A stretch of 64,000 nucleotides of DNA from Oleomonas cavernae (GTDB taxonomy: Bacteria > Pseudomonadota > Alphaproteobacteria > Zavarziniales > Zavarziniaceae), in assembly GCF_003590945.1 (NCBI RefSeq), contig NZ_QYUK01000011.1:4248909-4312908 (forward strand). The letters run 5' to 3'. Below are positions 1 to 64,000 of this stretch, piece by piece (position 1 is the stretch's first letter; each line of letters begins with the position of its first letter). Position numbers and translations under genes: made by a program. Under the pieces are notes generated by a model that was not told the DNA's origin, did no database searches, and worked only from the letters and a program-made list of their open reading frames with translations.

Positions 1-1281
1 CACATTTCCCACAAGCCGGGCCTGGACGGCCAGGCCTTCCACCTGACCAATCCCAAGCACAACCGGGTGGGCGAGGTGGTGAACATCTTCGCCAAGGCGG
101 CGGAGGCGCCGCAATTCTCGATCCGGGTCGACAGCCGGGTCTTCGGCTTCATTCCGCCCGGCGTGCGCAACATGATCGCCGGCCTGCCGCCGGTGCGCTC
201 GATCATCGATACGGTCCTGGGCGGTTACGGCATCCCGCGCCAGGCGCTGAAATACTTCAACTACCCGACCAAGTTCGACAATCGCGATACCACCAAGGCG
301 CTGAAAGGCTCGGGCATCGGTTGCCCGCCGCTGGGTGACTATGCCGGTTTCATCTGGGACTACTGGGAGCGCCACCTGAACCCTGAACTGCACCGCGACC
401 GCTCGCTGGCCGGGGCCGTGTCGGGCCGGGTGGTGGTGATCACCGGCGCCACGTCAGGCATCGGCCTGGAGGCGGCGCGCAAGGTCGCGGCGGCCGGGGC
501 CAAGACCATCATCTGCGCCCGCAAGCAGGAGGAGTTGGACGCCACCCAGGCCGAACTGCGGGCCGCGGGCGGCGACGTCCATGCCTATTCGGTGGACGTG
601 GCCGATACCGAATCCTGCGACCGCTTCATCGCCGCGGTCCTGAAGGATCATGGCCATGTCGACGTGCTGGTGAACAATGCCGGCCGTTCGATCCGCCGCT
701 CGGTCAACCTGTCCTATGACCGGTTCCATGACTACGAGCGCACCATGCAGGTCAACTACTTCGGCGCCCTGCGCCTGATCATGGGCTTCCTGCCCTCGAT
801 GTCGGCGCGCAAGCGGGGCCACATCGTCAACATCCTCTCGATCGGCGTGCAGGTGAACCAGCCGCGGTTCTCGGCCTATGTCGCGTCCAAGGCGGCGCTG
901 GGCGCCTTCTCGCGCTGCGCCGGGCCGGAGTTCCATCACCGCAACATCAGCTTCACCAACATCTACATGCCGCTGGTGCGCACGCCCATGATCGCGCCCA
1001 CCAAGATGTACGACAACATCCCGACCTTGAGCCCCGACGATGCCGCCAACATGATCGTGAAGGGCATCATCGAGAAGCCCAAGCGCATCGCCACGCGTCT
1101 GGGCACCATGGGCGAGCTGATGTGGGCGGCGGCGCCCGACGTCACCAACATCCTGTTCAACACCACCTACCGCCTGTTCCCGGATTCGGCCGCGGCCCGG
1201 GGCGAGAAGGGCAAGGAGGGCGAGGCGCCGTCGACCGAGGCGGTGGCCCTGGCGGCGTTGACGCAGGGGCTGCACTGGTAG
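1..1281 (+). CDS. Two-domain fatty acyl-CoA reductase-like SDR protein, C-terminal part (5' end outside window)
   Basis: The reading frame is open from base 1, so the gene starts upstream. The visible 426 residues hold the tail of one nucleotide-binding domain, then a complete classical SDR domain from about residue 139: the cofactor motif TGATSGIG, then NNAG, then the catalytic YVASK motif. A preceding extended-SDR domain followed by a classical SDR matches the architecture of mycobacterial AcrA1-type acyl-CoA reductases of about 650 residues. By family, such proteins reduce acyl-CoA to aldehyde or alcohol; the substrate here is unknown. An isolated SDR with an unusual N-terminus is the alternative. 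The next gene, ohrR, follows on the same strand but has its own operator. Confidence 0.75.
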   Translation, partial: HISHKPGLDGQAFHLTNPKHNRVGEVVNIFAKAAEAPQFSIRVDSRVFGFIPPGVRNMIAGLPPVRSIIDTVLGGYGIPRQALKYFNYPTKFDNRDTTKALKGSGIGCPPLGDYAGFIWDYWERHLNPELHRDRSLAGAVSGRVVVITGATSGIGLEAARKVAAAGAKTIICARKQEELDATQAELRAAGGDVHAYSVDVADTESCDRFIAAVLKDHGHVDVLVNNAGRSIRRSVNLSYDRFHDYERTMQVNYFGALRLIMGFLPSMSARKRGHIVNILSIGVQVNQPRFSAYVASKAALGAFSRCAGPEFHHRNISFTNIYMPLVRTPMIAPTKMYDNIPTLSPDDAANMIVKGIIEKPKRIATRLGTMGELMWAAAPDVTNILFNTTYRLFPDSAAARGEKGKEGEAPSTEAVALAALTQGLHW

Positions 1282-1310
1282 GGCTGGCGGCGGGGTGGGT
1301 TCAATAATCC

Positions 1311-1323
1311 ATTGCACGCAACT
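1311..1323. promoter_or_regulatory. Candidate OhrR operator upstream of ohrR
   Basis: ATTGCACGCAACT lies 45 bp before the ohrR start. The 11-mer ATTGCACRCAA recurs at 1963 in front of ohr, and it occurs ahead of exactly the two genes expected to be controlled by OhrR. The function is inferred from this sharing. Confidence 0.55.
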
Positions 1324-1367
1324 GGATGGCGCACGATATGATGGGGCAACCTTTCGTGAGCACCGCC

Positions 1368-1811
1368 ATGTCCGATACCCCGTCCCTGCGCCTCGACGAC
1401 CAGCTCTGCTTTGCGCTCTATTCGGCCTCGCACCTGATGACCAAGGCCTATCGGCCGATGCTGGCCGAGCTGGGCATCACCTATCCCCAGTACCTTGCCC
1501 TGCTGGTCCTGTGGGAGGAGGACGACATCACGGTCGGCCGCCTGGGCGAGCGGCTGTTTCTCGATTCCGGCACGCTGACGCCCCTGCTCAAGCGGCTGGA
1601 GGCGGCGGGGCTGATCGGGCGCCGGCGCGATCCGGCCGACGAGCGGCAGGTGCGGGTTCAACTGACCCAGGCCGGCCGCGCCCTGCGGGTGACGGCGCAG
1701 ACCTGCTACGAACAATTGGTCTGCGGCCTGGGCCTGACCGCGGACGAGGTCGGCGGCCTGCGCCAGCAGGTGGTAAGGCTGCGCCAGCAACTGGACAAGG
1801 TGGTCGCGTAG
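1368..1811 (+). CDS. ohrR: MarR-family organic hydroperoxide sensor repressor OhrR
   Basis: A 147-residue MarR-type winged-helix protein. The reactive cysteine of OhrR proteins is present as Cys14 in [18 protein letters not shown], and the recognition helix and wing lie at about residues 50-100 ([19 protein letters not shown], then the ADERQV wing). An in-frame start at 1326 would add 14 residues without similarity, so the ATG at 1368 is chosen because it puts the Cys at the usual position. In this family, oxidation of the N-terminal Cys by organic hydroperoxides releases DNA and derepresses ohr, which follows about 200 bp downstream. A shared motif before both genes supports autoregulation. 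Confidence 0.9.
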
Positions 1812-1816
1812 CAGAT

Positions 1817-1950
1817 TCCCTCGCCCCCAACGGGGGAGAGGGCAGGGTGAGGGGGTGTTCGGGGCGGTCCGCGAAAGAGCCGGCCGGCAGCGGCCCAAGG
1901 CCAGCGACCCCTCACCCCGGCCCTCTCCCCGCAAGCGAGGCGAGGGAGAG
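1817..1950. repeat. Dispersed palindromic repeat, family B (copy 1)
   Basis: About 134 bp between ohrR and ohr, opening with TCCCTCGCCCCC and closing with GGCGAGGGAGAG. Inside are facing GGGTGAGGGG and CCCCTCACCCC blocks. The same layout of terminal CCCTC/GAGGG arms and inner TGAGG/CCTCA arms recurs at 9201 and 13801. Confidence 0.7.
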
Positions 1951-1962
1951 TCGAAAATATAT

Positions 1963-1975
1963 ATTGCACACAATT
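1963..1975. promoter_or_regulatory. Candidate OhrR operator upstream of ohr
   Basis: ATTGCACACAATT in an AT-rich stretch 44 bp before the ohr start, sharing ATTGCACRCAA with the ohrR upstream site at 1311. The flanking AT-rich sequence probably contains the ohr promoter. Confidence 0.6.
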
Positions 1976-2018
1976 TAATTTGACGCTATATAACGTCCAT
2001 CTGCCACGGAGAAGCACG

Positions 2019-2444
2019 ATGCCTGACAAGATCCTCTACACCGCCCATGCCACCGCAACCGGGGGCCGCGACAATGGCCATGCCGCCAGCGACGACGGCC
2101 ACCTGAAGGTTGCCCTGTCCATGCCCAAGGAACTGGGCGGCCCGGGCGGCGAGGGCACGAATCCCGAGCAACTGTTCGCGGCCGGCTATTCGGCCTGCTA
2201 TCTCAGTGCCCTGAAATTCGTCGCCGGTGCGGCCAAGGTAAAGCTGCCGGATGACGCCAGCGTGACCGCCTCGATCGCCATCGGCCCGATCGCCACCGGC
2301 TTTGGCCTGGCCGCCGAACTGGTGGTCTCGCTGCCCGGCATCGACCCGGCGGTGGCTGACGAGCTGGTGCTGAAGGCCCACCAGGTCTGCCCCTATTCCA
2401 ACGCGACGCGCGGCAATATCGCGGTCGACATCTCGGTCAAGTAA
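2019..2444 (+). CDS. ohr: Organic hydroperoxide resistance peroxidase Ohr
   Basis: A 141-residue OsmC/Ohr-family thiol peroxidase that reduces organic hydroperoxides in the cytoplasm. The catalytic set is visible: Arg18 (GGRDNG), Glu50 (NPEQLFAAGYSAC), the peroxidatic Cys60, and the resolving Cys124 in VCPYSNATRGN. The start at 2019 is chosen because GGAG stands just upstream and it gives the usual family length; the frame extends to 1980 but would add residues overlapping the operator region. The gene follows its likely repressor ohrR on the same strand. Confidence 0.95.
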   Translation: MPDKILYTAHATATGGRDNGHAASDDGHLKVALSMPKELGGPGGEGTNPEQLFAAGYSACYLSALKFVAGAAKVKLPDDASVTASIAIGPIATGFGLAAELVVSLPGIDPAVADELVLKAHQVCPYSNATRGNIAVDISVK

Positions 2445-2456
2445 TCCCGTCAGGCG

Positions 2457-2482
2457 CCCCTCCTCTCGGCAGAGAGGAGGGG
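2457..2482 (+). terminator. Hairpin after ohr
   Basis: An 11-bp perfect stem (CCCCTCCTCTC / GAGAGGAGGGG) with a GGCA loop begins 13 bp after the ohr stop. No clear U-tract follows, so it is a putative terminator or mRNA-stabilising stem. Confidence 0.55.
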
Positions 2483-2527
2483 AACGGCGCGGTGATTAGA
2501 AATTAGGCTCTATTTGCGCCCGTACCT

Positions 2528-2550
2528 AAATTTTTGCCCAAATTTTTGCC
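2528..2550. repeat. Short direct repeat upstream of urtA
   Basis: AAATTTTTGCCC at 2528-2539 is followed at once by AAATTTTTGCC at 2540-2550. It lies about 80-100 bp upstream of the sigma-54 site, where an enhancer-binding protein would act. TGCGCC hexamers occur nearby at 2515, 2553 and 2574, but no convincing full NtrC palindrome was seen. Confidence 0.4.
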
Positions 2551-2626
2551 ATTGCGCCGTCCAGTTCCCAAAATGCGCCCCTGATCAGATCGGCTGTTTG
2601 TGACAGCCGCGACCTTGAATCGATTC

Positions 2627-2641
2627 TGGCACGGCTCTTGC
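2627..2641 (+). promoter_or_regulatory. Sigma-54 (RpoN) promoter of the urt-ure block
   Basis: TGGCACG, four bases, then TTGC gives the -24/-12 spacing of sigma-54 promoters with a consensus -24 element. It lies about 104 bp before the urtA start. Nitrogen control (NtrC/RpoN) is the established regulation of many urea transport and urease genes, which fits the location. Confidence 0.8.
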
Positions 2642-2744
2642 GACTCCCCCGGCTGCGACTGCGAGGCGGGGCCATTCTCTCGTTCTAGTCGCGCCTGGCC
2701 GCGGCGAAGCGGCCTTCGGTTTCCCGCAGGGGTGGGGGTTATCT

Positions 2745-4034
2745 ATGTCGAAGTTCACAAAATGGGTCGCTGGGGCGGTGCTCGGCGCCACGGCGATGGT
2801 CGGCGCCAGTGTCAGCGCCACCGCCGAGGAAACGATCAAGGTCGGCATCCTGCATTCGCTCTCCGGCACCATGGCAATCAGCGAGACCACGCTGAAGGAC
2901 GTCATGCTGATGCTGATCGACGAGCAGAACAAGAAGGGCGGCCTGCTGGGCAAGAAGCTCGAAGCCGTGGTGGTCGATCCGGCCTCCAACTGGCCGCTGT
3001 TCGCCGAAAAGGCCCGCGAGCTGATCTCGGTCAACAAGGTCTCGGCCGTGTTCGGCTGTTGGACCTCGGTGTCGCGCAAGTCGGTCCTGCCGGTGTTCAA
3101 GGAACTGGACAACATCCTCTTCTACCCCGTGCAGTACGAGGGTGAAGAGTCCGAGCGCAACGTGTTCTACACCGGCGCCGCCCCGAACCAGCAGGCGATC
3201 CCCGCGGTCGACTACCTGGCCGCCGAGGAAGGCGTGAAGCGCTGGGTCCTGGCCGGCACCGACTATGTCTACCCGCGCACCACCAACAAGATCCTCGAGG
3301 CGTACCTGAAGGCCAAGGGCGTCGCGGCCGAGGACATCATGATCAACTACACGCCGTTCGGTCATTCCGACTGGCAGACGATCGTGGCCGACATCAAGAA
3401 GTTCGGCTCGGCCGGCAAGAAGACCGCCGTGGTCTCGACCATCAACGGCGACGCCAACGTGCCCTTCTACAAGGAACTGGCCAACCAGGGCATCAAGGCG
3501 ACCGACATCCCGGTCGTCGCCTTCTCGGTCGGCGAGGAAGAGCTCGCGGGCCTCGACACCTCCAACCTGGTCGGTCACCTGGCCGCCTGGAACTACTTCA
3601 TGTCGGTGGACGTCCCCGAGAACAAGGAGTTCATCAAGAAGTGGCAGGCCTTCACCAATAACCCCAAGCGTGTCACCAACGACCCGATGGAAGCCCATGT
3701 CATCGGCTTCGCCATGTGGGTGAAGGCGGTCGAGGCGGCCGGCACCACCGATCCCGACAAGGTGATCGATGCCCTGATCGGCGTCTCGGTCCCCAACCTC
3801 TCGGGCGGCTATTCGACCATGATGCCGAACCACCACATCACCAAGCCGGTGCTGATCGGCGAGATCAAGGCCGATGGCCAGTTCGACATCGTCCAGCAGA
3901 CCGCCGGCCTGATCATGGGCGACGAATGGTCCGACTTCCTCGAAGGCTCGAAGGACCTGATCTCCGATTGGCGTTCGCCGCTCAAGTGCGGGAACTTCAA
4001 TGTCGTCACCGGCAAGTGCGGTGGTTCCAAGTAA
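2745..4034 (+). CDS. urtA: Urea ABC transporter, periplasmic urea-binding protein UrtA
   Basis: A 429-residue type I periplasmic binding protein of the UrtA/AmiC class. Residues 1-27 form a Sec signal peptide ending at SATAEE, and the mature part begins with the family segment IKVGILHSLSGTMAISE. Further hallmarks are SVSRKSVLPVFKELDN, NILFYPVQYEGEE and the C-terminal WRSPLKCGNFNVVTGKC. It captures urea in the periplasm and delivers it to UrtBC. It is first in a run of transporter genes in canonical order, behind a sigma-54 promoter and followed by a strong hairpin that probably raises its transcript level relative to urtB. Confidence 0.96.
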   Translation: MSKFTKWVAGAVLGATAMVGASVSATAEETIKVGILHSLSGTMAISETTLKDVMLMLIDEQNKKGGLLGKKLEAVVVDPASNWPLFAEKARELISVNKVSAVFGCWTSVSRKSVLPVFKELDNILFYPVQYEGEESERNVFYTGAAPNQQAIPAVDYLAAEEGVKRWVLAGTDYVYPRTTNKILEAYLKAKGVAAEDIMINYTPFGHSDWQTIVADIKKFGSAGKKTAVVSTINGDANVPFYKELANQGIKATDIPVVAFSVGEEELAGLDTSNLVGHLAAWNYFMSVDVPENKEFIKKWQAFTNNPKRVTNDPMEAHVIGFAMWVKAVEAAGTTDPDKVIDALIGVSVPNLSGGYSTMMPNHHITKPVLIGEIKADGQFDIVQQTAGLIMGDEWSDFLEGSKDLISDWRSPLKCGNFNVVTGKCGGSK

Positions 4035-4071
4035 GTTCTGGTAGGGCCTGAAGTCTCCTCCTCACAACTTG

Positions 4072-4099
4072 CCCGGGCGGCGGTTCGCCGCCGCCCGGG
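4072..4099 (+). promoter_or_regulatory. UUCG-capped hairpin between urtA and urtB
   Basis: A 12-bp perfect GC stem (CCCGGGCGGCGG / CCGCCGCCCGGG) is closed by a TTCG tetraloop 37 bp after the urtA stop, with no U-tract. It probably acts as a 3' stabiliser or partial attenuator giving more binding protein than membrane components. A similar hairpin follows pstS. Confidence 0.7.
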
Positions 4100-4135
4100 A
4101 ACTTCTTGCCCATGTCCCCGAGAGGCGGTCGACTC

Positions 4136-5749
4136 ATGGTTTCCTACGCCATCTCTCTCCTGCGTCGTTCGAGCCTAGCCCTGGCGCTTTTCGCGGCCTT
4201 GATGCTGGGGTCGACCGTGGCGCGGGCCGACGGCATCGCCGACACGTTGAAACTCCTCACGTCCTCGTCCTATGACGATATCCAGAAGGGTATCGAGGGC
4301 CTGGCCGTCAGCGGTCATCCGACCGCCACCGACATTCTCCAGGCACTGAGCGACGGGCGGCTCTATGTCACCGGCGACGGCGCCCTGGTCTACAAGGACA
4401 CGGCCGGTGCCTTCCATGCAGCCGATAGCGGTGAAGCCCTGGCGGCCGAGCCCGTGGGTGCCAAGGCGGTGCGCGCCAACAACCGCATCCGCCGCGCCGT
4501 CGAGGCCGCGGTGGGCCAGCTCACCCTGATGAGCCCGGACCCGGCCAAGCGCCTCGAGGCCGCCGCCGCGGTGCTGAAATCCAAGGATCAGGCGGTCCTG
4601 CCGCTGATCGAGAAGGCCCTGGCGGCCGAAACCGATTCCAAGGTGAAGGCGGCGCTGGAGCGCGCCCAGGCCGCGATCATCCTGTTCGGCGGCTCGGACG
4701 AGGCGACCAAGCTCGCCGCCGTCGCCAAGATCGCCGAACAGGGCGACCAGGAAGCCCTGGGCCTGCTGGCCGATGTGCCCAACCCGACCCCGGCCCTGAC
4801 CGCGGCGATTGCGGATGCGCGCAGCATCATCGAAGGCCGCCTGGCCCTGTGGTCCGGCGTCCAGGCGGTCTATTACGGCATCTCGCTGGGCTCGGTGCTG
4901 CTGCTGGCGGCGATCGGCCTCGCCATCACCTTCGGCGTGATGGGCGTCATCAACATGGCGCACGGCGAAATGGTCATGATCGGCGCCTATGTGACCTTCA
5001 TGGTCCAGGAAGTGATCCGGACCAGTTTCCCCGGCCTGTTCGATTATTCGCTGGCCATCGCCCTGCCCATGGCCTTCCTGGTGGCTGGCGTGGTCGGCAT
5101 CGGCATCGAGCGCAGCATCATCCGCTTCCTCTACGGCCGGCCGCTGGAAACCCTGCTGGCCACCTTCGGCCTGTCGCTGGTATTGCAGCAGGCCGTGCGC
5201 AGCATCTTCGGGCCGACCAACCGCGAGGTGGGCAACCCCAGCTGGATGTCGGGCGCCTTCGACTTAGGCGGTCTGACCCTGACCTACAATCGCCTGTGGA
5301 TCATCGTCTTCTCGATCCTGGTGCTGGCGGTGCTGATGGTCGTGCTGCGGCGGACGGCGTTTGGCCTGCAGATGCGGGCGGTGACCCAGAACCGGCGCAT
5401 GGCAGCCTCGATGGGCATTCGCACCAACTGGGTCGACAGCCTGACCTTCGGCCTGGGCTCCGGCGTCGCCGGAATCGCCGGCGTGGCGCTCAGCCAGATC
5501 GACAACGTCAGCCCGAACCTGGGCCAGGGCTATATCATCGACAGTTTCATGGTCGTGGTGTTCGGTGGCGTGGGCAACCTGTGGGGTACCCTGGTCGGCG
5601 CCCTGACCTTGGGCATAACCAACAAGCTGCTGGAGCCGGTCGCCGGTGCCGTGCTGGGCAAGGTGATCGTGCTGGTGGCGCTCGTCTTGTTCATCCAGCG
5701 CAAGCCGCGCGGCCTGTTTCCCCAGAAAGGCAGGGCGGTCGAGCGATGA
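4136..5749 (+). CDS. urtB: Urea ABC transporter permease UrtB
   Basis: A 537-residue permease of the LivH type with the long N-terminal extracytoplasmic region typical of UrtB. A signal sequence (residues 1-31, ending ARADG) is followed by about 210 residues with Ala-rich helical repeats, then eight or so membrane segments from about residue 245, including the FGVMGVINMAHGEMVMIGAY motif. TTG 4106 and ATG 4112 lie in frame upstream, but the ATG at 4136 has a GAGGCGG ribosome site and begins the signal peptide directly. With UrtC it forms the urea channel. It overlaps urtC by four bases (ATGA). Confidence 0.94.
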   Translation: MVSYAISLLRRSSLALALFAALMLGSTVARADGIADTLKLLTSSSYDDIQKGIEGLAVSGHPTATDILQALSDGRLYVTGDGALVYKDTAGAFHAADSGEALAAEPVGAKAVRANNRIRRAVEAAVGQLTLMSPDPAKRLEAAAAVLKSKDQAVLPLIEKALAAETDSKVKAALERAQAAIILFGGSDEATKLAAVAKIAEQGDQEALGLLADVPNPTPALTAAIADARSIIEGRLALWSGVQAVYYGISLGSVLLLAAIGLAITFGVMGVINMAHGEMVMIGAYVTFMVQEVIRTSFPGLFDYSLAIALPMAFLVAGVVGIGIERSIIRFLYGRPLETLLATFGLSLVLQQAVRSIFGPTNREVGNPSWMSGAFDLGGLTLTYNRLWIIVFSILVLAVLMVVLRRTAFGLQMRAVTQNRRMAASMGIRTNWVDSLTFGLGSGVAGIAGVALSQIDNVSPNLGQGYIIDSFMVVVFGGVGNLWGTLVGALTLGITNKLLEPVAGAVLGKVIVLVALVLFIQRKPRGLFPQKGRAVER

Positions 5750-6905
5750 TCACGCAACGTCTCTATGCCCGCGACAAGGTCGCCTTCTGGTTCCTGGCCA
5801 TCCTGCTCGTGCTCTCGGTGCTGGTCGCCGTGCTCAACCTGGCGCTGCCGGCCGACAGTTTCTTCCAGGTGCCGACCTTCGTGGTCGCCGTGCTGGGCAA
5901 GTATCTGTGCTATGCCATCCTGGCCCTGGCGATCGATCTGGTCTGGGGCTATGTCGGCATCCTGTCGCTGGGGCATGGTGCCTTCTTCGCCCTGGGCGGC
6001 TATGCCATGGGCATGTATCTGATGCGCCAGATCGGCACCCGCGGCAGCTACGGCGACCCGATCCTGCCCGACTTCATGGTGTTCCTGAACTACAAGGAAC
6101 TGCCCTGGTACTGGCTGGGCTTCGACAATTTCTTCTTTGCCATGTTCATGGTCGCCCTGGCGCCGGGCATCCTGGCCTTCGTCTTCGGCTGGCTGGCCTT
6201 CCGCAGCCGGGTGACCGGCGTCTATCTGTCGATCATCACCCAGGCCATGACCTATGCCCTGCTGCTGGCCTTCTTCCGCAACGACATGGGTTTCGGCGGC
6301 AACAACGGCCTCACCGACTTCAAGGACCTGCTGGGTTTCAACCTGCAGACCAACGGCATGCGCGTGGTCCTGTTCCTGGCCAGCGCCGCCCTGCTGGCCG
6401 GCACCTTCATCATGTGCCGCTGGATCACCCGTTCGCGCCTGGGCAAGGTGCTGGTCGCCGTGCGCGACGCCGAAAGCCGCACCCGCTTCATCGGCTACCG
6501 GGTGGAAGGCTACAAGGTCGCCATCTTCACCCTGTCGGCGGTGATGGCCGGCTTCGCCGGGGCGCTCTACGTGCCCCAGGTGGGCATCATCAACCCGGGC
6601 GAATTCGCGCCCCAGAACTCGATCGAGGCGGTGGTCTGGGTCGCCGTCGGCGGCCGCGGCACCCTGGTGGGCGCGGTGATCGGCGCCATCGTGGTGAACT
6701 TCGGCAAGTCGGTCTTCACCGGCGTCCTGCCCGAATTGTGGCTGTTCGCCCTGGGCGGCCTGTTCATCGTGGTAACCCTGCTGATGCCCAAGGGCATCTT
6801 CGGCACGGTGCCGCTGCTGATCCAGGGCTACAAGAACCGGCGCGCCACCCGGGCCGGCGACAACGGCAAACCGGTGGAAGCACCGGAAGGCGCGGGGAAT
6901 AGGCC

Positions 6906-6912
<7 letters not shown>
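5746..6912 (+). CDS. urtC: Urea ABC transporter permease UrtC
   Basis: A 388-residue LivM-type permease, second membrane subunit of the urea transporter. Visible features are a first membrane helix at residues 11-35, the family segment DLVWGYVGILSLGHGAFFAL, and the EAA-like cytoplasmic loop VAVRDAESRTRFIGY at about residues 240-255. The ATG overlaps the urtB stop, implying translational coupling, and the 3' end overlaps urtD by seven bases. Confidence 0.94.
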
Positions 6913-7664
<752 letters not shown>

Positions 7665-7667
7665 GCG

Positions 7668-8363
7668 ATGCTGTCGGTCGAAAACGTCGATCTTTTCTAC
7701 GGTGCCGCCCAGGCCTTGCGCCGGGTCAACCTGACCGCCGATGTCGGCGCGGTCACCTGCCTCCTGGGCCGCAACGGTGTCGGCAAGACCAGCACCCTGC
7801 GCGCCATCGTCGGCAACCAGCCGGTGACGCGGGGCAAGATCACCTGGGAAGGCGAGGACATCACTCACCTCAAGTCCTTCGAACGGGCCAGGCGCGGCAT
7901 CGCCTATGTCCCTCAGGGCCGCGACATCTTCCCGCTGCTGACCGTGCGCGAGAACCTGGAAACCGGCTATGCCGTGCTGCCCAGGGCGAGCCGCAAGGTC
8001 CCCGACGAGATCTTCGACCTGTTCCCGGTGCTGAAATCCATGCTGCGCCGGCGCGGCGGCGACCTGTCGGGCGGCCAGCAGCAGCAACTGGCGATCGGCC
8101 GGGCGCTGGTGATGAAGCCGCGCCTCCTGGTGCTGGACGAACCGACCGAGGGCATCCAGCCTTCGATCATCAAAGATATCGGCCGCGTCATCGAGTTGTT
8201 GCGCGATCGCGGCGAGATGGCGATCCTGCTCGTCGAACAGTATTTCGATTTCGCCCACGCGCTCGGCCACCGCCTTGCGGTCATGGACCGCGGCGAGGTC
8301 GTGTTGGCGGGGCTCAAGGACGAGCTGAATGAAGCCGAGGTTCGCCGCCACGTCATGGTCTGA
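7668..8363 (+). CDS. urtE: Urea ABC transporter ATPase UrtE
   Basis: A 231-residue ABC ATPase of the LivF class. Walker A is GRNGVGKTS, the signature LSGGQQQQ, Walker B LLVLDEPTEG and the switch LLVEQYFDFA. It pairs with UrtD to power urea import. Its last 35 bases overlap the start of ureD in another frame, which links urea uptake directly to urease assembly. Confidence 0.94.
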   Translation: MLSVENVDLFYGAAQALRRVNLTADVGAVTCLLGRNGVGKTSTLRAIVGNQPVTRGKITWEGEDITHLKSFERARRGIAYVPQGRDIFPLLTVRENLETGYAVLPRASRKVPDEIFDLFPVLKSMLRRRGGDLSGGQQQQLAIGRALVMKPRLLVLDEPTEGIQPSIIKDIGRVIELLRDRGEMAILLVEQYFDFAHALGHRLAVMDRGEVVLAGLKDELNEAEVRRHVMV

Positions 8364-9173
8364 GACGAGCAGCCTTACCCGCGCCCAAGGCAACCTCGCG
8401 CTTTCCTTCAAGCGGCGTGGGCCGGCCACGGTGCTGGATCACCTGTACCAGCAGGGCTGCGCCAAGGCGCGCTTTCCCAAGACCGAGCACGGCGCCTTCA
8501 CCACCGCGGTCACCCTCAATACCTCGGGCGGGCTGACCGGCGGCGACCGGCTGACCACCACCGTCGACTGGGGCACCGGTGCCCAGGCGACCGTGGCGGC
8601 CCAGGGGGCCGAGCGCGGCTACCGCTCGATCGAGGGCACCGCCATGCTGCGCACCCGCCTCTGCGTCGAGGCCGGCGCCCAGGCGGAATGGCTGCCCCAG
8701 GAAACCATCCTGTTCGATGGTGCTGCCCTGCACCGCGACCTCCAGGTCGATATCGCCGCCGATGGCTGGTTCTTAGGCGTCGAATCGGTGGTCTTCGGCC
8801 GCACCGCCCGGGGCGAGTCCGTGCAACGCGGCACATTCCGCGACGCCTGGCGCGTGCGCCGCGACGGCCGCCTGATCTATGCCGACGTCACGGCGCTGGC
8901 CGGCGACATGCAGGCGATGCTCGACCGCCAGGCGATGGGCCAGGGCGCGCGGGCCGCCTCGACCATCATCCATGTCGCCCCGATGCCGCCGATCGATTGG
9001 ATTGCGTGCGCGCGGCCCTCGACGGCCCCGGCCTGTGGGGCGCCAGCGCCTGGGACGGCCTGCTCGCCATCCGCCTGGCTGCGCCCACCGGCGCCGATCT
9101 GCGCGCCCTGGTGGTGCGCTCGCTCGCTCCCTTGCGCCACGGCCGCCCCCTGCCGCGGGTGTGGCAGATTTGA
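8329..9173 (+). pseudogene. ureD: Urease accessory protein UreD, broken by a one-base frameshift
   Basis: The N-terminal 217 or so residues read as UreD (LTRAQGNLALSFKRRG, FPKTEHGAFTTAVTLNTSGG, LTGGDRL, ETILFDGAALHR). After HVAP the frame runs into nonsense until 9198, while the missing tail (DAADRLDCVRAALDGPG ... LPRVWQI) is read in the next frame to a TGA at 9171-9173. Adding one C to the C4 run at 8978-8981 joins the two parts exactly (GTC GCC CCC GAT). UreD is the scaffold on apo-urease that receives nickel from UreEFG, so a true lesion should hurt urease activation. All other urease genes are intact, so a base-calling error is quite possible. Confidence 0.88.
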
Positions 9174-9200
9174 TGATGCCGCGACACCGCACCGATGAAA

Positions 9201-9340
9201 GCCCTCTCCGCCCTTCAGGGGGGAGAGGGTTGGGTGAGGTGGGTCGGCGGCCTAGGGCGCGCTTGACCCGCGACCACCTCACCCTCCCCGTCGCTACGCG
9301 CCGGGTCCCCTCCCTCTCCCCCGCCTGCGGCGGAGAGGGC
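9201..9340. repeat. Dispersed palindromic repeat, family B (copy 2)
   Basis: 140 bp in the ureD-ureA gap, opening GCCCTCTCCGCC and closing GGCGGAGAGGGC, so the ends are perfect inverted repeats. Inner arms GGGTGAGGTGG and CCACCTCACCC also pair. It has the same size and ends as the copy at 13801 and can fold into a long hairpin in the urease transcript. Confidence 0.8.
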
Positions 9341-9363
9341 AAACGTAGCCAAGGAGGCCTTCC

Positions 9364-9666
9364 GTGAACCTCAGTCCACGTGAAAAGGACAAGCTGTTGA
9401 TCTCGATGGCGGCGATCGTCGCGCGCAAGCGGCTGGAGCGCGGGGTCAAGCTGAACTACCCCGAAGCCGTCGCGCTGATTTCCGATTTCGTGGTCGAGGG
9501 CGCGCGTGACGGCCGCACGGTGGCCGAGCTGATGGCGGCCGGCGCCAGCGTGCTGACCCGCGAGCAGGTGATGGAGGGAATCGCGGAGATGATCCACGAC
9601 GTCCAGGTCGAGGCGACCTTCCCCGATGGGACCAAGCTGGTCACCGTCCACCAGCCGATCCGGTAA
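9364..9666 (+). CDS. ureA: Urease gamma subunit UreA
   Basis: A 100-residue urease gamma subunit starting at GTG, with AGGAGG just upstream. The family sequence [20 protein letters not shown] opens the protein, and [14 protein letters not shown] and the closing TVHQPIR are typical. It is a separate gene rather than fused to UreB, as in most proteobacteria. It assembles with UreB and UreC into the (ABC)3 holoenzyme. Confidence 0.97.
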
Positions 9667-9679
9667 GGGAGTAACAATC

Positions 9680-9985
9680 ATGATCCCAGGCGAAATCATC
9701 ACCCAGGACGGCGAGATCGAACTGAATGCCGGTGTCGAGGCGATCACCGTGAACGTGGCCAACACCGGCGACCGGCCGATCCAGGTCGGCAGCCACTATC
9801 ACTTCGCCGAAACCAATGCAGGCCTGGAGTTCGACCGGGTGGCGGCGCACGGCCATCGCCTGGACATTCCCGCCGGCACCGCCGTGCGCTTCGAGCCGGG
9901 CCAGACCCGTGACGTGCGCCTGATTCCGTTCCGGGGCAAGCGGCGCATCGTCGGCTTCCGCGGCCTCGTGATGGGAGAGATCTGA
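9680..9985 (+). CDS. ureB: Urease beta subunit UreB
   Basis: A 101-residue beta subunit. The start at 9680 gives [18 protein letters not shown], the normal N-terminus; the longer in-frame reading from 9626 would overlap ureA. The conserved core [19 protein letters not shown] and the end [12 protein letters not shown] are present. It lies 13 bp after ureA and 1 bp before ureC, consistent with equimolar expression. Confidence 0.97.
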
Positions 9986-9986
9986 C

Positions 9987-11699
9987 ATGGCCTTCAAGAT
10001 CTCCCGCGCCGCCTATGCCGACATGTTCGGGCCGACCACCGGCGACCGCATCCGCCTGGCCGATACCGAATTGTTCATCGAGATCGAGCGCGATTTCACC
10101 ACCCCGGGCGAGGAGGTGAAGTTCGGCGGCGGCAAGGTCATCCGCGACGGCCAGGGCCAGTCCCAGGTGACGCGGGCCAATGGCGCCGTCGACACCGTCA
10201 TCACCAATGCGGTGATCCTGGACCACTGGGGCATCGTGAAGGCCGACGTCGCCATCAGAGACGGCCGCATCGCCGCCATCGGCAAGGCCGGCAACCCGGA
10301 CATCCAGCCCGGCGTCGACATCATCGTCGGCCCCGGCACGGAAGTGATCGCGGGCGAGGGCAAGATCCTCACCGCCGGGGGGATCGACTGCCACATCCAT
10401 TTCATCTGCCCGCAGCAGGTGGACGAGGCGATTTCCAGCGGCGTCACCACCCTGATCGGCGGCGGCACCGGGCCTGCCACCGGCACCAAGGCGACGACCT
10501 GCACCCCCGGCCCCTGGCACCTGGCCCGCATGCTCCAGGCCGCCGAAGGCTTCCCCGTCAACCTGATGTTCTCAGGCAAGGGCAATGCCTCCGACCCGGC
10601 CGCGCTGATCGAGCAGATCAAGGGCGGCGCCGCGGCCTTGAAGCTGCACGAGGATTGGGGCACCACGCCGGCCTCGATCGACTGCGCCCTGACGGTCGCC
10701 GATGAATACGACGTGCAGGTGATGCTGCACACCGACACCTTGAACGAGTCGGGCTTCGTCGAAGACACCATCGCCGCTTTCAAGGGCCGCCAGATCCATG
10801 CCTTCCACACCGAGGGGGCAGGCGGCGGCCATGCGCCGGACATCATCAAGGTGGCGGGCCTGCCCAATGTCATCGCCTCGTCGACCAACCCGACGCGGCC
10901 CTTCACGGTGAATACGCTGGACGAGCATCTCGACATGCTCATGGTCTGCCATCACCTGGACCCGAGCATCCCCGAGGATGTGGCCTTCGCCGAAAGCCGG
11001 ATCCGGCGCGAGACCATCGCGGCCGAGGACATCCTCCAGGACATGGGCGCCCTGTCGATCATCTCCTCCGACAGCCAGGCCATGGGCCGGCTGGGCGAGG
11101 TGATCCTGCGCACCTGGCAGACCGCCCACAAGATGAAGGTCCAGCGCGGGGCCCTGGCCGGCGACGGCCCGGGCAACGACAATTTCCGCGCCCGGCGCTA
11201 TATCGCCAAATACACGATCAACCCGGCCATCGCCCACGGCATCGGCAACCATGTGGGCTCGATCGCCCTGGGCAAACTGGCCGATCTCGTGCTGTGGTCG
11301 CCGGCCTTCTTCGGCGTGAAGCCGGACCTGGTGATCAAGGGTGGCACCATCGCCCAGGCCCTGATGGGCGATCCCAATGCCTCGATTCCCACGCCCCAGC
11401 CGGTGCACTACCGGCCGATGTTCGGCTCGTTCGGTCGGGCCATGGCCGAATCCTGCCTGACCTTCGTCTCCAAGGCGGCGCTGGACCTCAACATCGGCGG
11501 GCGCCTGGGCCTTGCCCGTGGCCTGGCGGCGGTGGAAAATACCCGCGACAAGGCGGCCAAGGCGTCGATGATCCTGAACGACGCCCTGCCGGTGATCGAG
11601 GTCGATCCGGAGACTTACGAGGTGCGCGCCGATGGCGAACTTCTCACCTGTCAGCCGGCAAAAGTGCTACCCATGGCGCAGCGTTACTTCCTTTTCTGA
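9987..11699 (+). CDS. ureC: Urease alpha (catalytic) subunit UreC
   Basis: A 570-residue catalytic subunit that hydrolyses urea to ammonia and carbamate at a di-nickel site. Nickel ligands His136 and His138 are in IDCHIHF, the carbamylated bridging Lys219 is in [11 protein letters not shown], and the flexible flap carries Cys321-His322 ([20 protein letters not shown]). Full length with no defect. It needs UreDEFG for nickel insertion, which makes the frameshift in ureD notable. Confidence 0.98.
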
Positions 11700-11711
11700 C
11701 GGACGTTTGCC

Positions 11712-12326
11712 ATGAAGCGCGCTTCTGCCGTTCTGCCCAAGGGCTCCTTCCCCGACGACGCCGTGGTCGGCGAGGTGGTGCTCGATTCCGATGCCCGCCT
11801 GCGCCGCCGCGCCGTGCTCTCGGCCGGGCGCCAGCAATTCCTGATGGACCTTGCCGAGCTGATCCCGCTGGGCGACGGCGACGGCCTGATGCTGGACGGC
11901 GGCGGCGTGGTCCGCGTCCTGGCGGCGCCCGAGCGCCTGGTCGAGGTGACGGCGTCGAGCCCGGCCGAACTGGTGCGCATCGCCTGGCACCTGGGCAACC
12001 GCCACCTGCCGACCCAGCTCCTGGGCGACGCCATCCGCATCCGCCCCGACCATGTGATCGAGGGCATGCTGCTGGGCCTGGGCGCCAGGGTGGCCAAGAT
12101 CGATGCGGCCTTCGAGCCCGAGGGCGGCGCCTATGCCGGCGGCCATCACGACCATGATCACCATGATCATGGGCACGAGGAGCACGAGCACGGCCCGAAT
12201 TGCGGTCATGATCATGGGGCGACCGCGACCGCCCTGCTGAAGCACGGGCAGGAACCCAAGCACGATCATGATCACGGCCACGAGCACGGCCATGTCCATG
12301 GCCCCAACTGCAAGCATGACCACTGA
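11712..12326 (+). CDS. ureE: Urease nickel metallochaperone UreE with duplicated His-rich tail
   Basis: A 204-residue nickel chaperone. Residues 1 to about 140 form the peptide- and metal-binding domains ([35 protein letters not shown]). The rest is a tail with about 21 histidines arranged as two similar blocks, each ending in a HGPNC-x-HDH element, so the nickel store seems to have arisen by internal duplication and each block also carries a Cys. Such tails store and deliver nickel to the UreG complex. The 3' end overlaps ureF by 11 bases. Confidence 0.95.
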
Positions 12327-12996
12327 CGGCGCCCTCTACCGGCTCATGGCGTGGCTGTCGCCGTCCTATCCGGTCGGCGCCTTCAGCCACTCCCATGGGC
12401 TGGAATGGGCCGTCGAGATGGGTTGGGTGCGCGACCGGCAAGCCCTGGTCGACTGGCTGAACGATCTGCTGGCGGCCGGCAGCGTCTGGAATGACGCCGT
12501 CCTGTTCACCCACGCCCATGCCGCCGGTGGCGATGCAGCTAAGCTCCATGCCCTGGCGGAACTCGCCAGCGCCGCCGCCCCCTCGCGGGAACGCCAGGTC
12601 GAGGCGCTGGCCCAGGGCAGCGCCTTCAAAATGATCTCGGTCACCAGTTGGCCGGTGCCGGCACTGGCCAGCGTACCCGACACGGTGGCCTTCCCCATCG
12701 TGGTCGCGGCCCAGGCGGCCGGCCACGGCATCGAATTGCGCCCCGCGCTCACCGCCTATCTCCACGGCTTCGTCGCCAACCTGGTCTCGGCCGCCCAGCG
12801 CCTGGTGCCCTTGGGCCAGACCGACGGCCAGAAAGCCATTGCCGCCCTGATGCCGGCGGTGGAGGCGACGGTCGAGCGGGCCGCGGCGCTGGACACCCAG
12901 GCCGATCCCTTCGAGGCCATGGGCGGTGCCGCCCTGGCCTCCGACATCGCCGCGATGCGCCACGAGACGCAGTACACGCGGCTGTTCAGGACGTAA
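12316..12996 (+). CDS. ureF: Urease accessory protein UreF
   Basis: A 226-residue, mostly helical accessory protein. Hallmarks are [18 protein letters not shown] near the N-terminus, and the end ([19 protein letters not shown]) is the conserved C-terminal element that contacts UreD and UreG. The frame runs back to 12268 inside the His-rich tail of ureE, but the ATG at 12316 gives the usual [19 protein letters not shown]. It controls UreG GTPase activity in the nickel-insertion complex. Confidence 0.95.
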
Positions 12997-13020
12997 TCCA
13001 TGCGGACCGTTTCCCCTCAA

Positions 13021-13130
13021 TCGTCATGCCCGGCCTTGTGCCGGGCATCCACGTCGGGACAGTGCACGCCCTTTGACGGAAGAGGCGGCTTGCCGACGTG
13101 GATGGCCGGGACTTCGCCCGGCCATGACGG
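13021..13130. repeat. Dispersed 110-bp palindromic repeat, family A (copy 1)
   Basis: Fills most of the ureF-ureG gap. It opens CGTCATGCCCGG and closes CCGGCCATGACG (inverted ends), and contains GCTTGCCGACGTGGATGG. A second copy with the same ends and a nearly identical right half lies at 55024-55132. Confidence 0.85.
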
Positions 13131-13166
13131 TAGGGGAAATGAGCGGTAACGAAAGGTGATGTAGCC

Positions 13167-13796
<630 letters not shown>

Positions 13797-13800
13797 ATAA

Positions 13801-13940
13801 GTCCCTCTCCGCCGCTTGCGGGGGAGAGGGAAGGGGCCCATTGCGCCAGCAATGGGAAGGGTGAGGTGGTGGTTGGGCCAGACGCGCTCTACGCCGTAGA
13901 CCCACCTCACCCAACCCTCCCCCCAAAGGGCGGAGAGGGC
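13801..13940. repeat. Dispersed palindromic repeat, family B (copy 3)
   Basis: 140 bp between the convergent ureG and a tetR gene, with ends TCCCTCTCCGCC and GGCGGAGAGGGC. It has the same length and end sequences as the copy at 9201. It may double as a bidirectional terminator. Confidence 0.8.
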
Positions 13941-13942
13941 TT

Positions 13943-14626
13943 TTACCTTAAAAACAGCGCGATCAATTCCTCGATCGGCACCGGGGGCACTTCCTCCACC
14001 GGGGTCTTGGCCGGGCCGAAGACGGCCGCCGGGAAGGCGCGCAGGCCGTAGGTGAAGGCGATCGCGGCCAGGAAGCTCAGGAGAAAGGCTTCGAAGCTGG
14101 TCGCGGGCACGGCGCCGCGGTCGCGCGCGGCGTTGAACACCGGCTCCAGCGTCGCGACGCGGCTGCGGATGTGGCGTTCCACCAGCCATTCCAGCCGCTC
14201 CCCGCCCGAGGTCGCCTCGTTGAACACCATGCGCGCGTGCTCGGGGCAGACGGTGCAATAGTCGGCATAGGAATGCAGGGCCAGGCGCATCACCGCGCGG
14301 GCATCCTCATAGGTCCGGGGCAGGGGCATGCCGGCCACCGACGAGGGGAAATCGGCGAAGACCACGTCGACCGTCGCCTCCCACAGCGCCCGCTTGGTCT
14401 TGAAGTGATAGCCCAGGTGGCCCTGCTCGATGCCGGCCGCCGCGGCGATGGCGCGGACCGAGGCGCCGTCATAGCCCTTGGCGGCGAATTCCTCCTTGGC
14501 GGCATCGATGATCCTGGCCCGCAGGGCGGCCGATTTCTCGGCCCGGCTCTGCGGCGGCAGGGCGCGCGTGCCCCGGGTCAGCGAGCGCAGCTTGGCCTGA
14601 ATATCATCGAATACGGGACGCGACAC
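13943..14626 (-). CDS. TetR-family regulator of the SDR / COG3687 cluster
   Basis: A 227-residue TetR-type repressor. The N-terminal DNA-binding domain is clear (KEEFAAKGYDGASVRAIAAA, then GIEQGHLGYHFKTKRALWEA) with the HTH at about residues 55-75, preceded by a 30-residue extension. The ligand domain matches nothing I recognise. It is divergent from the SDR at 14780 with 153 bp between, so control of the downstream five-gene run is the natural guess. Confidence 0.85.
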   Translation of the reverse strand: MSRPVFDDIQAKLRSLTRGTRALPPQSRAEKSAALRARIIDAAKEEFAAKGYDGASVRAIAAAAGIEQGHLGYHFKTKRALWEATVDVVFADFPSSVAGMPLPRTYEDARAVMRLALHSYADYCTVCPEHARMVFNEATSGGERLEWLVERHIRSRVATLEPVFNAARDRGAVPATSFEAFLLSFLAAIAFTYGLRAFPAAVFGPAKTPVEEVPPVPIEELIALFLR

Positions 14627-14729
14627 GACCGCCCAAACTCCTCAAGATTCCGATGGTCACAATGCGCAAGGCGGGCGGATGATGCAACCGCTGCGCCTTG
14701 TAGGTGCAGCGCAACTGAATATTTGACGT

Positions 14730-14758
14730 TTGACAAAACTTTGGTCAGGCGATAAAAC
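14730..14758 (+). promoter_or_regulatory. Candidate sigma-70 promoter of the SDR / COG3687 run
   Basis: TTGACA at 14730-14735, a 17-bp spacer and TAAAAC at 14753-14758, 21 bp before the SDR start. The spacer contains half of TGAC-N9-GTCA, a possible TetR contact. Confidence 0.5.
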
Positions 14759-14779
14759 TAAACCAAGAAGGAGAGAGCA

Positions 14780-15652
14780 ATGGGTCGGGAAATGTTCGCA
14801 GGCAAGGTTGCCGTGGTCACGGGTGCCGCATCGGGTATCGGCCTGGCGCTGGCTCGGGACTTCGCCGCCCGCGGCTGCAAGCTGGCGATCTCGGACGTCA
14901 ATACCGAGAAGCTGGCCGCCGTTGCCGACGAGCTGCGCCAGGGCGGCACCACCGTGCTGGCCGAGAAGCTGGACGTCGCCGACCAAGCTGCATTCTTCGC
15001 CTATGCCGACAAGGTCATCGCCGAACTGGGCGGGGCCGATTTCGTCGTGAACAATGCCGGCGTCGCCCTGATGGCCAATGTGGCCACCATGCCGCTCAAG
15101 GATCTCGAGTGGCTGATGGGCATCAATTTCTGGGGCGTGGTCTATGGCACCAAGGCCTTCCTGCCGCACATGCTGGCCAAGGGTTCGGGCTCGATCGTCA
15201 ATATCTCCAGCGTCTTCGGCCTGATCGGCATTCCCGGGCAGAGTGCCTATTGCGCCGCCAAGTTCGCGGTCCGCGGCTTCACCGAAAGCCTGCGCCAGGA
15301 GGTGCACGGCACCGGTGTCCATGTCGGCTGCGTCCATCCCGGCGGCATCAAGACCAACATCGCCGCCTCGGCCCGCATGCTCGAACTGCCGCCGGGCGCT
15401 GAATCGGCGGAAGCCGTCGCGCGCCGCTTCGAACAGGTCGCCCGCACCACACCCGCCCAGGCAGCGGCCACGATCATCCGCGGCATCGAAAAGCGTTCCC
15501 GGCGCATCCTGATCGGCGGCGATGCCCGGCTCATTTCCGGCATCGTGCGTCTGCTTCCCGTGTCCTACACCGGCCTGATCCGCCGCGCCCTGGGGGCGGC
15601 GACCGGGGCCAAGACCAAAACCAGCCAACCCGCCATCACCGCCAGGCCGTAA
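14780..15652 (+). CDS. Classical SDR-family oxidoreductase
   Basis: A 290-residue classical short-chain dehydrogenase. Cofactor motif TGAASGIG at residues 14-21, NNAG, catalytic Ser in NISSV, and Tyr157/Lys161 in SAYCAAKFAVRGF are all present. Asp in ISDVN after beta-2 favours NAD over NADP. The C-terminal 40 residues are basic and may touch membrane, as in acyl-chain reductases of this type. It is the first gene after the tetR divergent promoter and is followed 32 bp later by four COG3687 genes. The substrate is unknown. Confidence 0.88.
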   Translation: MGREMFAGKVAVVTGAASGIGLALARDFAARGCKLAISDVNTEKLAAVADELRQGGTTVLAEKLDVADQAAFFAYADKVIAELGGADFVVNNAGVALMANVATMPLKDLEWLMGINFWGVVYGTKAFLPHMLAKGSGSIVNISSVFGLIGIPGQSAYCAAKFAVRGFTESLRQEVHGTGVHVGCVHPGGIKTNIAASARMLELPPGAESAEAVARRFEQVARTTPAQAAATIIRGIEKRSRRILIGGDARLISGIVRLLPVSYTGLIRRALGAATGAKTKTSQPAITARP

Positions 15653-15684
15653 CCGGCCGCCGGCGGATAACGAGGAGAGCAATT

Positions 15685-16503
15685 ATGGGCATGGCAGAAA
15701 TCAAGCCGCGCAATATCAAGTTCGCCCTGACCGGCGAAGACAAGCGCAACTGGTTTGCCGGCAACCCGGTGGCGACCGCCATCATGGACGGTGCCTCGAT
15801 CCTGTTTCCCGTCGGCGAGACCTTCTTCATCGAGTCGGTGGTCTACTACAAGGACCGCATCGCCGATCCCAAGCTGCAGGCCGAGGTACTGGCCTTCCAG
15901 CAGCAGGAAGGCATCCACAGCCGTGAGCATCGCCGCTACAACAAGGCGATCGAAGCCTTCGGCGGCGATGTCCCGGCGCTGGAGCAGCGCCTGAAGGACG
16001 AGATCAAGAAGCTGGAAGCGGCCGGTACCTCGCCTGAATACAAGCTGGCGCTGACCTGCGCCTTCGAGCATTTCACGGCGATGCTGGCCGACGACCTGCT
16101 GGCCCACCCCGACTTCATGGCCGGGGCGGAGCCCGAGTTCTCCAAGCTGTGGCACTGGCACGCCATCGAGGAGGCCGAGCACAAGGCCGTCGCCTATGAC
16201 GTCTGGAACCTGGTCGGTCCCAAGGGGCTGAAGGGCTATCTCATGCGGGCGCGCGCCATGTGGAAGGCGACCCGGGTGTTCATGGGCCAGTCGACCTACA
16301 ATGCCGCCGGCCTGCTGAAGGCCCGCGGCGAGGGCGGCTATGGCCGCAACATGTGGAAGATGCTGCACTTCATCCTGGTCCGCCCGGGCGTGCTGCGGCG
16401 CAGCTTCCCGGCCTACCTGAGCTATTTCAAGCCGGGCTTCCACCCCTGGCAGCACGACAACCAGCACCTGATCGACAAGTTCAAGTCCGCCTACGAGGCG
16501 TGA
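15685..16503 (+). CDS. COG3687/PF10118 predicted metal-dependent hydrolase, paralogue 1
   Basis: A 272-residue protein of the PF10118 family, annotated only as predicted metal-dependent hydrolase. The conserved metal-type residues are visible: Glu75 and His78 in QQEGIHSREHRRYN, Glu128 in CAFEHFTA, and Glu163/His166 in WHAIEEAEHKAVAYDVW. The E-xxH / E / E-xxH pattern on predicted helices resembles a ferritin-like di-iron site more than a hydrolase; that is my inference. The C-terminal part (YLSYFKPGFHPWQHDN) is conserved in all four copies. AGGAG stands before the start. First of four tandem paralogues. Confidence 0.88.
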   Translation: MGMAEIKPRNIKFALTGEDKRNWFAGNPVATAIMDGASILFPVGETFFIESVVYYKDRIADPKLQAEVLAFQQQEGIHSREHRRYNKAIEAFGGDVPALEQRLKDEIKKLEAAGTSPEYKLALTCAFEHFTAMLADDLLAHPDFMAGAEPEFSKLWHWHAIEEAEHKAVAYDVWNLVGPKGLKGYLMRARAMWKATRVFMGQSTYNAAGLLKARGEGGYGRNMWKMLHFILVRPGVLRRSFPAYLSYFKPGFHPWQHDNQHLIDKFKSAYEA

Positions 16504-16567
16504 GTTCAGCTCGACCGGCGGCCGGCATGCCCGGCGGCCGGCCTCGGCTTTACGAGGAGAACGATCC

Positions 16568-17407
16568 ATGGGCCAGGTACCGATTACCCCACGCAACATC
16601 AAGTTCGCCTTGGGCGGCGAGGACAAGCGCAACTGGTTCGCGGGCGACCCGGTGCGCACGGCGATCCTCGACGGCGCCTCGATCCTGTTTCCCTATGGCG
16701 AGGGCAAGTTCATCGAATCCGTGATCCATTTCCGCGACCGCATCACCGATCCCAGGCTGCTGGCGGACATCAACGCCTTTGCCGCCCAGGAAGGCGTCCA
16801 CAGCCGCGAACACCGCCGCTACAACAAGGCGATCGAGGCTTTCGGCGGCGATATCGCCCGGTTGGAGAAGCGCCTGCGGGATGTCGTCGAAAAGATGGAG
16901 CGGCGCGGCGTCTCGCCTGAATACAAGCTGGCGCTGACCTGCGCCTTCGAGCATTTCACGGCGATGCTGGCCCACGAACTGCTGGCCGACCCGCATTTCC
17001 TGGACGGTGCCGAACCGGAATTCGCCAGGCTGTGGCGCTGGCACGCGATCGAGGAGGCCGAGCACAAGGCAGTGGCCTTCGACGTCTGGAACCAGGTCGG
17101 TCCCAAGGGGCTGCGCGGCTACCTGATGCGGGTGCGCGCCATGCTGAGGGCGACCCGGATCTTCACCAGCCAGACCCGGTTCAACACCCATGTCCTGCTG
17201 CGCGAACGCGGGCAGACCAATGTCCTGCGCAACGCGCGCCGTATCCTGCATTTCGCGGTGATCCGGCCGGGCCTGCTGCGCCGGTCGTTCGGCGTCTACC
17301 TCAGCTATTTCCGCCCGGGCTTCCATCCCTGGCAGCACGACGACCGTCACCTGATCGAACAGCACAAGAATTCCTATGCCGCCGAACCTGTCATCGCGGC
17401 CGAGTAA
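16568..17407 (+). CDS. COG3687/PF10118 predicted metal-dependent hydrolase, paralogue 2
   Basis: A 279-residue paralogue, the most divergent at the N-terminus (MGQVPITPRNIKFALGGEDK). It keeps QEGVHSREHRRYN, CAFEHFTAMLAHEL and WRWHAIEEAEHKAVAFDVW, so all putative metal ligands remain. It has an RRGVSPEYKLALTC loop as in copy 1, unlike the DDS-FKLAVTC loop of copies 3 and 4, so 1/2 and 3/4 may be two older pairs. An AGGAG site precedes the ATG. Confidence 0.88.
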   Translation: MGQVPITPRNIKFALGGEDKRNWFAGDPVRTAILDGASILFPYGEGKFIESVIHFRDRITDPRLLADINAFAAQEGVHSREHRRYNKAIEAFGGDIARLEKRLRDVVEKMERRGVSPEYKLALTCAFEHFTAMLAHELLADPHFLDGAEPEFARLWRWHAIEEAEHKAVAFDVWNQVGPKGLRGYLMRVRAMLRATRIFTSQTRFNTHVLLRERGQTNVLRNARRILHFAVIRPGLLRRSFGVYLSYFRPGFHPWQHDDRHLIEQHKNSYAAEPVIAAE

Positions 17408-17426
17408 CCAGCGAAGGAGTGATTAC

Positions 17427-18254
17427 ATGGGCAAGGCCGATATCGTCGCGCGCAACATCAAGTTCGCCCTGACCGGCGAGGACAAGCGCAACTGGTTTGC
17501 CGGCAACCCGGTGGCGACCGCCATCATGGACGGCGCCTCGATCCTGTTTCCGGTGGGCGAGACCTATTTCATCAACGCGGTCGTCCATTTCCGCGACCGG
17601 GTGAGCGATCCCAAGCTGCTGGCCGAGATTAACGGCTTCCAGCAGCAGGAAGGCATCCACTCGCGCGAGCATCGCCGCTACAACAACGCGATCAAGGCCT
17701 TCGGCGGCGATGTCGACGCGCTGGAGCAGAACCTGCGCGACGAGATCGCCCGCTGGGACGACAGCCCGGAATTCAAGCTGGCGGTGACCTGCGCCTTCGA
17801 GCATTTCACCGCCATCCTGGCCGACGACCTGCTGGCCCATCCCGATTTCATGGCCGGCGCCGAGCCTGAATTCTCCCGCATCTGGCACTGGCATGCGATC
17901 GAGGAAGCGGAACACAAGTCGGTCGCCTACGACGTCTGGAACATCGTGAAGCCCAAGGGCCTGAAGGGTTACCTGATGCGGACCCGGGCGATGCGCCTGG
18001 CCACCCGGGTCTTCCTGCAGCAGACCCACAACAATGCCTTCACCCTGCTGGCGGCCCGGGGCGAGGCGGCGACGGGCAGGAACATCCGCCGAGCCCTCTA
18101 CTTCGGGCTGGTGAAGCCGGGCACCCTGCGCCGCCAGATGGGCGCCTATCTCAGCTACTACCTGCCGGGCTTCCACCCCTGGCAGCACGACAACCGCCAC
18201 CTGATCGAGCAGCGCAAGGATTCCTACGCCGCCCCGATAACCGCGGCCGAGTAA
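17427..18254 (+). CDS. COG3687/PF10118 predicted metal-dependent hydrolase, paralogue 3
   Basis: 275 residues. The open frame reaches back to 17376 inside paralogue 2, but the ATG at 17427 aligns with its sisters and follows GAAGGAG. Its first 60 codons are almost identical in DNA to those of paralogue 1, although the remainder differs more, which suggests gene conversion or a recent partial exchange. The putative metal residues (EGIHSREHRRYN, FEHFTAILADDL, HAIEEAEHKSVAYDVW) are conserved. Confidence 0.88.
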   Translation: MGKADIVARNIKFALTGEDKRNWFAGNPVATAIMDGASILFPVGETYFINAVVHFRDRVSDPKLLAEINGFQQQEGIHSREHRRYNNAIKAFGGDVDALEQNLRDEIARWDDSPEFKLAVTCAFEHFTAILADDLLAHPDFMAGAEPEFSRIWHWHAIEEAEHKSVAYDVWNIVKPKGLKGYLMRTRAMRLATRVFLQQTHNNAFTLLAARGEAATGRNIRRALYFGLVKPGTLRRQMGAYLSYYLPGFHPWQHDNRHLIEQRKDSYAAPITAAE

Positions 18255-18277
18255 CTGGCAGACGAGGGAGTAGCTTT

Positions 18278-19087
18278 ATGGGTAAGGCAGTCATCAAGGC
18301 GCGGAACCTGAAGTTCGCGCTGGCGGGTGCGGACAAGCGCAACTGGTTCGGCGGCAATCCGCAGGCGACGGCGCTGCTGGACGGCGCTTCGATCCTGTTC
18401 CCGGTGGGCGAGACCTATTTCATCAATGCGGTGATCCACTACCGCGACCAGATTGCCGATCCCAAGCTGCAGGCGGAAATCACCGCCTTCCAGCAGCAGG
18501 AAGGCATCCACAGCCGCGAACACCGCCGCTACAACGAGGCGATCCAGGCCTTCGGCGGCGATGTTCCGGCGCTGGAGCAGAACCTGAAGGACGAGATCGC
18601 CCGCTGGGACGACAGCGCGATCTTCAAGCTGGCGGTGACCTGCGCCTTCGAGCATTTCACCGCCATCGGTGCCCATTTCGCCCTGGCCAAGGAAGGCTTC
18701 TTCGACAAGGCCGATCCCGAATACGCCAAGCTGTGGCGCTGGCACGCGATCGAGGAGGCCGAGCACAAATCGGTCGCCTATGACGTGTGGAACCAGGTCG
18801 GGCCCAAGGGCCTGGCCGGCTACCGCATGCGCATCAGGGCGCTGATGCTGGCGACCCGGGTGTTCAACGGCCAGACCCTGCACAATGCCCTGTCGCTGCT
18901 GAAGGCGCGGGGCGAGACCAACCGCTGGAAGAACCGCCTGGCGATCTGGAAGTTCGTGTTTGTCAGCCCCGGTTTCCTGTGGGGCATCCTGCCGGCCTAT
19001 TTCAGCTATTTCCTGCCGGGCTTCCACCCCTGGCGCCACGACAACCGCCACCTGATCGAGCAGTACAAGGTCGCCTACGAGGCGTAA
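18278..19087 (+). CDS. COG3687/PF10118 predicted metal-dependent hydrolase, paralogue 4
   Basis: 269 residues, last of the four. It shares QQEGIHSREHRRYN, FEHFTAIGAHF and WRWHAIEEAEHKSVAYDVW, but in the middle LADDLLAHPDF is replaced by HFALAKEGFFDKADPEYAKL, so its pocket may differ. GAGGGAG precedes the start. The run ends here, 9 bp before the convergent Bcr/CflA exporter gene. Confidence 0.88.
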   Translation: MGKAVIKARNLKFALAGADKRNWFGGNPQATALLDGASILFPVGETYFINAVIHYRDQIADPKLQAEITAFQQQEGIHSREHRRYNEAIQAFGGDVPALEQNLKDEIARWDDSAIFKLAVTCAFEHFTAIGAHFALAKEGFFDKADPEYAKLWRWHAIEEAEHKSVAYDVWNQVGPKGLAGYRMRIRALMLATRVFNGQTLHNALSLLKARGETNRWKNRLAIWKFVFVSPGFLWGILPAYFSYFLPGFHPWRHDNRHLIEQYKVAYEA

Positions 19088-19096
19088 CCCTATTCG

Positions 19097-20290
19097 TCAG
19101 GGGCGGGCGGCCAGCAGGCGGTGGGTGGTGAAGCCGGCCACCGCCAGGCCGGCCATGACCAGGCCCATGGGGCCGGCGGTGCCGTTCTCGAACAGGCCGA
19201 CGGCGGCGCCGGCCATGGCGCCGAAGCCGAATTGCATCACCCCCAGCAGGGCCGATGCCGCGCCGGCATGGTGGCCGGCGCGCGACATCGCCGCCGCCAT
19301 GGCGTTGGCGCCGACAAAGCCCAGGCTGACCAGGGTGGTAAACAGCGGCACCATCAAAAGGAACAGGCTGGCCGGCTGGGCCAGGGCCATGCCCGCCAGC
19401 ACCAGGCCGGCGAGCGCATTGACCGCCATCGCGACCTTCAGGATCCGCCGCCCGTCCCAATAGCGCAGCAGGCGGACATTGACCTGGCTGGCGGCGATCA
19501 GGCCGAAGGCGTTCAGGCTGAACAGCAGGCCGTAGTCCTGCGGGCTGACGCCGTAGAGCGTGATGAAGATGAAGGGCGAGCCGGTGATATAGCTGAACAG
19601 GCCGGCGCTGAGCAGGGCATTGGCCACGCCGAAACCCATGAAGCCGGGATCGGCCAGCAGGTGGCCGTAGGCCCGCAGCACCGAGCCCAGGCCGCCGCGA
19701 TGACGCCGCTCGCGGCCCAGGGTCTCGGGCAGGAACAGGGTGACGCTGAACAGGCACAAGGCACCAAAACCCGCCAGCACCAGGAAGATCACGCGCCAGT
19801 CGGCCAGGATCAGGATCTGCCCGCCGGCCAGGGGGGCGAGGATCGGCGCCAGGCCCATGACCAGCATCAGCATGGAAAAGACCTTGGCCGAATCCCGCTC
19901 GTCGAACAGGTCGCGCACCATGGCCCGGGCGATCACCATCCCGGCGCAGCCGCCGATCGCCTGGATGAAGCGCAATGCCGCCAGGGTCTCGATATCGGGC
20001 GCGAAGACGGCACCGATCGAGGCGGCGATATAGATCGCGATCCCCGCCATCAGGGGCGCGCGCCGGCCGAAGCGGTCGGACAGGGGGCCGTGGAAGGCCT
20101 GGCCGATGGCAAGGCCGATGAAGAAGGCCGCCAGGGTCGCCTGCACGGCGCCGGCATCGGTGGCGAAATAGCCCTCCAGTGCCGGGAAGGCGGGCAGGTA
20201 CATGTCGATCGACAGGGGGGCGAAGGCGGTCAGCGCGCCCAGCGCGACGATCATGCCCAGCCGGCTCTGGGGGGAAGCATTACTTTGCAT
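19097..20290 (-). CDS. Bcr/CflA-family multidrug efflux MFS transporter
   Basis: A 397-residue, 12-helix MFS drug/H+ antiporter. The Bcr/CflA signature APLSIDMYLPAFPAL lies in helix 1, followed by the MFS loop motif GPLSDRFGRRAPL and the DRDL-type segment VRDLFDERDSAKVFS. The frame extends to 20353 but the ATG at 20290 gives the normal N-terminus. It exports small amphiphilic compounds in this family; whether it serves the COG3687 cluster is open, as the genes are convergent. Confidence 0.9.
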   Translation of the reverse strand: MQSNASPQSRLGMIVALGALTAFAPLSIDMYLPAFPALEGYFATDAGAVQATLAAFFIGLAIGQAFHGPLSDRFGRRAPLMAGIAIYIAASIGAVFAPDIETLAALRFIQAIGGCAGMVIARAMVRDLFDERDSAKVFSMLMLVMGLAPILAPLAGGQILILADWRVIFLVLAGFGALCLFSVTLFLPETLGRERRHRGGLGSVLRAYGHLLADPGFMGFGVANALLSAGLFSYITGSPFIFITLYGVSPQDYGLLFSLNAFGLIAASQVNVRLLRYWDGRRILKVAMAVNALAGLVLAGMALAQPASLFLLMVPLFTTLVSLGFVGANAMAAAMSRAGHHAGAASALLGVMQFGFGAMAGAAVGLFENGTAGPMGLVMAGLAVAGFTTHRLLAARP

Positions 20291-20360
20291 GGCCGGCACC
20301 ATAGCCGGCCCGGGCCATACGCACACATGCAACGCCTGCGGGCCTTCATGCACTGTCGGG

Positions 20361-20505
20361 CTTGGGGCCGCAGGGTGCGTGGTTCGACAGGCTCACCATG
20401 AGGAAAATCTTTTTGCCACAAAGACTCCCCTCATCCTGAGCTTGTCGAAGGACGCACCACGCCCCCGCCAGGCTCAGAGCAGGAAGACGTGGTTGCCAAT
20501 GCAGA
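20361..20505. repeat. Left copy of ~140-bp repeat flanking the tetR/oxygenase cassette
   Basis: Contains GTGCGTGGTTCGACAGGCTC, ATCTTTTTGCCACAAAGACT and CTTGTCGAAGGACGCACCA, then CGCCCCCGCCAGGCTCAG and a minus-strand coding end reading IGNHVFL-stop. The right copy at 22541-22680 has the same elements in the same order; its IGNHVFLR end is the true 3' end of the sleB-type gene. The outer part is an inverted repeat (GTGCGTGGTTCGACA facing TGTCGAAGGACGCAC). Confidence 0.85.
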
Positions 20506-21129
20506 TCAGACCCGCGATGCTTTTGTAACCGCGCCGGCGCCCAGCGACAGCACGATGGTTTCAACCAGGGCATCGACAACATCTTCTTCCTTCAGCAATG
20601 GGTTCTCCTTGCCCAGATACCGAAGCATGGTGAACAGCGCGCTATTGATCAGCACAAAGAGCTTGGCTTGAATATTCTCGAATGCATAGTCTTCGAGGTG
20701 CTGTAGAAAGAACTGGCGGGCAAGCGTCTGAAAATATAGCTCCAGCGGATCGAGCAGGCGATGCATCGGCAACCGGTGCCAATTGTTTATCAATTCCATA
20801 TAAAGCGGGTTGGAGCGCAGAAAATCCAAGCCCACTGTCATTGCTATTTTCAGTAATTTACTGGTATCCGGCATCTGAAGATCAATTGTGGCAAGATTAT
20901 TATTGAACATTCGCACCGTGTCGCGGCTGGCCTTGTCCAGCAAGGCCTCGATCAGCTCCGACTTGTCGTAAAAATACTGGTAGAGCGAGGCGATGTTGAC
21001 CCCTGCCGTTTCGGCGACCCGGTTGGTGCTGACCGCGTCAAGGCCGTGCTGCGCGATCACCTGGCCGGTGGCTTCGATCAGCCGGTCGACCATCTGCCTC
21101 GACCGTTGCTGGACCGGTTTCTTGCGCAT
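20506..21129 (-). CDS. TetR-family regulator of the Lcp-like oxygenase
   Basis: A 207-residue TetR-type regulator: RKKPVQQRSRQMVDRLIEA opens the domain, and the HTH is VSTNRVAETAGVNIASLYQYF with the typical YQYFYDK end. The ATG at 21129 is preferred over the open frame to 21495, which would cover the divergent promoter. Base composition is visibly lower in GC than the surroundings. It is divergent from the oxygenase gene with 100 bp between, holding a perfect 8-bp inverted repeat. Confidence 0.88.
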   Translation of the reverse strand: MRKKPVQQRSRQMVDRLIEATGQVIAQHGLDAVSTNRVAETAGVNIASLYQYFYDKSELIEALLDKASRDTVRMFNNNLATIDLQMPDTSKLLKIAMTVGLDFLRSNPLYMELINNWHRLPMHRLLDPLELYFQTLARQFFLQHLEDYAFENIQAKLFVLINSALFTMLRYLGKENPLLKEEDVVDALVETIVLSLGAGAVTKASRV

Positions 21130-21150
21130 GACGGTTCGACAATCCGATTT

Positions 21151-21185
21151 TAATGCAAGTTGAATATAAGTGATTTGTTGCATTA
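21151..21185. promoter_or_regulatory. Candidate operator in the tetR / oxygenase divergent promoter
   Basis: TAATGCAA (21151-21158) and its exact inverse TTGCATTA (21178-21185) flank a 19-bp AT-rich spacer, 22 bp before the tetR start. Symmetry and position suit autoregulation and control of the oxygenase gene. Confidence 0.55.
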
Positions 21186-21229
21186 CGGTCTCCGTGTAGC
21201 AAGAGCCGATACTTGTCCAGGAGACCCCG

Positions 21230-22519
21230 ATGACCGTCATGACGCCCCCTACGGCGACCGCCCGCCGCGCGACACCGGGCCGTGTGCCCGCCTTCCCTGA
21301 AGACGGAATACCGCCCTTCGTCCATGCCTTGATGCCTGTTTCTCTGCCGGTGTGGCTGATGGAGCGCCTGATCGGGGGACCGGTGCGTCTCGATCGCGGT
21401 CTTCGGGAGGAGATGATCGAGGGTCTGTGGGAGGGTGACGAGCCCATGGACACGCTCTTGGACTGGATGTTTGCCGCCGGTGCCAGAGAGGGCAAACAGC
21501 TTTTCGAACAAGCCCTGGATCACGGCGTTGAAAGTGTCCCGGAAGCGCCGGAACCCTTGCGGGCGTTTTTTGCCGTGATCGATCGCCGCCCCGATTGGGT
21601 CGACATGAGTGCGGTGCAGGAAGGCATGCGCGCGTTGAACGCCGTTGGCGAAGTCGGCGCTTATCTGGGCCGTGACTATGCCCTGATGGGCGGCTATCTG
21701 CTTTCCGGCTTCAATGAGGCGCTGGTGATGACGGGCGCGCTGAACAAGGGTGCCGGCAGGCGGTTTGCCGAAACCATGTCCTGGGCGATGGACATCATAA
21801 CCCCTGAGGGCATGGAGCGCTTTGGTGTCGGCTTCAAGAGCACCATCCGCGTGCGCATGATCCACGCCCTGGTGCGCCGCAATCTGGTGCGCAGGCCGGA
21901 TTGGAATGCTGCTCGTCACGCCATGCCGATCAACCAGACCGATATGTGCGCCACGATCCTGGCCAACGCGCTTGTGGCCTTCGGTTCCCGTTGCCTGGGT
22001 GTCCCCATGACCAATGGCCAAATCGACGCCGTCATAAAGCATACGCGCTATGTGGGCTGGCTGATGGGCGTCAAGGGGCCCTGGCTGCCGACCTCGAATG
22101 CGCACGCCATTCGCCTGCTGCTGCATGCCACCAGTACCCAGCCGCGTGGGGAAGAGACCAGCCAGATCATGGCGAAGTCCCTGGCGGCCGAACCGCTGAC
22201 GCGCCACTACCCTTACTTCCGGGCCGTTCACCGCCGGCTGGAGCACTCGCGCCATCTCAGCATCAGCCGCTTTCTGCTCGGCAAACGCACGCTGGACACG
22301 CTTGGCGTCCCCTCGAATGTCCTGCCCTGGTATCCCGTCTTGACCATCGGCCCGCGACTCGCCTGGCAGGTTGCTCATCGACTAGTGCCGGGCGGCTATC
22401 GTCGCCTCTGCGAGCAGGGCCTGAAAAAGCAGCGGCAAATGCTCGAGGTCTTTCACGCCGGTGCCAAAAGCGCCGCCGGGATTATCAAGCCCGACGCCAG
22501 TCACCCGGCGCATGTTTAG
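21230..22519 (+). CDS. Latex-clearing-protein-like oxygenase (DUF2236 / MpaB family)
   Basis: A 429-residue protein resembling the Lcp/MpaB haem oxygenase family. The core pattern is clear: GRRFAETMSWAMDIITPEG, then the STIRVRMIHALVRRNLV segment with the likely haem-ligand His, then W-N-x-x-RHAMPINQTDM and HTRYVGWLMGV. Lcp cleaves polyisoprene oxidatively; DUF2236 relatives act on varied substrates, so the substrate is unassigned. No signal peptide is evident, unlike secreted rubber oxygenases. The start at 21230 follows CCAGGAG. Lower GC and flanking repeats suggest acquisition. Confidence 0.8.
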   Translation: MTVMTPPTATARRATPGRVPAFPEDGIPPFVHALMPVSLPVWLMERLIGGPVRLDRGLREEMIEGLWEGDEPMDTLLDWMFAAGAREGKQLFEQALDHGVESVPEAPEPLRAFFAVIDRRPDWVDMSAVQEGMRALNAVGEVGAYLGRDYALMGGYLLSGFNEALVMTGALNKGAGRRFAETMSWAMDIITPEGMERFGVGFKSTIRVRMIHALVRRNLVRRPDWNAARHAMPINQTDMCATILANALVAFGSRCLGVPMTNGQIDAVIKHTRYVGWLMGVKGPWLPTSNAHAIRLLLHATSTQPRGEETSQIMAKSLAAEPLTRHYPYFRAVHRRLEHSRHLSISRFLLGKRTLDTLGVPSNVLPWYPVLTIGPRLAWQVAHRLVPGGYRRLCEQGLKKQRQMLEVFHAGAKSAAGIIKPDASHPAHV

Positions 22520-22540
22520 GCGGCGCGCTCGCCGATCCGG

Positions 22541-22680
22541 CTTGGACCGGCAGGTTGCGTGGTTCGACAGGCTCACCATGAGGAGAATCTTTTTGCCACA
22601 AAGACTCCCCCTCATGCCTCGAGCCTGTCGAAGGACGCACCGCGCCCCCGCCAGGCTCAGCGCAGGAAGACGTGGTTGCC
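22541..22680. repeat. Right copy of ~140-bp repeat flanking the tetR/oxygenase cassette
   Basis: Matches 20361-20505 with scattered mismatches (GTTGCGTGGTTCGACAGGCT, ATCTTTTTGCCACAAAGACT, GTCGAAGGACGCACC, CGCCCCCGCCAGGCTCAG). Its last 24 bases are the 3' end of the sleB-type gene. Confidence 0.85.
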
Positions 22681-23214
22681 GATCTGGGCGGTGCGGGTCA
22701 GCTTGCGGGCCCATTTGGGCGTGCGCTTGCCGTATTGCAGGATCGAGTAAAAGGAATGGGCACCGTCGGTGGGATCGCCGATGGTCCCGGAGAGGACAGC
22801 ATCGGCGATGACGGCGGCATTCTGCCAGCGCTGGGTGGTGCCGATCACGCCGGGAATGCTCTTGCGCGGCACCTTGCGGGTCCAGCCGAACTGGCCCTTC
22901 TCGTAGATCACGTCGCAGATCGTGGTATCGGGCGGGCGGTTGTCCAGCCGGTTGAGCACGACATGGCCCACCGCCGCCAGGCCCTTGGCCCCTTCGCCGC
23001 CCGCCTCGTAGTACAGGGTGACGATCAGGCAGTCGCGATCGGTCACGGTGACGTTGCGGGCCTGGGGCGCGGGCGGCAGGGGATCATGCACCGGCGGCGG
23101 CGCGGCGATGCCCGGCACCGGGGCGGCGGCGTGGGAGGCCTGCTGCACCGGCAGGGCGCAGGCCGCAAGCGTGCCGGCAGCCAGCATGACGCCGGCAATG
23201 GACGAAAATCTCAT
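22657..23214 (-). CDS. SleB-type cell wall hydrolase lipoprotein (Hydrolase_2)
   Basis: 185 residues. A lipoprotein signal (lipobox LAAC, Cys19) is followed by a Pro-rich linker and a Hydrolase_2 (PF07486) domain: DRDCLIVTLYYEAGGEGAKG with the catalytic Glu, then GHVVLNRL and the QFGWT motif. These are lytic transglycosylase-like peptidoglycan hydrolases; in non-sporing bacteria they act in wall turnover. The frame is open to 23331, but the ATG at 23214 starts the signal peptide. Its 3' end is duplicated at about 20476-20505. Confidence 0.85.
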   Translation of the reverse strand: MRFSSIAGVMLAAGTLAACALPVQQASHAAAPVPGIAAPPPVHDPLPPAPQARNVTVTDRDCLIVTLYYEAGGEGAKGLAAVGHVVLNRLDNRPPDTTICDVIYEKGQFGWTRKVPRKSIPGVIGTTQRWQNAAVIADAVLSGTIGDPTDGAHSFYSILQYGKRTPKWARKLTRTAQIGNHVFLR

Positions 23215-23272
23215 GCCCCACTCCCCTTCCCCGGCGCGATTCCTGCCAGGGAAGGGGAGTGAGGTCAATGCG

Positions 23273-25120
23273 TTACAGTTTCGAGACGTCGCGGACCGCA
23301 CCCTTGGCGGCGCTGGTCGCCATGGCGGCATAGGCCTTCAGCGCGGTGGACACCTTGCGCGGCCGCGGCAGCGCCGGCTGCCAGGCCTGCCCGCCCTTGG
23401 CCTCCATCGCGGCGCGGCGATGTGACATGACCTCGTCGCTGACTGCCAGGTGGATGGTCCGCGCCGGGATGTCGATCTCGATCATGTCGCCCTCCTCGAC
23501 CAGGCCGATGGCGCCGCCTTCTTCCGCTTCCGGCGAGACATGGCCGATGGAAAGGCCCGAGGTGCCGCCCGAGAAGCGGCCGTCGGTGATCAGGGCGCAG
23601 GCCTTGCCCAGGCCCTTGGATTTCAGGAACGAGGTGGGATAGAGCATTTCCTGCATGCCGGGGCCGCCGCGCGGCCCCTCGTAGCGGATCACCACCACGT
23701 CGCCCGCCACGATGCGGTCGCCCAGGATCGCTTCCACCGCCGCATCCTGGCTCTCGAAGATGCGTGCCGGGCCCTTGAAGGTGAGGATCGAGGCATCGAC
23801 GCCGGCGGTCTTCACGATGCAGCCGTCCGCGGCGATATTGCCGTAGAGCACGGCCAAGCCGCCATCCTTGGAGAAGGCATGGGGCACGTCGCGGATCACG
23901 CCGGCCTCACGGTCCAGGTCCAGGTCGGCGAAGCGCTTGTCCTGGCTGAAGGCGACGGTGGTGGGGACGCCGCCGGGGGCGGCCTTGAAGAAGTGCAGGG
24001 TCTCGTCGCTGGGCTTGCGCTTCACGTCCCACTTGTCGATCGCCTTGCCCAGGGTCGAGGCATGGACGGTGGGCACGTCGCGGTGGATCAGGCCGCCGCG
24101 GTCGAGCTCGCCCAGGATGGCCACGATGCCGCCGGCGCGGTGGACGTCCTCGATGTGGACGTCGTTCTTGGCCGGCGCCACCTTGCAGATGTTGGGCACC
24201 TTGCGTGACAGCCGGTCGATATCGGCCATGGTGAAGTCCACCCCCGCCTCGAAGGCGGCCGCCAGGAGGTGCAGCACCGTGTTGGTCGAACCGCCCATGG
24301 CGATGTCCAGGGTCATGGCATTCTCGAAAGCCTTGAACGAGGCGATCGAGCGCGGCAGGACGCGCTCGTCCTCGCCCTCGTAGTAGGACCGGGCGAGGTC
24401 GACGATCAGGCGGCCGGCCCACAGGAACAGGTCGCGGCGGTCGGCATGGGTCGCCACGATGGTGCCGTTGCCTGGCAGCGACAGGCCCAGCGCTTCCGTC
24501 AGGCAGTTCATGGAATTGGCGGTGAACATGCCCGAGCAGGACCCGCAGGTCGGGCAGGCCGACCGTTCCATCTCCAGGCTTTCCTCGTCGGACACATTGG
24601 GATCGGCGCCGGCGACCATGGCATCCACAAGATCAACCGCCTGGATCTTGCCCTTCCAGTTCACCTTGCCCGCTTCCATCGGCCCGCCCGAGACGAAGAT
24701 GGTGGGGATGTTCAGGCGCAGCGACGCCATCAGCATGCCCGGCGTGATCTTGTCGCAATTGGAGATGCAGATCAGCGCGTCGGCGCAATGGGCATTGGCC
24801 ATGTATTCGACCGAATCCGCGATCAGGTCGCGCGACGGCAGGCTGTAGAGCATGCCGTCATGGCCCATGGCGATGCCGTCGTCGACCGCGATGGTGTGGA
24901 ATTCCTTGGCCACGCCGCCGGCCTTCTCGACCTCGCGCGCCACCATCTGGCCCAGGTCCTTCAGGTGGACGTGGCCAGGCACGAATTGGGTGAAGGAATT
25001 GGCGATGGCGATGATCGGCTTGCCGAAATCGCCTTCCTTCATGCCGGTGGCGCGCCACAGGGCGCGGGCGCCGGCCATGTTGCGGCCGTGGGTGGAGGTC
25101 TTGGAGCGATAGTCGGGCAT
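23273..25120 (-). CDS. ilvD: Dihydroxy-acid dehydratase IlvD
   Basis: A 615-residue enzyme of branched-chain amino acid synthesis, converting dihydroxy acids to 2-keto acids with an Fe-S cluster. Cluster cysteines are in [10 protein letters not shown] and [19 protein letters not shown], and the length equals the E. coli enzyme. The start at 25120 gives [20 protein letters not shown], the family N-terminus; the longer frame to 25330 overlaps the divergent upstream region. It stands alone, away from other ilv genes. Confidence 0.97.
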
Positions 25121-25272
25121 GGGTCTGACCTGGATCGTGTCTGGTCGGAATGCAACACTCGGGGCAGATACGCAAGCGCGATCGAGGAAGATGAGGTCCA
25201 AGCCCATATCAGGGCTCGACAGCGGGGCCGGAGAGGTCGCGTGATAGAGGGGCAGATGGAGGGAGGCTCTCC

Positions 25273-25749
25273 ATGGAACCAGTGACGCGACGGGATCCGC
25301 GCGATCTCGACCTCGACAAGCGCATCGCACGGCTGACCGCCTGGGTGGTCGGCACCGACCAGGGTCGGCCCTGCAGCGTCGGCGACCTGATCGCCGCCGC
25401 CGGCGACAACCCCCGGACGGTGGCGCGCAGTATCCTGCGTAGCGACGGCGGCAAGGCGGAACTCACTAACATCCTGTTCAAGGCGCGGCTGGACGGCGAA
25501 GCCTGTCCCGACGCGGCCGCCCTGGCGGCCCGCATCGTCAACGGCGCGATCGACCCGCAGAGCATTGACGGCTTCGCCGCCGATCGCAGCGGCCTGGCCT
25601 TGATCCTGATCCCCAGTGCCATTGCCGGCCTGGGGCTCGCCGGGGGCTTGAGCCCCTATCTGGCGGTCCTGATCATCGGCGCCGGCTGGTATCTGGGTTG
25701 GCGTGTGCTGCGCCGGCACAACGAGCCCCACCACCACGACCCGGGCTGA
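25273..25749 (+). CDS. Hypothetical protein with a C-terminal hydrophobic hairpin
   Basis: 158 residues, not recognised. The first 110 residues are soluble and charged, including [20 protein letters not shown]; residues 114-145 are hydrophobic ([19 protein letters not shown], then [15 protein letters not shown]), and the end is His-rich. It lies divergent from ilvD (152 bp) and convergent to the GNAT gene (10 bp). A GGAGG precedes the start. Confidence 0.55.
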
Positions 25750-25759
25750 CCGGCAGGGC

Positions 25760-26263
25760 TTATAGCCGCTTGTCCATGAACACCAGGTCGAGCCAGCGGT
25801 CGAACTTGCGGCCGACCTGCTCGATCAGGCCGGACCGGCGAAAGCCCTGCTTTTCGTGCAGGGCGATCGAGGCCTCGTTGGCGGCGTCGATGCCCGCGAC
25901 CATGACATGCTTGCCAGCCGCCCGGGCGCGCTCGATCAGGGCGGCGAGCAGCAGGCGGCCGGCGCCGGCCCCCCGGCAGGCCTTATGGACATAGACCGAA
26001 TGCTCGACGGTGTAACGATAGCCGTCGAAGGGCCGCCAGTCGCCGTAGGAGGCATAGCCCAGAACGGCGCCGTCGCCATCCACCGCCACCAGGACCGGAA
26101 ACCCCTGGGACTGGCGCAGGGCGAGCCAGGCGCGGCGATTTTCCAGGTCCACCAGCGTGTCGTTCCAGATCGCCGTCGTGTGGGCGACGGCATCGTTGTA
26201 GATCTCGAGGATGCCGGCCAGGTCGCCCTCGCCGGCATCGCGGATGGAAAGGCTCTTGTTCAT
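25760..26263 (-). CDS. GNAT N-acetyltransferase, phosphinothricin-acetyltransferase-like
   Basis: 167 residues. It opens SIRDAGEGDLAGILEIYNDA and carries the PAT/MnaT-type pattern HTTAIWNDTLVDLENRRAW, the acetyl-CoA loop CRGAGAGRLLLAALI (Q/RxxGxG/A) and NEASIALHEKQGFRRSG. Relatives acetylate phosphinothricin, methionine sulfoximine or amino-acid analogues. It is divergent from an XRE-cupin regulator with only 26 bp between the starts, so co-regulation is likely. Confidence 0.88.
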   Translation of the reverse strand: MNKSLSIRDAGEGDLAGILEIYNDAVAHTTAIWNDTLVDLENRRAWLALRQSQGFPVLVAVDGDGAVLGYASYGDWRPFDGYRYTVEHSVYVHKACRGAGAGRLLLAALIERARAAGKHVMVAGIDAANEASIALHEKQGFRRSGLIEQVGRKFDRWLDLVFMDKRL

Positions 26264-26289
26264 CCGCCAGCGTCCTTTATGCTATACGC

Positions 26290-26859
26290 ATGTCCACTAT
26301 AGTGAACGATCTCGATGCCCGTCTAGGGGCGCGTATCCGCCTCGAACGCGAGACCCGGGGCTGGTCCCTGACCGAGCTGGCGCAGCGCTCGGGCGTCTCG
26401 CGGGCGATGATCAACAAGATCGAGCGGGGCGAGAGCAGCCCCACCGCGTCGCTGCTGGGCCGCCTGTCGGGGGCGCTGGAACTGACCATGTCGACCCTGC
26501 TGGCACGGATCGAATTACACCCCGGCCGGCTGCTGCGGGCCGGCGAGCAGCCGCGCTGGGTCGACCCGACGACCGGCTACGTCCGGCGCCATGTCTCGCC
26601 GGCCTCGGACCTGCCGCTCGATCTGGTGCAGGTCGAACTGCCCGCGGGCGCCAGCGTGCCCTATCCGGCGTCGTCCTATGCCTTCATCCGGCAATTGATC
26701 TGGGTGCTGGGCGGTGCGCTGGTCTTCGTCGAGGGCGAGGTCACCCACCGCCTGGGCGAGGGCGATTGTCTGGAACTGGGCCCGCCCACCGACTGCGTCT
26801 TCCACAACGAGGGCAAGGCGCCTTGCCGCTATGCGGTGCTGGTGCTGCGGGTGGCCTGA
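26290..26859 (+). CDS. XRE-family regulator with C-terminal cupin domain
   Basis: 189 residues. An N-terminal HTH_XRE domain (GARIRLERETRGWSLTELA, then SGVSRAMINKIERGESSPTA) is followed by a cupin domain from about residue 100 (LPAGASVPYP, LGGALVFVEGEVTHRLGEGD). Such regulators sense a small ligand in the cupin and often control a neighbouring acetyltransferase or transporter. A 10-bp palindrome overlaps codons 2-5, and a possible -10 stands just before the ATG with no ribosome site, so the mRNA may be leaderless. Confidence 0.88.
   Translation: MSTIVNDLDARLGARIRLERETRGWSLTELAQRSGVSRAMINKIERGESSPTASLLGRLSGALELTMSTLLARIELHPGRLLRAGEQPRWVDPTTGYVRRHVSPASDLPLDLVQVELPAGASVPYPASSYAFIRQLIWVLGGALVFVEGEVTHRLGEGDCLELGPPTDCVFHNEGKAPCRYAVLVLRVA
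26295..26304. promoter_or_regulatory. Candidate XRE operator overlapping the regulator start
   Basis: CACTATAGTG, a perfect palindrome within the wider imperfect GTCCACTATAGTGAAC, lies just inside the XRE-cupin gene and 31 bp from the divergent GNAT start. Binding there would block both promoters. Confidence 0.5.
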
Positions 26860-26973
26860 GACGCCGCAAGGTGTTGTCGTGCACCCTCGATTGAACCCGC
26901 CTGGTTCCGATGCTACCCTCTGCTGGGGGTTGGTTTGCGTTGCTTATCTCGTGATTGCGAAGGGGGCAACGCA

Positions 26974-27366
26974 ATGACTCTGTCCACGATATCTCGTCTG
27001 GCCGTCAAAGCCCTTTTAGGGCTCCTGCTGGTGTTCAGCCTCAGCGGCGCCAGTTGCGATGAACTCACGGGTTCAAAGCCGGTGCCGCCGTTCCGCGCCA
27101 TGCCGGGCTTTCCCGGTGTCTTCGGCCGTCTCGATGATGCCGGCGACGCTCACTTCGACAGTCGCGGGACGGCCTATGAGAAGGTCGACCCGGTGTCCAA
27201 GAGGCGCTACCAGGCCCAGCCGGTGCGCAGTGCCGCGGGCAATATTCTCGGCTTCGAATTCACCCGGCAGGGCGAGATCGACCGGCTCGCCGATCAGCTC
27301 GGGGGTGGTCGCCAGCGTGACGGCGGCGGTGGTGGCGGTGGCGGGGGTGGTGGCGGCGGCGATTGA
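26974..27366 (+). CDS. Small exported protein with poly-glycine tail
   Basis: 130 residues, not recognised. It has an N-terminal hydrophobic segment (AVKALLGLLLVFSLSGASC) that may be a lipoprotein signal with a weak lipobox at Cys28. A soluble middle contains FDSRGTAYEKVDPVSKRRYQ, and the protein ends with 14 glycines and an Asp. The ATG at 26974 is chosen over 26935 because it starts the signal. It ends 2 bp before the convergent tetR gene. Confidence 0.6.
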   Translation: MTLSTISRLAVKALLGLLLVFSLSGASCDELTGSKPVPPFRAMPGFPGVFGRLDDAGDAHFDSRGTAYEKVDPVSKRRYQAQPVRSAAGNILGFEFTRQGEIDRLADQLGGGRQRDGGGGGGGGGGGGGD

Positions 27367-27368
27367 GC

Positions 27369-28022
27369 CTAGCCGCCGTACTGCCGGTTGACCGCGCCCA
27401 GGATGGCCATGGCCGTCTCGACCACGGTTTCCACCGGTTGGGCATAGCCCGAGCGGACCCAGCCCAGCGCGATCTGCACGGTGGCCCCGATCAGGCCGTC
27501 GGCGAAGAGGTTCAGGTCGATGCCCTGGGCCCGTGCCCGCTCTGTCGCTTCCGGCCAGAATTGCAGCACGGTCAGCGACAGGTTGCGGATGGCATCCCAA
27601 TAGAGCGCGTCGACCGCCGGGCTGACCCCTAGGATCTCGACCAGGAAGACCCGTGCCGCCTTGGGCGTCTCGCGCAGCAGGCGATAATAGGTGGTCAGCG
27701 CCGCCCGGGTGATCGCGCCCATGTCGCGCGGCGCGGCGGCGATGGCGGCCAGGACTTCGGCCTGCAGCCGGTCCATCACGGCCAGGTAGCCGGCCGCCAG
27801 CAGCGCCTCGGCATTCTCGAAGGATTCGTAGAAATAGCGCTCGGTCAGGCCGGCCTGGGCACAGACCTGCTTCACCGTCGCGGCGTGGAAGCCGACGTCG
27901 CCGTAAACCTCGATCGCCGCCTCGATGAGCTTTTGCCGGCGTTCGGCGCGGCGTTCCTCGTTGCTGGCGCCGCGATAGGTGCGGCCGGGCGGGACTTTGG
28001 CGATGGCGGCTGTCGAGTTCAT
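27369..28022 (-). CDS. TetR-family regulator divergent from the monooxygenase
   Basis: 217 residues. The HTH domain is EVYGDVGFHAATVKQVCAQA followed by GLTERYFYESFENAEALLAA. The C-terminal ligand domain has no clear specificity marker. It faces the flavin monooxygenase gene across 92 bp containing two copies of a 22-bp motif with inverted symmetry, good candidates for its operators. Confidence 0.88.
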   Translation of the reverse strand: MNSTAAIAKVPPGRTYRGASNEERRAERRQKLIEAAIEVYGDVGFHAATVKQVCAQAGLTERYFYESFENAEALLAAGYLAVMDRLQAEVLAAIAAAPRDMGAITRAALTTYYRLLRETPKAARVFLVEILGVSPAVDALYWDAIRNLSLTVLQFWPEATERARAQGIDLNLFADGLIGATVQIALGWVRSGYAQPVETVVETAMAILGAVNRQYGG

Positions 28023-28031
28023 TTTTTGATA

Positions 28032-28053
28032 TTGACATTGATCGTTGTCAGAT
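28032..28053. promoter_or_regulatory. Operator copy 1, tetR / monooxygenase promoter
   Basis: TTGACA, seven bases, then TTGTCAGAT. TGACA and TGTCA form an inverted pair. The second copy lies 34 bp downstream. Confidence 0.65.
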
Positions 28054-28065
28054 GCAATCTCGCAA

Positions 28066-28087
28066 TTGACACGAGACGTTGTCAGAT
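28066..28087. promoter_or_regulatory. Operator copy 2, tetR / monooxygenase promoter
   Basis: Same 22-bp motif (TTGACA-N7-TTGTCAGAT) as at 28032. TTGACA may double as a -35 element of one of the divergent promoters, giving repression by occlusion. Confidence 0.65.
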
Positions 28088-28114
28088 AGAAACCGCCCCC
28101 TGGAGGATGCCTCG

Positions 28115-29659
28115 ATGAATGCCCCGCTGCGCCACCCCCTGGTCACCAAGCCTGATTTCGACGTGGCGATCATCGGCACGGGCTTCTCGGGCCTGGGCAT
28201 GGCCATCCAGATGAAGAAGGCCGGGCTCGACGATTTCGTCGTGCTGGAAAAGGCCGAAACGGTGGGCGGCACCTGGCGCGACAACCACTATCCCGGTTGT
28301 GCCTGCGACGTGCAGAGCCACCTCTACTCCTTCTCGTTCGAGCAGAACCCCAACTGGTCGCGGATGTATTCGCCCCAGCCGGAAATCCGCGCCTATCTCG
28401 AGAAGTGCGCGACCAAATACGGCGTGCTGCCGCACATCCGCTTCGGTGTCCAGTTGACCGGTGCGGCCTTCGACGAGGCCGCCGGCCTGTGGCGCATCAC
28501 CACCAGGACCGGCGAGGTGGTCACCGCCCGCGCCGTGATCTCCGGCATGGGCGGCCTGTCGATCCCGGCCTATCCCAATATCAAGGGCCGCGAGACTTTC
28601 CAGGGCGAGACCTTCCATTCACAGAACTGGAACCACAGCTACGACCTGGCGGGGAAGACCGTGGCCGTGATCGGCACGGGTGCCAGCGCCATCCAGTTCG
28701 TGCCCCAGATCGCGCCCAAGGTGGCGGAACTGAAGCTGTTCCAGCGCACCGCCCCCTGGGTGATGCCCAAGCCCGACCGGGCGATCGGCGGCTTCGAGCG
28801 CGCCTTGAACAACTACGTCCCCGGCTTCCAGCGCGCCTTCCGCGAGGCGATCTACTGGTTCCTGGAAATGCGCGTCCTGGGCTTTGCCTACAAGCCTAAG
28901 CTGATGGAGAAAGTGCAGCACATGGCGCTGCGCTACATCGGCAAGCAGATCAAGGACCCGGTGCTGCGCGCCAAGGTGACGCCCGACTACACCATCGGCT
29001 GCAAGCGCGTGCTGATCTCCAATGATTACTACCCGGCCCTGACCCGCGAGAACGTCGACGTCATCACCACGGGGATCCGCGAGATTACGCCCAGCGGCGT
29101 GATCACCGACGACGGGGTCGAGCACAAGGTCGACTGCATCATCTACGGCACGGGCTTCAAGGCGACCGACATGCTCTCGGGCCTGCCGATCACCGGCATG
29201 GGCGGCGAGGACCTGAACAGCCGCTGGAAGCAGACGGGCGCGCAGGCCTACCTGGGCACCGCCGTGACCGGCTTCCCCAACATGTACTTCCTGATGGGGC
29301 CGAACACCGGCCTGGGCCATTCGTCCATGGTTTACATGATCGAAAGCCAGATCGCCTATGTGGTCGATGCCCTGAAGCTGATGCGGCGTGAAGGCTACAA
29401 CCACATCGACGTGAAGCCGCAGGTCCAGGCCGAGTATAACCAGCGCCTGGCGGGCAAGCTGGACGGCACGGTGTGGAACAACGGCGGCTGCGTCTCGTGG
29501 TACCGCGACGACCAGGGCCGCAACGTCACCCTGTGGCCGGACTTCACCTTCCGCTTCCGCCGCCAGACCGCCCGCGTGAACCCGACCGACTATGTCGCGA
29601 CCCCGGTGACCGTGGTTGCCGCCAATCGCAACGAGACGACGGCCATCGCGGCCGAATAA
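28115..29659 (+). CDS. Flavin-containing monooxygenase, Baeyer-Villiger type
   Basis: A 514-residue class B flavoprotein monooxygenase. The FAD Rossmann motif is IIGTGFSGLGMAIQ near residue 22, GGTWRDNHYPGCACDVQSHLY is typical, the fingerprint FQGETFHSQNW matches FxGxxxHxxxW (followed by N instead of P or D), and the NADPH motif is VIGTGASAIQFVPQIA. It probably inserts oxygen next to a ketone; the substrate is unknown. The ATG at 28115 follows TGGAGG. Control by the divergent TetR is likely. Confidence 0.88.
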   Translation: MNAPLRHPLVTKPDFDVAIIGTGFSGLGMAIQMKKAGLDDFVVLEKAETVGGTWRDNHYPGCACDVQSHLYSFSFEQNPNWSRMYSPQPEIRAYLEKCATKYGVLPHIRFGVQLTGAAFDEAAGLWRITTRTGEVVTARAVISGMGGLSIPAYPNIKGRETFQGETFHSQNWNHSYDLAGKTVAVIGTGASAIQFVPQIAPKVAELKLFQRTAPWVMPKPDRAIGGFERALNNYVPGFQRAFREAIYWFLEMRVLGFAYKPKLMEKVQHMALRYIGKQIKDPVLRAKVTPDYTIGCKRVLISNDYYPALTRENVDVITTGIREITPSGVITDDGVEHKVDCIIYGTGFKATDMLSGLPITGMGGEDLNSRWKQTGAQAYLGTAVTGFPNMYFLMGPNTGLGHSSMVYMIESQIAYVVDALKLMRREGYNHIDVKPQVQAEYNQRLAGKLDGTVWNNGGCVSWYRDDQGRNVTLWPDFTFRFRRQTARVNPTDYVATPVTVVAANRNETTAIAAE

Positions 29660-29676
29660 TCGTCATCAGCAAGCGC

Positions 29677-29753
29677 CGTCCCGGCCTCGAGCCGGGACCT
29701 CGCGACCAGAAGGCGCCTCTATCGGCACAAGGTCCCGGCTCAAGGCCGGGACG
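29677..29753. repeat. Palindromic repeat after the monooxygenase gene
   Basis: Two 24-bp arms (CGTCCCGGCCT-C-GAGCCGGG-ACCT and its inverse with one mismatch) at 29677-29700 and 29730-29753, enclosing 29 bases. It is a dispersed-type repeat and probably also a terminator-like stem. Confidence 0.75.
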
Positions 29754-29835
29754 ACGATGAAAGATGGCGGCACTTGAATTTCGCCCCCATAGGGGCAAGG
29801 TGAGGCGCGTATTTACGCGTGAGCCGCCTCTCTAC

Positions 29836-30765
29836 ATGACCGTCCTCGACCTTACCGCTGATGAAGGCCTCGACCGCTGGCGGGCCCTGGTGGCAGCCAA
29901 GCAGCGGCGCGAGCGCTGGAGCAGCCGCTACATCGTGGGCGGGGTCTGCGCCTTCTGGGCGGTTTTCATGCTCGGCCTGGTCAACACCGTCACGGCCAGC
30001 ACCTTCCTGGGCTTTGTGCTGGGGGCGGGGGGCCTGGCCGCCGGTTTCCTGCCGGCGGTCGTGCTCACCGGCGGCCTGCTGCTGGCCCGGCGCTGGCTGT
30101 CGCGGCGCGCCGGCCTCGGTGTCCTGGGGGCTGCCCGGACCCCGGCGCGCGCCGCCTTCGAAGCCTATGCCGTCGCCATCGAGGTGGTGCTGGGCGATAT
30201 CGACCGGCTGGCCTACAGCCCCGACGAACGGCGCCGGCTGGAGAACCTGTTCGACCGGCTGGCCGGTGTTCATGCCGCGCTGCTGGGCCTGGGCGCCGGG
30301 GTCGACCGCGAGCATGCCTATGAATTGACCGGGGCGGTGCAGGGCACCATGCGCGAAATCATCGAGCTTCGCCGCCGCGCCTTGGGGCGAACCGTGTCCG
30401 GCGCCCTGCCGCCGGGGGTGACCGCCACCGTGCTGTCGGGCGATGCCGCTCGCGTGCCGCGGCTGGTCGCGCCCGTGCTGACCAGGCTCGATGACCTGCT
30501 GGGCCGGGCCGGGCAGTCGGACAGCCCGGCGGTGGTCGCCGCGGCTAGGCGAGCCCAGGACAGTGCCGAACGGGCGCTCGCCGCCCTGCGCGCCGACATC
30601 GGCCTGACCCTGCGCACCCGGGATCTGCTGGGTGGCCTGGCCGACGAGCTCGATGCCGTGCTGGCGCGCGAGGCGGCGGGTGATCTGGCCGATCCCGGCA
30701 GCCTGCTGGAATTGGAAGAGCGCCTGCTGCGGGCGCGCAAGACGACGCAATCCCCGCCGGCCTGA
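29836..30765 (+). CDS. Hypothetical membrane-anchored helical protein
   Basis: 309 residues, not recognised. Two hydrophobic helices near the N-terminus (about residues 33-55 and 58-82) are followed by a long Ala/Arg/Leu-rich helical cytoplasmic domain that may form coiled coils (SPDERRRLENLFDRLAGVHA, SAERALAALRADIGLTLRTR). The shorter start at 29836 is preferred, since the frame upstream (29764) encodes unrelated basic residues from the repeat region. It is not obviously co-transcribed with its neighbours. Confidence 0.55.
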   Translation: MTVLDLTADEGLDRWRALVAAKQRRERWSSRYIVGGVCAFWAVFMLGLVNTVTASTFLGFVLGAGGLAAGFLPAVVLTGGLLLARRWLSRRAGLGVLGAARTPARAAFEAYAVAIEVVLGDIDRLAYSPDERRRLENLFDRLAGVHAALLGLGAGVDREHAYELTGAVQGTMREIIELRRRALGRTVSGALPPGVTATVLSGDAARVPRLVAPVLTRLDDLLGRAGQSDSPAVVAAARRAQDSAERALAALRADIGLTLRTRDLLGGLADELDAVLAREAAGDLADPGSLLELEERLLRARKTTQSPPA

Positions 30766-30878
30766 CCGGTCGCCGTCCCGCGCCACGCTCTTTGTGCATG
30801 GCAGGGGGTGTCCCCACGATAGTGGAAATGGATCGGTTTCTCCCCCATTTCGGGGGCGAAGAGACCGAGGAGTTGGTC

Positions 30879-31142
30879 ATGTTGCTTTTCCGTACATCAG
30901 TTCTCATTGCCTCGGCGGTGCTCGGCCTCGGCCTTGCCACGACCGCCCAGGCGGGATCCTCCGGCCTGCCGGCGGTCGAGGAGATCGGCGCCCAGAGCGG
31001 CCTGAAGCTGGGTCCGCCCAGCTTCGACGACGGCGAGGACAAGGTGTCGCAGCGCCCGACCGCAAGCGCTGGCACCACCGCCGTGCCGGCCGAAACCAGC
31101 GCCTCTAAACAGGGCGATTCGGACGGTACGCGCAGCCGGTAA
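30879..31142 (+). CDS. Small secreted protein
   Basis: 87 residues, not recognised. A clear Sec signal peptide (LFRTSVLIASAVLGLGLATT, cleavage after AQA) leaves a 60-residue acidic, Ser/Thr/Ala-rich mature peptide. The ATG at 30879 follows GAGGAG, and its leader GAGGAGTTGGTC is almost the same as that of the next gene, so the two small secreted proteins may be regulated alike. Confidence 0.55.
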   Translation: MLLFRTSVLIASAVLGLGLATTAQAGSSGLPAVEEIGAQSGLKLGPPSFDDGEDKVSQRPTASAGTTAVPAETSASKQGDSDGTRSR

Positions 31143-31246
31143 AGGCCGCCCCGGCGGGAACCGCCGGACGGGTCGGGCCATTTCTTGACCGGGTATCGCA
31201 CGGCCGTGGTGCCGTGCGATGGGGTCCCCCGATCAGGAGTTGGTCC

Positions 31247-31765
31247 ATGTCTAATCGTCTTTCCTTCGTCGTTGCTTGCACGGCGCTTATCGCCGGCCTG
31301 ACCGGCCCTGCCCTGGCCAATCCCCCGGACGCCACGACCGGTGCGGGCGTCGGCGTGGCGGTGCCGGGTGTCTCGGTCCAGGGCGGCGCTGCCGCCGATG
31401 CGGGCCTGGGCCTTGGTGCCGCCGGCAAGACCAAGAGCGTGCTGGACACGGTCACCGACAGCGCCGGCACGGTTGTCGAGGGTGCTGCCGGTGCGGCGGG
31501 CGGCGTGGTGCCGCCGGTCGCCGCCGGCGGGAGCGCCAGCGCTTCGGCCCCGGGCGTCGCCGTCCAGGGCGGTGCTGCCGCCGACAGTTCGGCCGCCACG
31601 GGTGCCGTCGAAGGTGCCGCGGGCGCTGCCACCGATACCGCCGGCAAGGCGGTGACCGGCCTCGCCGGCGCGGCGGACAAGACCCTGGACGGCGCCGCCG
31701 GTGCCGTGGGCGGCGTGGTCCCGCCGGTGGGTGCCGGCGCGCAGGGTACCGTCACCATCAAGTAA
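31247..31765 (+). CDS. Secreted Ala/Gly/Val-rich protein with internal duplication
   Basis: 172 residues, not recognised. A signal peptide (cleavage after ALA, about residue 25) precedes a low-complexity mature part. Two units repeat: PGVSVQGGAAAD / PGVAVQGGAAAD and GAAGAAGGVVPPVAAGG / GAAGAVGGVVPPVGAGA. Such sequences suggest an extended cell-surface protein. It ends before a strong intrinsic terminator. The in-frame start at 31214 lacks a signal. Confidence 0.6.
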   Translation: MSNRLSFVVACTALIAGLTGPALANPPDATTGAGVGVAVPGVSVQGGAAADAGLGLGAAGKTKSVLDTVTDSAGTVVEGAAGAAGGVVPPVAAGGSASASAPGVAVQGGAAADSSAATGAVEGAAGAATDTAGKAVTGLAGAADKTLDGAAGAVGGVVPPVGAGAQGTVTIK

Positions 31766-31790
31766 CCACTTGAGACCAGTGGAGAAGAGC

Positions 31791-31820
31791 CCCGCCGCCC
31801 ACCCGGGCGGCGGGTTTTTT
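31791..31820 (+). terminator. Rho-independent terminator
   Basis: A 10-bp GC stem (CCCGCCGCCC / GGGCGGCGGG), ACCC loop and T6 tract, 25 bp after the secreted-protein stop. The clearest intrinsic terminator in the window. Confidence 0.9.
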
Positions 31821-31901
31821 CATGGTCACGGCTGCTCTTGCCGACCGCGGCCGGTTTGTCTATGGTGCTCCAAAATGAATTGAATTCAAGTTGGAGGCGA
31901 C

Positions 31902-33698
31902 GTGGCGGCGAGGGACAAGGCGGGGCTCCGCATCGGCGGCGCCTCGGGCTTCTGGGGCGACAGCCTGGCGGGGACCGGGCAACTGGTCGCGCTGGGCCAG
32001 CTCGATTTCCTGGTCTTCGACTGGCTGGCCGAGGTCACCTTGTCGCTGCTGGCGCGGGTGAAGGCCCGCAAGCCCGACGCAGGCTATGTTCCCGACTTCA
32101 TCGAGGCGGTGGCGCCGCACCTGGCCGAAATCAAGCGCCAGGGCATCCGCGTCGTCTCCAACGGCGGCGGCATGAACCCGGCCGCCTGCGCCGCCGCGCT
32201 GGCGGCCAAGGCGGCGGAGCAGGGCCTGGCGTTCAAGATCGCGGTGGTCACCGGCGACGACCTGAAGCCGGCCGAGGCCGAGCTGCGCGCGGCGGGTGTC
32301 ACCGAGATGTTCACCGGCGCCGCCCTGCCCGAGAAGCTGATCACCGCCAATGCCTATCTGGGCGCGCGGCCGATCGCCGCCGCCTTGGACCAGGGCGCCG
32401 AGATCGTCATCACCGGGCGCTGCGTCGACAGTGCCGTGACCCTGGGGCCGCTGGTCCATCATTTCGGCTGGAACTGGCAAGATTGGGACCGCTTGGCACA
32501 GGGCTCGCTGGCCGGGCACTTGATCGAATGCGGGGCGCAGGGCACCGGCGGCCTGTTCACCGACTGGCGCGAGGTGCCGGGCTGGGACGACATGGGTTTC
32601 CCCATCGTCGAGGTGGCGGGCGACGGCAGCTTCGTCCTGGCCAAGCCCGAGGGCACCGGCGGCCTGATCACGCCCCTGTCGGCGGGCGAACAACTGCTCT
32701 ACGAGATCGGCGACCCGGCCGCCTATGTCCTGCCGGATGTAACCTGCGACTTCCGCAGCGTGCGCCTGGAACAGGCGGGCGAAAACCGGGTGCGGGTGTC
32801 GGGCGCGCGGGGCCGGCCGGCCAGCGGCACCCTGAAGGTCAGTGCCACGGTGGCCGACGGCTTCCGCATGATCGGGGCGATCACCATCGGCGGGCGCGAG
32901 GCGGCGGCCAAGGCGGCCCGCGTCGGCGAGGCGATCATCGCCCGGGCGCGGCGCCTGATCGCCGCCCGGAACCTGGCCGATTTCACCGAAACCTCGATCG
33001 AGGTGCTGGGCAGCGAGGCGACCTATGGCCCCCATGCCCATCCCGCCGCCGCCCGGACCCGCGAGATCGTGCTGAAAATCGGCGCCCGGGCGCCCGGTGC
33101 CGACAGCCTGGAACTGCTGGCCCGGGAAGTGGCGCCCGCGGCGACGGCGACCGCGCAGGGCCTGACCGGCCTCTATGCCGGCCGGCCGACGGTGCAGCCG
33201 GTGTTCCGCAATTTCTCCTTCCTGTGGCCGGCGATGCAGACCCCGGCCCAGGTTCACCTGGGCGAGGAGACCTTTGCCGTCGCCAGTCCGCCGCCGCCGG
33301 CCAAGACGCCTATCCCGGAAGTGTCCGCGGTTGCCGCCATCGCCTCGACGGGCCATGCCGTGCCCCTGATCGCGCTGGCGGTGGGGCGGTCGGGCGACAA
33401 GGGCAATATCGCCAATGTCGGCATCATCGCCCGGCTGCCGGGCTATCTGCCCTATATCCGCGCGGCGCTGACCCCCGAGGCGGTGGCGGCCTGGTATGCC
33501 CATACCGGGGTCACCCGGGTCGAGCGTTTCGACCTGCCGGGCTTCGACGCGCTGAATTTCCTGCTGCATGATTCGCTGGGCGGCGGCGGCGTTGCCTCGA
33601 TCCGCATCGACCCGCAGGGCAAGGCCTTCGCCCAGATGCTGATGGACTTCCCCGTTGCCGTGCCGCCCGGCCTGGTGCCCGAGAGCGAAGGATTGTGA
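31902..33698 (+). CDS. atuA: AtuA-family acyclic terpene utilisation protein (DUF1446)
   Basis: 598 residues in two parts. The large N-terminal DUF1446/AtuA domain is marked by RIGGASGFWGDS, SNGGGMNPAACA, ITGRCVDSAVTLGPLVHHFGW and EGTGGLITPLSAGEQL. The C-terminal roughly 110 residues (LIALAVGRSGDKGNIANVGI) form the AtuA-like ferredoxin-fold domain. AtuA belongs to citronellol/geraniol catabolic clusters, but its biochemical step is not settled and homologues occur in other acyl-CoA pathways. GTG start with GGAGG upstream; the SDR that follows is directly adjacent. Confidence 0.85.
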   Translation: MAARDKAGLRIGGASGFWGDSLAGTGQLVALGQLDFLVFDWLAEVTLSLLARVKARKPDAGYVPDFIEAVAPHLAEIKRQGIRVVSNGGGMNPAACAAALAAKAAEQGLAFKIAVVTGDDLKPAEAELRAAGVTEMFTGAALPEKLITANAYLGARPIAAALDQGAEIVITGRCVDSAVTLGPLVHHFGWNWQDWDRLAQGSLAGHLIECGAQGTGGLFTDWREVPGWDDMGFPIVEVAGDGSFVLAKPEGTGGLITPLSAGEQLLYEIGDPAAYVLPDVTCDFRSVRLEQAGENRVRVSGARGRPASGTLKVSATVADGFRMIGAITIGGREAAAKAARVGEAIIARARRLIAARNLADFTETSIEVLGSEATYGPHAHPAAARTREIVLKIGARAPGADSLELLAREVAPAATATAQGLTGLYAGRPTVQPVFRNFSFLWPAMQTPAQVHLGEETFAVASPPPPAKTPIPEVSAVAAIASTGHAVPLIALAVGRSGDKGNIANVGIIARLPGYLPYIRAALTPEAVAAWYAHTGVTRVERFDLPGFDALNFLLHDSLGGGGVASIRIDPQGKAFAQMLMDFPVAVPPGLVPESEGL

Positions 33699-33703
33699 CG
33701 ACG

Positions 33704-34576
33704 ATGGAACGCTTCGGTTACACGGACGACGAACTCCTGACCCTGCCGGTCAGCTATCGGGCCGATCTGCTCAAGGACAGGGTGGCGATCATCTCGGGCG
33801 CCGGCACGGGCATCGGCAAGTCGATCGCGGCGACCTTCGGCCGGCTGGGCGCGAAGCTGGTGCTGACCGGGCGCAAGCCTGAGAAGCTGGAGGCGACCGC
33901 CGCGCTGCTGGGCCGGGCGGGGATCGAAGCCCATGTCCACGCCGCGTCGATCCGCGACCCGGAAGCGGTGGCGGCGCTGCACCAGGCGGCATGGGACCGC
34001 TTCGGCGCGGTCGACATCCTGGTCAACAATGCCGGCGGACAGTTTCCCCAGGCCGCGATCGATTTCTCGCCCAAGGGCTTCAACGCCGTCATCGACACCA
34101 ACCTGAACGGCACCTGGCACATGATGCAGGCGGCGGCCCGGCACTGGCGCGATGCCGGCCGGCCGGGTGCCATCGTCAACATCGTCGCCGTGGTCGGCCG
34201 CGGCATGCCGGGCGTCGCGCACACTTGCGCGGCACGCGCCGGCGTGGTGCATCTGTCCAAGACGGTGGCGGTGGAATGGGCGCCCCTGGGGATCCGCATC
34301 AACTGCATCGCCCCCGGGATCATCGCGACCGAGGGCATGAACGTCTATTCGGCGGAAGCCCGCGACAGCATGCCCGACACCAACCTGATGCGCCGCTTCG
34401 GCGGGGCCTTGGACGTCGCCGAGGCCGCCGCCTACCTGGCCGGCCCCTCGGGCAATTTCATCACCGGCGAAATGCTCCACGTCGACGGCGGCGCCCAGAT
34501 CTGGGGCGACCAATGGACCATCCCCCGTCCCGACTGGTACACCACGCCCCAGCCTTCCCCGTTCCCGGGGCGATAA
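33704..34576 (+). CDS. PECR/DECR-like SDR oxidoreductase
   Basis: 290 residues from the ATG at 33704, with GAAGGA 11 bp upstream; a GTG at 33695 overlapping the atuA stop is the alternative. The cofactor loop GAGTGIG and NNAG are present, but the usual Tyr-xxx-Lys is replaced by HTCAARAGVVHLSKTVAVEW. The same replacement (H-x-x-AARAG) is characteristic of trans-2-enoyl-CoA reductase PECR and its relatives, so a role in reducing enoyl-CoA intermediates fits better than alcohol oxidation. The atuA neighbour suggests branched or terpenoid acyl-CoA substrates. Confidence 0.82.
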   Translation: MERFGYTDDELLTLPVSYRADLLKDRVAIISGAGTGIGKSIAATFGRLGAKLVLTGRKPEKLEATAALLGRAGIEAHVHAASIRDPEAVAALHQAAWDRFGAVDILVNNAGGQFPQAAIDFSPKGFNAVIDTNLNGTWHMMQAAARHWRDAGRPGAIVNIVAVVGRGMPGVAHTCAARAGVVHLSKTVAVEWAPLGIRINCIAPGIIATEGMNVYSAEARDSMPDTNLMRRFGGALDVAEAAAYLAGPSGNFITGEMLHVDGGAQIWGDQWTIPRPDWYTTPQPSPFPGR

Positions 34577-34592
34577 TTCGATAATTGTCGAA
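34577..34592. promoter_or_regulatory. Candidate ArsR operator
   Basis: TTCGATAATTGTCGAA has perfect 5-bp inverted arms (TTCGA/TCGAA) and lies directly before a TTGACA box (34601-34606) upstream of the arsR-type gene. A related ATTTCGAATAATC is found in the gap after that gene (34977-34990). Confidence 0.6.
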
Positions 34593-34635
34593 ATAGCGGG
34601 TTGACACCGCCGCGGGCGGGTTCGACAGTATTTCC

Positions 34636-34956
34636 ATGAAAGTCGAACAAGTATCGAAGCAGCTCGAGGCCCTGGGCAACCCGACCCGGCTGACGGTCTA
34701 CCGCACCCTGGTGCGGGCCGGACGCGAAGGCCTGCCGGTGGGGCGGCTGCAGGAGCGGATCGGCATCGCCGCCTCGACCCTGTCGCACCATCTGCACCGC
34801 CTGATCCTGACCGGCTTGGTGACCCAGGACCGGCAGGCGACGACCCTGATCTGCCGGGCCAACTATCAGGCCATGGACGCGCTGGTCGGCTTCCTGGTCG
34901 CCGAGTGCTGCGTCGAGGCGTCCTGTTCGCGTGACGAGGCCGCGGCCGTCGCCTGA
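34636..34956 (+). CDS. ArsR-family repressor with C-terminal cysteine triad
   Basis: A 106-residue ArsR/SmtB winged-helix protein (LEALGNPTRLTVYRTLVRAG, AASTLSHHLHRLILTGLV). The classical CVC site of the DNA-recognition helix is absent; instead, Cys91, Cys92 and Cys97 cluster at the C-terminus (AECCVEASCS), much like the As(III) site of Acidithiobacillus ArsR. It should therefore sense trivalent arsenic or antimony at a relocated site. It heads a three-gene run with an FAD oxidoreductase and an MFS exporter. Confidence 0.85.
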   Translation: MKVEQVSKQLEALGNPTRLTVYRTLVRAGREGLPVGRLQERIGIAASTLSHHLHRLILTGLVTQDRQATTLICRANYQAMDALVGFLVAECCVEASCSRDEAAAVA

Positions 34957-35012
34957 CGACGTTTTTTTCGGCTGATATTTCGAATAATCTGGAATGATCG
35001 AAGGAGATCGGC

Positions 35013-36320
35013 ATGCCGGCGAATGAATCCCTTCCTGTTGCGATCGTCGGCGGCGGCCCGGTGGGCCTGGCCGCGGCGGCGCAGCTCGTCAGCCGCGGCA
35101 TGGCCGTGAAGCTGTATGAGGCGGGCGCCGCGGTCGGCGCCCATGTCGCCGACTGGGGCCATGTCCGGCTGTTCACGCCCTGGCGCTATTGCATCGATCC
35201 GGCGGCCCGGGCCCTGCTGGAGGCCGCCGGCTGGAGCGCGCCGCCGGCCGATGCCATGCCCACGGGCGAGGCGCTGAACCGGGCCTATCTGGCGCCGCTG
35301 GCGCGCCTGCCGGCGCTGGCCGCGGCGGTCGAGACCGGCGCGCGCGTGACCGCCATTTCCCGCCAGGGCCTGGACAAGGTCACCAGCCGCGGGCGCGACG
35401 GGCGGCCCTTCGTGCTGCGTGTCGAAACCGCGGCCGGCCTGCGCCACGACCTGGCCCGGGCGGTGATCGACGCCTCGGGCACCTGGGCCACGCCCAATCC
35501 CCTGGGCGCCGACGGCCTGCCCGCGCAAGGCGAGGCCGCCTTCGCCGACAAGATCGCCTACGGCATTCCCGATGTGCGCGGCCGCGACCGCGAAACCTAT
35601 GCCGGGCGCACCGTCCTGGTGGTGGGCGGGGGCCATTCGGCGGCCAATGTCCTGCTCGATCTCGTGGCCTTGGCCAAGCTGGAGCCCACGACCCGGATCA
35701 TCTGGGCGACTCGGGGCCGCGACCTGACCCGGCTCTATGGCGGCGGGCAGGCGGACCAGTTGCCGGCCCGGGGCGAACTGGGCCTCGACGTGAAGAACCT
35801 GGTCGACAGCGGCAAGGTCACCCTGGTCGAGGGCTTCGCGGCCACCGCGGTGCGGGCGGACGGTGCGCGCCTGGTGGTGGAAGGCGCGGCGGGCATGGCC
35901 ATCGGCCCGGTGGACCGGATCGTGGTGGCGACGGGCCACCGGCCGGACCTGTCCCTGGCCCGGGAACTGCGCCTCGACCTCGACCCCTGGCTGGAGAGTG
36001 CCAAGGCCCTGGGGCCGCTGATCGATCCCAATGTCCATTCCTGCGGCTCGGTGCCGCCCCACGGCCACCGCGAACTGTCGCATCCCGAGCCCGGCTTCTA
36101 TACCGTGGGCGTCAAGAGCTATGGCCGGGCGCCGACCTTCCTGCTGCTGACCGGCTACGAGCAGGTCCGCTCGGTGGTGGCGGCGCTGGCCGGCGACCTG
36201 GCGGCGGCCGACGACGTGCAACTGGTCCTGCCGGAAACCGGGGTCTGCTCGATCCCGGTGGCGGCAACGGCGGCGGCTTGCGGAGAGCGCGCGGCTGCCT
36301 GTTGCGGCAGCGCGGCCTGA
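35013..36320 (+). CDS. FAD/NAD(P)-binding oxidoreductase of an arsenic-type operon (ArsO-like)
   Basis: 435 residues with an FAD Rossmann motif (VAIVGGGPVGLAAAAQLVSR), a second nucleotide motif (VLVVGGGHSAANVLLDL) and ATGHRPD, the layout of flavoprotein monooxygenases. The last 20 residues are cysteine-bearing (ATAAACGERAAACCGSAA), as if to bind a soft metal(loid). Proteins of this type accompany ars genes and are often called ArsO, whose exact reaction is uncertain. Transcribed with the ArsR upstream (56 bp) and MFS downstream (16 bp). Confidence 0.75.
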   Translation: MPANESLPVAIVGGGPVGLAAAAQLVSRGMAVKLYEAGAAVGAHVADWGHVRLFTPWRYCIDPAARALLEAAGWSAPPADAMPTGEALNRAYLAPLARLPALAAAVETGARVTAISRQGLDKVTSRGRDGRPFVLRVETAAGLRHDLARAVIDASGTWATPNPLGADGLPAQGEAAFADKIAYGIPDVRGRDRETYAGRTVLVVGGGHSAANVLLDLVALAKLEPTTRIIWATRGRDLTRLYGGGQADQLPARGELGLDVKNLVDSGKVTLVEGFAATAVRADGARLVVEGAAGMAIGPVDRIVVATGHRPDLSLARELRLDLDPWLESAKALGPLIDPNVHSCGSVPPHGHRELSHPEPGFYTVGVKSYGRAPTFLLLTGYEQVRSVVAALAGDLAAADDVQLVLPETGVCSIPVAATAAACGERAAACCGSAA

Positions 36321-36336
36321 GGGGTGGTCGGTAGCG

Positions 36337-37545
36337 ATGGGTGAACGCGGCTTCGGCGGGCTGATCGCCGGACTGGGCCTGACCATGATCATGGGCTACG
36401 GCGCGCTCTATTACGCCTTCACGGTCATGGCGCCGGCGCTGATGGCCGAATTCGGCTGGTCCAGTTCCTTCACCTACGGCTGCTTCTCGCTGGGCCTGCT
36501 GGCGGGCGGGCTGATGGCGCCGGTGGCCGGGCGGCAGTTCGACCGCTTCGGTGTCCGCCTGCCCATGACCATCGGTTCCGCGGCGGCGGCGCTGGCCCTG
36601 GCGGCCATGGCCCTGGTGCAGGGGCCGGTGAGCTATGGCGTGGCGCTGGTCCTGCTCCAGGCGGCCTCGACCTTTGTGCTCTACGACGCCGCCTTCACCG
36701 GCATCAGCCAGATCGCCGGGCCGCGGGCACGCCGGGTGATCACGGCGCTGACCCTGATCGCCGGCTTCGCCTCGACCCTGTTCTGGCCGTTGACCACCTA
36801 TCTGGTCGACCACCTGGGCTGGCGCGAGACCTATCTCGTGTTTGCGGCGGCGATGTTCGTCACCTGCGTGCCCACGCACTACCTGTGCCTGGCCCCGGCC
36901 GATCGCCAGGGGCGCCGGGTAGCGCCACCGGTCGTGGGCGAGGTTGTCGCGCCCCAGGCGGCGGGATCGCTGTGGCGCCAGCCGGCCTTCGTCCTGCTGG
37001 CCACGTCGTTCTGCCTGGGCGGCTTCGTGCTGGCGGTCTTTCCGGTCTATGTCCTGACCATCCTGGGCGCGCTGGGGACGGCGCCGTCGACGGCGATCTG
37101 GGTCGCGGCCCTGATCGGCCCGGCGCAGGTCGGCGCCCGCTTCATCGAGATGGTCGGCGGCAAGGGCTGGGGCGCCACCACCGTCGGCCTGCTGGCCGCG
37201 TCGGCCCTGCCGGTGGCCCTGGCCGCGGTTCTGGGCAGCGGCCAGGGCACCGCTTTTGCCGTCGTCTTCGCCCTGTTCTACGGCGCTGGCCAGGGTTTGA
37301 AGAGCATCGCCTACGGGGTCGTGCCGCTGGCCCTGTTCGGGGCCGCCGGCTATGGCACGCTGCTGGGCCGGCTCTCGTCTCTGCGCCTGATCGTCTCCGC
37401 CGTGGCGCCCTTCGCCTTTGCCGCGCTGGTCGACGGCTTCGGCATGGATGCCGCCCTGGGCGTCGCCCTGGCCTTCGCCGTCGCCTCGCTGGCGGCCTAT
37501 CTGGCCTTGCTGCGCCGGCTGGCCCCCCGGCCCGCGGCGGCCTGA
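36337..37545 (+). CDS. ArsK-like MFS transporter
   Basis: A 402-residue, 12-helix MFS protein (MIMGYGALYYAFTVMAPALM, FSLGLLAGGLMAPVAGRQFD). Similar MFS proteins next to arsR genes in Agrobacterium (ArsK) export As(III), Sb(III) and trivalent organoarsenicals; the operon context is the main reason for this call, as MFS sequence alone does not set the substrate. It is the last gene of the arsR-FAD-MFS run, 183 bp before pstS. Confidence 0.72.
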   Translation: MGERGFGGLIAGLGLTMIMGYGALYYAFTVMAPALMAEFGWSSSFTYGCFSLGLLAGGLMAPVAGRQFDRFGVRLPMTIGSAAAALALAAMALVQGPVSYGVALVLLQAASTFVLYDAAFTGISQIAGPRARRVITALTLIAGFASTLFWPLTTYLVDHLGWRETYLVFAAAMFVTCVPTHYLCLAPADRQGRRVAPPVVGEVVAPQAAGSLWRQPAFVLLATSFCLGGFVLAVFPVYVLTILGALGTAPSTAIWVAALIGPAQVGARFIEMVGGKGWGATTVGLLAASALPVALAAVLGSGQGTAFAVVFALFYGAGQGLKSIAYGVVPLALFGAAGYGTLLGRLSSLRLIVSAVAPFAFAALVDGFGMDAALGVALAFAVASLAAYLALLRRLAPRPAAA

Positions 37546-37640
37546 CACAAAGTCGACATATATGTCATGGACGGCGCCCGCCCGTCCGGCCAGCCGCCGT
37601 TACTTTTCCTAAAAACATAGCTATTACAGTGGCTTAAGTG

Positions 37641-37669
37641 ATGTCATAAAACTGCAATAATAATGTCAT
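37641..37669 (+). promoter_or_regulatory. PhoB box array upstream of pstS
   Basis: Three 7-mers at the exact 11-bp period of Pho boxes: ATGTCAT-4-CTGCAAT-4-ATGTCAT, ending 59 bp before the pstS start. Consensus repeats are CTGTCAT. Another ATGTCAT lies at about 37562. PhoB is encoded in the same operon. Confidence 0.85.
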
Positions 37670-37728
37670 ATGTAAGTCTCGCCCGGTCGATATGGTGCCC
37701 CCGTTCGGACCAACCCGAGGAAACATCT

Positions 37729-38790
37729 ATGGCCATCAAGAACCATTTCGCCCTGCTGGGCACTGTCGCCGTCCTGGCGACTGCTGCCTTCGCGGGCCAG
37801 GCTGCCGCGCGCGACCAGATCCGCATCGTCGGCTCGTCCACCGTGTTCCCCTTCACCACCGCGGTTGCCGAGTCCTTCGGCAAGGGCGGCAGCTTCAAGA
37901 CCCCGATCGTCGAGTCGACCGGCACCGGCGGCGGTCTGAAGCTGTTCTGCTCGGGCGTCGGCGAAGACACCCCTGACATCACCGGCGCCTCGCGCCGCAT
38001 CAAGGCCTCGGAAGTCGAGACCTGCACCAAGAACGGCGTCACCCAGATCGTCGAAGTGCGGGTTGGCTTCGACGGTATCGTCTTCGCCAACGCCAAGAGC
38101 GGCCCCAAGATCGAAATCGACAAGGCGATCATCTGGAAGGCCCTGGCCGCCCAGGTCGTGGTCGACGGCCAGCTCGTCGCCAACCCCTACAAGACCTGGG
38201 ACGAGATCGATCCCAAGCTGCCCAAGGCCAAGATCGAGATCCTGGGCCCGCCGCCGACGTCCGGCACCCGCGACGCCTTCAACGAGCTGGTGCTCGAGAA
38301 GGGCTGCGAGGAAGCCAAGGCCACCGAGGTGATCATCGCTTCGGGCGTCGACAAGAAGGATGTCGGCAAGGCCTGCATGAAGGTGCGTGAAGACGGCGTC
38401 TATGTCGAAGCCGGCGAGAACGACAACCTGATCGTCCAGAAGCTGGTCGCCAACCCGGCCGCCTTCGGCATCTTCGGCTACAGCTTCCTCGAAGAGAATG
38501 CCGACAAGATCCAGGGCGCCACGATCGAAGGCGTGCAGCCGACCTACGAGGACATCTCCTCGGGCAAGTACAGCGTCTCGCGCACGCTGTTCATCTACGT
38601 CAAGAAGGCCCATGTCGGTACCGTGCCCGGCATCAAGGAATTCGTGGCTGAATACACCTCCGACAAGGCCATGGGCGAGAACGGCTATCTGGCCGACAAG
38701 GGCCTGATCGCCCTGCCCAAGGTCGAGGCCGACAAGGCCCGCGCCGCCGGCGTCGGCATGGTCCCGCTCGACCCGGCGACCGTGAAGTAA
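37729..38790 (+). CDS. pstS: Phosphate ABC transporter, periplasmic phosphate-binding protein PstS
   Basis: 353 residues. A signal peptide (residues 1-27, ending GQAAARDQ) leads to IRIVGSSTVFPFTTAVAE, the phosphate-loop start of PstS. ESTGTGGGLKLFCSGVGEDT and GPPPTSGTRDAFNELVLE supply the other binding loops. It is of the SphX/alphaproteobacterial type with Cys pairs. The ATG at 37729 is chosen over the frame opening at 37663, which would begin inside the Pho box. A stable hairpin follows the stop. Confidence 0.96.
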   Translation: MAIKNHFALLGTVAVLATAAFAGQAAARDQIRIVGSSTVFPFTTAVAESFGKGGSFKTPIVESTGTGGGLKLFCSGVGEDTPDITGASRRIKASEVETCTKNGVTQIVEVRVGFDGIVFANAKSGPKIEIDKAIIWKALAAQVVVDGQLVANPYKTWDEIDPKLPKAKIEILGPPPTSGTRDAFNELVLEKGCEEAKATEVIIASGVDKKDVGKACMKVREDGVYVEAGENDNLIVQKLVANPAAFGIFGYSFLEENADKIQGATIEGVQPTYEDISSGKYSVSRTLFIYVKKAHVGTVPGIKEFVAEYTSDKAMGENGYLADKGLIALPKVEADKARAAGVGMVPLDPATVK

Positions 38791-38801
38791 GCATCCGGTA
38801 A

Positions 38802-38834
38802 ATCCGGCGGCCGCCTGCCTGGCGGCCGCCGGAT
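38802..38834 (+). promoter_or_regulatory. Hairpin between pstS and pstC
   Basis: A perfect 14-bp stem (ATCCGGCGGCCGCC / GGCGGCCGCCGGAT) with a TGCCT loop, 11 bp after the pstS stop and without a U-tract. Its role is probably to raise pstS mRNA over the permease genes, as with the hairpin after urtA. Confidence 0.7.
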
Positions 38835-38881
38835 CCTCTTTGGCCCGGCGTCCTCTCTTGGGGCTTACGAAAGACGCAGCC

Positions 38882-40251
<1,370 letters not shown>

Positions 40252-40255
<4 letters not shown>

Positions 40256-41574
40256 CCGACGTCGCACAGAAATTCCGCTCCGAGCCGTTCTCGACCACGG
40301 ACGAGGGCCGCGAGAAGTTCAACCGACTGCTCAAGCGCCGCTATGCCGCCGAGGCCCGCTTCAAGATGTGGGGCATCGCCGCGGTCTCGGTCGCGGTGGT
40401 GTTCCTGATCCTGCTGGTCGGCTCGATCATCTACCAGGGCTCGACCGCGTTCCTGACCACCAAGATCAACCTCGAGGTGGCGCTGGACCCGGCGGTGATC
40501 GATCCGCAGGGTTCCAAGGATCCGGCGGTGATCGGTGCCGCCGACTACAACGCGATCCTGCGTGCCGCGATGCAGAAGCGCTTCCCCGAGGTCGAGGGCC
40601 GCGGCCCGACGCGCCAGATGATGGGGCTGATCTCCTCGGGTGCGTCCTACGAACTGGCCGACATGGTCAAGGCCGATCCCGGCCTGATCGGCCAGACCAT
40701 CAAGGTCGAGGTGCTGGCCGACGACCTGGTCGACCAGTTCCGCAAGGGCTTCATGGACCGCAACCTGCCGGAGGCCGAGCGCAAGCTGAACGACTTCCAG
40801 ATCGGCATCTACGACAAGCTGGTGGCCGACGGCAGCCTGACGGCGGCGCTCAACACCGAACTGCTGACCGGCGGCGACAGCCGCGAGCCGGAAAGCGCCG
40901 GCCTGTGGGGCGCCGTGATGGGCTCGTTCTTCACCCTGGTGGTAACCATCGGCATCGCCTTCCCGCTGGGCGTGATGGCGGCGATCTACCTCGAGGAATT
41001 CGCGCCCAAGAACCGCTGGACCGACCTGATCGAGGTGAACATCAACAACCTGGCGGCGGTGCCTTCGATCGTCTTCGGCCTGCTGGGCCTCGCCGTGTTC
41101 CTGAACTTCTTCGGCATGCCCCGCTCGGCCCCGCTGGTGGGCGGCCTGGTGCTGGCCCTGCAGGCGCTGCCCATCATCATCATCGCCAGCCGCGCCGCGA
41201 TCAAGGCGGTGCCGCCCTCGATCCGCGAGGCGGCCTACGGCATGGGCGCCTCGAAGATCCAGACGGTGATGCACCACACGCTGCCCTTGTCGATGCCCGG
41301 CATGCTGACCGGCGCCATCCTCGGCATGGCCCATGCCCTGGGCGAGACCGCGCCGCTGCTGATGATCGGCATGGTCGCCTTCATCGTCGACGTGCCCGGC
41401 GGCTTCGCCAGCCCGGCCACGGTGCTGCCGGTGCAGATCTACCTGTGGGCGGACAGCCCGGAGCGGGCCTTCGTCGAAAAAACCTCCGCCGCGATCATGG
41501 TTCTGCTGGTCTTCCTGACCTTCATGAACGCGATCGCGATCTATCTCCGCAAGAAATTCGAACGCAAGTGGTGA
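40252..41574 (+). CDS. pstA: Phosphate ABC transporter permease PstA
   Basis: 440 residues. One N-terminal membrane helix ([20 protein letters not shown]) is followed by a large extracytoplasmic insert of about 170 residues, then the transport domain from about residue 215. This is the extended PstA of Alphaproteobacteria (DUF3333 type). [20 protein letters not shown] and the EAA loop [20 protein letters not shown] contact PstB. Its ATG overlaps the pstC stop. Confidence 0.94.
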
Positions 41575-41579
41575 GCCCC

Positions 41580-42392
41580 ATGACCGCCCCCATGAACACC
41601 CTTGATTTCACGACCCACACCGTCCCGCTCGAGGGTGTGGCCAAGATTTCGGCCAAGAGCGTCAACCTCTGGTACGGCGAAAAACAGGCGCTGTACAACA
41701 TCAACCTGGAAGTCGCCAAGAACCAGGTGACGGCGCTGATCGGCCCGTCGGGCTGCGGCAAGTCGACCTTCCTGCGGACGCTGAACCGCATGAACGACAC
41801 CATCCCGTCGTGCCGCGTCCAGGGCGACATCCGCCTGGACGGCGACGACATCTATGCCCCCGACCTCGACGTCGTGCACCTGCGCGCCCGGGTCGGCATG
41901 GTGTTCCAGAAACCCAACCCGTTCCCCAAGTCGATCTTCGACAATGTGGCCTATGGCCCGCGCCTGCACGGCCTGGCCGAGTCGAAGGATCACCTCGAGC
42001 ACATCGTCAAGGCGAGCCTGGAGCGGGCCGGCCTGTGGAAGGAAGTCTCGGATCGCCTGCCCCAGCCCGGCACCGGCCTCTCCGGCGGCCAGCAGCAGCG
42101 CCTGTGCATCGCCCGCGCGATTGCGGTCAGCCCTGAAGTGATCCTGATGGACGAGCCGTGCTCGGCCCTCGACCCGATCGCCACCGCGAAGATCGAGGAA
42201 CTGATCGACGAGCTGCGCGAGAACTTCACCATCGCCATCGTCACCCACTCGATGCAGCAGGCCGCGCGCGTTTCCCAGCGCACCGCCTTCTTCCATCTGG
42301 GCGTGCTGGTCGAAAACGGCCCGACCGAAGGGGTCTTCACGAATCCTGTGGACAAGCGTACCCAGGACTACGTTACCGGCCGTTTCGGCTGA
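41580..42392 (+). CDS. pstB: Phosphate ABC transporter ATPase PstB
   Basis: 270 residues. Walker [10 protein letters not shown], the PstB-specific [10 protein letters not shown], the Q-loop [20 protein letters not shown], signature [16 protein letters not shown], Walker [14 protein letters not shown] and the H-loop [12 protein letters not shown] are all present. The ATG at 41580, 5 bp after pstA, gives about 20 residues before the ABC core; a second ATG lies at 41592. It powers import and takes part in phosphate signalling with PhoU. Confidence 0.96.
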
Positions 42393-42417
42393 ACGCGGAC
42401 ACGAAGGAATCGACCCA

Positions 42418-43134
42418 ATGGCCGACAATCATATCGTCTCGGCGTTCGACCAGGAGTTGAACGCCCTCAAGACCAAGGTGCTGCGCATGGGCGGCATCGC
42501 GGAAGCCAACATCGCCTCCGCCGTCCAGGCCGTGGTCCGGCGCGACCGGGCGCTGGCCGACCGCACCATCAATTCCGATGCCCGCATCGATGTCTTCGAC
42601 GGCGAAATCTCGGACCTGGTCACCCGCCTGCTGGCCCTGCGCCAGCCGATGGCGGTCGACCTGCGTCACATCGTCGGCGCGCTGAAGATCGCGACCGACC
42701 TGGAGCGCATCGGCGACTATGCCAAGAACATCGCCAAGCGCGCCAATTCGATCGGTATCGCGGTGCCGGTCCAGACCATGCACGCGATTCCGCGCATGGG
42801 CGAGATGGTGCTGAGCATGGTCAAGGACGTGCTCGACGCCCTCTCGAACGAGGACGCCGACCGGGCGGTCGAGGTGCGCGACCGCGACCCGGCGCTGGAC
42901 GAGCTCTACAACAGCGTGTTCCGCGAACTGCTGACCTACATGATGGAAGACCCGCGCACCATCACCGGCTGCACCCATCTGCTGTTCATCGCCAAGAACC
43001 TGGAGCGGATCGGCGACCACGCCACCAACATGGCCGAGACGGTCTATTTCATCGTGCGTGGTTCGCGGATGCAGTCTGACCGGCCCAAGGCCGACATCAC
43101 CTCGCAGATCTCCGACCCGACGGTCGCCGCATGA
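42418..43134 (+). CDS. phoU: Phosphate signalling protein PhoU
   Basis: 238 residues forming two three-helix bundles. Each holds a metal/phosphate signalling motif: DLRHIVGALKIATDLERIGD in the first and NLERIGDHATNMAE in the second. PhoU links Pst transport state to the PhoR kinase. Its stop overlaps the phoB start (ATGA), so the two are translationally coupled. phoR is not in this window. Confidence 0.95.
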   Translation: MADNHIVSAFDQELNALKTKVLRMGGIAEANIASAVQAVVRRDRALADRTINSDARIDVFDGEISDLVTRLLALRQPMAVDLRHIVGALKIATDLERIGDYAKNIAKRANSIGIAVPVQTMHAIPRMGEMVLSMVKDVLDALSNEDADRAVEVRDRDPALDELYNSVFRELLTYMMEDPRTITGCTHLLFIAKNLERIGDHATNMAETVYFIVRGSRMQSDRPKADITSQISDPTVAA

Positions 43135-43865
43135 CGGCACTGACCCCTGTCATGAAGCCCTCGATCCTGATCGTCGAGGACGAGCCGGCCCTGGTCGATC
43201 TGCTGCGTTACAACCTCGAGGCCAACGGCTTCGACGTGCGCGCGGGCATGGACGGCGACGAGGCGCTGATGCTGGTCGACGAGCGCCTGCCCGACCTGAT
43301 CGTGCTGGACTGGATGCTGCCCTCGGTCTCCGGCATCGAGGTCTGCCGCCAGTTGCGCCGCAAGCAGGGTACCCGCCAGGTGCCGATCATCCTGCTGACC
43401 GCCAGGGGCGAGGAAAGCGACCGGGTGCGTGGCCTGGAATCGGGTGCCGACGACTATGTGACCAAGCCGTTCTCGCCCAACGAGTTGCTGGCCCGTATCC
43501 GCGCGGTGCTGCGCCGCTCGCGCCCGGCCCTGTCGGAGGAAGGCCTCGCCTATGCCGACGTGGTGATGGACCTGTCGTCCCACCGGGTCATGCGCAACGG
43601 CGGCGAGATCCACCTGGGCCCCACCGAGTTCCGCCTGCTGCGCCATTTCCTGGAAAACCCGGGCCGGGTGTTCAGCCGCGAGCAGATCCTGGACGCGGTC
43701 TGGGGCCGGGATATCTATATCGAGCAGCGCACGGTCGACGTCCACATCCGCCGCCTGCGCAAGGCCCTGAACGCCAACGGTGGCAAGGACATGATCCGCA
43801 CCGTGCGCTCCGCCGGCTATGCCATCGACACCCAGGGCGCCGGCGGCCGGCCCATCCGCCACTAG
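43131..43865 (+). CDS. phoB: Phosphate regulon response regulator PhoB
   Basis: 244 residues. Receiver domain with acidic pocket VEDEP, phospho-acceptor Asp in LIVLDWMLPSVSG and Lys in VTKPFSPNELLAR; then an OmpR-type winged helix (LGPTEFRLLRHFLENPGRVF, RTVDVHIRRLRKAL, IRTVRSAGYAI). An ATG at 43152 would also give a full receiver domain. Autoregulation is expected because the Pho box lies at the head of this operon. The cognate kinase PhoR is not adjacent. Confidence 0.95.
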   Translation: MTALTPVMKPSILIVEDEPALVDLLRYNLEANGFDVRAGMDGDEALMLVDERLPDLIVLDWMLPSVSGIEVCRQLRRKQGTRQVPIILLTARGEESDRVRGLESGADDYVTKPFSPNELLARIRAVLRRSRPALSEEGLAYADVVMDLSSHRVMRNGGEIHLGPTEFRLLRHFLENPGRVFSREQILDAVWGRDIYIEQRTVDVHIRRLRKALNANGGKDMIRTVRSAGYAIDTQGAGGRPIRH

Positions 43866-43868
43866 GCG

Positions 43869-44963
43869 TCAGGCCCGGCGCAAGGCCGGCTGGCTGGTGA
43901 AGTAGCGAATGCTCTGACGCAGGGCCTGCTCGATGTCGGGATGGGCAAGGCCGATTTCGATGGCGGCACGCTCGGCGGCACTGGTATCGAAGCGATAGGC
44001 GTTGATGAAGGCCAGGGCCTGCGCCGGCGTGCCGGTTTTCCGGTCGAGTCCGGCCTTGAGCAATGGCCGCAGGAGCCACAGCGGCACGTGATGCCGCGGC
44101 GCCTTTTTGCCCAGCTCCTCGGCAATGATCGAGATCACCCGGGCGAGGTCGGGCGTGCCCTGGTGCAGTACGGTGAAGTCCTGGCCGGCACTCCAGGGCA
44201 GCATCGGCGCCCGCGCCAGGAATGCCGCCAGATAGTCGACAGTGAGCAACGGCACCCAGTCGCCCACCTTGCCGGGAATGGCGGACATCGAGCCGTTGGA
44301 GATGCCCTGGATCAGGCCCTCGATGCCGAACATCTGGTGCGCTTCGCCGGTCTTGGCGTGGCCGATCACGCTGGATGGGTTGACGATCACCGCCGGCAGG
44401 CCCTGGCGGGCCGCCCGGCGCACCAGGATGTCCGCCTCGATCTTGGAGTTTTCATAGACCGCGCCGCGCTTGCGCAAGATGCGGAATGCCTTCTGCGCCG
44501 CGCCCTCGTCTTCAACCAGTTTATCCCGCTCGAACCCCAGGGAGCGCCAGAACGCCCCCGCGGTGACCAGATAGCCCGAGATGTGGACGAAACGCTCGAA
44601 CCCCTCGATCGAGCGGGCGAGGGCAAGCAGGTCCACCGTCGCCTCGACATTGACCCGGTGCATGCGCACGCGGTCGTCGCTCCAATCCATCAAGGCACCC
44701 AGATGGTAGATGTGGCGCGCCTGGGCGAGACGGCTCCTGTCCCGTTGGGCGAGGCCCAGGCCCGGCAGCGCCAGATCGCCCTCGATGAGCTCGAGCTGCG
44801 CGGCGATACCGCCATGAGACACGACCCAGGCCTTGAACTCGGCCTCGCGCGCCTTGGCGTTGCGCACCAGGCCCAGCACCTTGTGACCGTCGGCGGTCAG
44901 CCGGGCGGCGGTCCAGCGGCCGATCAACCCGGTGATGCCGGTCATCAGGATGGTCTTTGTCAT
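43869..44963 (-). CDS. Extended SDR / NAD-dependent epimerase-type reductase
   Basis: 364 residues. The extended-SDR cofactor motif TGITGLIG is at the N-terminus, and the catalytic pair is in AVYENSKIEAD (YxxxK). GYLVTAGAFWRSLGFERDKL, PSSVIGHAKTG and the C-terminal WLLRPLLKAGLDRKTGTPAQ look like the fatty acyl-CoA reductase-like (NAD_binding_4) branch. The substrate is unknown. It starts inside the end of the upstream tetR gene (4-bp overlap), so the two form an operon, and it abuts phoB convergently with 3 bp between. Confidence 0.8.
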   Translation of the reverse strand: MTKTILMTGITGLIGRWTAARLTADGHKVLGLVRNAKAREAEFKAWVVSHGGIAAQLELIEGDLALPGLGLAQRDRSRLAQARHIYHLGALMDWSDDRVRMHRVNVEATVDLLALARSIEGFERFVHISGYLVTAGAFWRSLGFERDKLVEDEGAAQKAFRILRKRGAVYENSKIEADILVRRAARQGLPAVIVNPSSVIGHAKTGEAHQMFGIEGLIQGISNGSMSAIPGKVGDWVPLLTVDYLAAFLARAPMLPWSAGQDFTVLHQGTPDLARVISIIAEELGKKAPRHHVPLWLLRPLLKAGLDRKTGTPAQALAFINAYRFDTSAAERAAIEIGLAHPDIEQALRQSIRYFTSQPALRRA

Positions 44964-45559
44964 CTGGCGTTCCTCGTGTGGAAGAGTGGTGCGATCTCGG
45001 CGACGACATCGTCGAGCGGTGCGCGCGAACGGCCTGTCCGGGCCAGAATGAGGGCGCCCTCGATCGCCGACAGGGCGAAGGTCGCCAGGCGTGGCGCCCG
45101 TTCCGCGGCGATGCCGGCGGCGACCAGGTGGCGGGCGATGCGCGCCAGCCAGTCCTGGTAGCTTTGCGCGCAGGCGAGGCCCAGCGCCGGCGTATCCTCG
45201 CCGGTCTCGAGCGCGATCGTGGTCACCGGGCAGCCGCGGGCGTAGTTCGAGGCTGCCAGTTCCCGGGCAAAGCCATCGACGATCAACTTCAGCGCCTCGA
45301 GCGGGGAGGAGGCCGCGGCAAAGGCCATGTCGATACCCTGGCCGATGACATCCTGGGCCAGTACCACTGCCGCCGTCGCGATCGCCTCCTTGCCGTCGGG
45401 AAAATGGAAGTAGAGCGAGCCGCGCGGAAAACCGCTTTCCTGGATCAGTTGATTCAGCCCGGTGCCGCGATAGCCCTGCGCGTGGAAGGTCGCCAGCGCT
45501 GAAGCGACCAGGCGGTCGCGGGTCTTTTCCCCCTTGGGCAATTTCGATGGTCCGGCCAT
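44960..45559 (-). CDS. TetR-family regulator in operon with the extended SDR
   Basis: 199 residues. HTH domain: RDRLVASALATFHAQGYRGT and LNQLIQESGFPRGSLYFHFP; C-terminal TetR_C-like region with AIEGALILARTGRSRAPLDDV, close to the YxaF/LmrA group that responds to hydrophobic compounds. The start at 45559 is preferred, since the open frame to 45637 would cover its own operator. A 28-bp near-palindrome lies 19 bp upstream. Confidence 0.9.
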   Translation of the reverse strand: MAGPSKLPKGEKTRDRLVASALATFHAQGYRGTGLNQLIQESGFPRGSLYFHFPDGKEAIATAAVVLAQDVIGQGIDMAFAAASSPLEALKLIVDGFARELAASNYARGCPVTTIALETGEDTPALGLACAQSYQDWLARIARHLVAAGIAAERAPRLATFALSAIEGALILARTGRSRAPLDDVVAEIAPLFHTRNAR

Positions 45560-45577
45560 GGGTGTTCCTTGTTGCAG

Positions 45578-45605
45578 AAAATATGTAGACCGATCTTCAT
45601 ATTTT
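45578..45605. promoter_or_regulatory. Near-perfect 28-bp TetR operator
   Basis: AAAATATG and CATATTTT arms flank a centre TAGACCGATCTT that is itself symmetric (AGA..TCT); 24 of 28 bases are self-complementary about the centre. AT-rich, just upstream of the tetR start, so an autoregulatory operator overlapping the promoter. Confidence 0.8.
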
Positions 45606-45711
45606 TTGCAACGGAGAAATTTTCCCGCACCCCTCAACCCGCGAACGCGGTTAACCGCCGTCGCGCAGGGCCGGGCTGGTGATGCTTTGTTACACTATGA
45701 GCGGGGACTGA

Positions 45712-46566
45712 CTACTCCGCCTCGCTCTGCTCGCGGCGATAGCGGTGGATATAGCGCTCGGTCAGGGTATCGCAGGGCACCATGATGAAGCAGTCGACGG
45801 TCTGGAATTCCGGGTCGATCACGGCACCGTCGCCGATATAGCCGCCCAGGCTGAGATAGCCCTTGATCAGCGGCGGCAGGGTGCGCTTGGCCTCGCGCGG
45901 GTTGAGCTGCTCCTTGGGGATCCGGTCCATGGTGACGAAGCGGCTGGGCAGGGCGCGGACGCGGCGCTCGGGCGGCGCCAGGTGATAGTGGTGGAGATAG
46001 CCGAGCGGCACGGCCAGGGCGTCGGGATCGACGCCGTGGAAGCTGCCGCAGCCGAACATCAGGCTGATCTTGTGCTCGACGATATAGCCGGCGATGGCGC
46101 GCCACAGGAATTGGATGACTGCGTTGGTGCGGTATTCGGGCGCCACGCAGGAGCGGCCCAGTTCCAGGAAATTGTCGTCCGGCCGGCGTCCGCGGTCCAG
46201 CATGGCGATGTCGAATTCGCTGGCCGAATAGAAGCCGCCGTGGGCCTTGGCGACGCACTCCCGCAACAGCCGGTAGGTGCCGACCACCACCGGCGGCTGG
46301 CTGCCGTCGCCGTGATCGAACACCAGCAGATGGTCGCAAAACGGGTCGAAGTGATCGAAATCGCGCTTGGCCGCCGCCAGTTCCGGCGTCGGCTGGGCGC
46401 CCATTTCGTCGTAGAAGACACGGTAGCGCAGCGCCTGCGAGGCGAGCAGTTCCGCCTCGGTGCGCGCCAGGCGGGCCTCGAGCTTGTCGGTATCGGCCGG
46501 CCGGCGGGCGGGTACCGCCTCGCCCGCGCCCTCGTCAACCTTCAGTGTGTTCAACGCCACGTTCAC
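45712..46566 (-). CDS. olsB: L-ornithine N-acyltransferase OlsB
   Basis: 284 residues of the OlsB acyltransferase family (GNAT-like), which transfers a 3-hydroxyacyl chain from ACP to ornithine in the first step of ornithine-lipid synthesis. Recognisable segments are LRYRVFYDEMGA, DHLLVFDH, VGTYRLLRE, FLELGRSCVAPEYRTNAVIQ and LIKGYLSLGGYIGDGAVIDP. The partner O-acyltransferase OlsA is not adjacent. Ornithine lipids often rise under phosphate starvation; the pst-phoB operon lies 2 kb away, but no Pho box was found upstream. Confidence 0.88.
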   Translation of the reverse strand: MNVALNTLKVDEGAGEAVPARRPADTDKLEARLARTEAELLASQALRYRVFYDEMGAQPTPELAAAKRDFDHFDPFCDHLLVFDHGDGSQPPVVVGTYRLLRECVAKAHGGFYSASEFDIAMLDRGRRPDDNFLELGRSCVAPEYRTNAVIQFLWRAIAGYIVEHKISLMFGCGSFHGVDPDALAVPLGYLHHYHLAPPERRVRALPSRFVTMDRIPKEQLNPREAKRTLPPLIKGYLSLGGYIGDGAVIDPEFQTVDCFIMVPCDTLTERYIHRYRREQSEAE

Positions 46567-46735
46567 CTGCTTGTCTGCGCCGTTGCGCCTGCCCGCCGAT
46601 CGACACAGGCCACCGGTCTGCCCCCCGGCGCCGCGTCATTCCAAAAGCGGCATCCCCTCCCGCACGGTGGTGCCTCCCCAGCCGGGTCCGACCCACCTGA
46701 TAAGGGATCAGCATACCGCCCTCGGGCCTCGCCGG

Positions 46736-48430
46736 TCAAACGGACCGACCGTCCCGCGACTGCCGCCTGACGACGACGAAGCACAGCACGATGGCGAAGA
46801 GCCCAATCACCACTGAATAGAGGAAGAATGTGACATATCCAGCACCCAGCGCCGCAGGACTTGTCCCCGCCTTGGCCGCACCGGCGGCGAAGGCCTGGGG
46901 CGGCAGGTCGGACAGCCAGGGCATGACGGCCGAAAACAGCCCGCCGTCCTCAGCACCCCGGGCGGCGCCCTCGACGATGCGGCCCGACTGCGAGGCGATC
47001 AGCTTGCCGGGCAGGGCGTAGAGCGAGGAGAACAGGGCATATTGCGTGGCGGTGAAGCCGGCCGAGGTGAGCCCCGACATATAGGCGATCAGGCAGGTGC
47101 CGGCGAAGCCCGAGGCCAGGTTGTCGATGCCGATGGCGACGATCAGCGACGGCACATCGGGCCCCTGGAGCGCCAGCCAGGCAAAGACCAGGTTGCTGGC
47201 CGGGCCGGCGAAGGCGCCGACCAGCAGGGACCGGAGAATGCCGAACCGGGCCACGGCATAGCCGCCGGCAAAGACCCCTACCATGGTCATGACCAGGCCG
47301 AAGCCCTTGCGCACCTCGGCCACCTCGATCTTGGTGAAGCCTAAGTCGAGGTAGAAGGGATTCATGATGTTCAGCACGAAGTCCGACAGGCGGTAGACGC
47401 AGATCAGGGCCAGGATCGGCCCGGCCAGGCGGCCATAGCGGCGGAAGAACACCGCCAGCGGCGTGCCGAAGGCCTCGGCCAGGGTCCGGCCCGGCGGTGT
47501 TTCGATGCCGGGAATGGGGCAGCAGGCCACCACGATCAGGCCCAGCCCGACGATGACGGCGCCGAATTGCAGGAAGACGGCCTGCGGCGGCACGGTCCAC
47601 AGCGGGGCCAGGCCGAAGCCGTCGGGCGAGCCGACGGCGCTCGACAGCAGGGTCAAGGTGAAGGGATCGCCACTCAGGCCGGCACCGACGATCAAGGCGC
47701 CGATGAGCAGGATCGCCGCCCGGACCAGCCATTCGGCCGCGATCGCCGGCGTCAGGCCGGGGCGGCCGGCGCGCGGGGCGGGACGCGGCGCGCGGGATGC
47801 CTCGCGCGGGGCGGTCAGCACGCCGATCATGCCCACGATCATCAGGCAGGCCATGGCGGCATAGGAGAAATTCCAGGTGAAGGCCTCGGCCAGGGCCAGG
47901 GCCGCGCCGCCGGCGACCAGCCCGGCAATGCGATAGCCCCATTGATAGGCTGCGGCCATGGCACCCTGCTTGGCCCCTTCCACCGCCTCGATGCGCCAGG
48001 CATCGATGACGATGTCCTGGGTCGCCCCGGAAAAGCCGACGAACACGGCGAAGGCGGCGACCAGGCCCAGGTTGTCGGCCGGATTCTGCCCGGCGATCAG
48101 GATCAAGCCGGCCATCACCGCGACCTGAGCCGCCAGCATCCACGAGCGGCGATGGCCCAGCCGGCGCGACAGCAGCGGAATGTCGTAGCGATCGACCAGC
48201 GGTGCCCACAGGAACTTGGCCGAATAGGCCAGGGTCGCCAGGCTGAAGAAGCCGATCACCGCGAGCGAGACGCCGTCGTCGCGCAGCCAGCCCGACAGGG
48301 TGTCGAACACCAGCAGGTTGGGCAGCCCGGCGGAAAAGCCGAGCGCCAGCATGACCAGCACCCGCCGCTCGCCATAGACGGCCAGCGCACGCCACCAGGA
48401 GGGAGAGGGTTTCACCGACGAATCACTCAT
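46736..48430 (-). CDS. AmpG-like MFS muropeptide permease
   Basis: 564 residues with 12 or more membrane helices. The AmpG-type N-terminus GFSAGLPNLLVFDTLSGWLR and the motif SAKFLWAPLVDRYDIPLLSR, RLGHRRSWML are distinctive, as is SGATQDIVIDAWRIE. AmpG imports anhydro-muropeptides for cell-wall recycling. The protein is long because of a central roughly 100-residue insert (after TAPREASR). A single gene, with olsB downstream on the same strand at 170 bp. Confidence 0.86.
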   Translation of the reverse strand: MSDSSVKPSPSWWRALAVYGERRVLVMLALGFSAGLPNLLVFDTLSGWLRDDGVSLAVIGFFSLATLAYSAKFLWAPLVDRYDIPLLSRRLGHRRSWMLAAQVAVMAGLILIAGQNPADNLGLVAAFAVFVGFSGATQDIVIDAWRIEAVEGAKQGAMAAAYQWGYRIAGLVAGGAALALAEAFTWNFSYAAMACLMIVGMIGVLTAPREASRAPRPAPRAGRPGLTPAIAAEWLVRAAILLIGALIVGAGLSGDPFTLTLLSSAVGSPDGFGLAPLWTVPPQAVFLQFGAVIVGLGLIVVACCPIPGIETPPGRTLAEAFGTPLAVFFRRYGRLAGPILALICVYRLSDFVLNIMNPFYLDLGFTKIEVAEVRKGFGLVMTMVGVFAGGYAVARFGILRSLLVGAFAGPASNLVFAWLALQGPDVPSLIVAIGIDNLASGFAGTCLIAYMSGLTSAGFTATQYALFSSLYALPGKLIASQSGRIVEGAARGAEDGGLFSAVMPWLSDLPPQAFAAGAAKAGTSPAALGAGYVTFFLYSVVIGLFAIVLCFVVVRRQSRDGRSV

Positions 48431-48547
48431 GCACTATCCTCGCCCGGCCAGCCAGCTCTTGCGAGGGAGTCGTTCTTTGCCGCTATTACGACAGCATCAC
48501 TTTCACCCCATGCGCTTGTCGCGTCGATTGCCGTCGCTTCACGGACA

Positions 48548-49498
48548 TCAGGAGCCGCTACCCAAAACCTTGTCGATCAGTTCCTGTGTGCGGGGCCCGA
48601 CATCACTCCGAAGCCCATTGAAGGAGAGGGCCAGGGCCGCACGATCAGCCTCCTTGAGGTCTGGATAAGCACCGTGGATGACCAGAATGAGATTGTACTT
48701 ACCATTTTCGGAGGCCGTTCTTATCAGTTCCAGCGCGATCTTCACGGCTCTCGGATCCCCCAGATCGTACAGAAACTCGGAGGCAAAGACCCTAACCGTT
48801 CTATCTTCATCCCCGGCCATCTGGCAGAGAACCTCCAACGACTGGTCGTCGATCAACTTCGCAATTTCTCGCCGCTCGGACTTGTGCTCCCTCATATATT
48901 CCGTCAGAGCAACAGCAACACCCAGCCTGACGCGATATGAGTCCTTCCGCTCTTTCAAGCGCTCAAGCATCGGTGGGATTGCCTTCATTCCCTCCTGGTA
49001 GAGAAGCGATCGGGCCTCCCGACGGACCGTGGTCGAATCCGACTCCAGATCATCAAGGATGTCAGCGAAGTTGATAGCGGGGTCGGCTATTGCCGTCGAT
49101 ATCAGGGAAAAATCACCTTGCCAAACGAACGGAGAGAGCGGACGAGAACCGCCCTGGCACGGCCCGACATCGGCAATTTTGCGCACGCCTTCACCAATAA
49201 GGGCGCCGGCTCGCCGATCAAATCGCCATTGCAGTATTTTTCCCGAGCCGAGGTAGGGCTCGACTTCCGCCTTGGACACGCATTCGAACGGGTACTCCTG
49301 CGGATCTTCCGTATCGCTGCCCGGAAAACTAATTATCACCGACAATCTCTGCGAATTTATGCCTCTACTAATTACTATGAATTCGTAGGATCGACCGCGA
49401 TCAGCTCCATAATAACTCTTGTCGCCTGCATATAGCTCCACTCTGGATCCTTGAATATCCCCATCTATACGTATTATTACCATATCATCGCGCATCAA
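48548..49498 (-). CDS. HEAT-repeat protein of a three-gene cassette
   Basis: 316 residues, third gene of a tight minus-strand cassette. The first 125 residues are mixed strand/turn and not recognised (YAGDKSYYGADRGRSYEFIV, ECVSKAEVEPYLGSG). From about residue 145, HEAT-like helical repeats appear: DDLESDSTTVRREARSLLYQ, MAGDEDRTVRVFASEFLYDL, LGDPRAVKIALELIRTASEN. HEAT repeats suggest a protein-binding role. GC is clearly below the window average. Its start abuts the previous stop. Possible roles include immunity or scaffold; no proven function. Confidence 0.7.
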   Translation of the reverse strand: MMRDDMVIIRIDGDIQGSRVELYAGDKSYYGADRGRSYEFIVISRGINSQRLSVIISFPGSDTEDPQEYPFECVSKAEVEPYLGSGKILQWRFDRRAGALIGEGVRKIADVGPCQGGSRPLSPFVWQGDFSLISTAIADPAINFADILDDLESDSTTVRREARSLLYQEGMKAIPPMLERLKERKDSYRVRLGVAVALTEYMREHKSERREIAKLIDDQSLEVLCQMAGDEDRTVRVFASEFLYDLGDPRAVKIALELIRTASENGKYNLILVIHGAYPDLKEADRAALALSFNGLRSDVGPRTQELIDKVLGSGS

Positions 49499-49735
49499 CT
49501 AATCAACTACCAGGAGCAGTACTATCGATATGGCGGCCACGCCGGTGACGACGGCCCCTTTGTGCTTGATCGTTGCTGTTGACCCAAATGCGCCCAAAAT
49601 GATTCCCAAGCCGCAACACAAAATCAGCAAAGAGGTTGTCGATGCGATAAGTGACATCGACATGCTGATGCCGCCCGCAGCCGCAAGCATGAGGCCGATG
49701 ATGAGCGCGGGCCAAAATATGTACTTTTGATCCAT
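49499..49735 (-). CDS. Small three-helix membrane protein of the cassette
   Basis: 78 residues: three predicted membrane helices (FWPALIIGLMLAAAGGISM; STTSLLILCCGLGIILGAFG; AVVTGVAAISIVLLLVV) with short loops. The ATG at 49735 is preferred to 49801, which would overlap the amidase gene. Size and topology resemble a holin or a membrane immunity protein, but there is no sequence match I can name. It is 7 bp after the amidase gene and directly before the HEAT gene. Confidence 0.6.
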   Translation of the reverse strand: MDQKYIFWPALIIGLMLAAAGGISMSMSLIASTTSLLILCCGLGIILGAFGSTATIKHKGAVVTGVAAISIVLLLVVD

Positions 49736-49742
49736 TGTATCC

Positions 49743-50330
49743 TCATCCAGAAAGGACGTTGCCCAGTCCGGCGGCGTCATGGTCGCCGGCATGACGCTCA
49801 ACGATCAGTTGATTGACTTCGTCGATAACCTCCTGCTTCCGGACATTTTTTCCGGGGCATGCGTGATCGGTAAGGGGATCTTCGTAATGAAGCTTCATTG
49901 CTGAAGTATCGAGGCCTAAGATTGCCGAAAGCGTTGCTATCGCCGCCACGGTATTCTTTCTAACTTTCAGGCCCCGGCCGGACGAAAAGGACTCCGTCTC
50001 GAAATCGCCAAGCATTTCAGCGCCAATGGATACTTTGTTCCATGAGGGAGAGTGGGTACCGGAAACCGTCAGCGGCGTGAAAACCCATATCGCCAAGTCA
50101 TCGATAAAGAGATGAGGTCCGGCTTTCCACCCTTTTTGATCTCTGTAGTAAGCTTCCAGATTGGCCATGTGGGATTTCTTGAAGCCGTTCGGTCTCTGGG
50201 CCAAAGACGGTATTGCTGTGTTGTGCAGGGTAATGAAGTTGGGCCGCCAATTTATCCATTTCAATTGATGGCAGTAGTTGTCAAATGTGCTCTGCGTAAA
50301 GGATTCCCCGACGATCCCCTTCCAGCTCAT
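49743..50330 (-). CDS. Amidase_2 / PGRP-type N-acetylmuramoyl-L-alanine amidase
   Basis: 195 residues with the T7-lysozyme-like amidase fold. The putative zinc ligands are His36 (FITLHNTA), His148 (MKLHYED) and Cys158 (DHACPGKNV), with GWKAGPHLFID as the core strand pair. By family it would cut the bond between MurNAc and L-Ala in peptidoglycan. There is no signal peptide, so it resembles phage endolysins or secreted antibacterial effectors that need another export route. First gene of the lower-GC three-gene cassette. Confidence 0.82.
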   Translation of the reverse strand: MSWKGIVGESFTQSTFDNYCHQLKWINWRPNFITLHNTAIPSLAQRPNGFKKSHMANLEAYYRDQKGWKAGPHLFIDDLAIWVFTPLTVSGTHSPSWNKVSIGAEMLGDFETESFSSGRGLKVRKNTVAAIATLSAILGLDTSAMKLHYEDPLTDHACPGKNVRKQEVIDEVNQLIVERHAGDHDAAGLGNVLSG

Positions 50331-50457
50331 GGTGTCGTTCCCCAGACAGTCAAATCCAGAGGTAGAAATTTATCCCAATATCAATGTGAATGGCGAGTCT
50401 ATTTTATGAATTCCCTCTGGGGTAAAGAAAGTTGCCAAACTGTCGGGAAGGCTTCGA

Positions 50458-50877
50458 TCAGGTCGATGTTTTCAGCCCGATCCGCGCGATGAATTTGTCG
50501 TAGTCGATGATGGCGCGTTCATGATGGCCTTCGCCTATCGATTCGCGCACGTCGTGGCAGCGGGCGTGGAAGCATAGCTTGCGGCCCTCGATCTCGACCA
50601 GCTCCGCCTGCGCGGTCACGGCCAGGCCGATCGGCGTCGCGGCGACATGGCTCAGGTCGACACAGGTGCCGACGGTACGCTGGTGGGGCGCGAGGTAGGG
50701 CCGCAGCAACTCGATGCAGGTCCACTCGACGAAGCCGACCAGGAAGGCGGTGGCGAAGACCGGGGGCATGTCGGCAAAGCCGGTGAAAGCGGCCGAGACC
50801 CTGGGCACGGTCAGGCTGGCGTCCACGGTTATGGTCTGGCTGTGGCGCAGGCCGGGCTTGAGATCGTCGGGTGTCAT
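50458..50877 (-). CDS. FlK-like hotdog thioesterase
   Basis: 139 residues of the thioesterase family related to fluoroacetyl-CoA thioesterase FlK. The active-site pattern is visible: Thr in VFATAFLVGFVEWTC followed eight residues on by Glu, and His in CVDLSHVAATPIG. The fold continues VTAQAELVEIEGRKLCFHAR. In ordinary bacteria such proteins hydrolyse unidentified acyl-CoAs; fluoroacetate resistance is not implied. It precedes comM on the same strand order. Confidence 0.8.
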   Translation of the reverse strand: MTPDDLKPGLRHSQTITVDASLTVPRVSAAFTGFADMPPVFATAFLVGFVEWTCIELLRPYLAPHQRTVGTCVDLSHVAATPIGLAVTAQAELVEIEGRKLCFHARCHDVRESIGEGHHERAIIDYDKFIARIGLKTST

Positions 50878-50914
50878 GGTGCCTCCCGGCTCGCATTATG
50901 GCCGGGGCTGGACA

Positions 50915-52440
50915 TCAGGCAACCGGCTCCATGCGCCGGAACGACAGGGCCTCGGCGACGTGGAGGCGGCCGACCGTCTGCGCCCCGGCCAGGTCGGCAA
51001 TGGTGCGGGCGACTTTCAGGACGCGGTGATAGGCCCGCGCCGACAGGCGCAGGCGCCTTGCGGCGTCGAGCAGCAGGGCCTGGGCCGGCGCCTCGGGCGT
51101 CGCGATCGCCTCGAGCAATTCGCCCTCGGCATCGGCATTGGTGATGGCGCCGCGCACCAGCGCCTTGTCCAGCCGGGCGAAGCGCGTGCGCTGCCGGTCC
51201 CGGGCCGCGGCGACCCGGGCCGCGATTTCCCCGCTGCCTTCGGCCGGCGGCGGCAGGGCCAGGTCGGCGGCGGCGACCGGCGGCACTTCCACCGTCAGGT
51301 CGAAACGGTCGAGCAGGGGCCGGACAGCCGGGTCTGGTAATCGGCGGCACAGCGCGGCGCGCGCGAACAGGCCAGGCCCGGATCCGACAGGTGGCCGCAG
51401 CGGCAGGGGTTCATCGCCGCGACGAGCTGGAAACGCGCGGGATAGGTTACATGGGCGTTGGCGCGGGCAACCACGGCCTGGCCGATCTCGATGGGCTGGC
51501 GCAGGGCATCGAGGGCGGCACGCTGGAACTCGGGCAGTTCGTCGAGGAACAGGACGCCGCGATGGGCGAGGCTGACCTCGCCCGGCCGGGCCTTCTGGCC
51601 GCCGCCGATGAGGGCCGCCTGGCTGGCGGAATGATGGGGGTTCCTGAACGGCCGGGTGCGGGCGATGGCGCCTTCCGCCAGTTGCCCGGCGACCGACTGG
51701 ATCAGGCTGAGTTCCAGGGCTTCCGATGGTTCCAGCGGCGGCAGCAGGCCGGGCAGGCGGGCCGCCAGCATCGACTTGCCCGACCCGGGCGGGCCGATCA
51801 TCAGCAGATGATGGCCGCCGGCCGCGGCGATTTCCAGCGCCCGCTTGGCGCTTTCCTGGCCCTTCACGTCGCGCAGGTCGGGGCCGCCCGCCACCGCCGC
51901 CAGTTCACGTGCGATGGGGATGCCCAGGATCTGGGTGCCCTTGAAATGATTGACCAGAGCGATGAGCGAGGCCGGCGCCAGGATGTCGAGCCCGCCGACC
52001 CAGGCCGCCTCCGCCCCCGAGCGCTCGGGACAGATCAGGCCGCGGCCTTCGCCCGCGGCCGAGACGGCGGCATTGAGCACGCCCGAGATGGGGTTCAGCC
52101 GCCCGTCGAGCGAGAGTTCGCCCAGCGCCACATGGCCGTCGAGTTCCTCGGCCGGGACCACGCCCATGGCCGCCATCAGGCCCAGGGCGATCGGCAGGTC
52201 GAAATGCGAGCCTTCCTTGGGCAGGTCGGCCGGCGCCAGGTTCACGGTGATGCGCTTAGGCGGAAGGCCCAAGCCGATGGCGCCCAGCGCCGCGCGCACC
52301 CGCTCGCGGCTTTCGCCCACCGCCTTGTCGGGCAGGCCGACGACATTGAAGGCCGGCAGGCCCGACGCCATCGCCACCTCGACATCGACGGGCACGACCT
52401 CGATGCCTTCAAAGGCGACGGTACGGATGCGGACAACCAT
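50915..52440 (-). pseudogene. comM: ComM/YifB-type Mg-chelatase-like ATPase, frameshifted
   Basis: Residues 1 to about 374 read from 52440: MVVRIRTVAFEGIEVVPVDV, LPKEGSHFDLPIALGLMAA, Walker A GPPGSGKSML and Walker B VLFLDELPEF, then CRCGHLSDPGLACSRAPRC. After DYQTRLSGP the frame fails and stops at 51295, while LLDRFDLTVEVPPVAAADLA and the rest of the C-terminal domain to RRMEPVA continue in the neighbouring frame to 50915. One extra G in the G4 run at 51316-51319 (plus strand) restores a normal protein of about 508 residues. ComM is the branch-migration helicase of natural transformation. The lesion may be a base-call artefact. Confidence 0.88.
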
Positions 52441-52518
52441 CAGGCGCTGTAATCCCAGGTGGAGGGACCCACCTTAAGCAGCGCGCATCGGCCGGGCCAG
52501 CCCAATCCTGCGCTGTGG

Positions 52519-53175
52519 TCAGAACTCGACGTCGAGTTCTTCCAACTCCTCGGGCTCGGCCTTGGCGGCGGCGATCCATTCGATCATCGGCGGGGTGCTG
52601 ATGATGCGGTCGCAATAGGCGTCGCACTTGCGGTCCAGCTTGACGTCATAGGTGCGGAAGCGGGTGCAGACCGGGGCGAACATGGCATCGGCCATGGTCG
52701 GGCTCTTGCCGAACAGGAAGGGGCCGCCGTAGCTGTCGAGACAGGTGCGCCAGATCGAGACGACATGGTCGATATCGGCCTGGGCCCCGGCCCAGACCTT
52801 GAAGTTCGGGTGGAAGGCCTTGAGGTTCATGGGCAGGGCCGCGCGCAGGTTGGCGAAGCCCGAGTGCATTTCGCCCGAGACGGCGCGGCAATGGGTGCGG
52901 GCGGCCAGATCCTCGGGCAGCAGCCTGGCATCGGCCACCACCTCGTTCAGATATTCGGCAATCGCCAGCGTGTCCCACACGGTGATGTCGCCATGGGTGA
53001 GCGCCGGCACCTTGAACGACGGCGACAGCAGCAGCAATTCGGCGCGGGCCGAAGGGTCGTCGATCGAGAGCACCTTCTCCTTGAAGTCGAGGCCGGCGAG
53101 CTTGCACAGCAACCAGCCGCGCAGGGACCAGGACGAATAATTCTTGCTGCTGATGGTTAACGTGGCCTTCGCCAT
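52519..53175 (-). CDS. Glutathione S-transferase family protein
   Basis: 218 residues. The N-terminal thioredoxin-like domain opens TISSKNYSSWSLRGWLLC, where the SSWSLR segment holds the likely active-site Ser, and SFKVPALTHGDITVWDTLAI contains the cis-Pro and the glutathione-binding acidic loop. The helical C-terminal domain ends in an acidic EPEELEELDVEF tail. The substrate is unknown. It is monocistronic, upstream of comM on the same strand. Confidence 0.88.
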   Translation of the reverse strand: MAKATLTISSKNYSSWSLRGWLLCKLAGLDFKEKVLSIDDPSARAELLLLSPSFKVPALTHGDITVWDTLAIAEYLNEVVADARLLPEDLAARTHCRAVSGEMHSGFANLRAALPMNLKAFHPNFKVWAGAQADIDHVVSIWRTCLDSYGGPFLFGKSPTMADAMFAPVCTRFRTYDVKLDRKCDAYCDRIISTPPMIEWIAAAKAEPEELEELDVEF

Positions 53176-53223
53176 TGCCGCCCTGCCTTAGGTTATGGGT
53201 TCCCTGTCCCGAGCCTTGGTTTC

Positions 53224-53315
53224 CTGCACTGCACCAAAAAGCTGTCTATCAGCCTTCTTGCGACAGTTCCTTATTGCGCTTCGTGATCCGTCCCGCTGAT
53301 ATTGTGGCAGTGCAG
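53224..53315. promoter_or_regulatory. Inverted CTGCACTGC pair upstream of phaZ
   Basis: CTGCACTGC at 53224-53232 and its inverse GCAGTGCAG at 53307-53315, 90 bp or more before the phaZ start. The motif resembles the TGCA-rich sites described for the PHB regulator PhaR. Symmetry is seen; the regulator is a guess. Confidence 0.35.
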
Positions 53316-53403
53316 CGAAAAATGCACGGGTGAATTCGACGTTGATACACACCTGTTTGGGCATTTTTTTGACCGAACAGGTCCTTGGGGCCGGTGACAT
53401 CGC

Positions 53404-54624
53404 ATGATGTATGACATCTACCAAGCGCAAGCCGATGTAATGGACCCCTTGCGCGCGCTGGCCCGCGGGACCGCCACGGTGCTGCGCAATCCGATGATGT
53501 CGGGCTTCTCGGCCTTCTACCCCTACCGCGCCTTCACCGCGGCCTTCGAGGTCTTCGGCCACACCAGGCTGACCCATGATCGCCCGCCCTTCGACATCAA
53601 GTCGGTGACGGTCGGCAACCGCGAAGTGCCGGTGAGCGAGGTGCGCGAGTTCTCCACCCCCTTCGGCACCCTGCTGCACTTCAAGAAGGATGTCAGCGTC
53701 GCCCAGCCGCCGGTCCTGGTGGTGGCGCCGCTGTCGGGCCACTTCGCCACCCTGCTGCGCGGCACGGTGCTGACCCTGCTGCAGGACCACGACGTCTACA
53801 TCACCGACTGGCACAATGCCCGCGATGTCCCCGTCTCGGCCGGGCGCTTCGGCTTCGACGAATATGTCGAGCACGTCGTCACCTTCCTGGAGAAGATCGG
53901 CACGCCGGGCCACCTGGTGGCGGTGTGCCAGCCCTGCGTCCATGCCCTGGTCGCGGTCTGCGTCATGGCCATGAACAACAACCCGATGCAGCCGCGCACC
54001 ATGACCCTGATGGCCGGCCCGATCGACTGCCGCATCAACCCGACGGTGGTGAACAAGCTGGCGACCGACCACCCGATCGAATGGTTCGAGAAGAACCTGA
54101 TTTCGACCGTGCCCAAACGCCTGCCGGGCGGCGGGCGCAAGGTCTACCCCGGCTTCACCCAGCTCTCGGCCTTCATGAGCATGAACACCGACCGCCACGT
54201 GAAGGCCCACCGCGAGCTCTACAACAACCTGGCCGCCGGCAATTACGACAAGGCGGAAAGCACCCGGGTGTTCTACGACGAGTATTTCGCCGTCCTGGAC
54301 CTCACCGCCGAATTCTACCTGGAGACCGTCAACCGGGTGTTCCAGGAATATGAACTGCCGCTGGGCAAGATGCGCTGGCGCAACCAGACCGTCGACCCGA
54401 CCGCGGTGCGCAAGACCGCGCTGTTCACGGTCGAGGGCGAGCGGGACGACATCTGTTCCGTCGGCCAGACCGTCGCCGCCCAGGACCTGTGCAGCAAGAT
54501 CCGCCCCTACAAGAAGTCCCACCACCTCCAGCCCGGCGTCGGCCACTACGGCGTCTTCAACGGCAAGAAGTGGGAAAACCAGATCTACCCCCGGGTCAAG
54601 AACATGATCCTGGCGAACGAGTAG
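53404..54624 (+). CDS. phaZ: Intracellular polyhydroxyalkanoate depolymerase PhaZ
   Basis: 406 residues, start MMYDIYQAQADVMDPLRALA. It belongs to the intracellular PHB depolymerases, which use Cys instead of Ser as nucleophile: Cys175 in AVCQPCVHAL corresponds to the catalytic Cys of Cupriavidus PhaZa1. The Asp and His of the triad are expected in GERDDI and in PGVGHYGVFNGKKW. It mobilises stored polyhydroxybutyrate. A weak inverted motif lies upstream. PHB synthesis genes are not in the window. Confidence 0.93.
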   Translation: MMYDIYQAQADVMDPLRALARGTATVLRNPMMSGFSAFYPYRAFTAAFEVFGHTRLTHDRPPFDIKSVTVGNREVPVSEVREFSTPFGTLLHFKKDVSVAQPPVLVVAPLSGHFATLLRGTVLTLLQDHDVYITDWHNARDVPVSAGRFGFDEYVEHVVTFLEKIGTPGHLVAVCQPCVHALVAVCVMAMNNNPMQPRTMTLMAGPIDCRINPTVVNKLATDHPIEWFEKNLISTVPKRLPGGGRKVYPGFTQLSAFMSMNTDRHVKAHRELYNNLAAGNYDKAESTRVFYDEYFAVLDLTAEFYLETVNRVFQEYELPLGKMRWRNQTVDPTAVRKTALFTVEGERDDICSVGQTVAAQDLCSKIRPYKKSHHLQPGVGHYGVFNGKKWENQIYPRVKNMILANE

Positions 54625-54659
54625 GGGCTCATTCTTCGCACGGTCTAAAGGAATTCGGC

Positions 54660-54908
54660 ATGACGACCGTCGACATACGAGAAGCGATCTCCAACCTGTC
54701 CAGGCTCATCGCTGCGCTTGAAGCTGGCGATGAGAGCGAGATTGTTATTGCGCGCGACGGCCAGCCGGCAGCGCGGCTGCTTCCGCCGGCGATGGCCACA
54801 TCCCAAAACCTGAACAAGCGCATCGGTCTCCTCGAGGGCAAATTTGCGGCGCCGCTTGACCTCGACGCCGACGACGAAGAGCTGCTCCGTCTTTTCAACG
54901 GGAAGTAA
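54660..54908 (+). CDS. Phd/YefM-type antitoxin without a visible toxin
   Basis: 82 residues: MTTVDIREAISNLSRLIAAL then GDESEIVIARDGQPAARLLP, the fold of prevent-host-death antitoxins, with an acidic C-terminal tail (DLDADDEELLRLFNGK) that would bind a PIN or RelE toxin. AAAGGAATT precedes the ATG; the in-frame upstream extension overlaps phaZ. No toxin-sized ORF follows before the repeat at 55024, so it looks orphaned. Confidence 0.78.
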   Translation: MTTVDIREAISNLSRLIAALEAGDESEIVIARDGQPAARLLPPAMATSQNLNKRIGLLEGKFAAPLDLDADDEELLRLFNGK

Positions 54909-55023
54909 CTACAACAGACTTCACGTCTGGATCGGCGTGCGTTTAATCGGAGACGTCGCCCACCCGATTTGCGGCAGGGTGTTTGAAACGCGCCGTGAGG
55001 CTGCATCCCCACCGATACTCCAA

Positions 55024-55132
55024 CCGTCATGACCGGGCTTGTCCCGGTCATCCACGTCGGGACGAGCCACATCCGTTGACGCAAGAGGCAGCTTGCCGAC
55101 GTGGATGGCCGGGACTTCGCCCGGCCATGACG
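55024..55132. repeat. Dispersed 110-bp palindromic repeat, family A (copy 2)
   Basis: Opens CCGTCATGACCGGG and closes CCCGGCCATGACG. The right half (GCTTGCCGACGTGGATGG, CCGGGACTTCGCCCGGCC) is identical to the copy at 13021-13130; the left half differs at scattered bases. Confidence 0.85.
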
Positions 55133-55165
55133 AGTTTGGGTGGTGAGGATGGAAGGAAAATCATC

Positions 55166-55627
55166 CTAAGCAAGCGACCGCCGCCCCGCCGCCTTGCGGA
55201 GCAGGACATAGGCGAGGAAGCCGGCGGGCCCGACCGCGAAGGTCAGGATCAGGCAGGGGGCGAGCAGCCAGTAGGGCACGCCGCGCTCCTTGGCATCGCG
55301 GGCCTCCCAGGCGCCGACGAACAGGTCGAAGGCCAGGTAGTGGACCCAGCCCAGCAAGGCCACGACCGGCTTGGTGAACATGAACATGATGGCGTCGAGG
55401 GTCAGGCCGTCGCCGGCATTGGGCACCGGCTCAGTAAAGGCGGCGCCGGCGCCGGCGAACAGCAGGAAGACGTAGCAGGCGGCGAGCAGGGCGGGGACGA
55501 TCCGGCCGCTGATCAGGCGCGGCCCGGGCGTCCAGCCGGGGGCGACGAGCAGCAGCAGCCAGAACGGCAGCACCGCCCAGTTGAGGACCTGAAACATCAG
55601 GCCCATGGTCTCGCCGTCGAGGGTCAC
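55166..55627 (-). CDS. ABA4-like membrane protein (DUF4281)
   Basis: 153 residues with four predicted membrane helices. FQVLNWAVLPFWLLLLVAPG, VHYLAFDLFVGAWEARDAKE and LAPCLILTFAVGPAGFLAYV match the DUF4281 family related to plant ABA4 (neoxanthin formation). The bacterial function is unknown. A GTG at 55627 starts the frame; the ATG at 55606 is possible. It ends in a basic tail. Confidence 0.75.
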   Translation of the reverse strand: MTLDGETMGLMFQVLNWAVLPFWLLLLVAPGWTPGPRLISGRIVPALLAACYVFLLFAGAGAAFTEPVPNAGDGLTLDAIMFMFTKPVVALLGWVHYLAFDLFVGAWEARDAKERGVPYWLLAPCLILTFAVGPAGFLAYVLLRKAAGRRSLA

Positions 55628-55642
55628 CTTGATGCTCCCGAT

Positions 55643-56059
55643 TCAGGGCACGCCCAACTGGCGCAGCAGGCATTGAGTGTCGAGCAGGCCCCAGCGCTCC
55701 TTGATGCGGCCGCGCTCGATCGCCCAGAAGAAGGTGCCGGTAACGTCGATCCGCGCCCCCGTCGGGGTGATGCCGCGGAACGGCCCCCGGTGCGTGCCGC
55801 GGAAGCGGCTGCGCACGGCGACACGGTCGCCCTCGGCGATCATGTCGACCACGACCACATGCAGATCGGGGAAGGCGGCGTGGAGCGAGGCGATCTGGCT
55901 CTTCACGCCCGTCGGCCCGCGCACGGCCTCGCCGGGCGAGCCGTGATCGACGAAATCCGGCGCCACCTGGGCATCGATCTTGGCCGGATCGAAGTGGTTG
56001 ATGGTCGCTTCGTAATGGGCGCGGATCAGCGCCTTGTGGCTCTCGGTCTGGTCGCTCAC
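55643..56059 (-). CDS. SnoaL-like / ester-cyclase-family protein
   Basis: 138 residues of the NTF2-like SnoaL fold: HYEATINHFDPAKIDAQVAP, DHGSPGEAVRGPTGVKSQIA, HAAFPDLHVVVVDMIAEGDR and GTHRGPFRGITPTG. These small proteins are cyclases, isomerases or of unknown function. The GTG at 56059 is preferred because GGGAGGG precedes it; ATG 56104 would add 15 basic residues. The ABA4-like gene follows 15 bp later, so the two are probably cotranscribed. Confidence 0.8.
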   Translation of the reverse strand: MSDQTESHKALIRAHYEATINHFDPAKIDAQVAPDFVDHGSPGEAVRGPTGVKSQIASLHAAFPDLHVVVVDMIAEGDRVAVRSRFRGTHRGPFRGITPTGARIDVTGTFFWAIERGRIKERWGLLDTQCLLRQLGVP

Positions 56060-56156
56060 GCTGCCCTCCCTTGATTTGGCTTTTGTGGCGCGAAGCAGTG
56101 CCATGATCGCAAAACTCCGGCGCTCGCGCTAGCCGTCGTCGGGCCGGGGGCGGTGC

Positions 56157-57095
56157 CTAGCGCCGGGCCTCGATCGCGTCCCAGATCAGGGCGGCGACAT
56201 TGGTGCCGTCGAAGGCCTCGATCTGCTGGATGCCGGTGGGACTGGTCACGTTGATTTCGGTCAGGTAGTCGCCGATCACGTCGATGCCGACGAAGATCTG
56301 GCCCTTGGCCGACAGGACGGGACCGATGGTGTCGCAGATCTCGACCTCGCGCGGGGTGAGCGTGCTGCGCACGGCGGTGCCGCCGACGTGGAGGTTCGAG
56401 CGTGATTCGCCCTCGGCCGGCACCCGGTTGATCGCCCCCACCGGCTTGCCGTCGACCAGGATGATGCGCTTGTCGCCCAGGCGCACCTCGGGCAGGTAGC
56501 GCTGGACGATGATCGGCTCGCGGTACAGCAGGGTGAAGGTCTCGATCAGGCTGCCCAGGTTCTCGTCGCCGGGCTTCAAGTGGAAAACCCCGGCGCCGCC
56601 GTTGCCGAACAGGGGCTTTACGATGATGTCCTGGTGCTCCTCCCGGAAGGCCTCGACCTCGGCCTTGCGCGAGGTGATCAGGGTGGGCGGCATCAGTTGG
56701 GGAAAATGCGTGACCAGCAGCTTCTCGGGCGCGTTGCGCACCTCGACGGGATCGTTCACCACCAGGGTCTTGGGGTGGATGTGCTCGAGGATGTGGGTGG
56801 CCGTGATATAGGCCATGTCGAAGGGCGGGTCCTGGCGCATCAAGACGACATCGACCGTCGACAGATCGAGCTCGAAGCCCGGGCCGGCGCTGAAGTGGTT
56901 GCCCTTCTCGCGCCGCAGGTCCAGCGCCTGCGCCCAGGCGACGACGCGGCCGTTCTTCAGGCTCAGCGCCTTGGGCAGGTAATAGAACAGGCGATGGCCC
57001 CGGGCGATCGCCTCCAGGCCGAGGCGGAAGGTCGAGTCGACCGCGATGTCGAAGCTTTCGACCGGATCCATCTGGATGGCGACGGTAAGACCCAT
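56157..57095 (-). CDS. gshB: Glutathione synthetase GshB
   Basis: 312 residues, prokaryotic ATP-grasp glutathione synthetase. Hallmarks are [38 protein letters not shown], the glycine-rich loop [15 protein letters not shown] and [20 protein letters not shown] with Mg ligands. It joins gamma-Glu-Cys and glycine. The ATG at 57095 is used, since the frame extends to 57269 through sequence that codes SirB1 in another frame. It belongs to the gshB-rsmI neighbourhood common in Alphaproteobacteria. Confidence 0.96.
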
Positions 57096-57108
57096 GATGC
57101 CGCTTTCG

Positions 57109-57954
57109 TCAGTTGAGGGCGAGGCGCAGGGCCTGGAGCAGGCGCTGCGCCTCGATCGTCTGGTAGCCGTCCAGCGAATGCTCGAGGCAGGCTTCGAGCG
57201 CTGCCTTGGCCGCACCCAGGCGGCCCAGGTGCTTTTCGGCCTGGCCGTATTCCAGCCACAGCGCGGCATCGTCGGGGACCAGGCGCAGCATCGAGCGGGC
57301 CAGGAATGCCACCCGTTCCACGTCGCCCTGGCCCTGGGCCCGGGTCTTGAGATTGTTCTGCAGACGCAGCAGGACGGCGCGATTGCCCACCGTGTCGGTC
57401 AGCGCCGGGGTCAGTTCCTGGTCGGGGCCCATCATCTGCTTGACCAGGCGGCGCAGTTCCATGATCTCCATCACCCGGCCGCCGTTGAACGGGTCGAGGA
57501 TCACGCGCTCGCCCTTGGTCTCCAGCCGCACCAGGAAATGGCCGGGGAAGGCCAGGCCGTCGAGGGCAAAGCCCGCCCCCCGCGCGGCATGGGTGAACAG
57601 GATGCCCAGGGCCACCGGCAGGCCCTTGCGCCGGTCGATCACCCGCATCAGGTTGGCGTTCTGCGGGTCGTCATAGGTCAGGCGGTCGCCGTCATAGCCG
57701 AAGCGTTCACCGAAGACCCGCTGCAGGGCCGCCGCCGCCTCGAGCGCGCTGCCGGCCTGGGCATCGCGCACGCCGGCCACGAGGTCGTCGAGATGGTGGC
57801 GGTAGCGCACCAGCGAGACGCCCGGCCGGTCGAGGGCGGCGAACAGCAGGGCGATGCCGGCAAGGTCGATCGCCCGGTCGTCGAGGTGCCCGGCGGCGTC
57901 GAGCGCCTCCTCGATTTCACCGCGCAGCAGGGGGGCCGGTTCGAGCTGCGGCAT
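57109..57954 (-). CDS. SirB1-family transglutaminase-like / TPR protein
   Basis: 281 residues. The SirB1 (Transglut_core2) domain is seen in [20 protein letters not shown] and [27 protein letters not shown], and the C-terminal region has a TPR-like helical pair ([20 protein letters not shown]). The transglutaminase Cys is replaced by Pro/Val in this family, so it is probably not enzymatic. It sits 13 bp before gshB in the same direction and is likely cotranscribed. Confidence 0.85.
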
Positions 57955-57982
57955 TCAGGCGACACTCATCGGGCGGGAATTC

Positions 57983-58567
57983 TCATTCGGGCGAGACCTG
58001 GATCGCGCTGACCACTTTCTGCACGCCCGAGATGCCGCGGGCGATCTCCACCGCCTTGTCGCGCTGCGCCTCGCTGCGTACCACGCCGGAAAGATAGACG
58101 ATGCTGTTGACCGTTTCGACCCCGATCGAGAAGCCGTTCAGCGAGAAGTCGGTGACGATGTTCGACTTGACCTTGGTGGTAATCCAACTGTCGGAGGCAT
58201 AGCCGCCCACGCCGCCGTCGTCGGCGACCTGGATCTGGTTGTCGACTTCCTTCACGCCCTCGACCTCGCGGGCCAGCGATTCAGCGGTCGCCTTGTCGGC
58301 CGAACTGGAAACCGTGCCGACCAGCAGGACCCGGCCGCGCACCACCTCGACGCTGACGTTGGAGAACAGGCTCTCGGATTTCTTCAAGAAGCGGTCGTTG
58401 ATGCCGATCCGGATCGTGGCATCGTCCGCCACCTGGCCCGGCGCCCGGTTCTGCGCCGCGACATAGCCGGCCGTGCCGACGGCGCCGACGGCGGCGGCGA
58501 CGCAGCCGCCCAGGCTGGGGGCGGCCAGGGCAAGGGTCAGGAGGGCGGCGGCAGGTTTTACGTTCAT
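57983..58567 (-). CDS. BON-domain outer-membrane lipoprotein (DolP/OsmY-like)
   Basis: 194 residues. A lipoprotein signal (LALAAPSLGGC) is followed by two BON domains at about residues 50-115 (GINDRFLKKSESLFSNVSVE, GRVLLVGTVSSSADKATAES) and 120-190 (TTKVKSNIVTDFSLNGFSIG, LSGVVRSEAQRDKAVEIARG). DolP-type proteins protect outer-membrane integrity. The ATG at 58567 starts the signal peptide; the open frame to 58615 overlaps yraN. Confidence 0.87.
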   Translation of the reverse strand: MNVKPAAALLTLALAAPSLGGCVAAAVGAVGTAGYVAAQNRAPGQVADDATIRIGINDRFLKKSESLFSNVSVEVVRGRVLLVGTVSSSADKATAESLAREVEGVKEVDNQIQVADDGGVGGYASDSWITTKVKSNIVTDFSLNGFSIGVETVNSIVYLSGVVRSEAQRDKAVEIARGISGVQKVVSAIQVSPE

Positions 58568-58595
58568 GGTCGCTCCGTGGCCGTCGAGGGCCGTC

Positions 58596-58961
58596 TCAAT
58601 CGATTCGCCACGCATCCCTTATATGGGACGGTGGCCGCCAGGGCACTATCAGGATCGCGTCGAAGCGCGGCTGAAGGCTGGCAAGGCCTGGATGCTGGGC
58701 CAGAAAAAAGGCGGCAGCGCGGCCGATTCGCTGCCGCTGGCGCAGGCTGACCGCGTCGGCCGCCGCCGTCCAGCCGTCCCGGCGCTTGACCTCGATGAAG
58801 GCGACGACGCCGCCGCGCCGGGCAACCAGGTCGATCTCGCCCTGCTTGCAGCGCCAGTCTCGGGCCACGATGCGCCAGCCACGCAGGCGCAGCGAGGTGG
58901 CGGCGAAGAACTCGGCCAGGCGGCCGGCGCGCTGGGCCTGGCGCCGGGCCTTGAGGCTCAC
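58596..58961 (-). CDS. yraN: YraN family (UPF0102) nuclease-like protein
   Basis: 121 residues of the YraN family with an endonuclease-like fold. Conserved pattern: GRLAEFFAATSLRLRGWRIV, then the E-D-E-x-K-type core CKQGEIDLVARRGGVVAFIE followed by VKRR. The function is unknown; it is regularly found beside rsmI, here overlapping the rsmI end by four bases. Confidence 0.9.
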   Translation of the reverse strand: MSLKARRQAQRAGRLAEFFAATSLRLRGWRIVARDWRCKQGEIDLVARRGGVVAFIEVKRRDGWTAAADAVSLRQRQRIGRAAAFFLAQHPGLASLQPRFDAILIVPWRPPSHIRDAWRID

Positions 58962-59932
58962 GGGGCGGCGGCCTTCAGCGCCATGGCCCGGGCATAGACC
59001 TGGCGCCGGGGCAGGTTGAAGGCCGCGGCGACCTTGGCCGCGGCGGCGGAAGGCCCGGCATGGGCCAGTTCCGCCTGGAGGGCGGCGTCGATCTCCGCCT
59101 CGCTGGCGCCCGCGGCCTCGGTCGGTGGGCCGATGACCACGACGACCTCGCCCTTGGGCGGGCCGGCGGCGGCGTAGTGGGCGGCGAGGCTGTCCAGCGT
59201 CTCGCGCCGGACCTCCTCGAACAGCTTGGTCAGTTCGCGCGCGACCGCCGCCGGGCGCGGGCCCAGCACCGCCGCGGCGTCGGCCAGCATATCGGCCAGG
59301 CGCTGGGCCGATTCGAGGAACACCAGGGTGGCGCGGACGGGGGCCAGTTCGCCCAGGGTCTCGCGCCGGGCGGCCGATTTGGGCGGCAGGAAGCCCGCGA
59401 ACAGGAAGCGGTCGGTGGGCAGGGCGGCCAGGGTCAGGGCCGCCAGGACCGAGGAGGCGCCGGGCAGGGTGGTCACCTTGATGCCGGCCGCCACCGCGTC
59501 GACCACCAGCCGGTAGCCGGGATCGGAGACCAGCGGCGTCCCGGCGTCGGAGACCAGCGCGATCACCGCGCCCTGGGCCAGGCGGGCGAGGATTTCCGGC
59601 CGCACTTTTGCCGCGTTGTGATCGTGATATGGCATCAGCGGCCGGTGCAGGCCATGGATCTGCATCAGCCGGCTGGTCACCCGTGTGTCCTCACACACAA
59701 TGAGATCGGCGGCCGCCAGGACGTCGAGCGCGCGCAGCGTGATGTCCCGGGCGTTGCCGATCGGCGTGGCGACGAGATGGAGGCCGGGCCCCGGTTTACT
59801 TGGGCGCCCGCCGCCGCTACCTTGGCCGCCCGATGGTTCGAGCCCCTCCCAAGGGTCAAGTGCAGGAGAGAGTTCCGGTGCATCCTCTGGCAAAGGCACA
59901 GACGGCGGTCCGCCGGCCTCAGTTCCGCTCAT
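58958..59932 (-). CDS. rsmI: 16S rRNA (cytidine-2'-O) methyltransferase RsmI
   Basis: 324 residues. A Pro/Gly-rich N-terminal extension of about 50 residues precedes the conserved LHLVATPIGNARDITLRALD, then CEDTRVTSRLMQIHG, ALVSDAGTPLVSDPGYRLV and LPGASSVLAALTLAALPTDR. RsmI methylates C1402 of 16S rRNA. No later start codon precedes the conserved core, so the start at 59932 stands, and its 5' end overlaps the divergent LpoA-like gene by 55 bp. Confidence 0.95.
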   Translation of the reverse strand: MSGTEAGGPPSVPLPEDAPELSPALDPWEGLEPSGGQGSGGGRPSKPGPGLHLVATPIGNARDITLRALDVLAAADLIVCEDTRVTSRLMQIHGLHRPLMPYHDHNAAKVRPEILARLAQGAVIALVSDAGTPLVSDPGYRLVVDAVAAGIKVTTLPGASSVLAALTLAALPTDRFLFAGFLPPKSAARRETLGELAPVRATLVFLESAQRLADMLADAAAVLGPRPAAVARELTKLFEEVRRETLDSLAAHYAAAGPPKGEVVVVIGPPTEAAGASEAEIDAALQAELAHAGPSAAAAKVAAAFNLPRRQVYARAMALKAAAP

Positions 59933-61086
59933 CCTTGGGTGTCCTCCTTGTGCTTGGCCTGGCTGCCTGCGGGGTCCGTGCCCCCGACCCTACCCTCAAT
60001 CAGCCGCCGCCGTCAGCCGTGACGGTGCCGACCCCGGTCGAGCCGCAGCGCACCCAGGTCGGCCTGGTGGTGCCGATGAGCGGCCAGGCGGCCGAGGTGG
60101 GCCGGGCCTTGCAGGATGCCGCCGAACTGGCCCTGTTCGACTTGAACGCCCCCGACATCGAATTGCTGCCGGCCGATGCCGGCACCTCGGCGGCGACGGC
60201 GACGGGTGCGGTGCAGAATATCCTGGTCGGCGGCGCCGATGTCGTGATCGGCCCGCTGGGCGCCACCTCGGTCAAGGCCGCAGCCCCGGCCGCGCGGGCC
60301 AGGGGCCTGACCGTGCTGGGCTTTTCGACCGACCGCAGCGCCGGCGGCGGCGGCGTCTACCTGATGGGCTTCATGCCCGAGGAGCAGGTCTCGACCGTCG
60401 TCTCCCATGCCGCCGATGCAGGGCTCAAGCGCTTCGGCGCGCTGATCCCGCTGGGCGCCTACGGCGAGGTGGTCGGATCGGCCTTCGAGGTGGCGGTGGG
60501 CTCTCACGGCGGCGCCGTCGCCGGGGTGGAGCGCTACAAGTCGGGCAGCCTGCAGCCGACCGAAAGCCTGAAGGCGCTGCTGGCCCCCGGACCGGACGGC
60601 CGGCCCCAGGTCGATGCCCTGTTCGTGCCCGAAGGCGGGGCAGCACTTGCCCAGGTGACCTCGGTGCTGGCCGGCCTGGGCTTTGATTCGCGTGCCGTGC
60701 GCCTGCTGGGGACCGACCAATGGTCGGGCTCCAACCTGGGCAGCGATCCCCTGACCCTGGGCGGCTGGTACGCCGGCCCGTCGCCCGACCGGTTCGAGCG
60801 CTTCGCCAGCCATTTCCAGGGCGCCTACGGCCACCGCCCGCCGCGCATCGCGGCCCAGGCCTATGACGCCGTGACCCTGGCGGTGCTCCTGTCGCGCCAG
60901 GCCGGCGGCTTCGCCGACGCGGCCCGGGTCCTGACCGCGCCCGACGGCTTCGCCGGCGTCGACGGCCTGTTCCGCTTCCGCGCCGACGGCGTGCCCCAGC
61001 ACGGCCTGGCCATCCTGGAAGTCACCGCCTCAGGCCCCCAGGTCATCCGCCCCGCCCCCGAGACCTTCACCGGGCAAGGGTTCTGA
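59878..61086 (+). CDS. LpoA-like penicillin-binding-protein activator lipoprotein (Peripla_BP_6)
   Basis: 402 residues from the GTG at 59878, preceded by CAGGAGAG. A lipoprotein signal (VLLVLGLAACG) is followed by a periplasmic-binding-protein fold: QVGLVVPMSGQAAEVGRALQ, DVVIGPLGATSVKAAAPAAR, RLLGTDQWSGSNLGSD and GVDGLFRFRADGVPQHGLAI. In Alphaproteobacteria this gene lies opposite rsmI and is annotated as a penicillin-binding protein activator related to LpoA. An exported amino-acid-binding role is the alternative. Confidence 0.85.
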   Translation: MHPLAKAQTAVRRPQFRSSLGVLLVLGLAACGVRAPDPTLNQPPPSAVTVPTPVEPQRTQVGLVVPMSGQAAEVGRALQDAAELALFDLNAPDIELLPADAGTSAATATGAVQNILVGGADVVIGPLGATSVKAAAPAARARGLTVLGFSTDRSAGGGGVYLMGFMPEEQVSTVVSHAADAGLKRFGALIPLGAYGEVVGSAFEVAVGSHGGAVAGVERYKSGSLQPTESLKALLAPGPDGRPQVDALFVPEGGAALAQVTSVLAGLGFDSRAVRLLGTDQWSGSNLGSDPLTLGGWYAGPSPDRFERFASHFQGAYGHRPPRIAAQAYDAVTLAVLLSRQAGGFADAARVLTAPDGFAGVDGLFRFRADGVPQHGLAILEVTASGPQVIRPAPETFTGQGF

Positions 61087-61104
61087 CGCGCTGCACCGGC
61101 AGCC

Positions 61105-61215
61105 TGCGTCCTTCGAGACGGCCCTGCGGGCCTCCTCAGGATGAGGAGAATCTTTATGGCAAAAAGACTCTCCTCATCCTGAGGAGCCGTCGAAGACGGC
61201 GTCTCGAAGGACGCA
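61105..61215. repeat. Large palindromic repeat related to the 20.4/22.6 kb repeats
   Basis: TGCGTCCTTCGAGACG at the left and its exact inverse at the right end, with nested TCCTCAGGATGAGGAGA / TCTCCTCATCCTGAGGA arms around CTTTATGGCAAAAAG. The core GAGGAGAATCTTT...AAAGACTC is shared with the repeats at 20361 and 22541. Confidence 0.8.
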
Positions 61216-61233
61216 CCATGCGTCTCCAGGGCC

Positions 61234-61293
61234 TTACAGCCTGAACACCCGTTTGGCGTTGCCGCCCAGGAACAGGGCCTTGGTACGCTGGCC
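61234..61293 (-). pseudogene. 3' remnant of an amidohydrolase-type gene
   Basis: On the minus strand, 19 codons read GQRTKALFLGGNAKRVFRL then stop. ALFLGGNAKRVFRL matches the typical C-terminus of Amidohydrolase_2 proteins (I/L-L-G-G-N-A-x-R-L-F). The frame is closed by a TGA immediately upstream, so only the tail of a former gene is left between the palindromic repeat and the promoter of the next operon. Confidence 0.45.
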
Positions 61294-61302
61294 TCAAGTC
61301 TC

Positions 61303-61335
61303 TTGCGCTCAAAAGAAACTAACGTATGATCGTTA
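61303..61335 (+). promoter_or_regulatory. Candidate promoter/operator of the isovaleryl-CoA dehydrogenase operon
   Basis: A TATGAT -10 box (61325-61330) is framed by TAACG and CGTTA, a perfect inverted repeat at 61320-61335; TTGCGC at 61303 is a weak -35 with a 16-bp spacer. A repressor bound there would cover the -10. An AGGGAGG ribosome site follows before the GTG. Confidence 0.55.
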
Positions 61336-61353
61336 TTAAAAGGGAGGATTACC

Positions 61354-62519
61354 GTGAGCAACAGCCTGCCGCTCCTGGACTTTGACCTGGGCGAGGATAT
61401 CGAGATGCTGCGCGACAGCGTCCGCTCCTTTGCCGACCACGAGATCGCGCCGCGCGCGGCCGAGATCGACCGGACAAACCAGTTCCCCATGGACCTGTGG
61501 CGCAAGATGGGCGACCTCGGCGTGCTGGGCATCACCGTCGACGAGGAATATGGCGGCGCCGGCATGGGCTACCTCGCGCATATGGTGGCGATGGAGGAGA
61601 TCTCCCGCGCCTCGGCTTCCGTGGGCCTGTCCTACGGTGCCCATTCCAACCTCTGCGTCAACCAGATCAAGCTGAACGGCACGGCCGAACAGAAGCGCCG
61701 CTATCTCCCTAAGCTGATTTCGGGCGAGGATGTGGGCGCGCTGGCCATGTCGGAGCCCGGCGCCGGCTCGGACGTGGTCTCGATGAAACTGAAGGCCGAG
61801 AAGCGGGGCGACCGCTATGTCCTGAACGGCAACAAGATGTGGATCACCAACGGGCCCGATGCCCAGACCCTGGTGGTCTATGCCAAGACCGATCCCGCCG
61901 CCGGCCCCAGGGGCATCACCGCCTTTCTGGTCGAGAAGGGCTTTGCCGGCTTCTCGACCGCGCAGAAGCTGGACAAGCTGGGCATGCGCGGCTCCAACAC
62001 CTGCGAACTGGTGTTCCAGGATTGCGAAGTGCCGCAGGAGAACATCCTGGGCCGGCTGAACGACGGCGTGCGCGTGCTGATGAGCGGGCTCGACTACGAG
62101 CGCGCGGTGCTCTCGGCCGGGCCGCTGGGCATCATGCAGGCCTGCCTGGACGTGGTGCTGCCCTACGTGCGCGAGCGGCGCCAGTTCGGCCAGCCGATCG
62201 GCGATTTCCAGCTCATGCAGGGCAAGATCGCCGACATGTATGTGGCGCTCAATGCCTCGCGCGCCTATGTCTATGCCGTGGGCCAGGCCTGCGACAAGGG
62301 CCGGGTCAGCCGCCAGGACGCCGCCGGTGCCATCCTCTATGCCGCCGAGAAGGCGACCTGGATGGCGCTCGAGGCGATCCAGTGCCTGGGCGGCAATGGT
62401 TACATCAACGACTATCCCACCGGCCGCCTGCTGCGTGACGCCAAGCTCTACGAGATCGGCGCCGGCACGTCGGAGGTGCGGCGCATGCTGATCGGGCGCG
62501 AGCTGATGAAGGGCATGGC

Positions 62520-62523
<4 letters not shown>
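61354..62523 (+). CDS. liuA: Isovaleryl-CoA dehydrogenase
   Basis: 389 residues. An acyl-CoA dehydrogenase with [39 protein letters not shown] and, decisive for the isovaleryl type, the catalytic Glu placed early in [20 protein letters not shown] instead of near the C-terminus. It oxidises isovaleryl-CoA to 3-methylcrotonyl-CoA in leucine breakdown with FAD. GTG start after AGGGAGG. Overlaps the next gene (ATGA), which acts on its product. Confidence 0.93.

Positions 62524-64000
<1,477 letters not shown>

Follow-up and report, generated by a model that had tools for sequence, protein, structure and literature searches.

Four tandem PF10118 proteins of Oleomonas cavernae as probable ferritin-like di-metal oxygenases

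The structure models and comparisons presented here suggest that PF10118, of which four members follow one another in the stretch of Oleomonas cavernae DNA analysed (64,000 nucleotides, the window), is most likely a family of ferritin-like di-metal oxygenases and not of hydrolases. The preliminary description had called the four proteins di-iron-like rather than hydrolase-like, and this is well supported by structure prediction, residue conservation and profile comparison. A widespread family may thus be misnamed, and the data suggest iron enzymes that use O2 on small, probably greasy molecules; if PF10118 enzymes are indeed di-iron oxygenases, C-H or N-oxidising enzymes go unrecognised in many genomes behind a misleading label. 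For the locus as a whole, we consider it rather probable that a TetR-regulated operon provides one SDR and four di-metal enzymes for O2-dependent oxygenation followed by alcohol oxidation.

In the host genome, an SDR gene is followed by four full-length PF10118 ('Metal_hydrol') paralogues with a TetR gene divergent upstream, and this layout, reported in the preliminary description, was confirmed by ORFs and Pfam profile matches. The first gene of the operon encodes an SDR family oxidoreductase of 290 aa (14780..15652, + strand; PF00106, E 2.8e-56). It is succeeded on the same strand by M1 (272 aa, 15685..16503, PF10118 E 9.8e-80), which was assigned also from structure models and conservation, and by M2 (279 aa, 16568..17407, E 4.5e-81), M3 (275 aa, 17427..18254, E 6.8e-76) and M4 (269 aa, 18278..19087, E 5.1e-77), assigned also by alignment, with gaps of 19-64 bases between the copies. 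The TetR-family regulator lies on the - strand (13943..14626; PF00440, E 9.4e-15). M1-M4 span all or nearly all of the PF10118 model (E 4.5e-81 to 6.8e-76) at 255.7-272.6 bits, above the Pfam curated cut-off of 33.2 bits, and the identity to M1 is 68% for M2, 75% for M3 and 68% for M4. Among NCBIfam models none scored above its cut-off with M1-M4, the sole weak match being to M4. Ribosome-site-like sequences of the GGAG or GAGG types stand ahead of all five + strand genes, in line with the earlier observation that each copy has its own ribosome site. An in-frame ATG at 17376, upstream of the M3 start, falls within M2; the start at 17427 is preceded by GGAG and agrees with the starts of the other copies. 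Alignment of the upstream regions from five Zavarzinia genomes revealed a conserved block in the TetR/SDR gap (14720..14758, + strand), which is a candidate promoter/operator; a promoter consensus scan found no site. The TetR-SDR-PF10118 arrangement is kept in the same number of Zavarzinia genomes, five, and since the similarity also far exceeds chance, the pattern at this locus is not a chance one.

The residues E45, E75, H78, E128, H159, E162, E163 and H166 are invariant in 101 of 101 homologues. From sequence and model, E45, E75, H78, E128, H159, E163 and H166 are putative metal ligands in M1 and Q74 and E162 putative second-sphere residues, and the alignment indicates that M2, M3 and M4 retain them all. 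The motifs cited in the preliminary description (EGIHSREH, FEHFTA and EEAEHK) are exact and the five residues it named are invariant, but its list was incomplete, as E45, H159 and E162 are equally conserved. HxxEExxH occurs in all 101 PF10118 homologues and QExxH in 96 of them, M1-M4 included; residue 74, before the first ExxH, is E in the five divergent members, and residue 165 is E in 96/101. The paired E and ExxH ligand motifs of ferritin-like di-metal carboxylate proteins are invariant throughout. The first set in this comparison consisted of 92 distinct PF10118 domain sequences, of which 84 covered most of the profile and 8 partial ones were dropped; in these 84, which come from the loci with the highest scores, no variation showed at Q74 or E165. 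The set was enlarged by 20 sequences including the lowest-scoring members, 17 of them new, to give n=101. For DnfA, AurF and CmlI, a 3-His/4-carboxylate site with seven ligands is printed in PMC9478400, and the seven positions in PF10118 follow that set in order and in the spacings of ExxH and HxxxExxH. With E45 and H159 included, the putative AurF-type ligand set is complete.

The second AlphaFold2 model is a helical bundle (pLDDT 87.4, pTM 0.88). All 50 matches listed in the structural comparison were R2, R2-like oxidase, MMO, AurF or CmlI, the top ones among them being CmlI (Z 14.5) and then AurF (Z 13.6), with R2, R2-like ligand-binding oxidases and soluble methane monooxygenase hydroxylase at Z 11.9-13.1, values to be read against the 13-14 that helical bundles in general can reach. 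Plain Foldseek was weak (best E 0.11, none <0.001), and 6 of the 50 matches listed were unrelated helical proteins. Searching the sequences of solved structures with M1-M4 and 48 members gave chance-level matches only. Both the predicted model and its structural matches indicate a helical bundle of the ferritin-like type, and helix placement, the AurF/CmlI match and the profile alignment together suggest that the ligand residues are gathered in one site.

Profile comparison also pointed to the AurF family, with a similarity that is weak but significant. The AurF Pfam model (PF11583) was matched by 10 of 48 PF10118 members at E<=0.1 (best 6.2e-5), and the scores of three PF10118 genes, 19, 21.5 and 24.7 bits, stay below the curated cut-off of that model (29.6). 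When PF10118 was aligned by hhalign with 17 three-His AurF-like proteins, the score was 30.8 (probability 17%, P 0.0014); 60 column shuffles gave no more than 16.6, TetR proteins as unrelated helical controls 15.6 and reversed alignments 11.7-16.1. E45, QExxH and HxxEExxH fall on the matching AurF-like columns, and E128 is displaced by a gap. The two-His AurF-model proteins gave weaker scores (21.3 and 23.4, with column shuffles up to 24.9), and their alignment, where printed, was out of register. For this grouping 34 non-PF10118 proteins were gathered and 28 examined, a stray upstream ExxH being skipped by eye in four; the third His is missing in 11/28, and the two-His group fits PF10118 less well.

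The SDR-PF10118 neighbourhood, whose conservation across genomes had been raised in the preliminary description, proved to be recurrent: an SDR gene lies within 1 kb in 10 of 31 non-redundant PF10118 loci vs 2 of 40 background positions, a count with a mild bias as the SDR and TetR profiles started from window proteins and were extended with genes of the same loci. The remaining 21/31 loci are without an SDR inside 1 kb. TetR genes at 1 kb did not differ significantly (5/31 loci vs 2/40, P 0.12), and at 3.5 kb the association is weak (11/31 vs 2/20, P 0.04). SDR and TetR were the two families counted, on six-frame ORFs. The 31 loci were obtained from 46 by removing those whose PF10118 protein shared 62% or more identity with that of a locus retained earlier, and the background was drawn from 20 regions in nine genomes. 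Within the host genome, where 103 SDR places (110 matches before merging) and 9 PF10118 loci (from 14 matches) were considered, the pairing is modest, with an SDR within 1 kb of 3/9 loci (P 0.019) and within 5 kb of 4/9 (P 0.077). Other neighbours of PF10118 are FMO-like, AMP-ligase and acyl-CoA dehydrogenase genes. In Pseudomonas aeruginosa, a homologue and oruR, the gene annotated as ornithine utilisation regulator, are divergently oriented.

The di-iron N-oxygenases AurF, CmlI and DnfA (PF11583) include the best structural matches of PF10118, CmlI and AurF, and share all seven ligands, and one may ask whether the PF10118 proteins likewise act on an amine or hydroxylamine, with the SDR working elsewhere on the molecule. 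The P. aeruginosa homologue next to oruR would be in line with such a function. AurF has E101, E136, H223 and E227 in addition to D135, D226, H139, H230 and E196. The last five are given in PMC12101540. An acidic residue before each ExxH, D135 and D226 in AurF, is not found as such in PF10118, where the first is Q in 96/101 members or E in five and the second is E in 101/101; in the AurF-model proteins the residue before the first ExxH is D or E in 28/28. Furthermore, the SDR, FMO-like and acyl-activating or acyl-CoA dehydrogenase neighbours do not resemble a known N-oxidation pathway and point to carbon oxidation, and in CylC-type halogenases a 3-His site is used on C-H bonds (PMC12101540). 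N-oxygenation is accordingly rather unlikely in our view.

It is very doubtful that the di-metal site serves without turnover of an organic substrate, in a redox, oxidase or ligand-binding role like that of R2 and R2-like oxidases, although these come within ~2 Z units of CmlI in the structural comparison. R2, R2-like oxidases and soluble MMO hydroxylase have the ferritin-like di-metal bundle in common with PF10118, but their site is of the two-His/four-carboxylate type, whereas PF10118 has a third invariant His. The two-His/four-carboxylate site is stated for most di-iron hydroxylases in PMC12101540. That third residue, H159, is the one missing from the less well fitting group of AurF-model proteins, and an SDR that recurs beside PF10118 genes is suggestive of a metabolic step.

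CylC-type dimetal halogenases, compared by the motifs QExxH and HxxDExxH (printed in PMC12101540), share with PF10118 the AurF-like 3-His arrangement with its fixed Glu and the QExxH form found in 96/101 members. A CylC-like halogenase function for PF10118, or a C-H chemistry in which halide or another ligand is transferred, is nevertheless highly improbable: HxxEExxH replaces HxxDExxH in 101/101, the five divergent members have E for Q, and up to 13 copies per genome with catabolic-type neighbours do not suggest natural-product halogenation. A broader version, quite improbable as well, would make the main part of PF10118 a large group of bacterial di-iron enzymes (QExxH/HxxEExxH) related to the CylC halogenases, for catabolic functionalisation of unactivated C-H bonds in hydrophobic molecules, in which some members perhaps transfer halide or another ligand and paralogue arrays would supply different regiospecificities for one SDR. 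Should PF10118 be a di-iron oxygenase family, CylC-like second-sphere chemistry would gain a broader, possibly catabolic, relative.

That the proteins are metal-dependent hydrolases, as Pfam and record names have it, is scarcely credible, since they agree with O2-activating di-metal proteins in both fold and ligand set, the 48 members gave at E<=0.1 just one match to a hydrolase family outside PF10118, a weak one to an AHH nuclease (0.085), and our literature search found no experimental support for hydrolase activity and no study of PF10118 function. Annotated PF10118 records carry the name 'metal-dependent hydrolase'; the preliminary description used the name COG3687, and one study placed PF10118 among protease groups (PMC8960859).

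Returning to the di-metal oxygenase reading, the operon under TetR control would produce an SDR together with four ferritin-like di-metal enzymes closely related to one another. From prediction and conservation, each bundle most likely holds two irons through E45, E75, H78, E128, H159, E163 and H166 (M1 numbering). We infer the metal identity, the O2 chemistry and the substrate: once reduced, the di-iron site would activate O2 for the oxygenation of a small hydrophobic compound, most likely by C-H hydroxylation, and the SDR would then turn the alcohol into a ketone or aldehyde. It is the neighbour genes that suggest C-hydroxylation and a hydrophobic substrate; a pathway for a lipid or isoprenoid, as proposed earlier, may be envisaged. 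Since the site is fixed and the remainder diverges, the four copies may differ in substrate range. TetR is a probable repressor that could bind near 14720-14758 and release when substrate is present. The SDR-PF10118 operon contains no reductase or ferredoxin gene, and the di-metal sites would be supplied with electrons by a general ferredoxin or flavin reductase whose gene lies outside it.

Retention of four copies had been taken as a sign of a real pathway. The four copies are present, but two are found at the corresponding locus in four of the relatives, and the array is best seen as a genus-level tandem expansion, so that the number four is not itself the system. Open frames of 817-821 aa were considered as PF10118-reductase fusions and rejected, because their upstream part seems to be other genes read in a wrong frame. 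A scan of viral contigs gave no relative. The host genome carries 13 PF10118 genes, among 199 sampled genomes of the host's phylum 37 had a match to the family, and it is present in 80 plasmid records, 57 of them from Acinetobacter.

The residues E45, E75, H78, E128, H159, E162, E163 and H166 (numbering of M1, the first of the four tandem PF10118 (Metal_hydrol; COG3687) copies M1-M4) were fixed in all 101 distinct PF10118 homologues, while position 74 was Q in 96 and E in five, and E165 was kept as E in 96. The five exceptions at Q74/E165 are the lowest-scoring of the newly added members; in the first set, 84 homologues drawn from loci with better scores, none of the ten positions varied, and among 48 members with less than 62% identity the same ten and one proline made up the 11 invariant columns. 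The di-iron ligands of the N-oxygenase DnfA are reported as E88, E123, H126, E182, H209, E213 and H216, those of AurF and CmlI being given as identical (PMC9478400). The PF10118 residues E45, E75, H78, E128, H159, E163 and H166 keep this order, and their ExxH and HxxxExxH spacings agree as well; the five residues called di-iron-like in the preliminary description (E75, H78, E128, E163 and H166) all belong to this set of seven. According to another report (PMC12101540), two His ligands of AurF are supported by D135 and D226, and halogenases of the CylC type have Q at the first support position (QExxH) and retain HxxDExxH. QExxH is found in 96/101 and HxxEExxH in 101/101 PF10118 homologues; the residue ahead of the site's first ExxH is D or E in 28/28 AurF-model proteins examined. 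Compared with the AurF and CylC motifs, PF10118 therefore has the AurF ligands and in part a CylC-like second sphere, most members having the CylC residue at one of the two second-sphere positions.

A first structural model, built on four sequences, was of poor quality (pLDDT 65.6), and a second, built on 15, reached pLDDT 87.4 and pTM 0.88. The top matches in a structural second look were CmlI (Z 14.5) and AurF (Z 13.6), all 50 matches listed were of the R2, R2-like oxidase, MMO, AurF or CmlI families, and matches of the same kinds were obtained with the poorer model; since helical bundles in general can reach Z 13-14, the fold is by itself no proof. Foldseek alone was weaker, with a best E of 0.11 among the matches listed and none below 0.001; 44 of the 50 listed were ferritin-like, the remainder being unrelated helical proteins. 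At E<=0.1, 10 of the 48 members matched the AurF Pfam model (best 6.2e-5) and three the Rubrerythrin model; independently, three PF10118 genes (L124, L126 and L134), all scoring below the curated cut-off, came up when a genome was searched with the AurF model. In a profile comparison, 17 three-His AurF-like proteins gave a score of 30.8 (hhalign probability 17%, P 0.0014), the highest of 60 column shuffles being 16.6; E45, QExxH and HxxEExxH aligned with the corresponding AurF-like columns and E128 was displaced by a gap. A smaller set of seven, which as a profile retrieves solved AurF and CmlI, scored 29.0 against a maximum of 18.8 in 60 shuffles.

The SDR gene (14780-15652, +) is followed by M1 (15685-16503, +), M2 (16568-17407, +), M3 (17427-18254, +) and M4 (18278-19087, +), and the TetR gene (13943-14626, -) is divergent from them. 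Because urease genes (urease alpha, UreF and a CobW/HypB/UreG-domain protein) lie upstream and a convergent MFS transporter gene downstream, the unit is TetR/SDR-M1-M2-M3-M4, exactly as first described; ribosome-site-like sequences precede all five + strand genes, consistent with the separate ribosome site noted for each copy. The neighbourhood also holds an MPAB/Lcp-type (rubber oxygenase-like) gene (21230-22516) and an FMO-like monooxygenase gene (28079-29656), and at 48001-50000 the G+C dips to 0.570 from roughly 0.66 around it.

TetR-SDR-PF10118 is retained in five Zavarzinia genomes (G000, G001, G002, G004 and G005), of which all but G000 have two PF10118 copies at this locus. A 39-base block ahead of the SDR gene, a candidate operator, is common to five genomes. 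A sixth genome (G003) has three copies, one truncated at the end of a 3.6 kb contig too short for the SDR to show. In a midpoint-rooted tree of 21 rows with seven open forks, the 14 copies of the operon's locus group in a single clade (100/100) that includes two older lineages; M2 branches first, M3 and M4 fall within one lineage, and the attachment of M1, close to the other, is an open fork. M1-M4 are therefore a tandem expansion. The dN/dS values, 0.46-0.53 among the window copies and 0.07-0.29 in four cross-genome pairs, are consistent with purifying selection.

The preliminary description's pairing of SDR and PF10118 recurs, with an SDR within 1 kb at 10/31 non-redundant PF10118 loci against 2/40 background positions (Fisher P 0.003); for 3.5 kb the figures are 15/31 and 2/20 (P 0.004). 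Other apparently recurrent neighbours, identified by Pfam scans of one or two members of each sequence cluster, are AraC proteins that carry an arabinose-type binding domain (cluster c5, in eight of the wider loci), FMO-like monooxygenase, AMP-ligase, acyl-CoA dehydrogenase, alpha/beta hydrolase (also fused to SDR) and DUF1302/DUF1329; such sets would fit a pathway that oxidises hydrophobic compounds step by step. An Acinetobacter radioresistens plasmid carries a PF10118 gene after genes for a 2Fe-2S protein, a cytochrome P450 and an FAD oxidoreductase, separated from them by an IS5-type gene.

Computation supports the fold type, the invariant ligand set, the AurF-like relation and the recurrent SDR. 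We suggest that the site would hold two irons and activate O2, that a hydrophobic substrate would be oxygenated and the resulting alcohol oxidised by the SDR, that TetR may control the operon and that M1-M4 may divide labour; of these, the O2 chemistry stands on firmer ground than the substrate. Enzymes of this kind are already known. In the literature searched PF10118 occurs in one paper, COG3687 and four other identifiers find no mention, and there is no description of PF10118's place among such enzymes, of the QExxH/HxxEExxH signature or of the SDR arrays.

The Oleomonas cavernae genome itself has 13 PF10118 genes at nine loci. One is split across two frames (L076:5924-6826), as is an SDR gene (C11:3745377-3745945), through frameshift mutations or assembly errors. 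A single 586-codon frame (L077:6149-7906) holds two whole tandem PF10118 domains with a junction that looks out-of-frame, FMO-like and alpha/beta hydrolase genes lying directly upstream. Of the 80 plasmid records in which PF10118 is matched, 57 are from Acinetobacter; on pAR3 of A. radioresistens (L137:2875-10481) the gene lies between two Tn3-like ISAcsp1 transposase genes, together with AraC, 2Fe-2S protein, cytochrome P450, FAD oxidoreductase, TetR and two PaaI thioesterase genes. In a Pseudomonas aeruginosa plasmid record (L138:5830-7807) it and a gene annotated as oruR are divergent.
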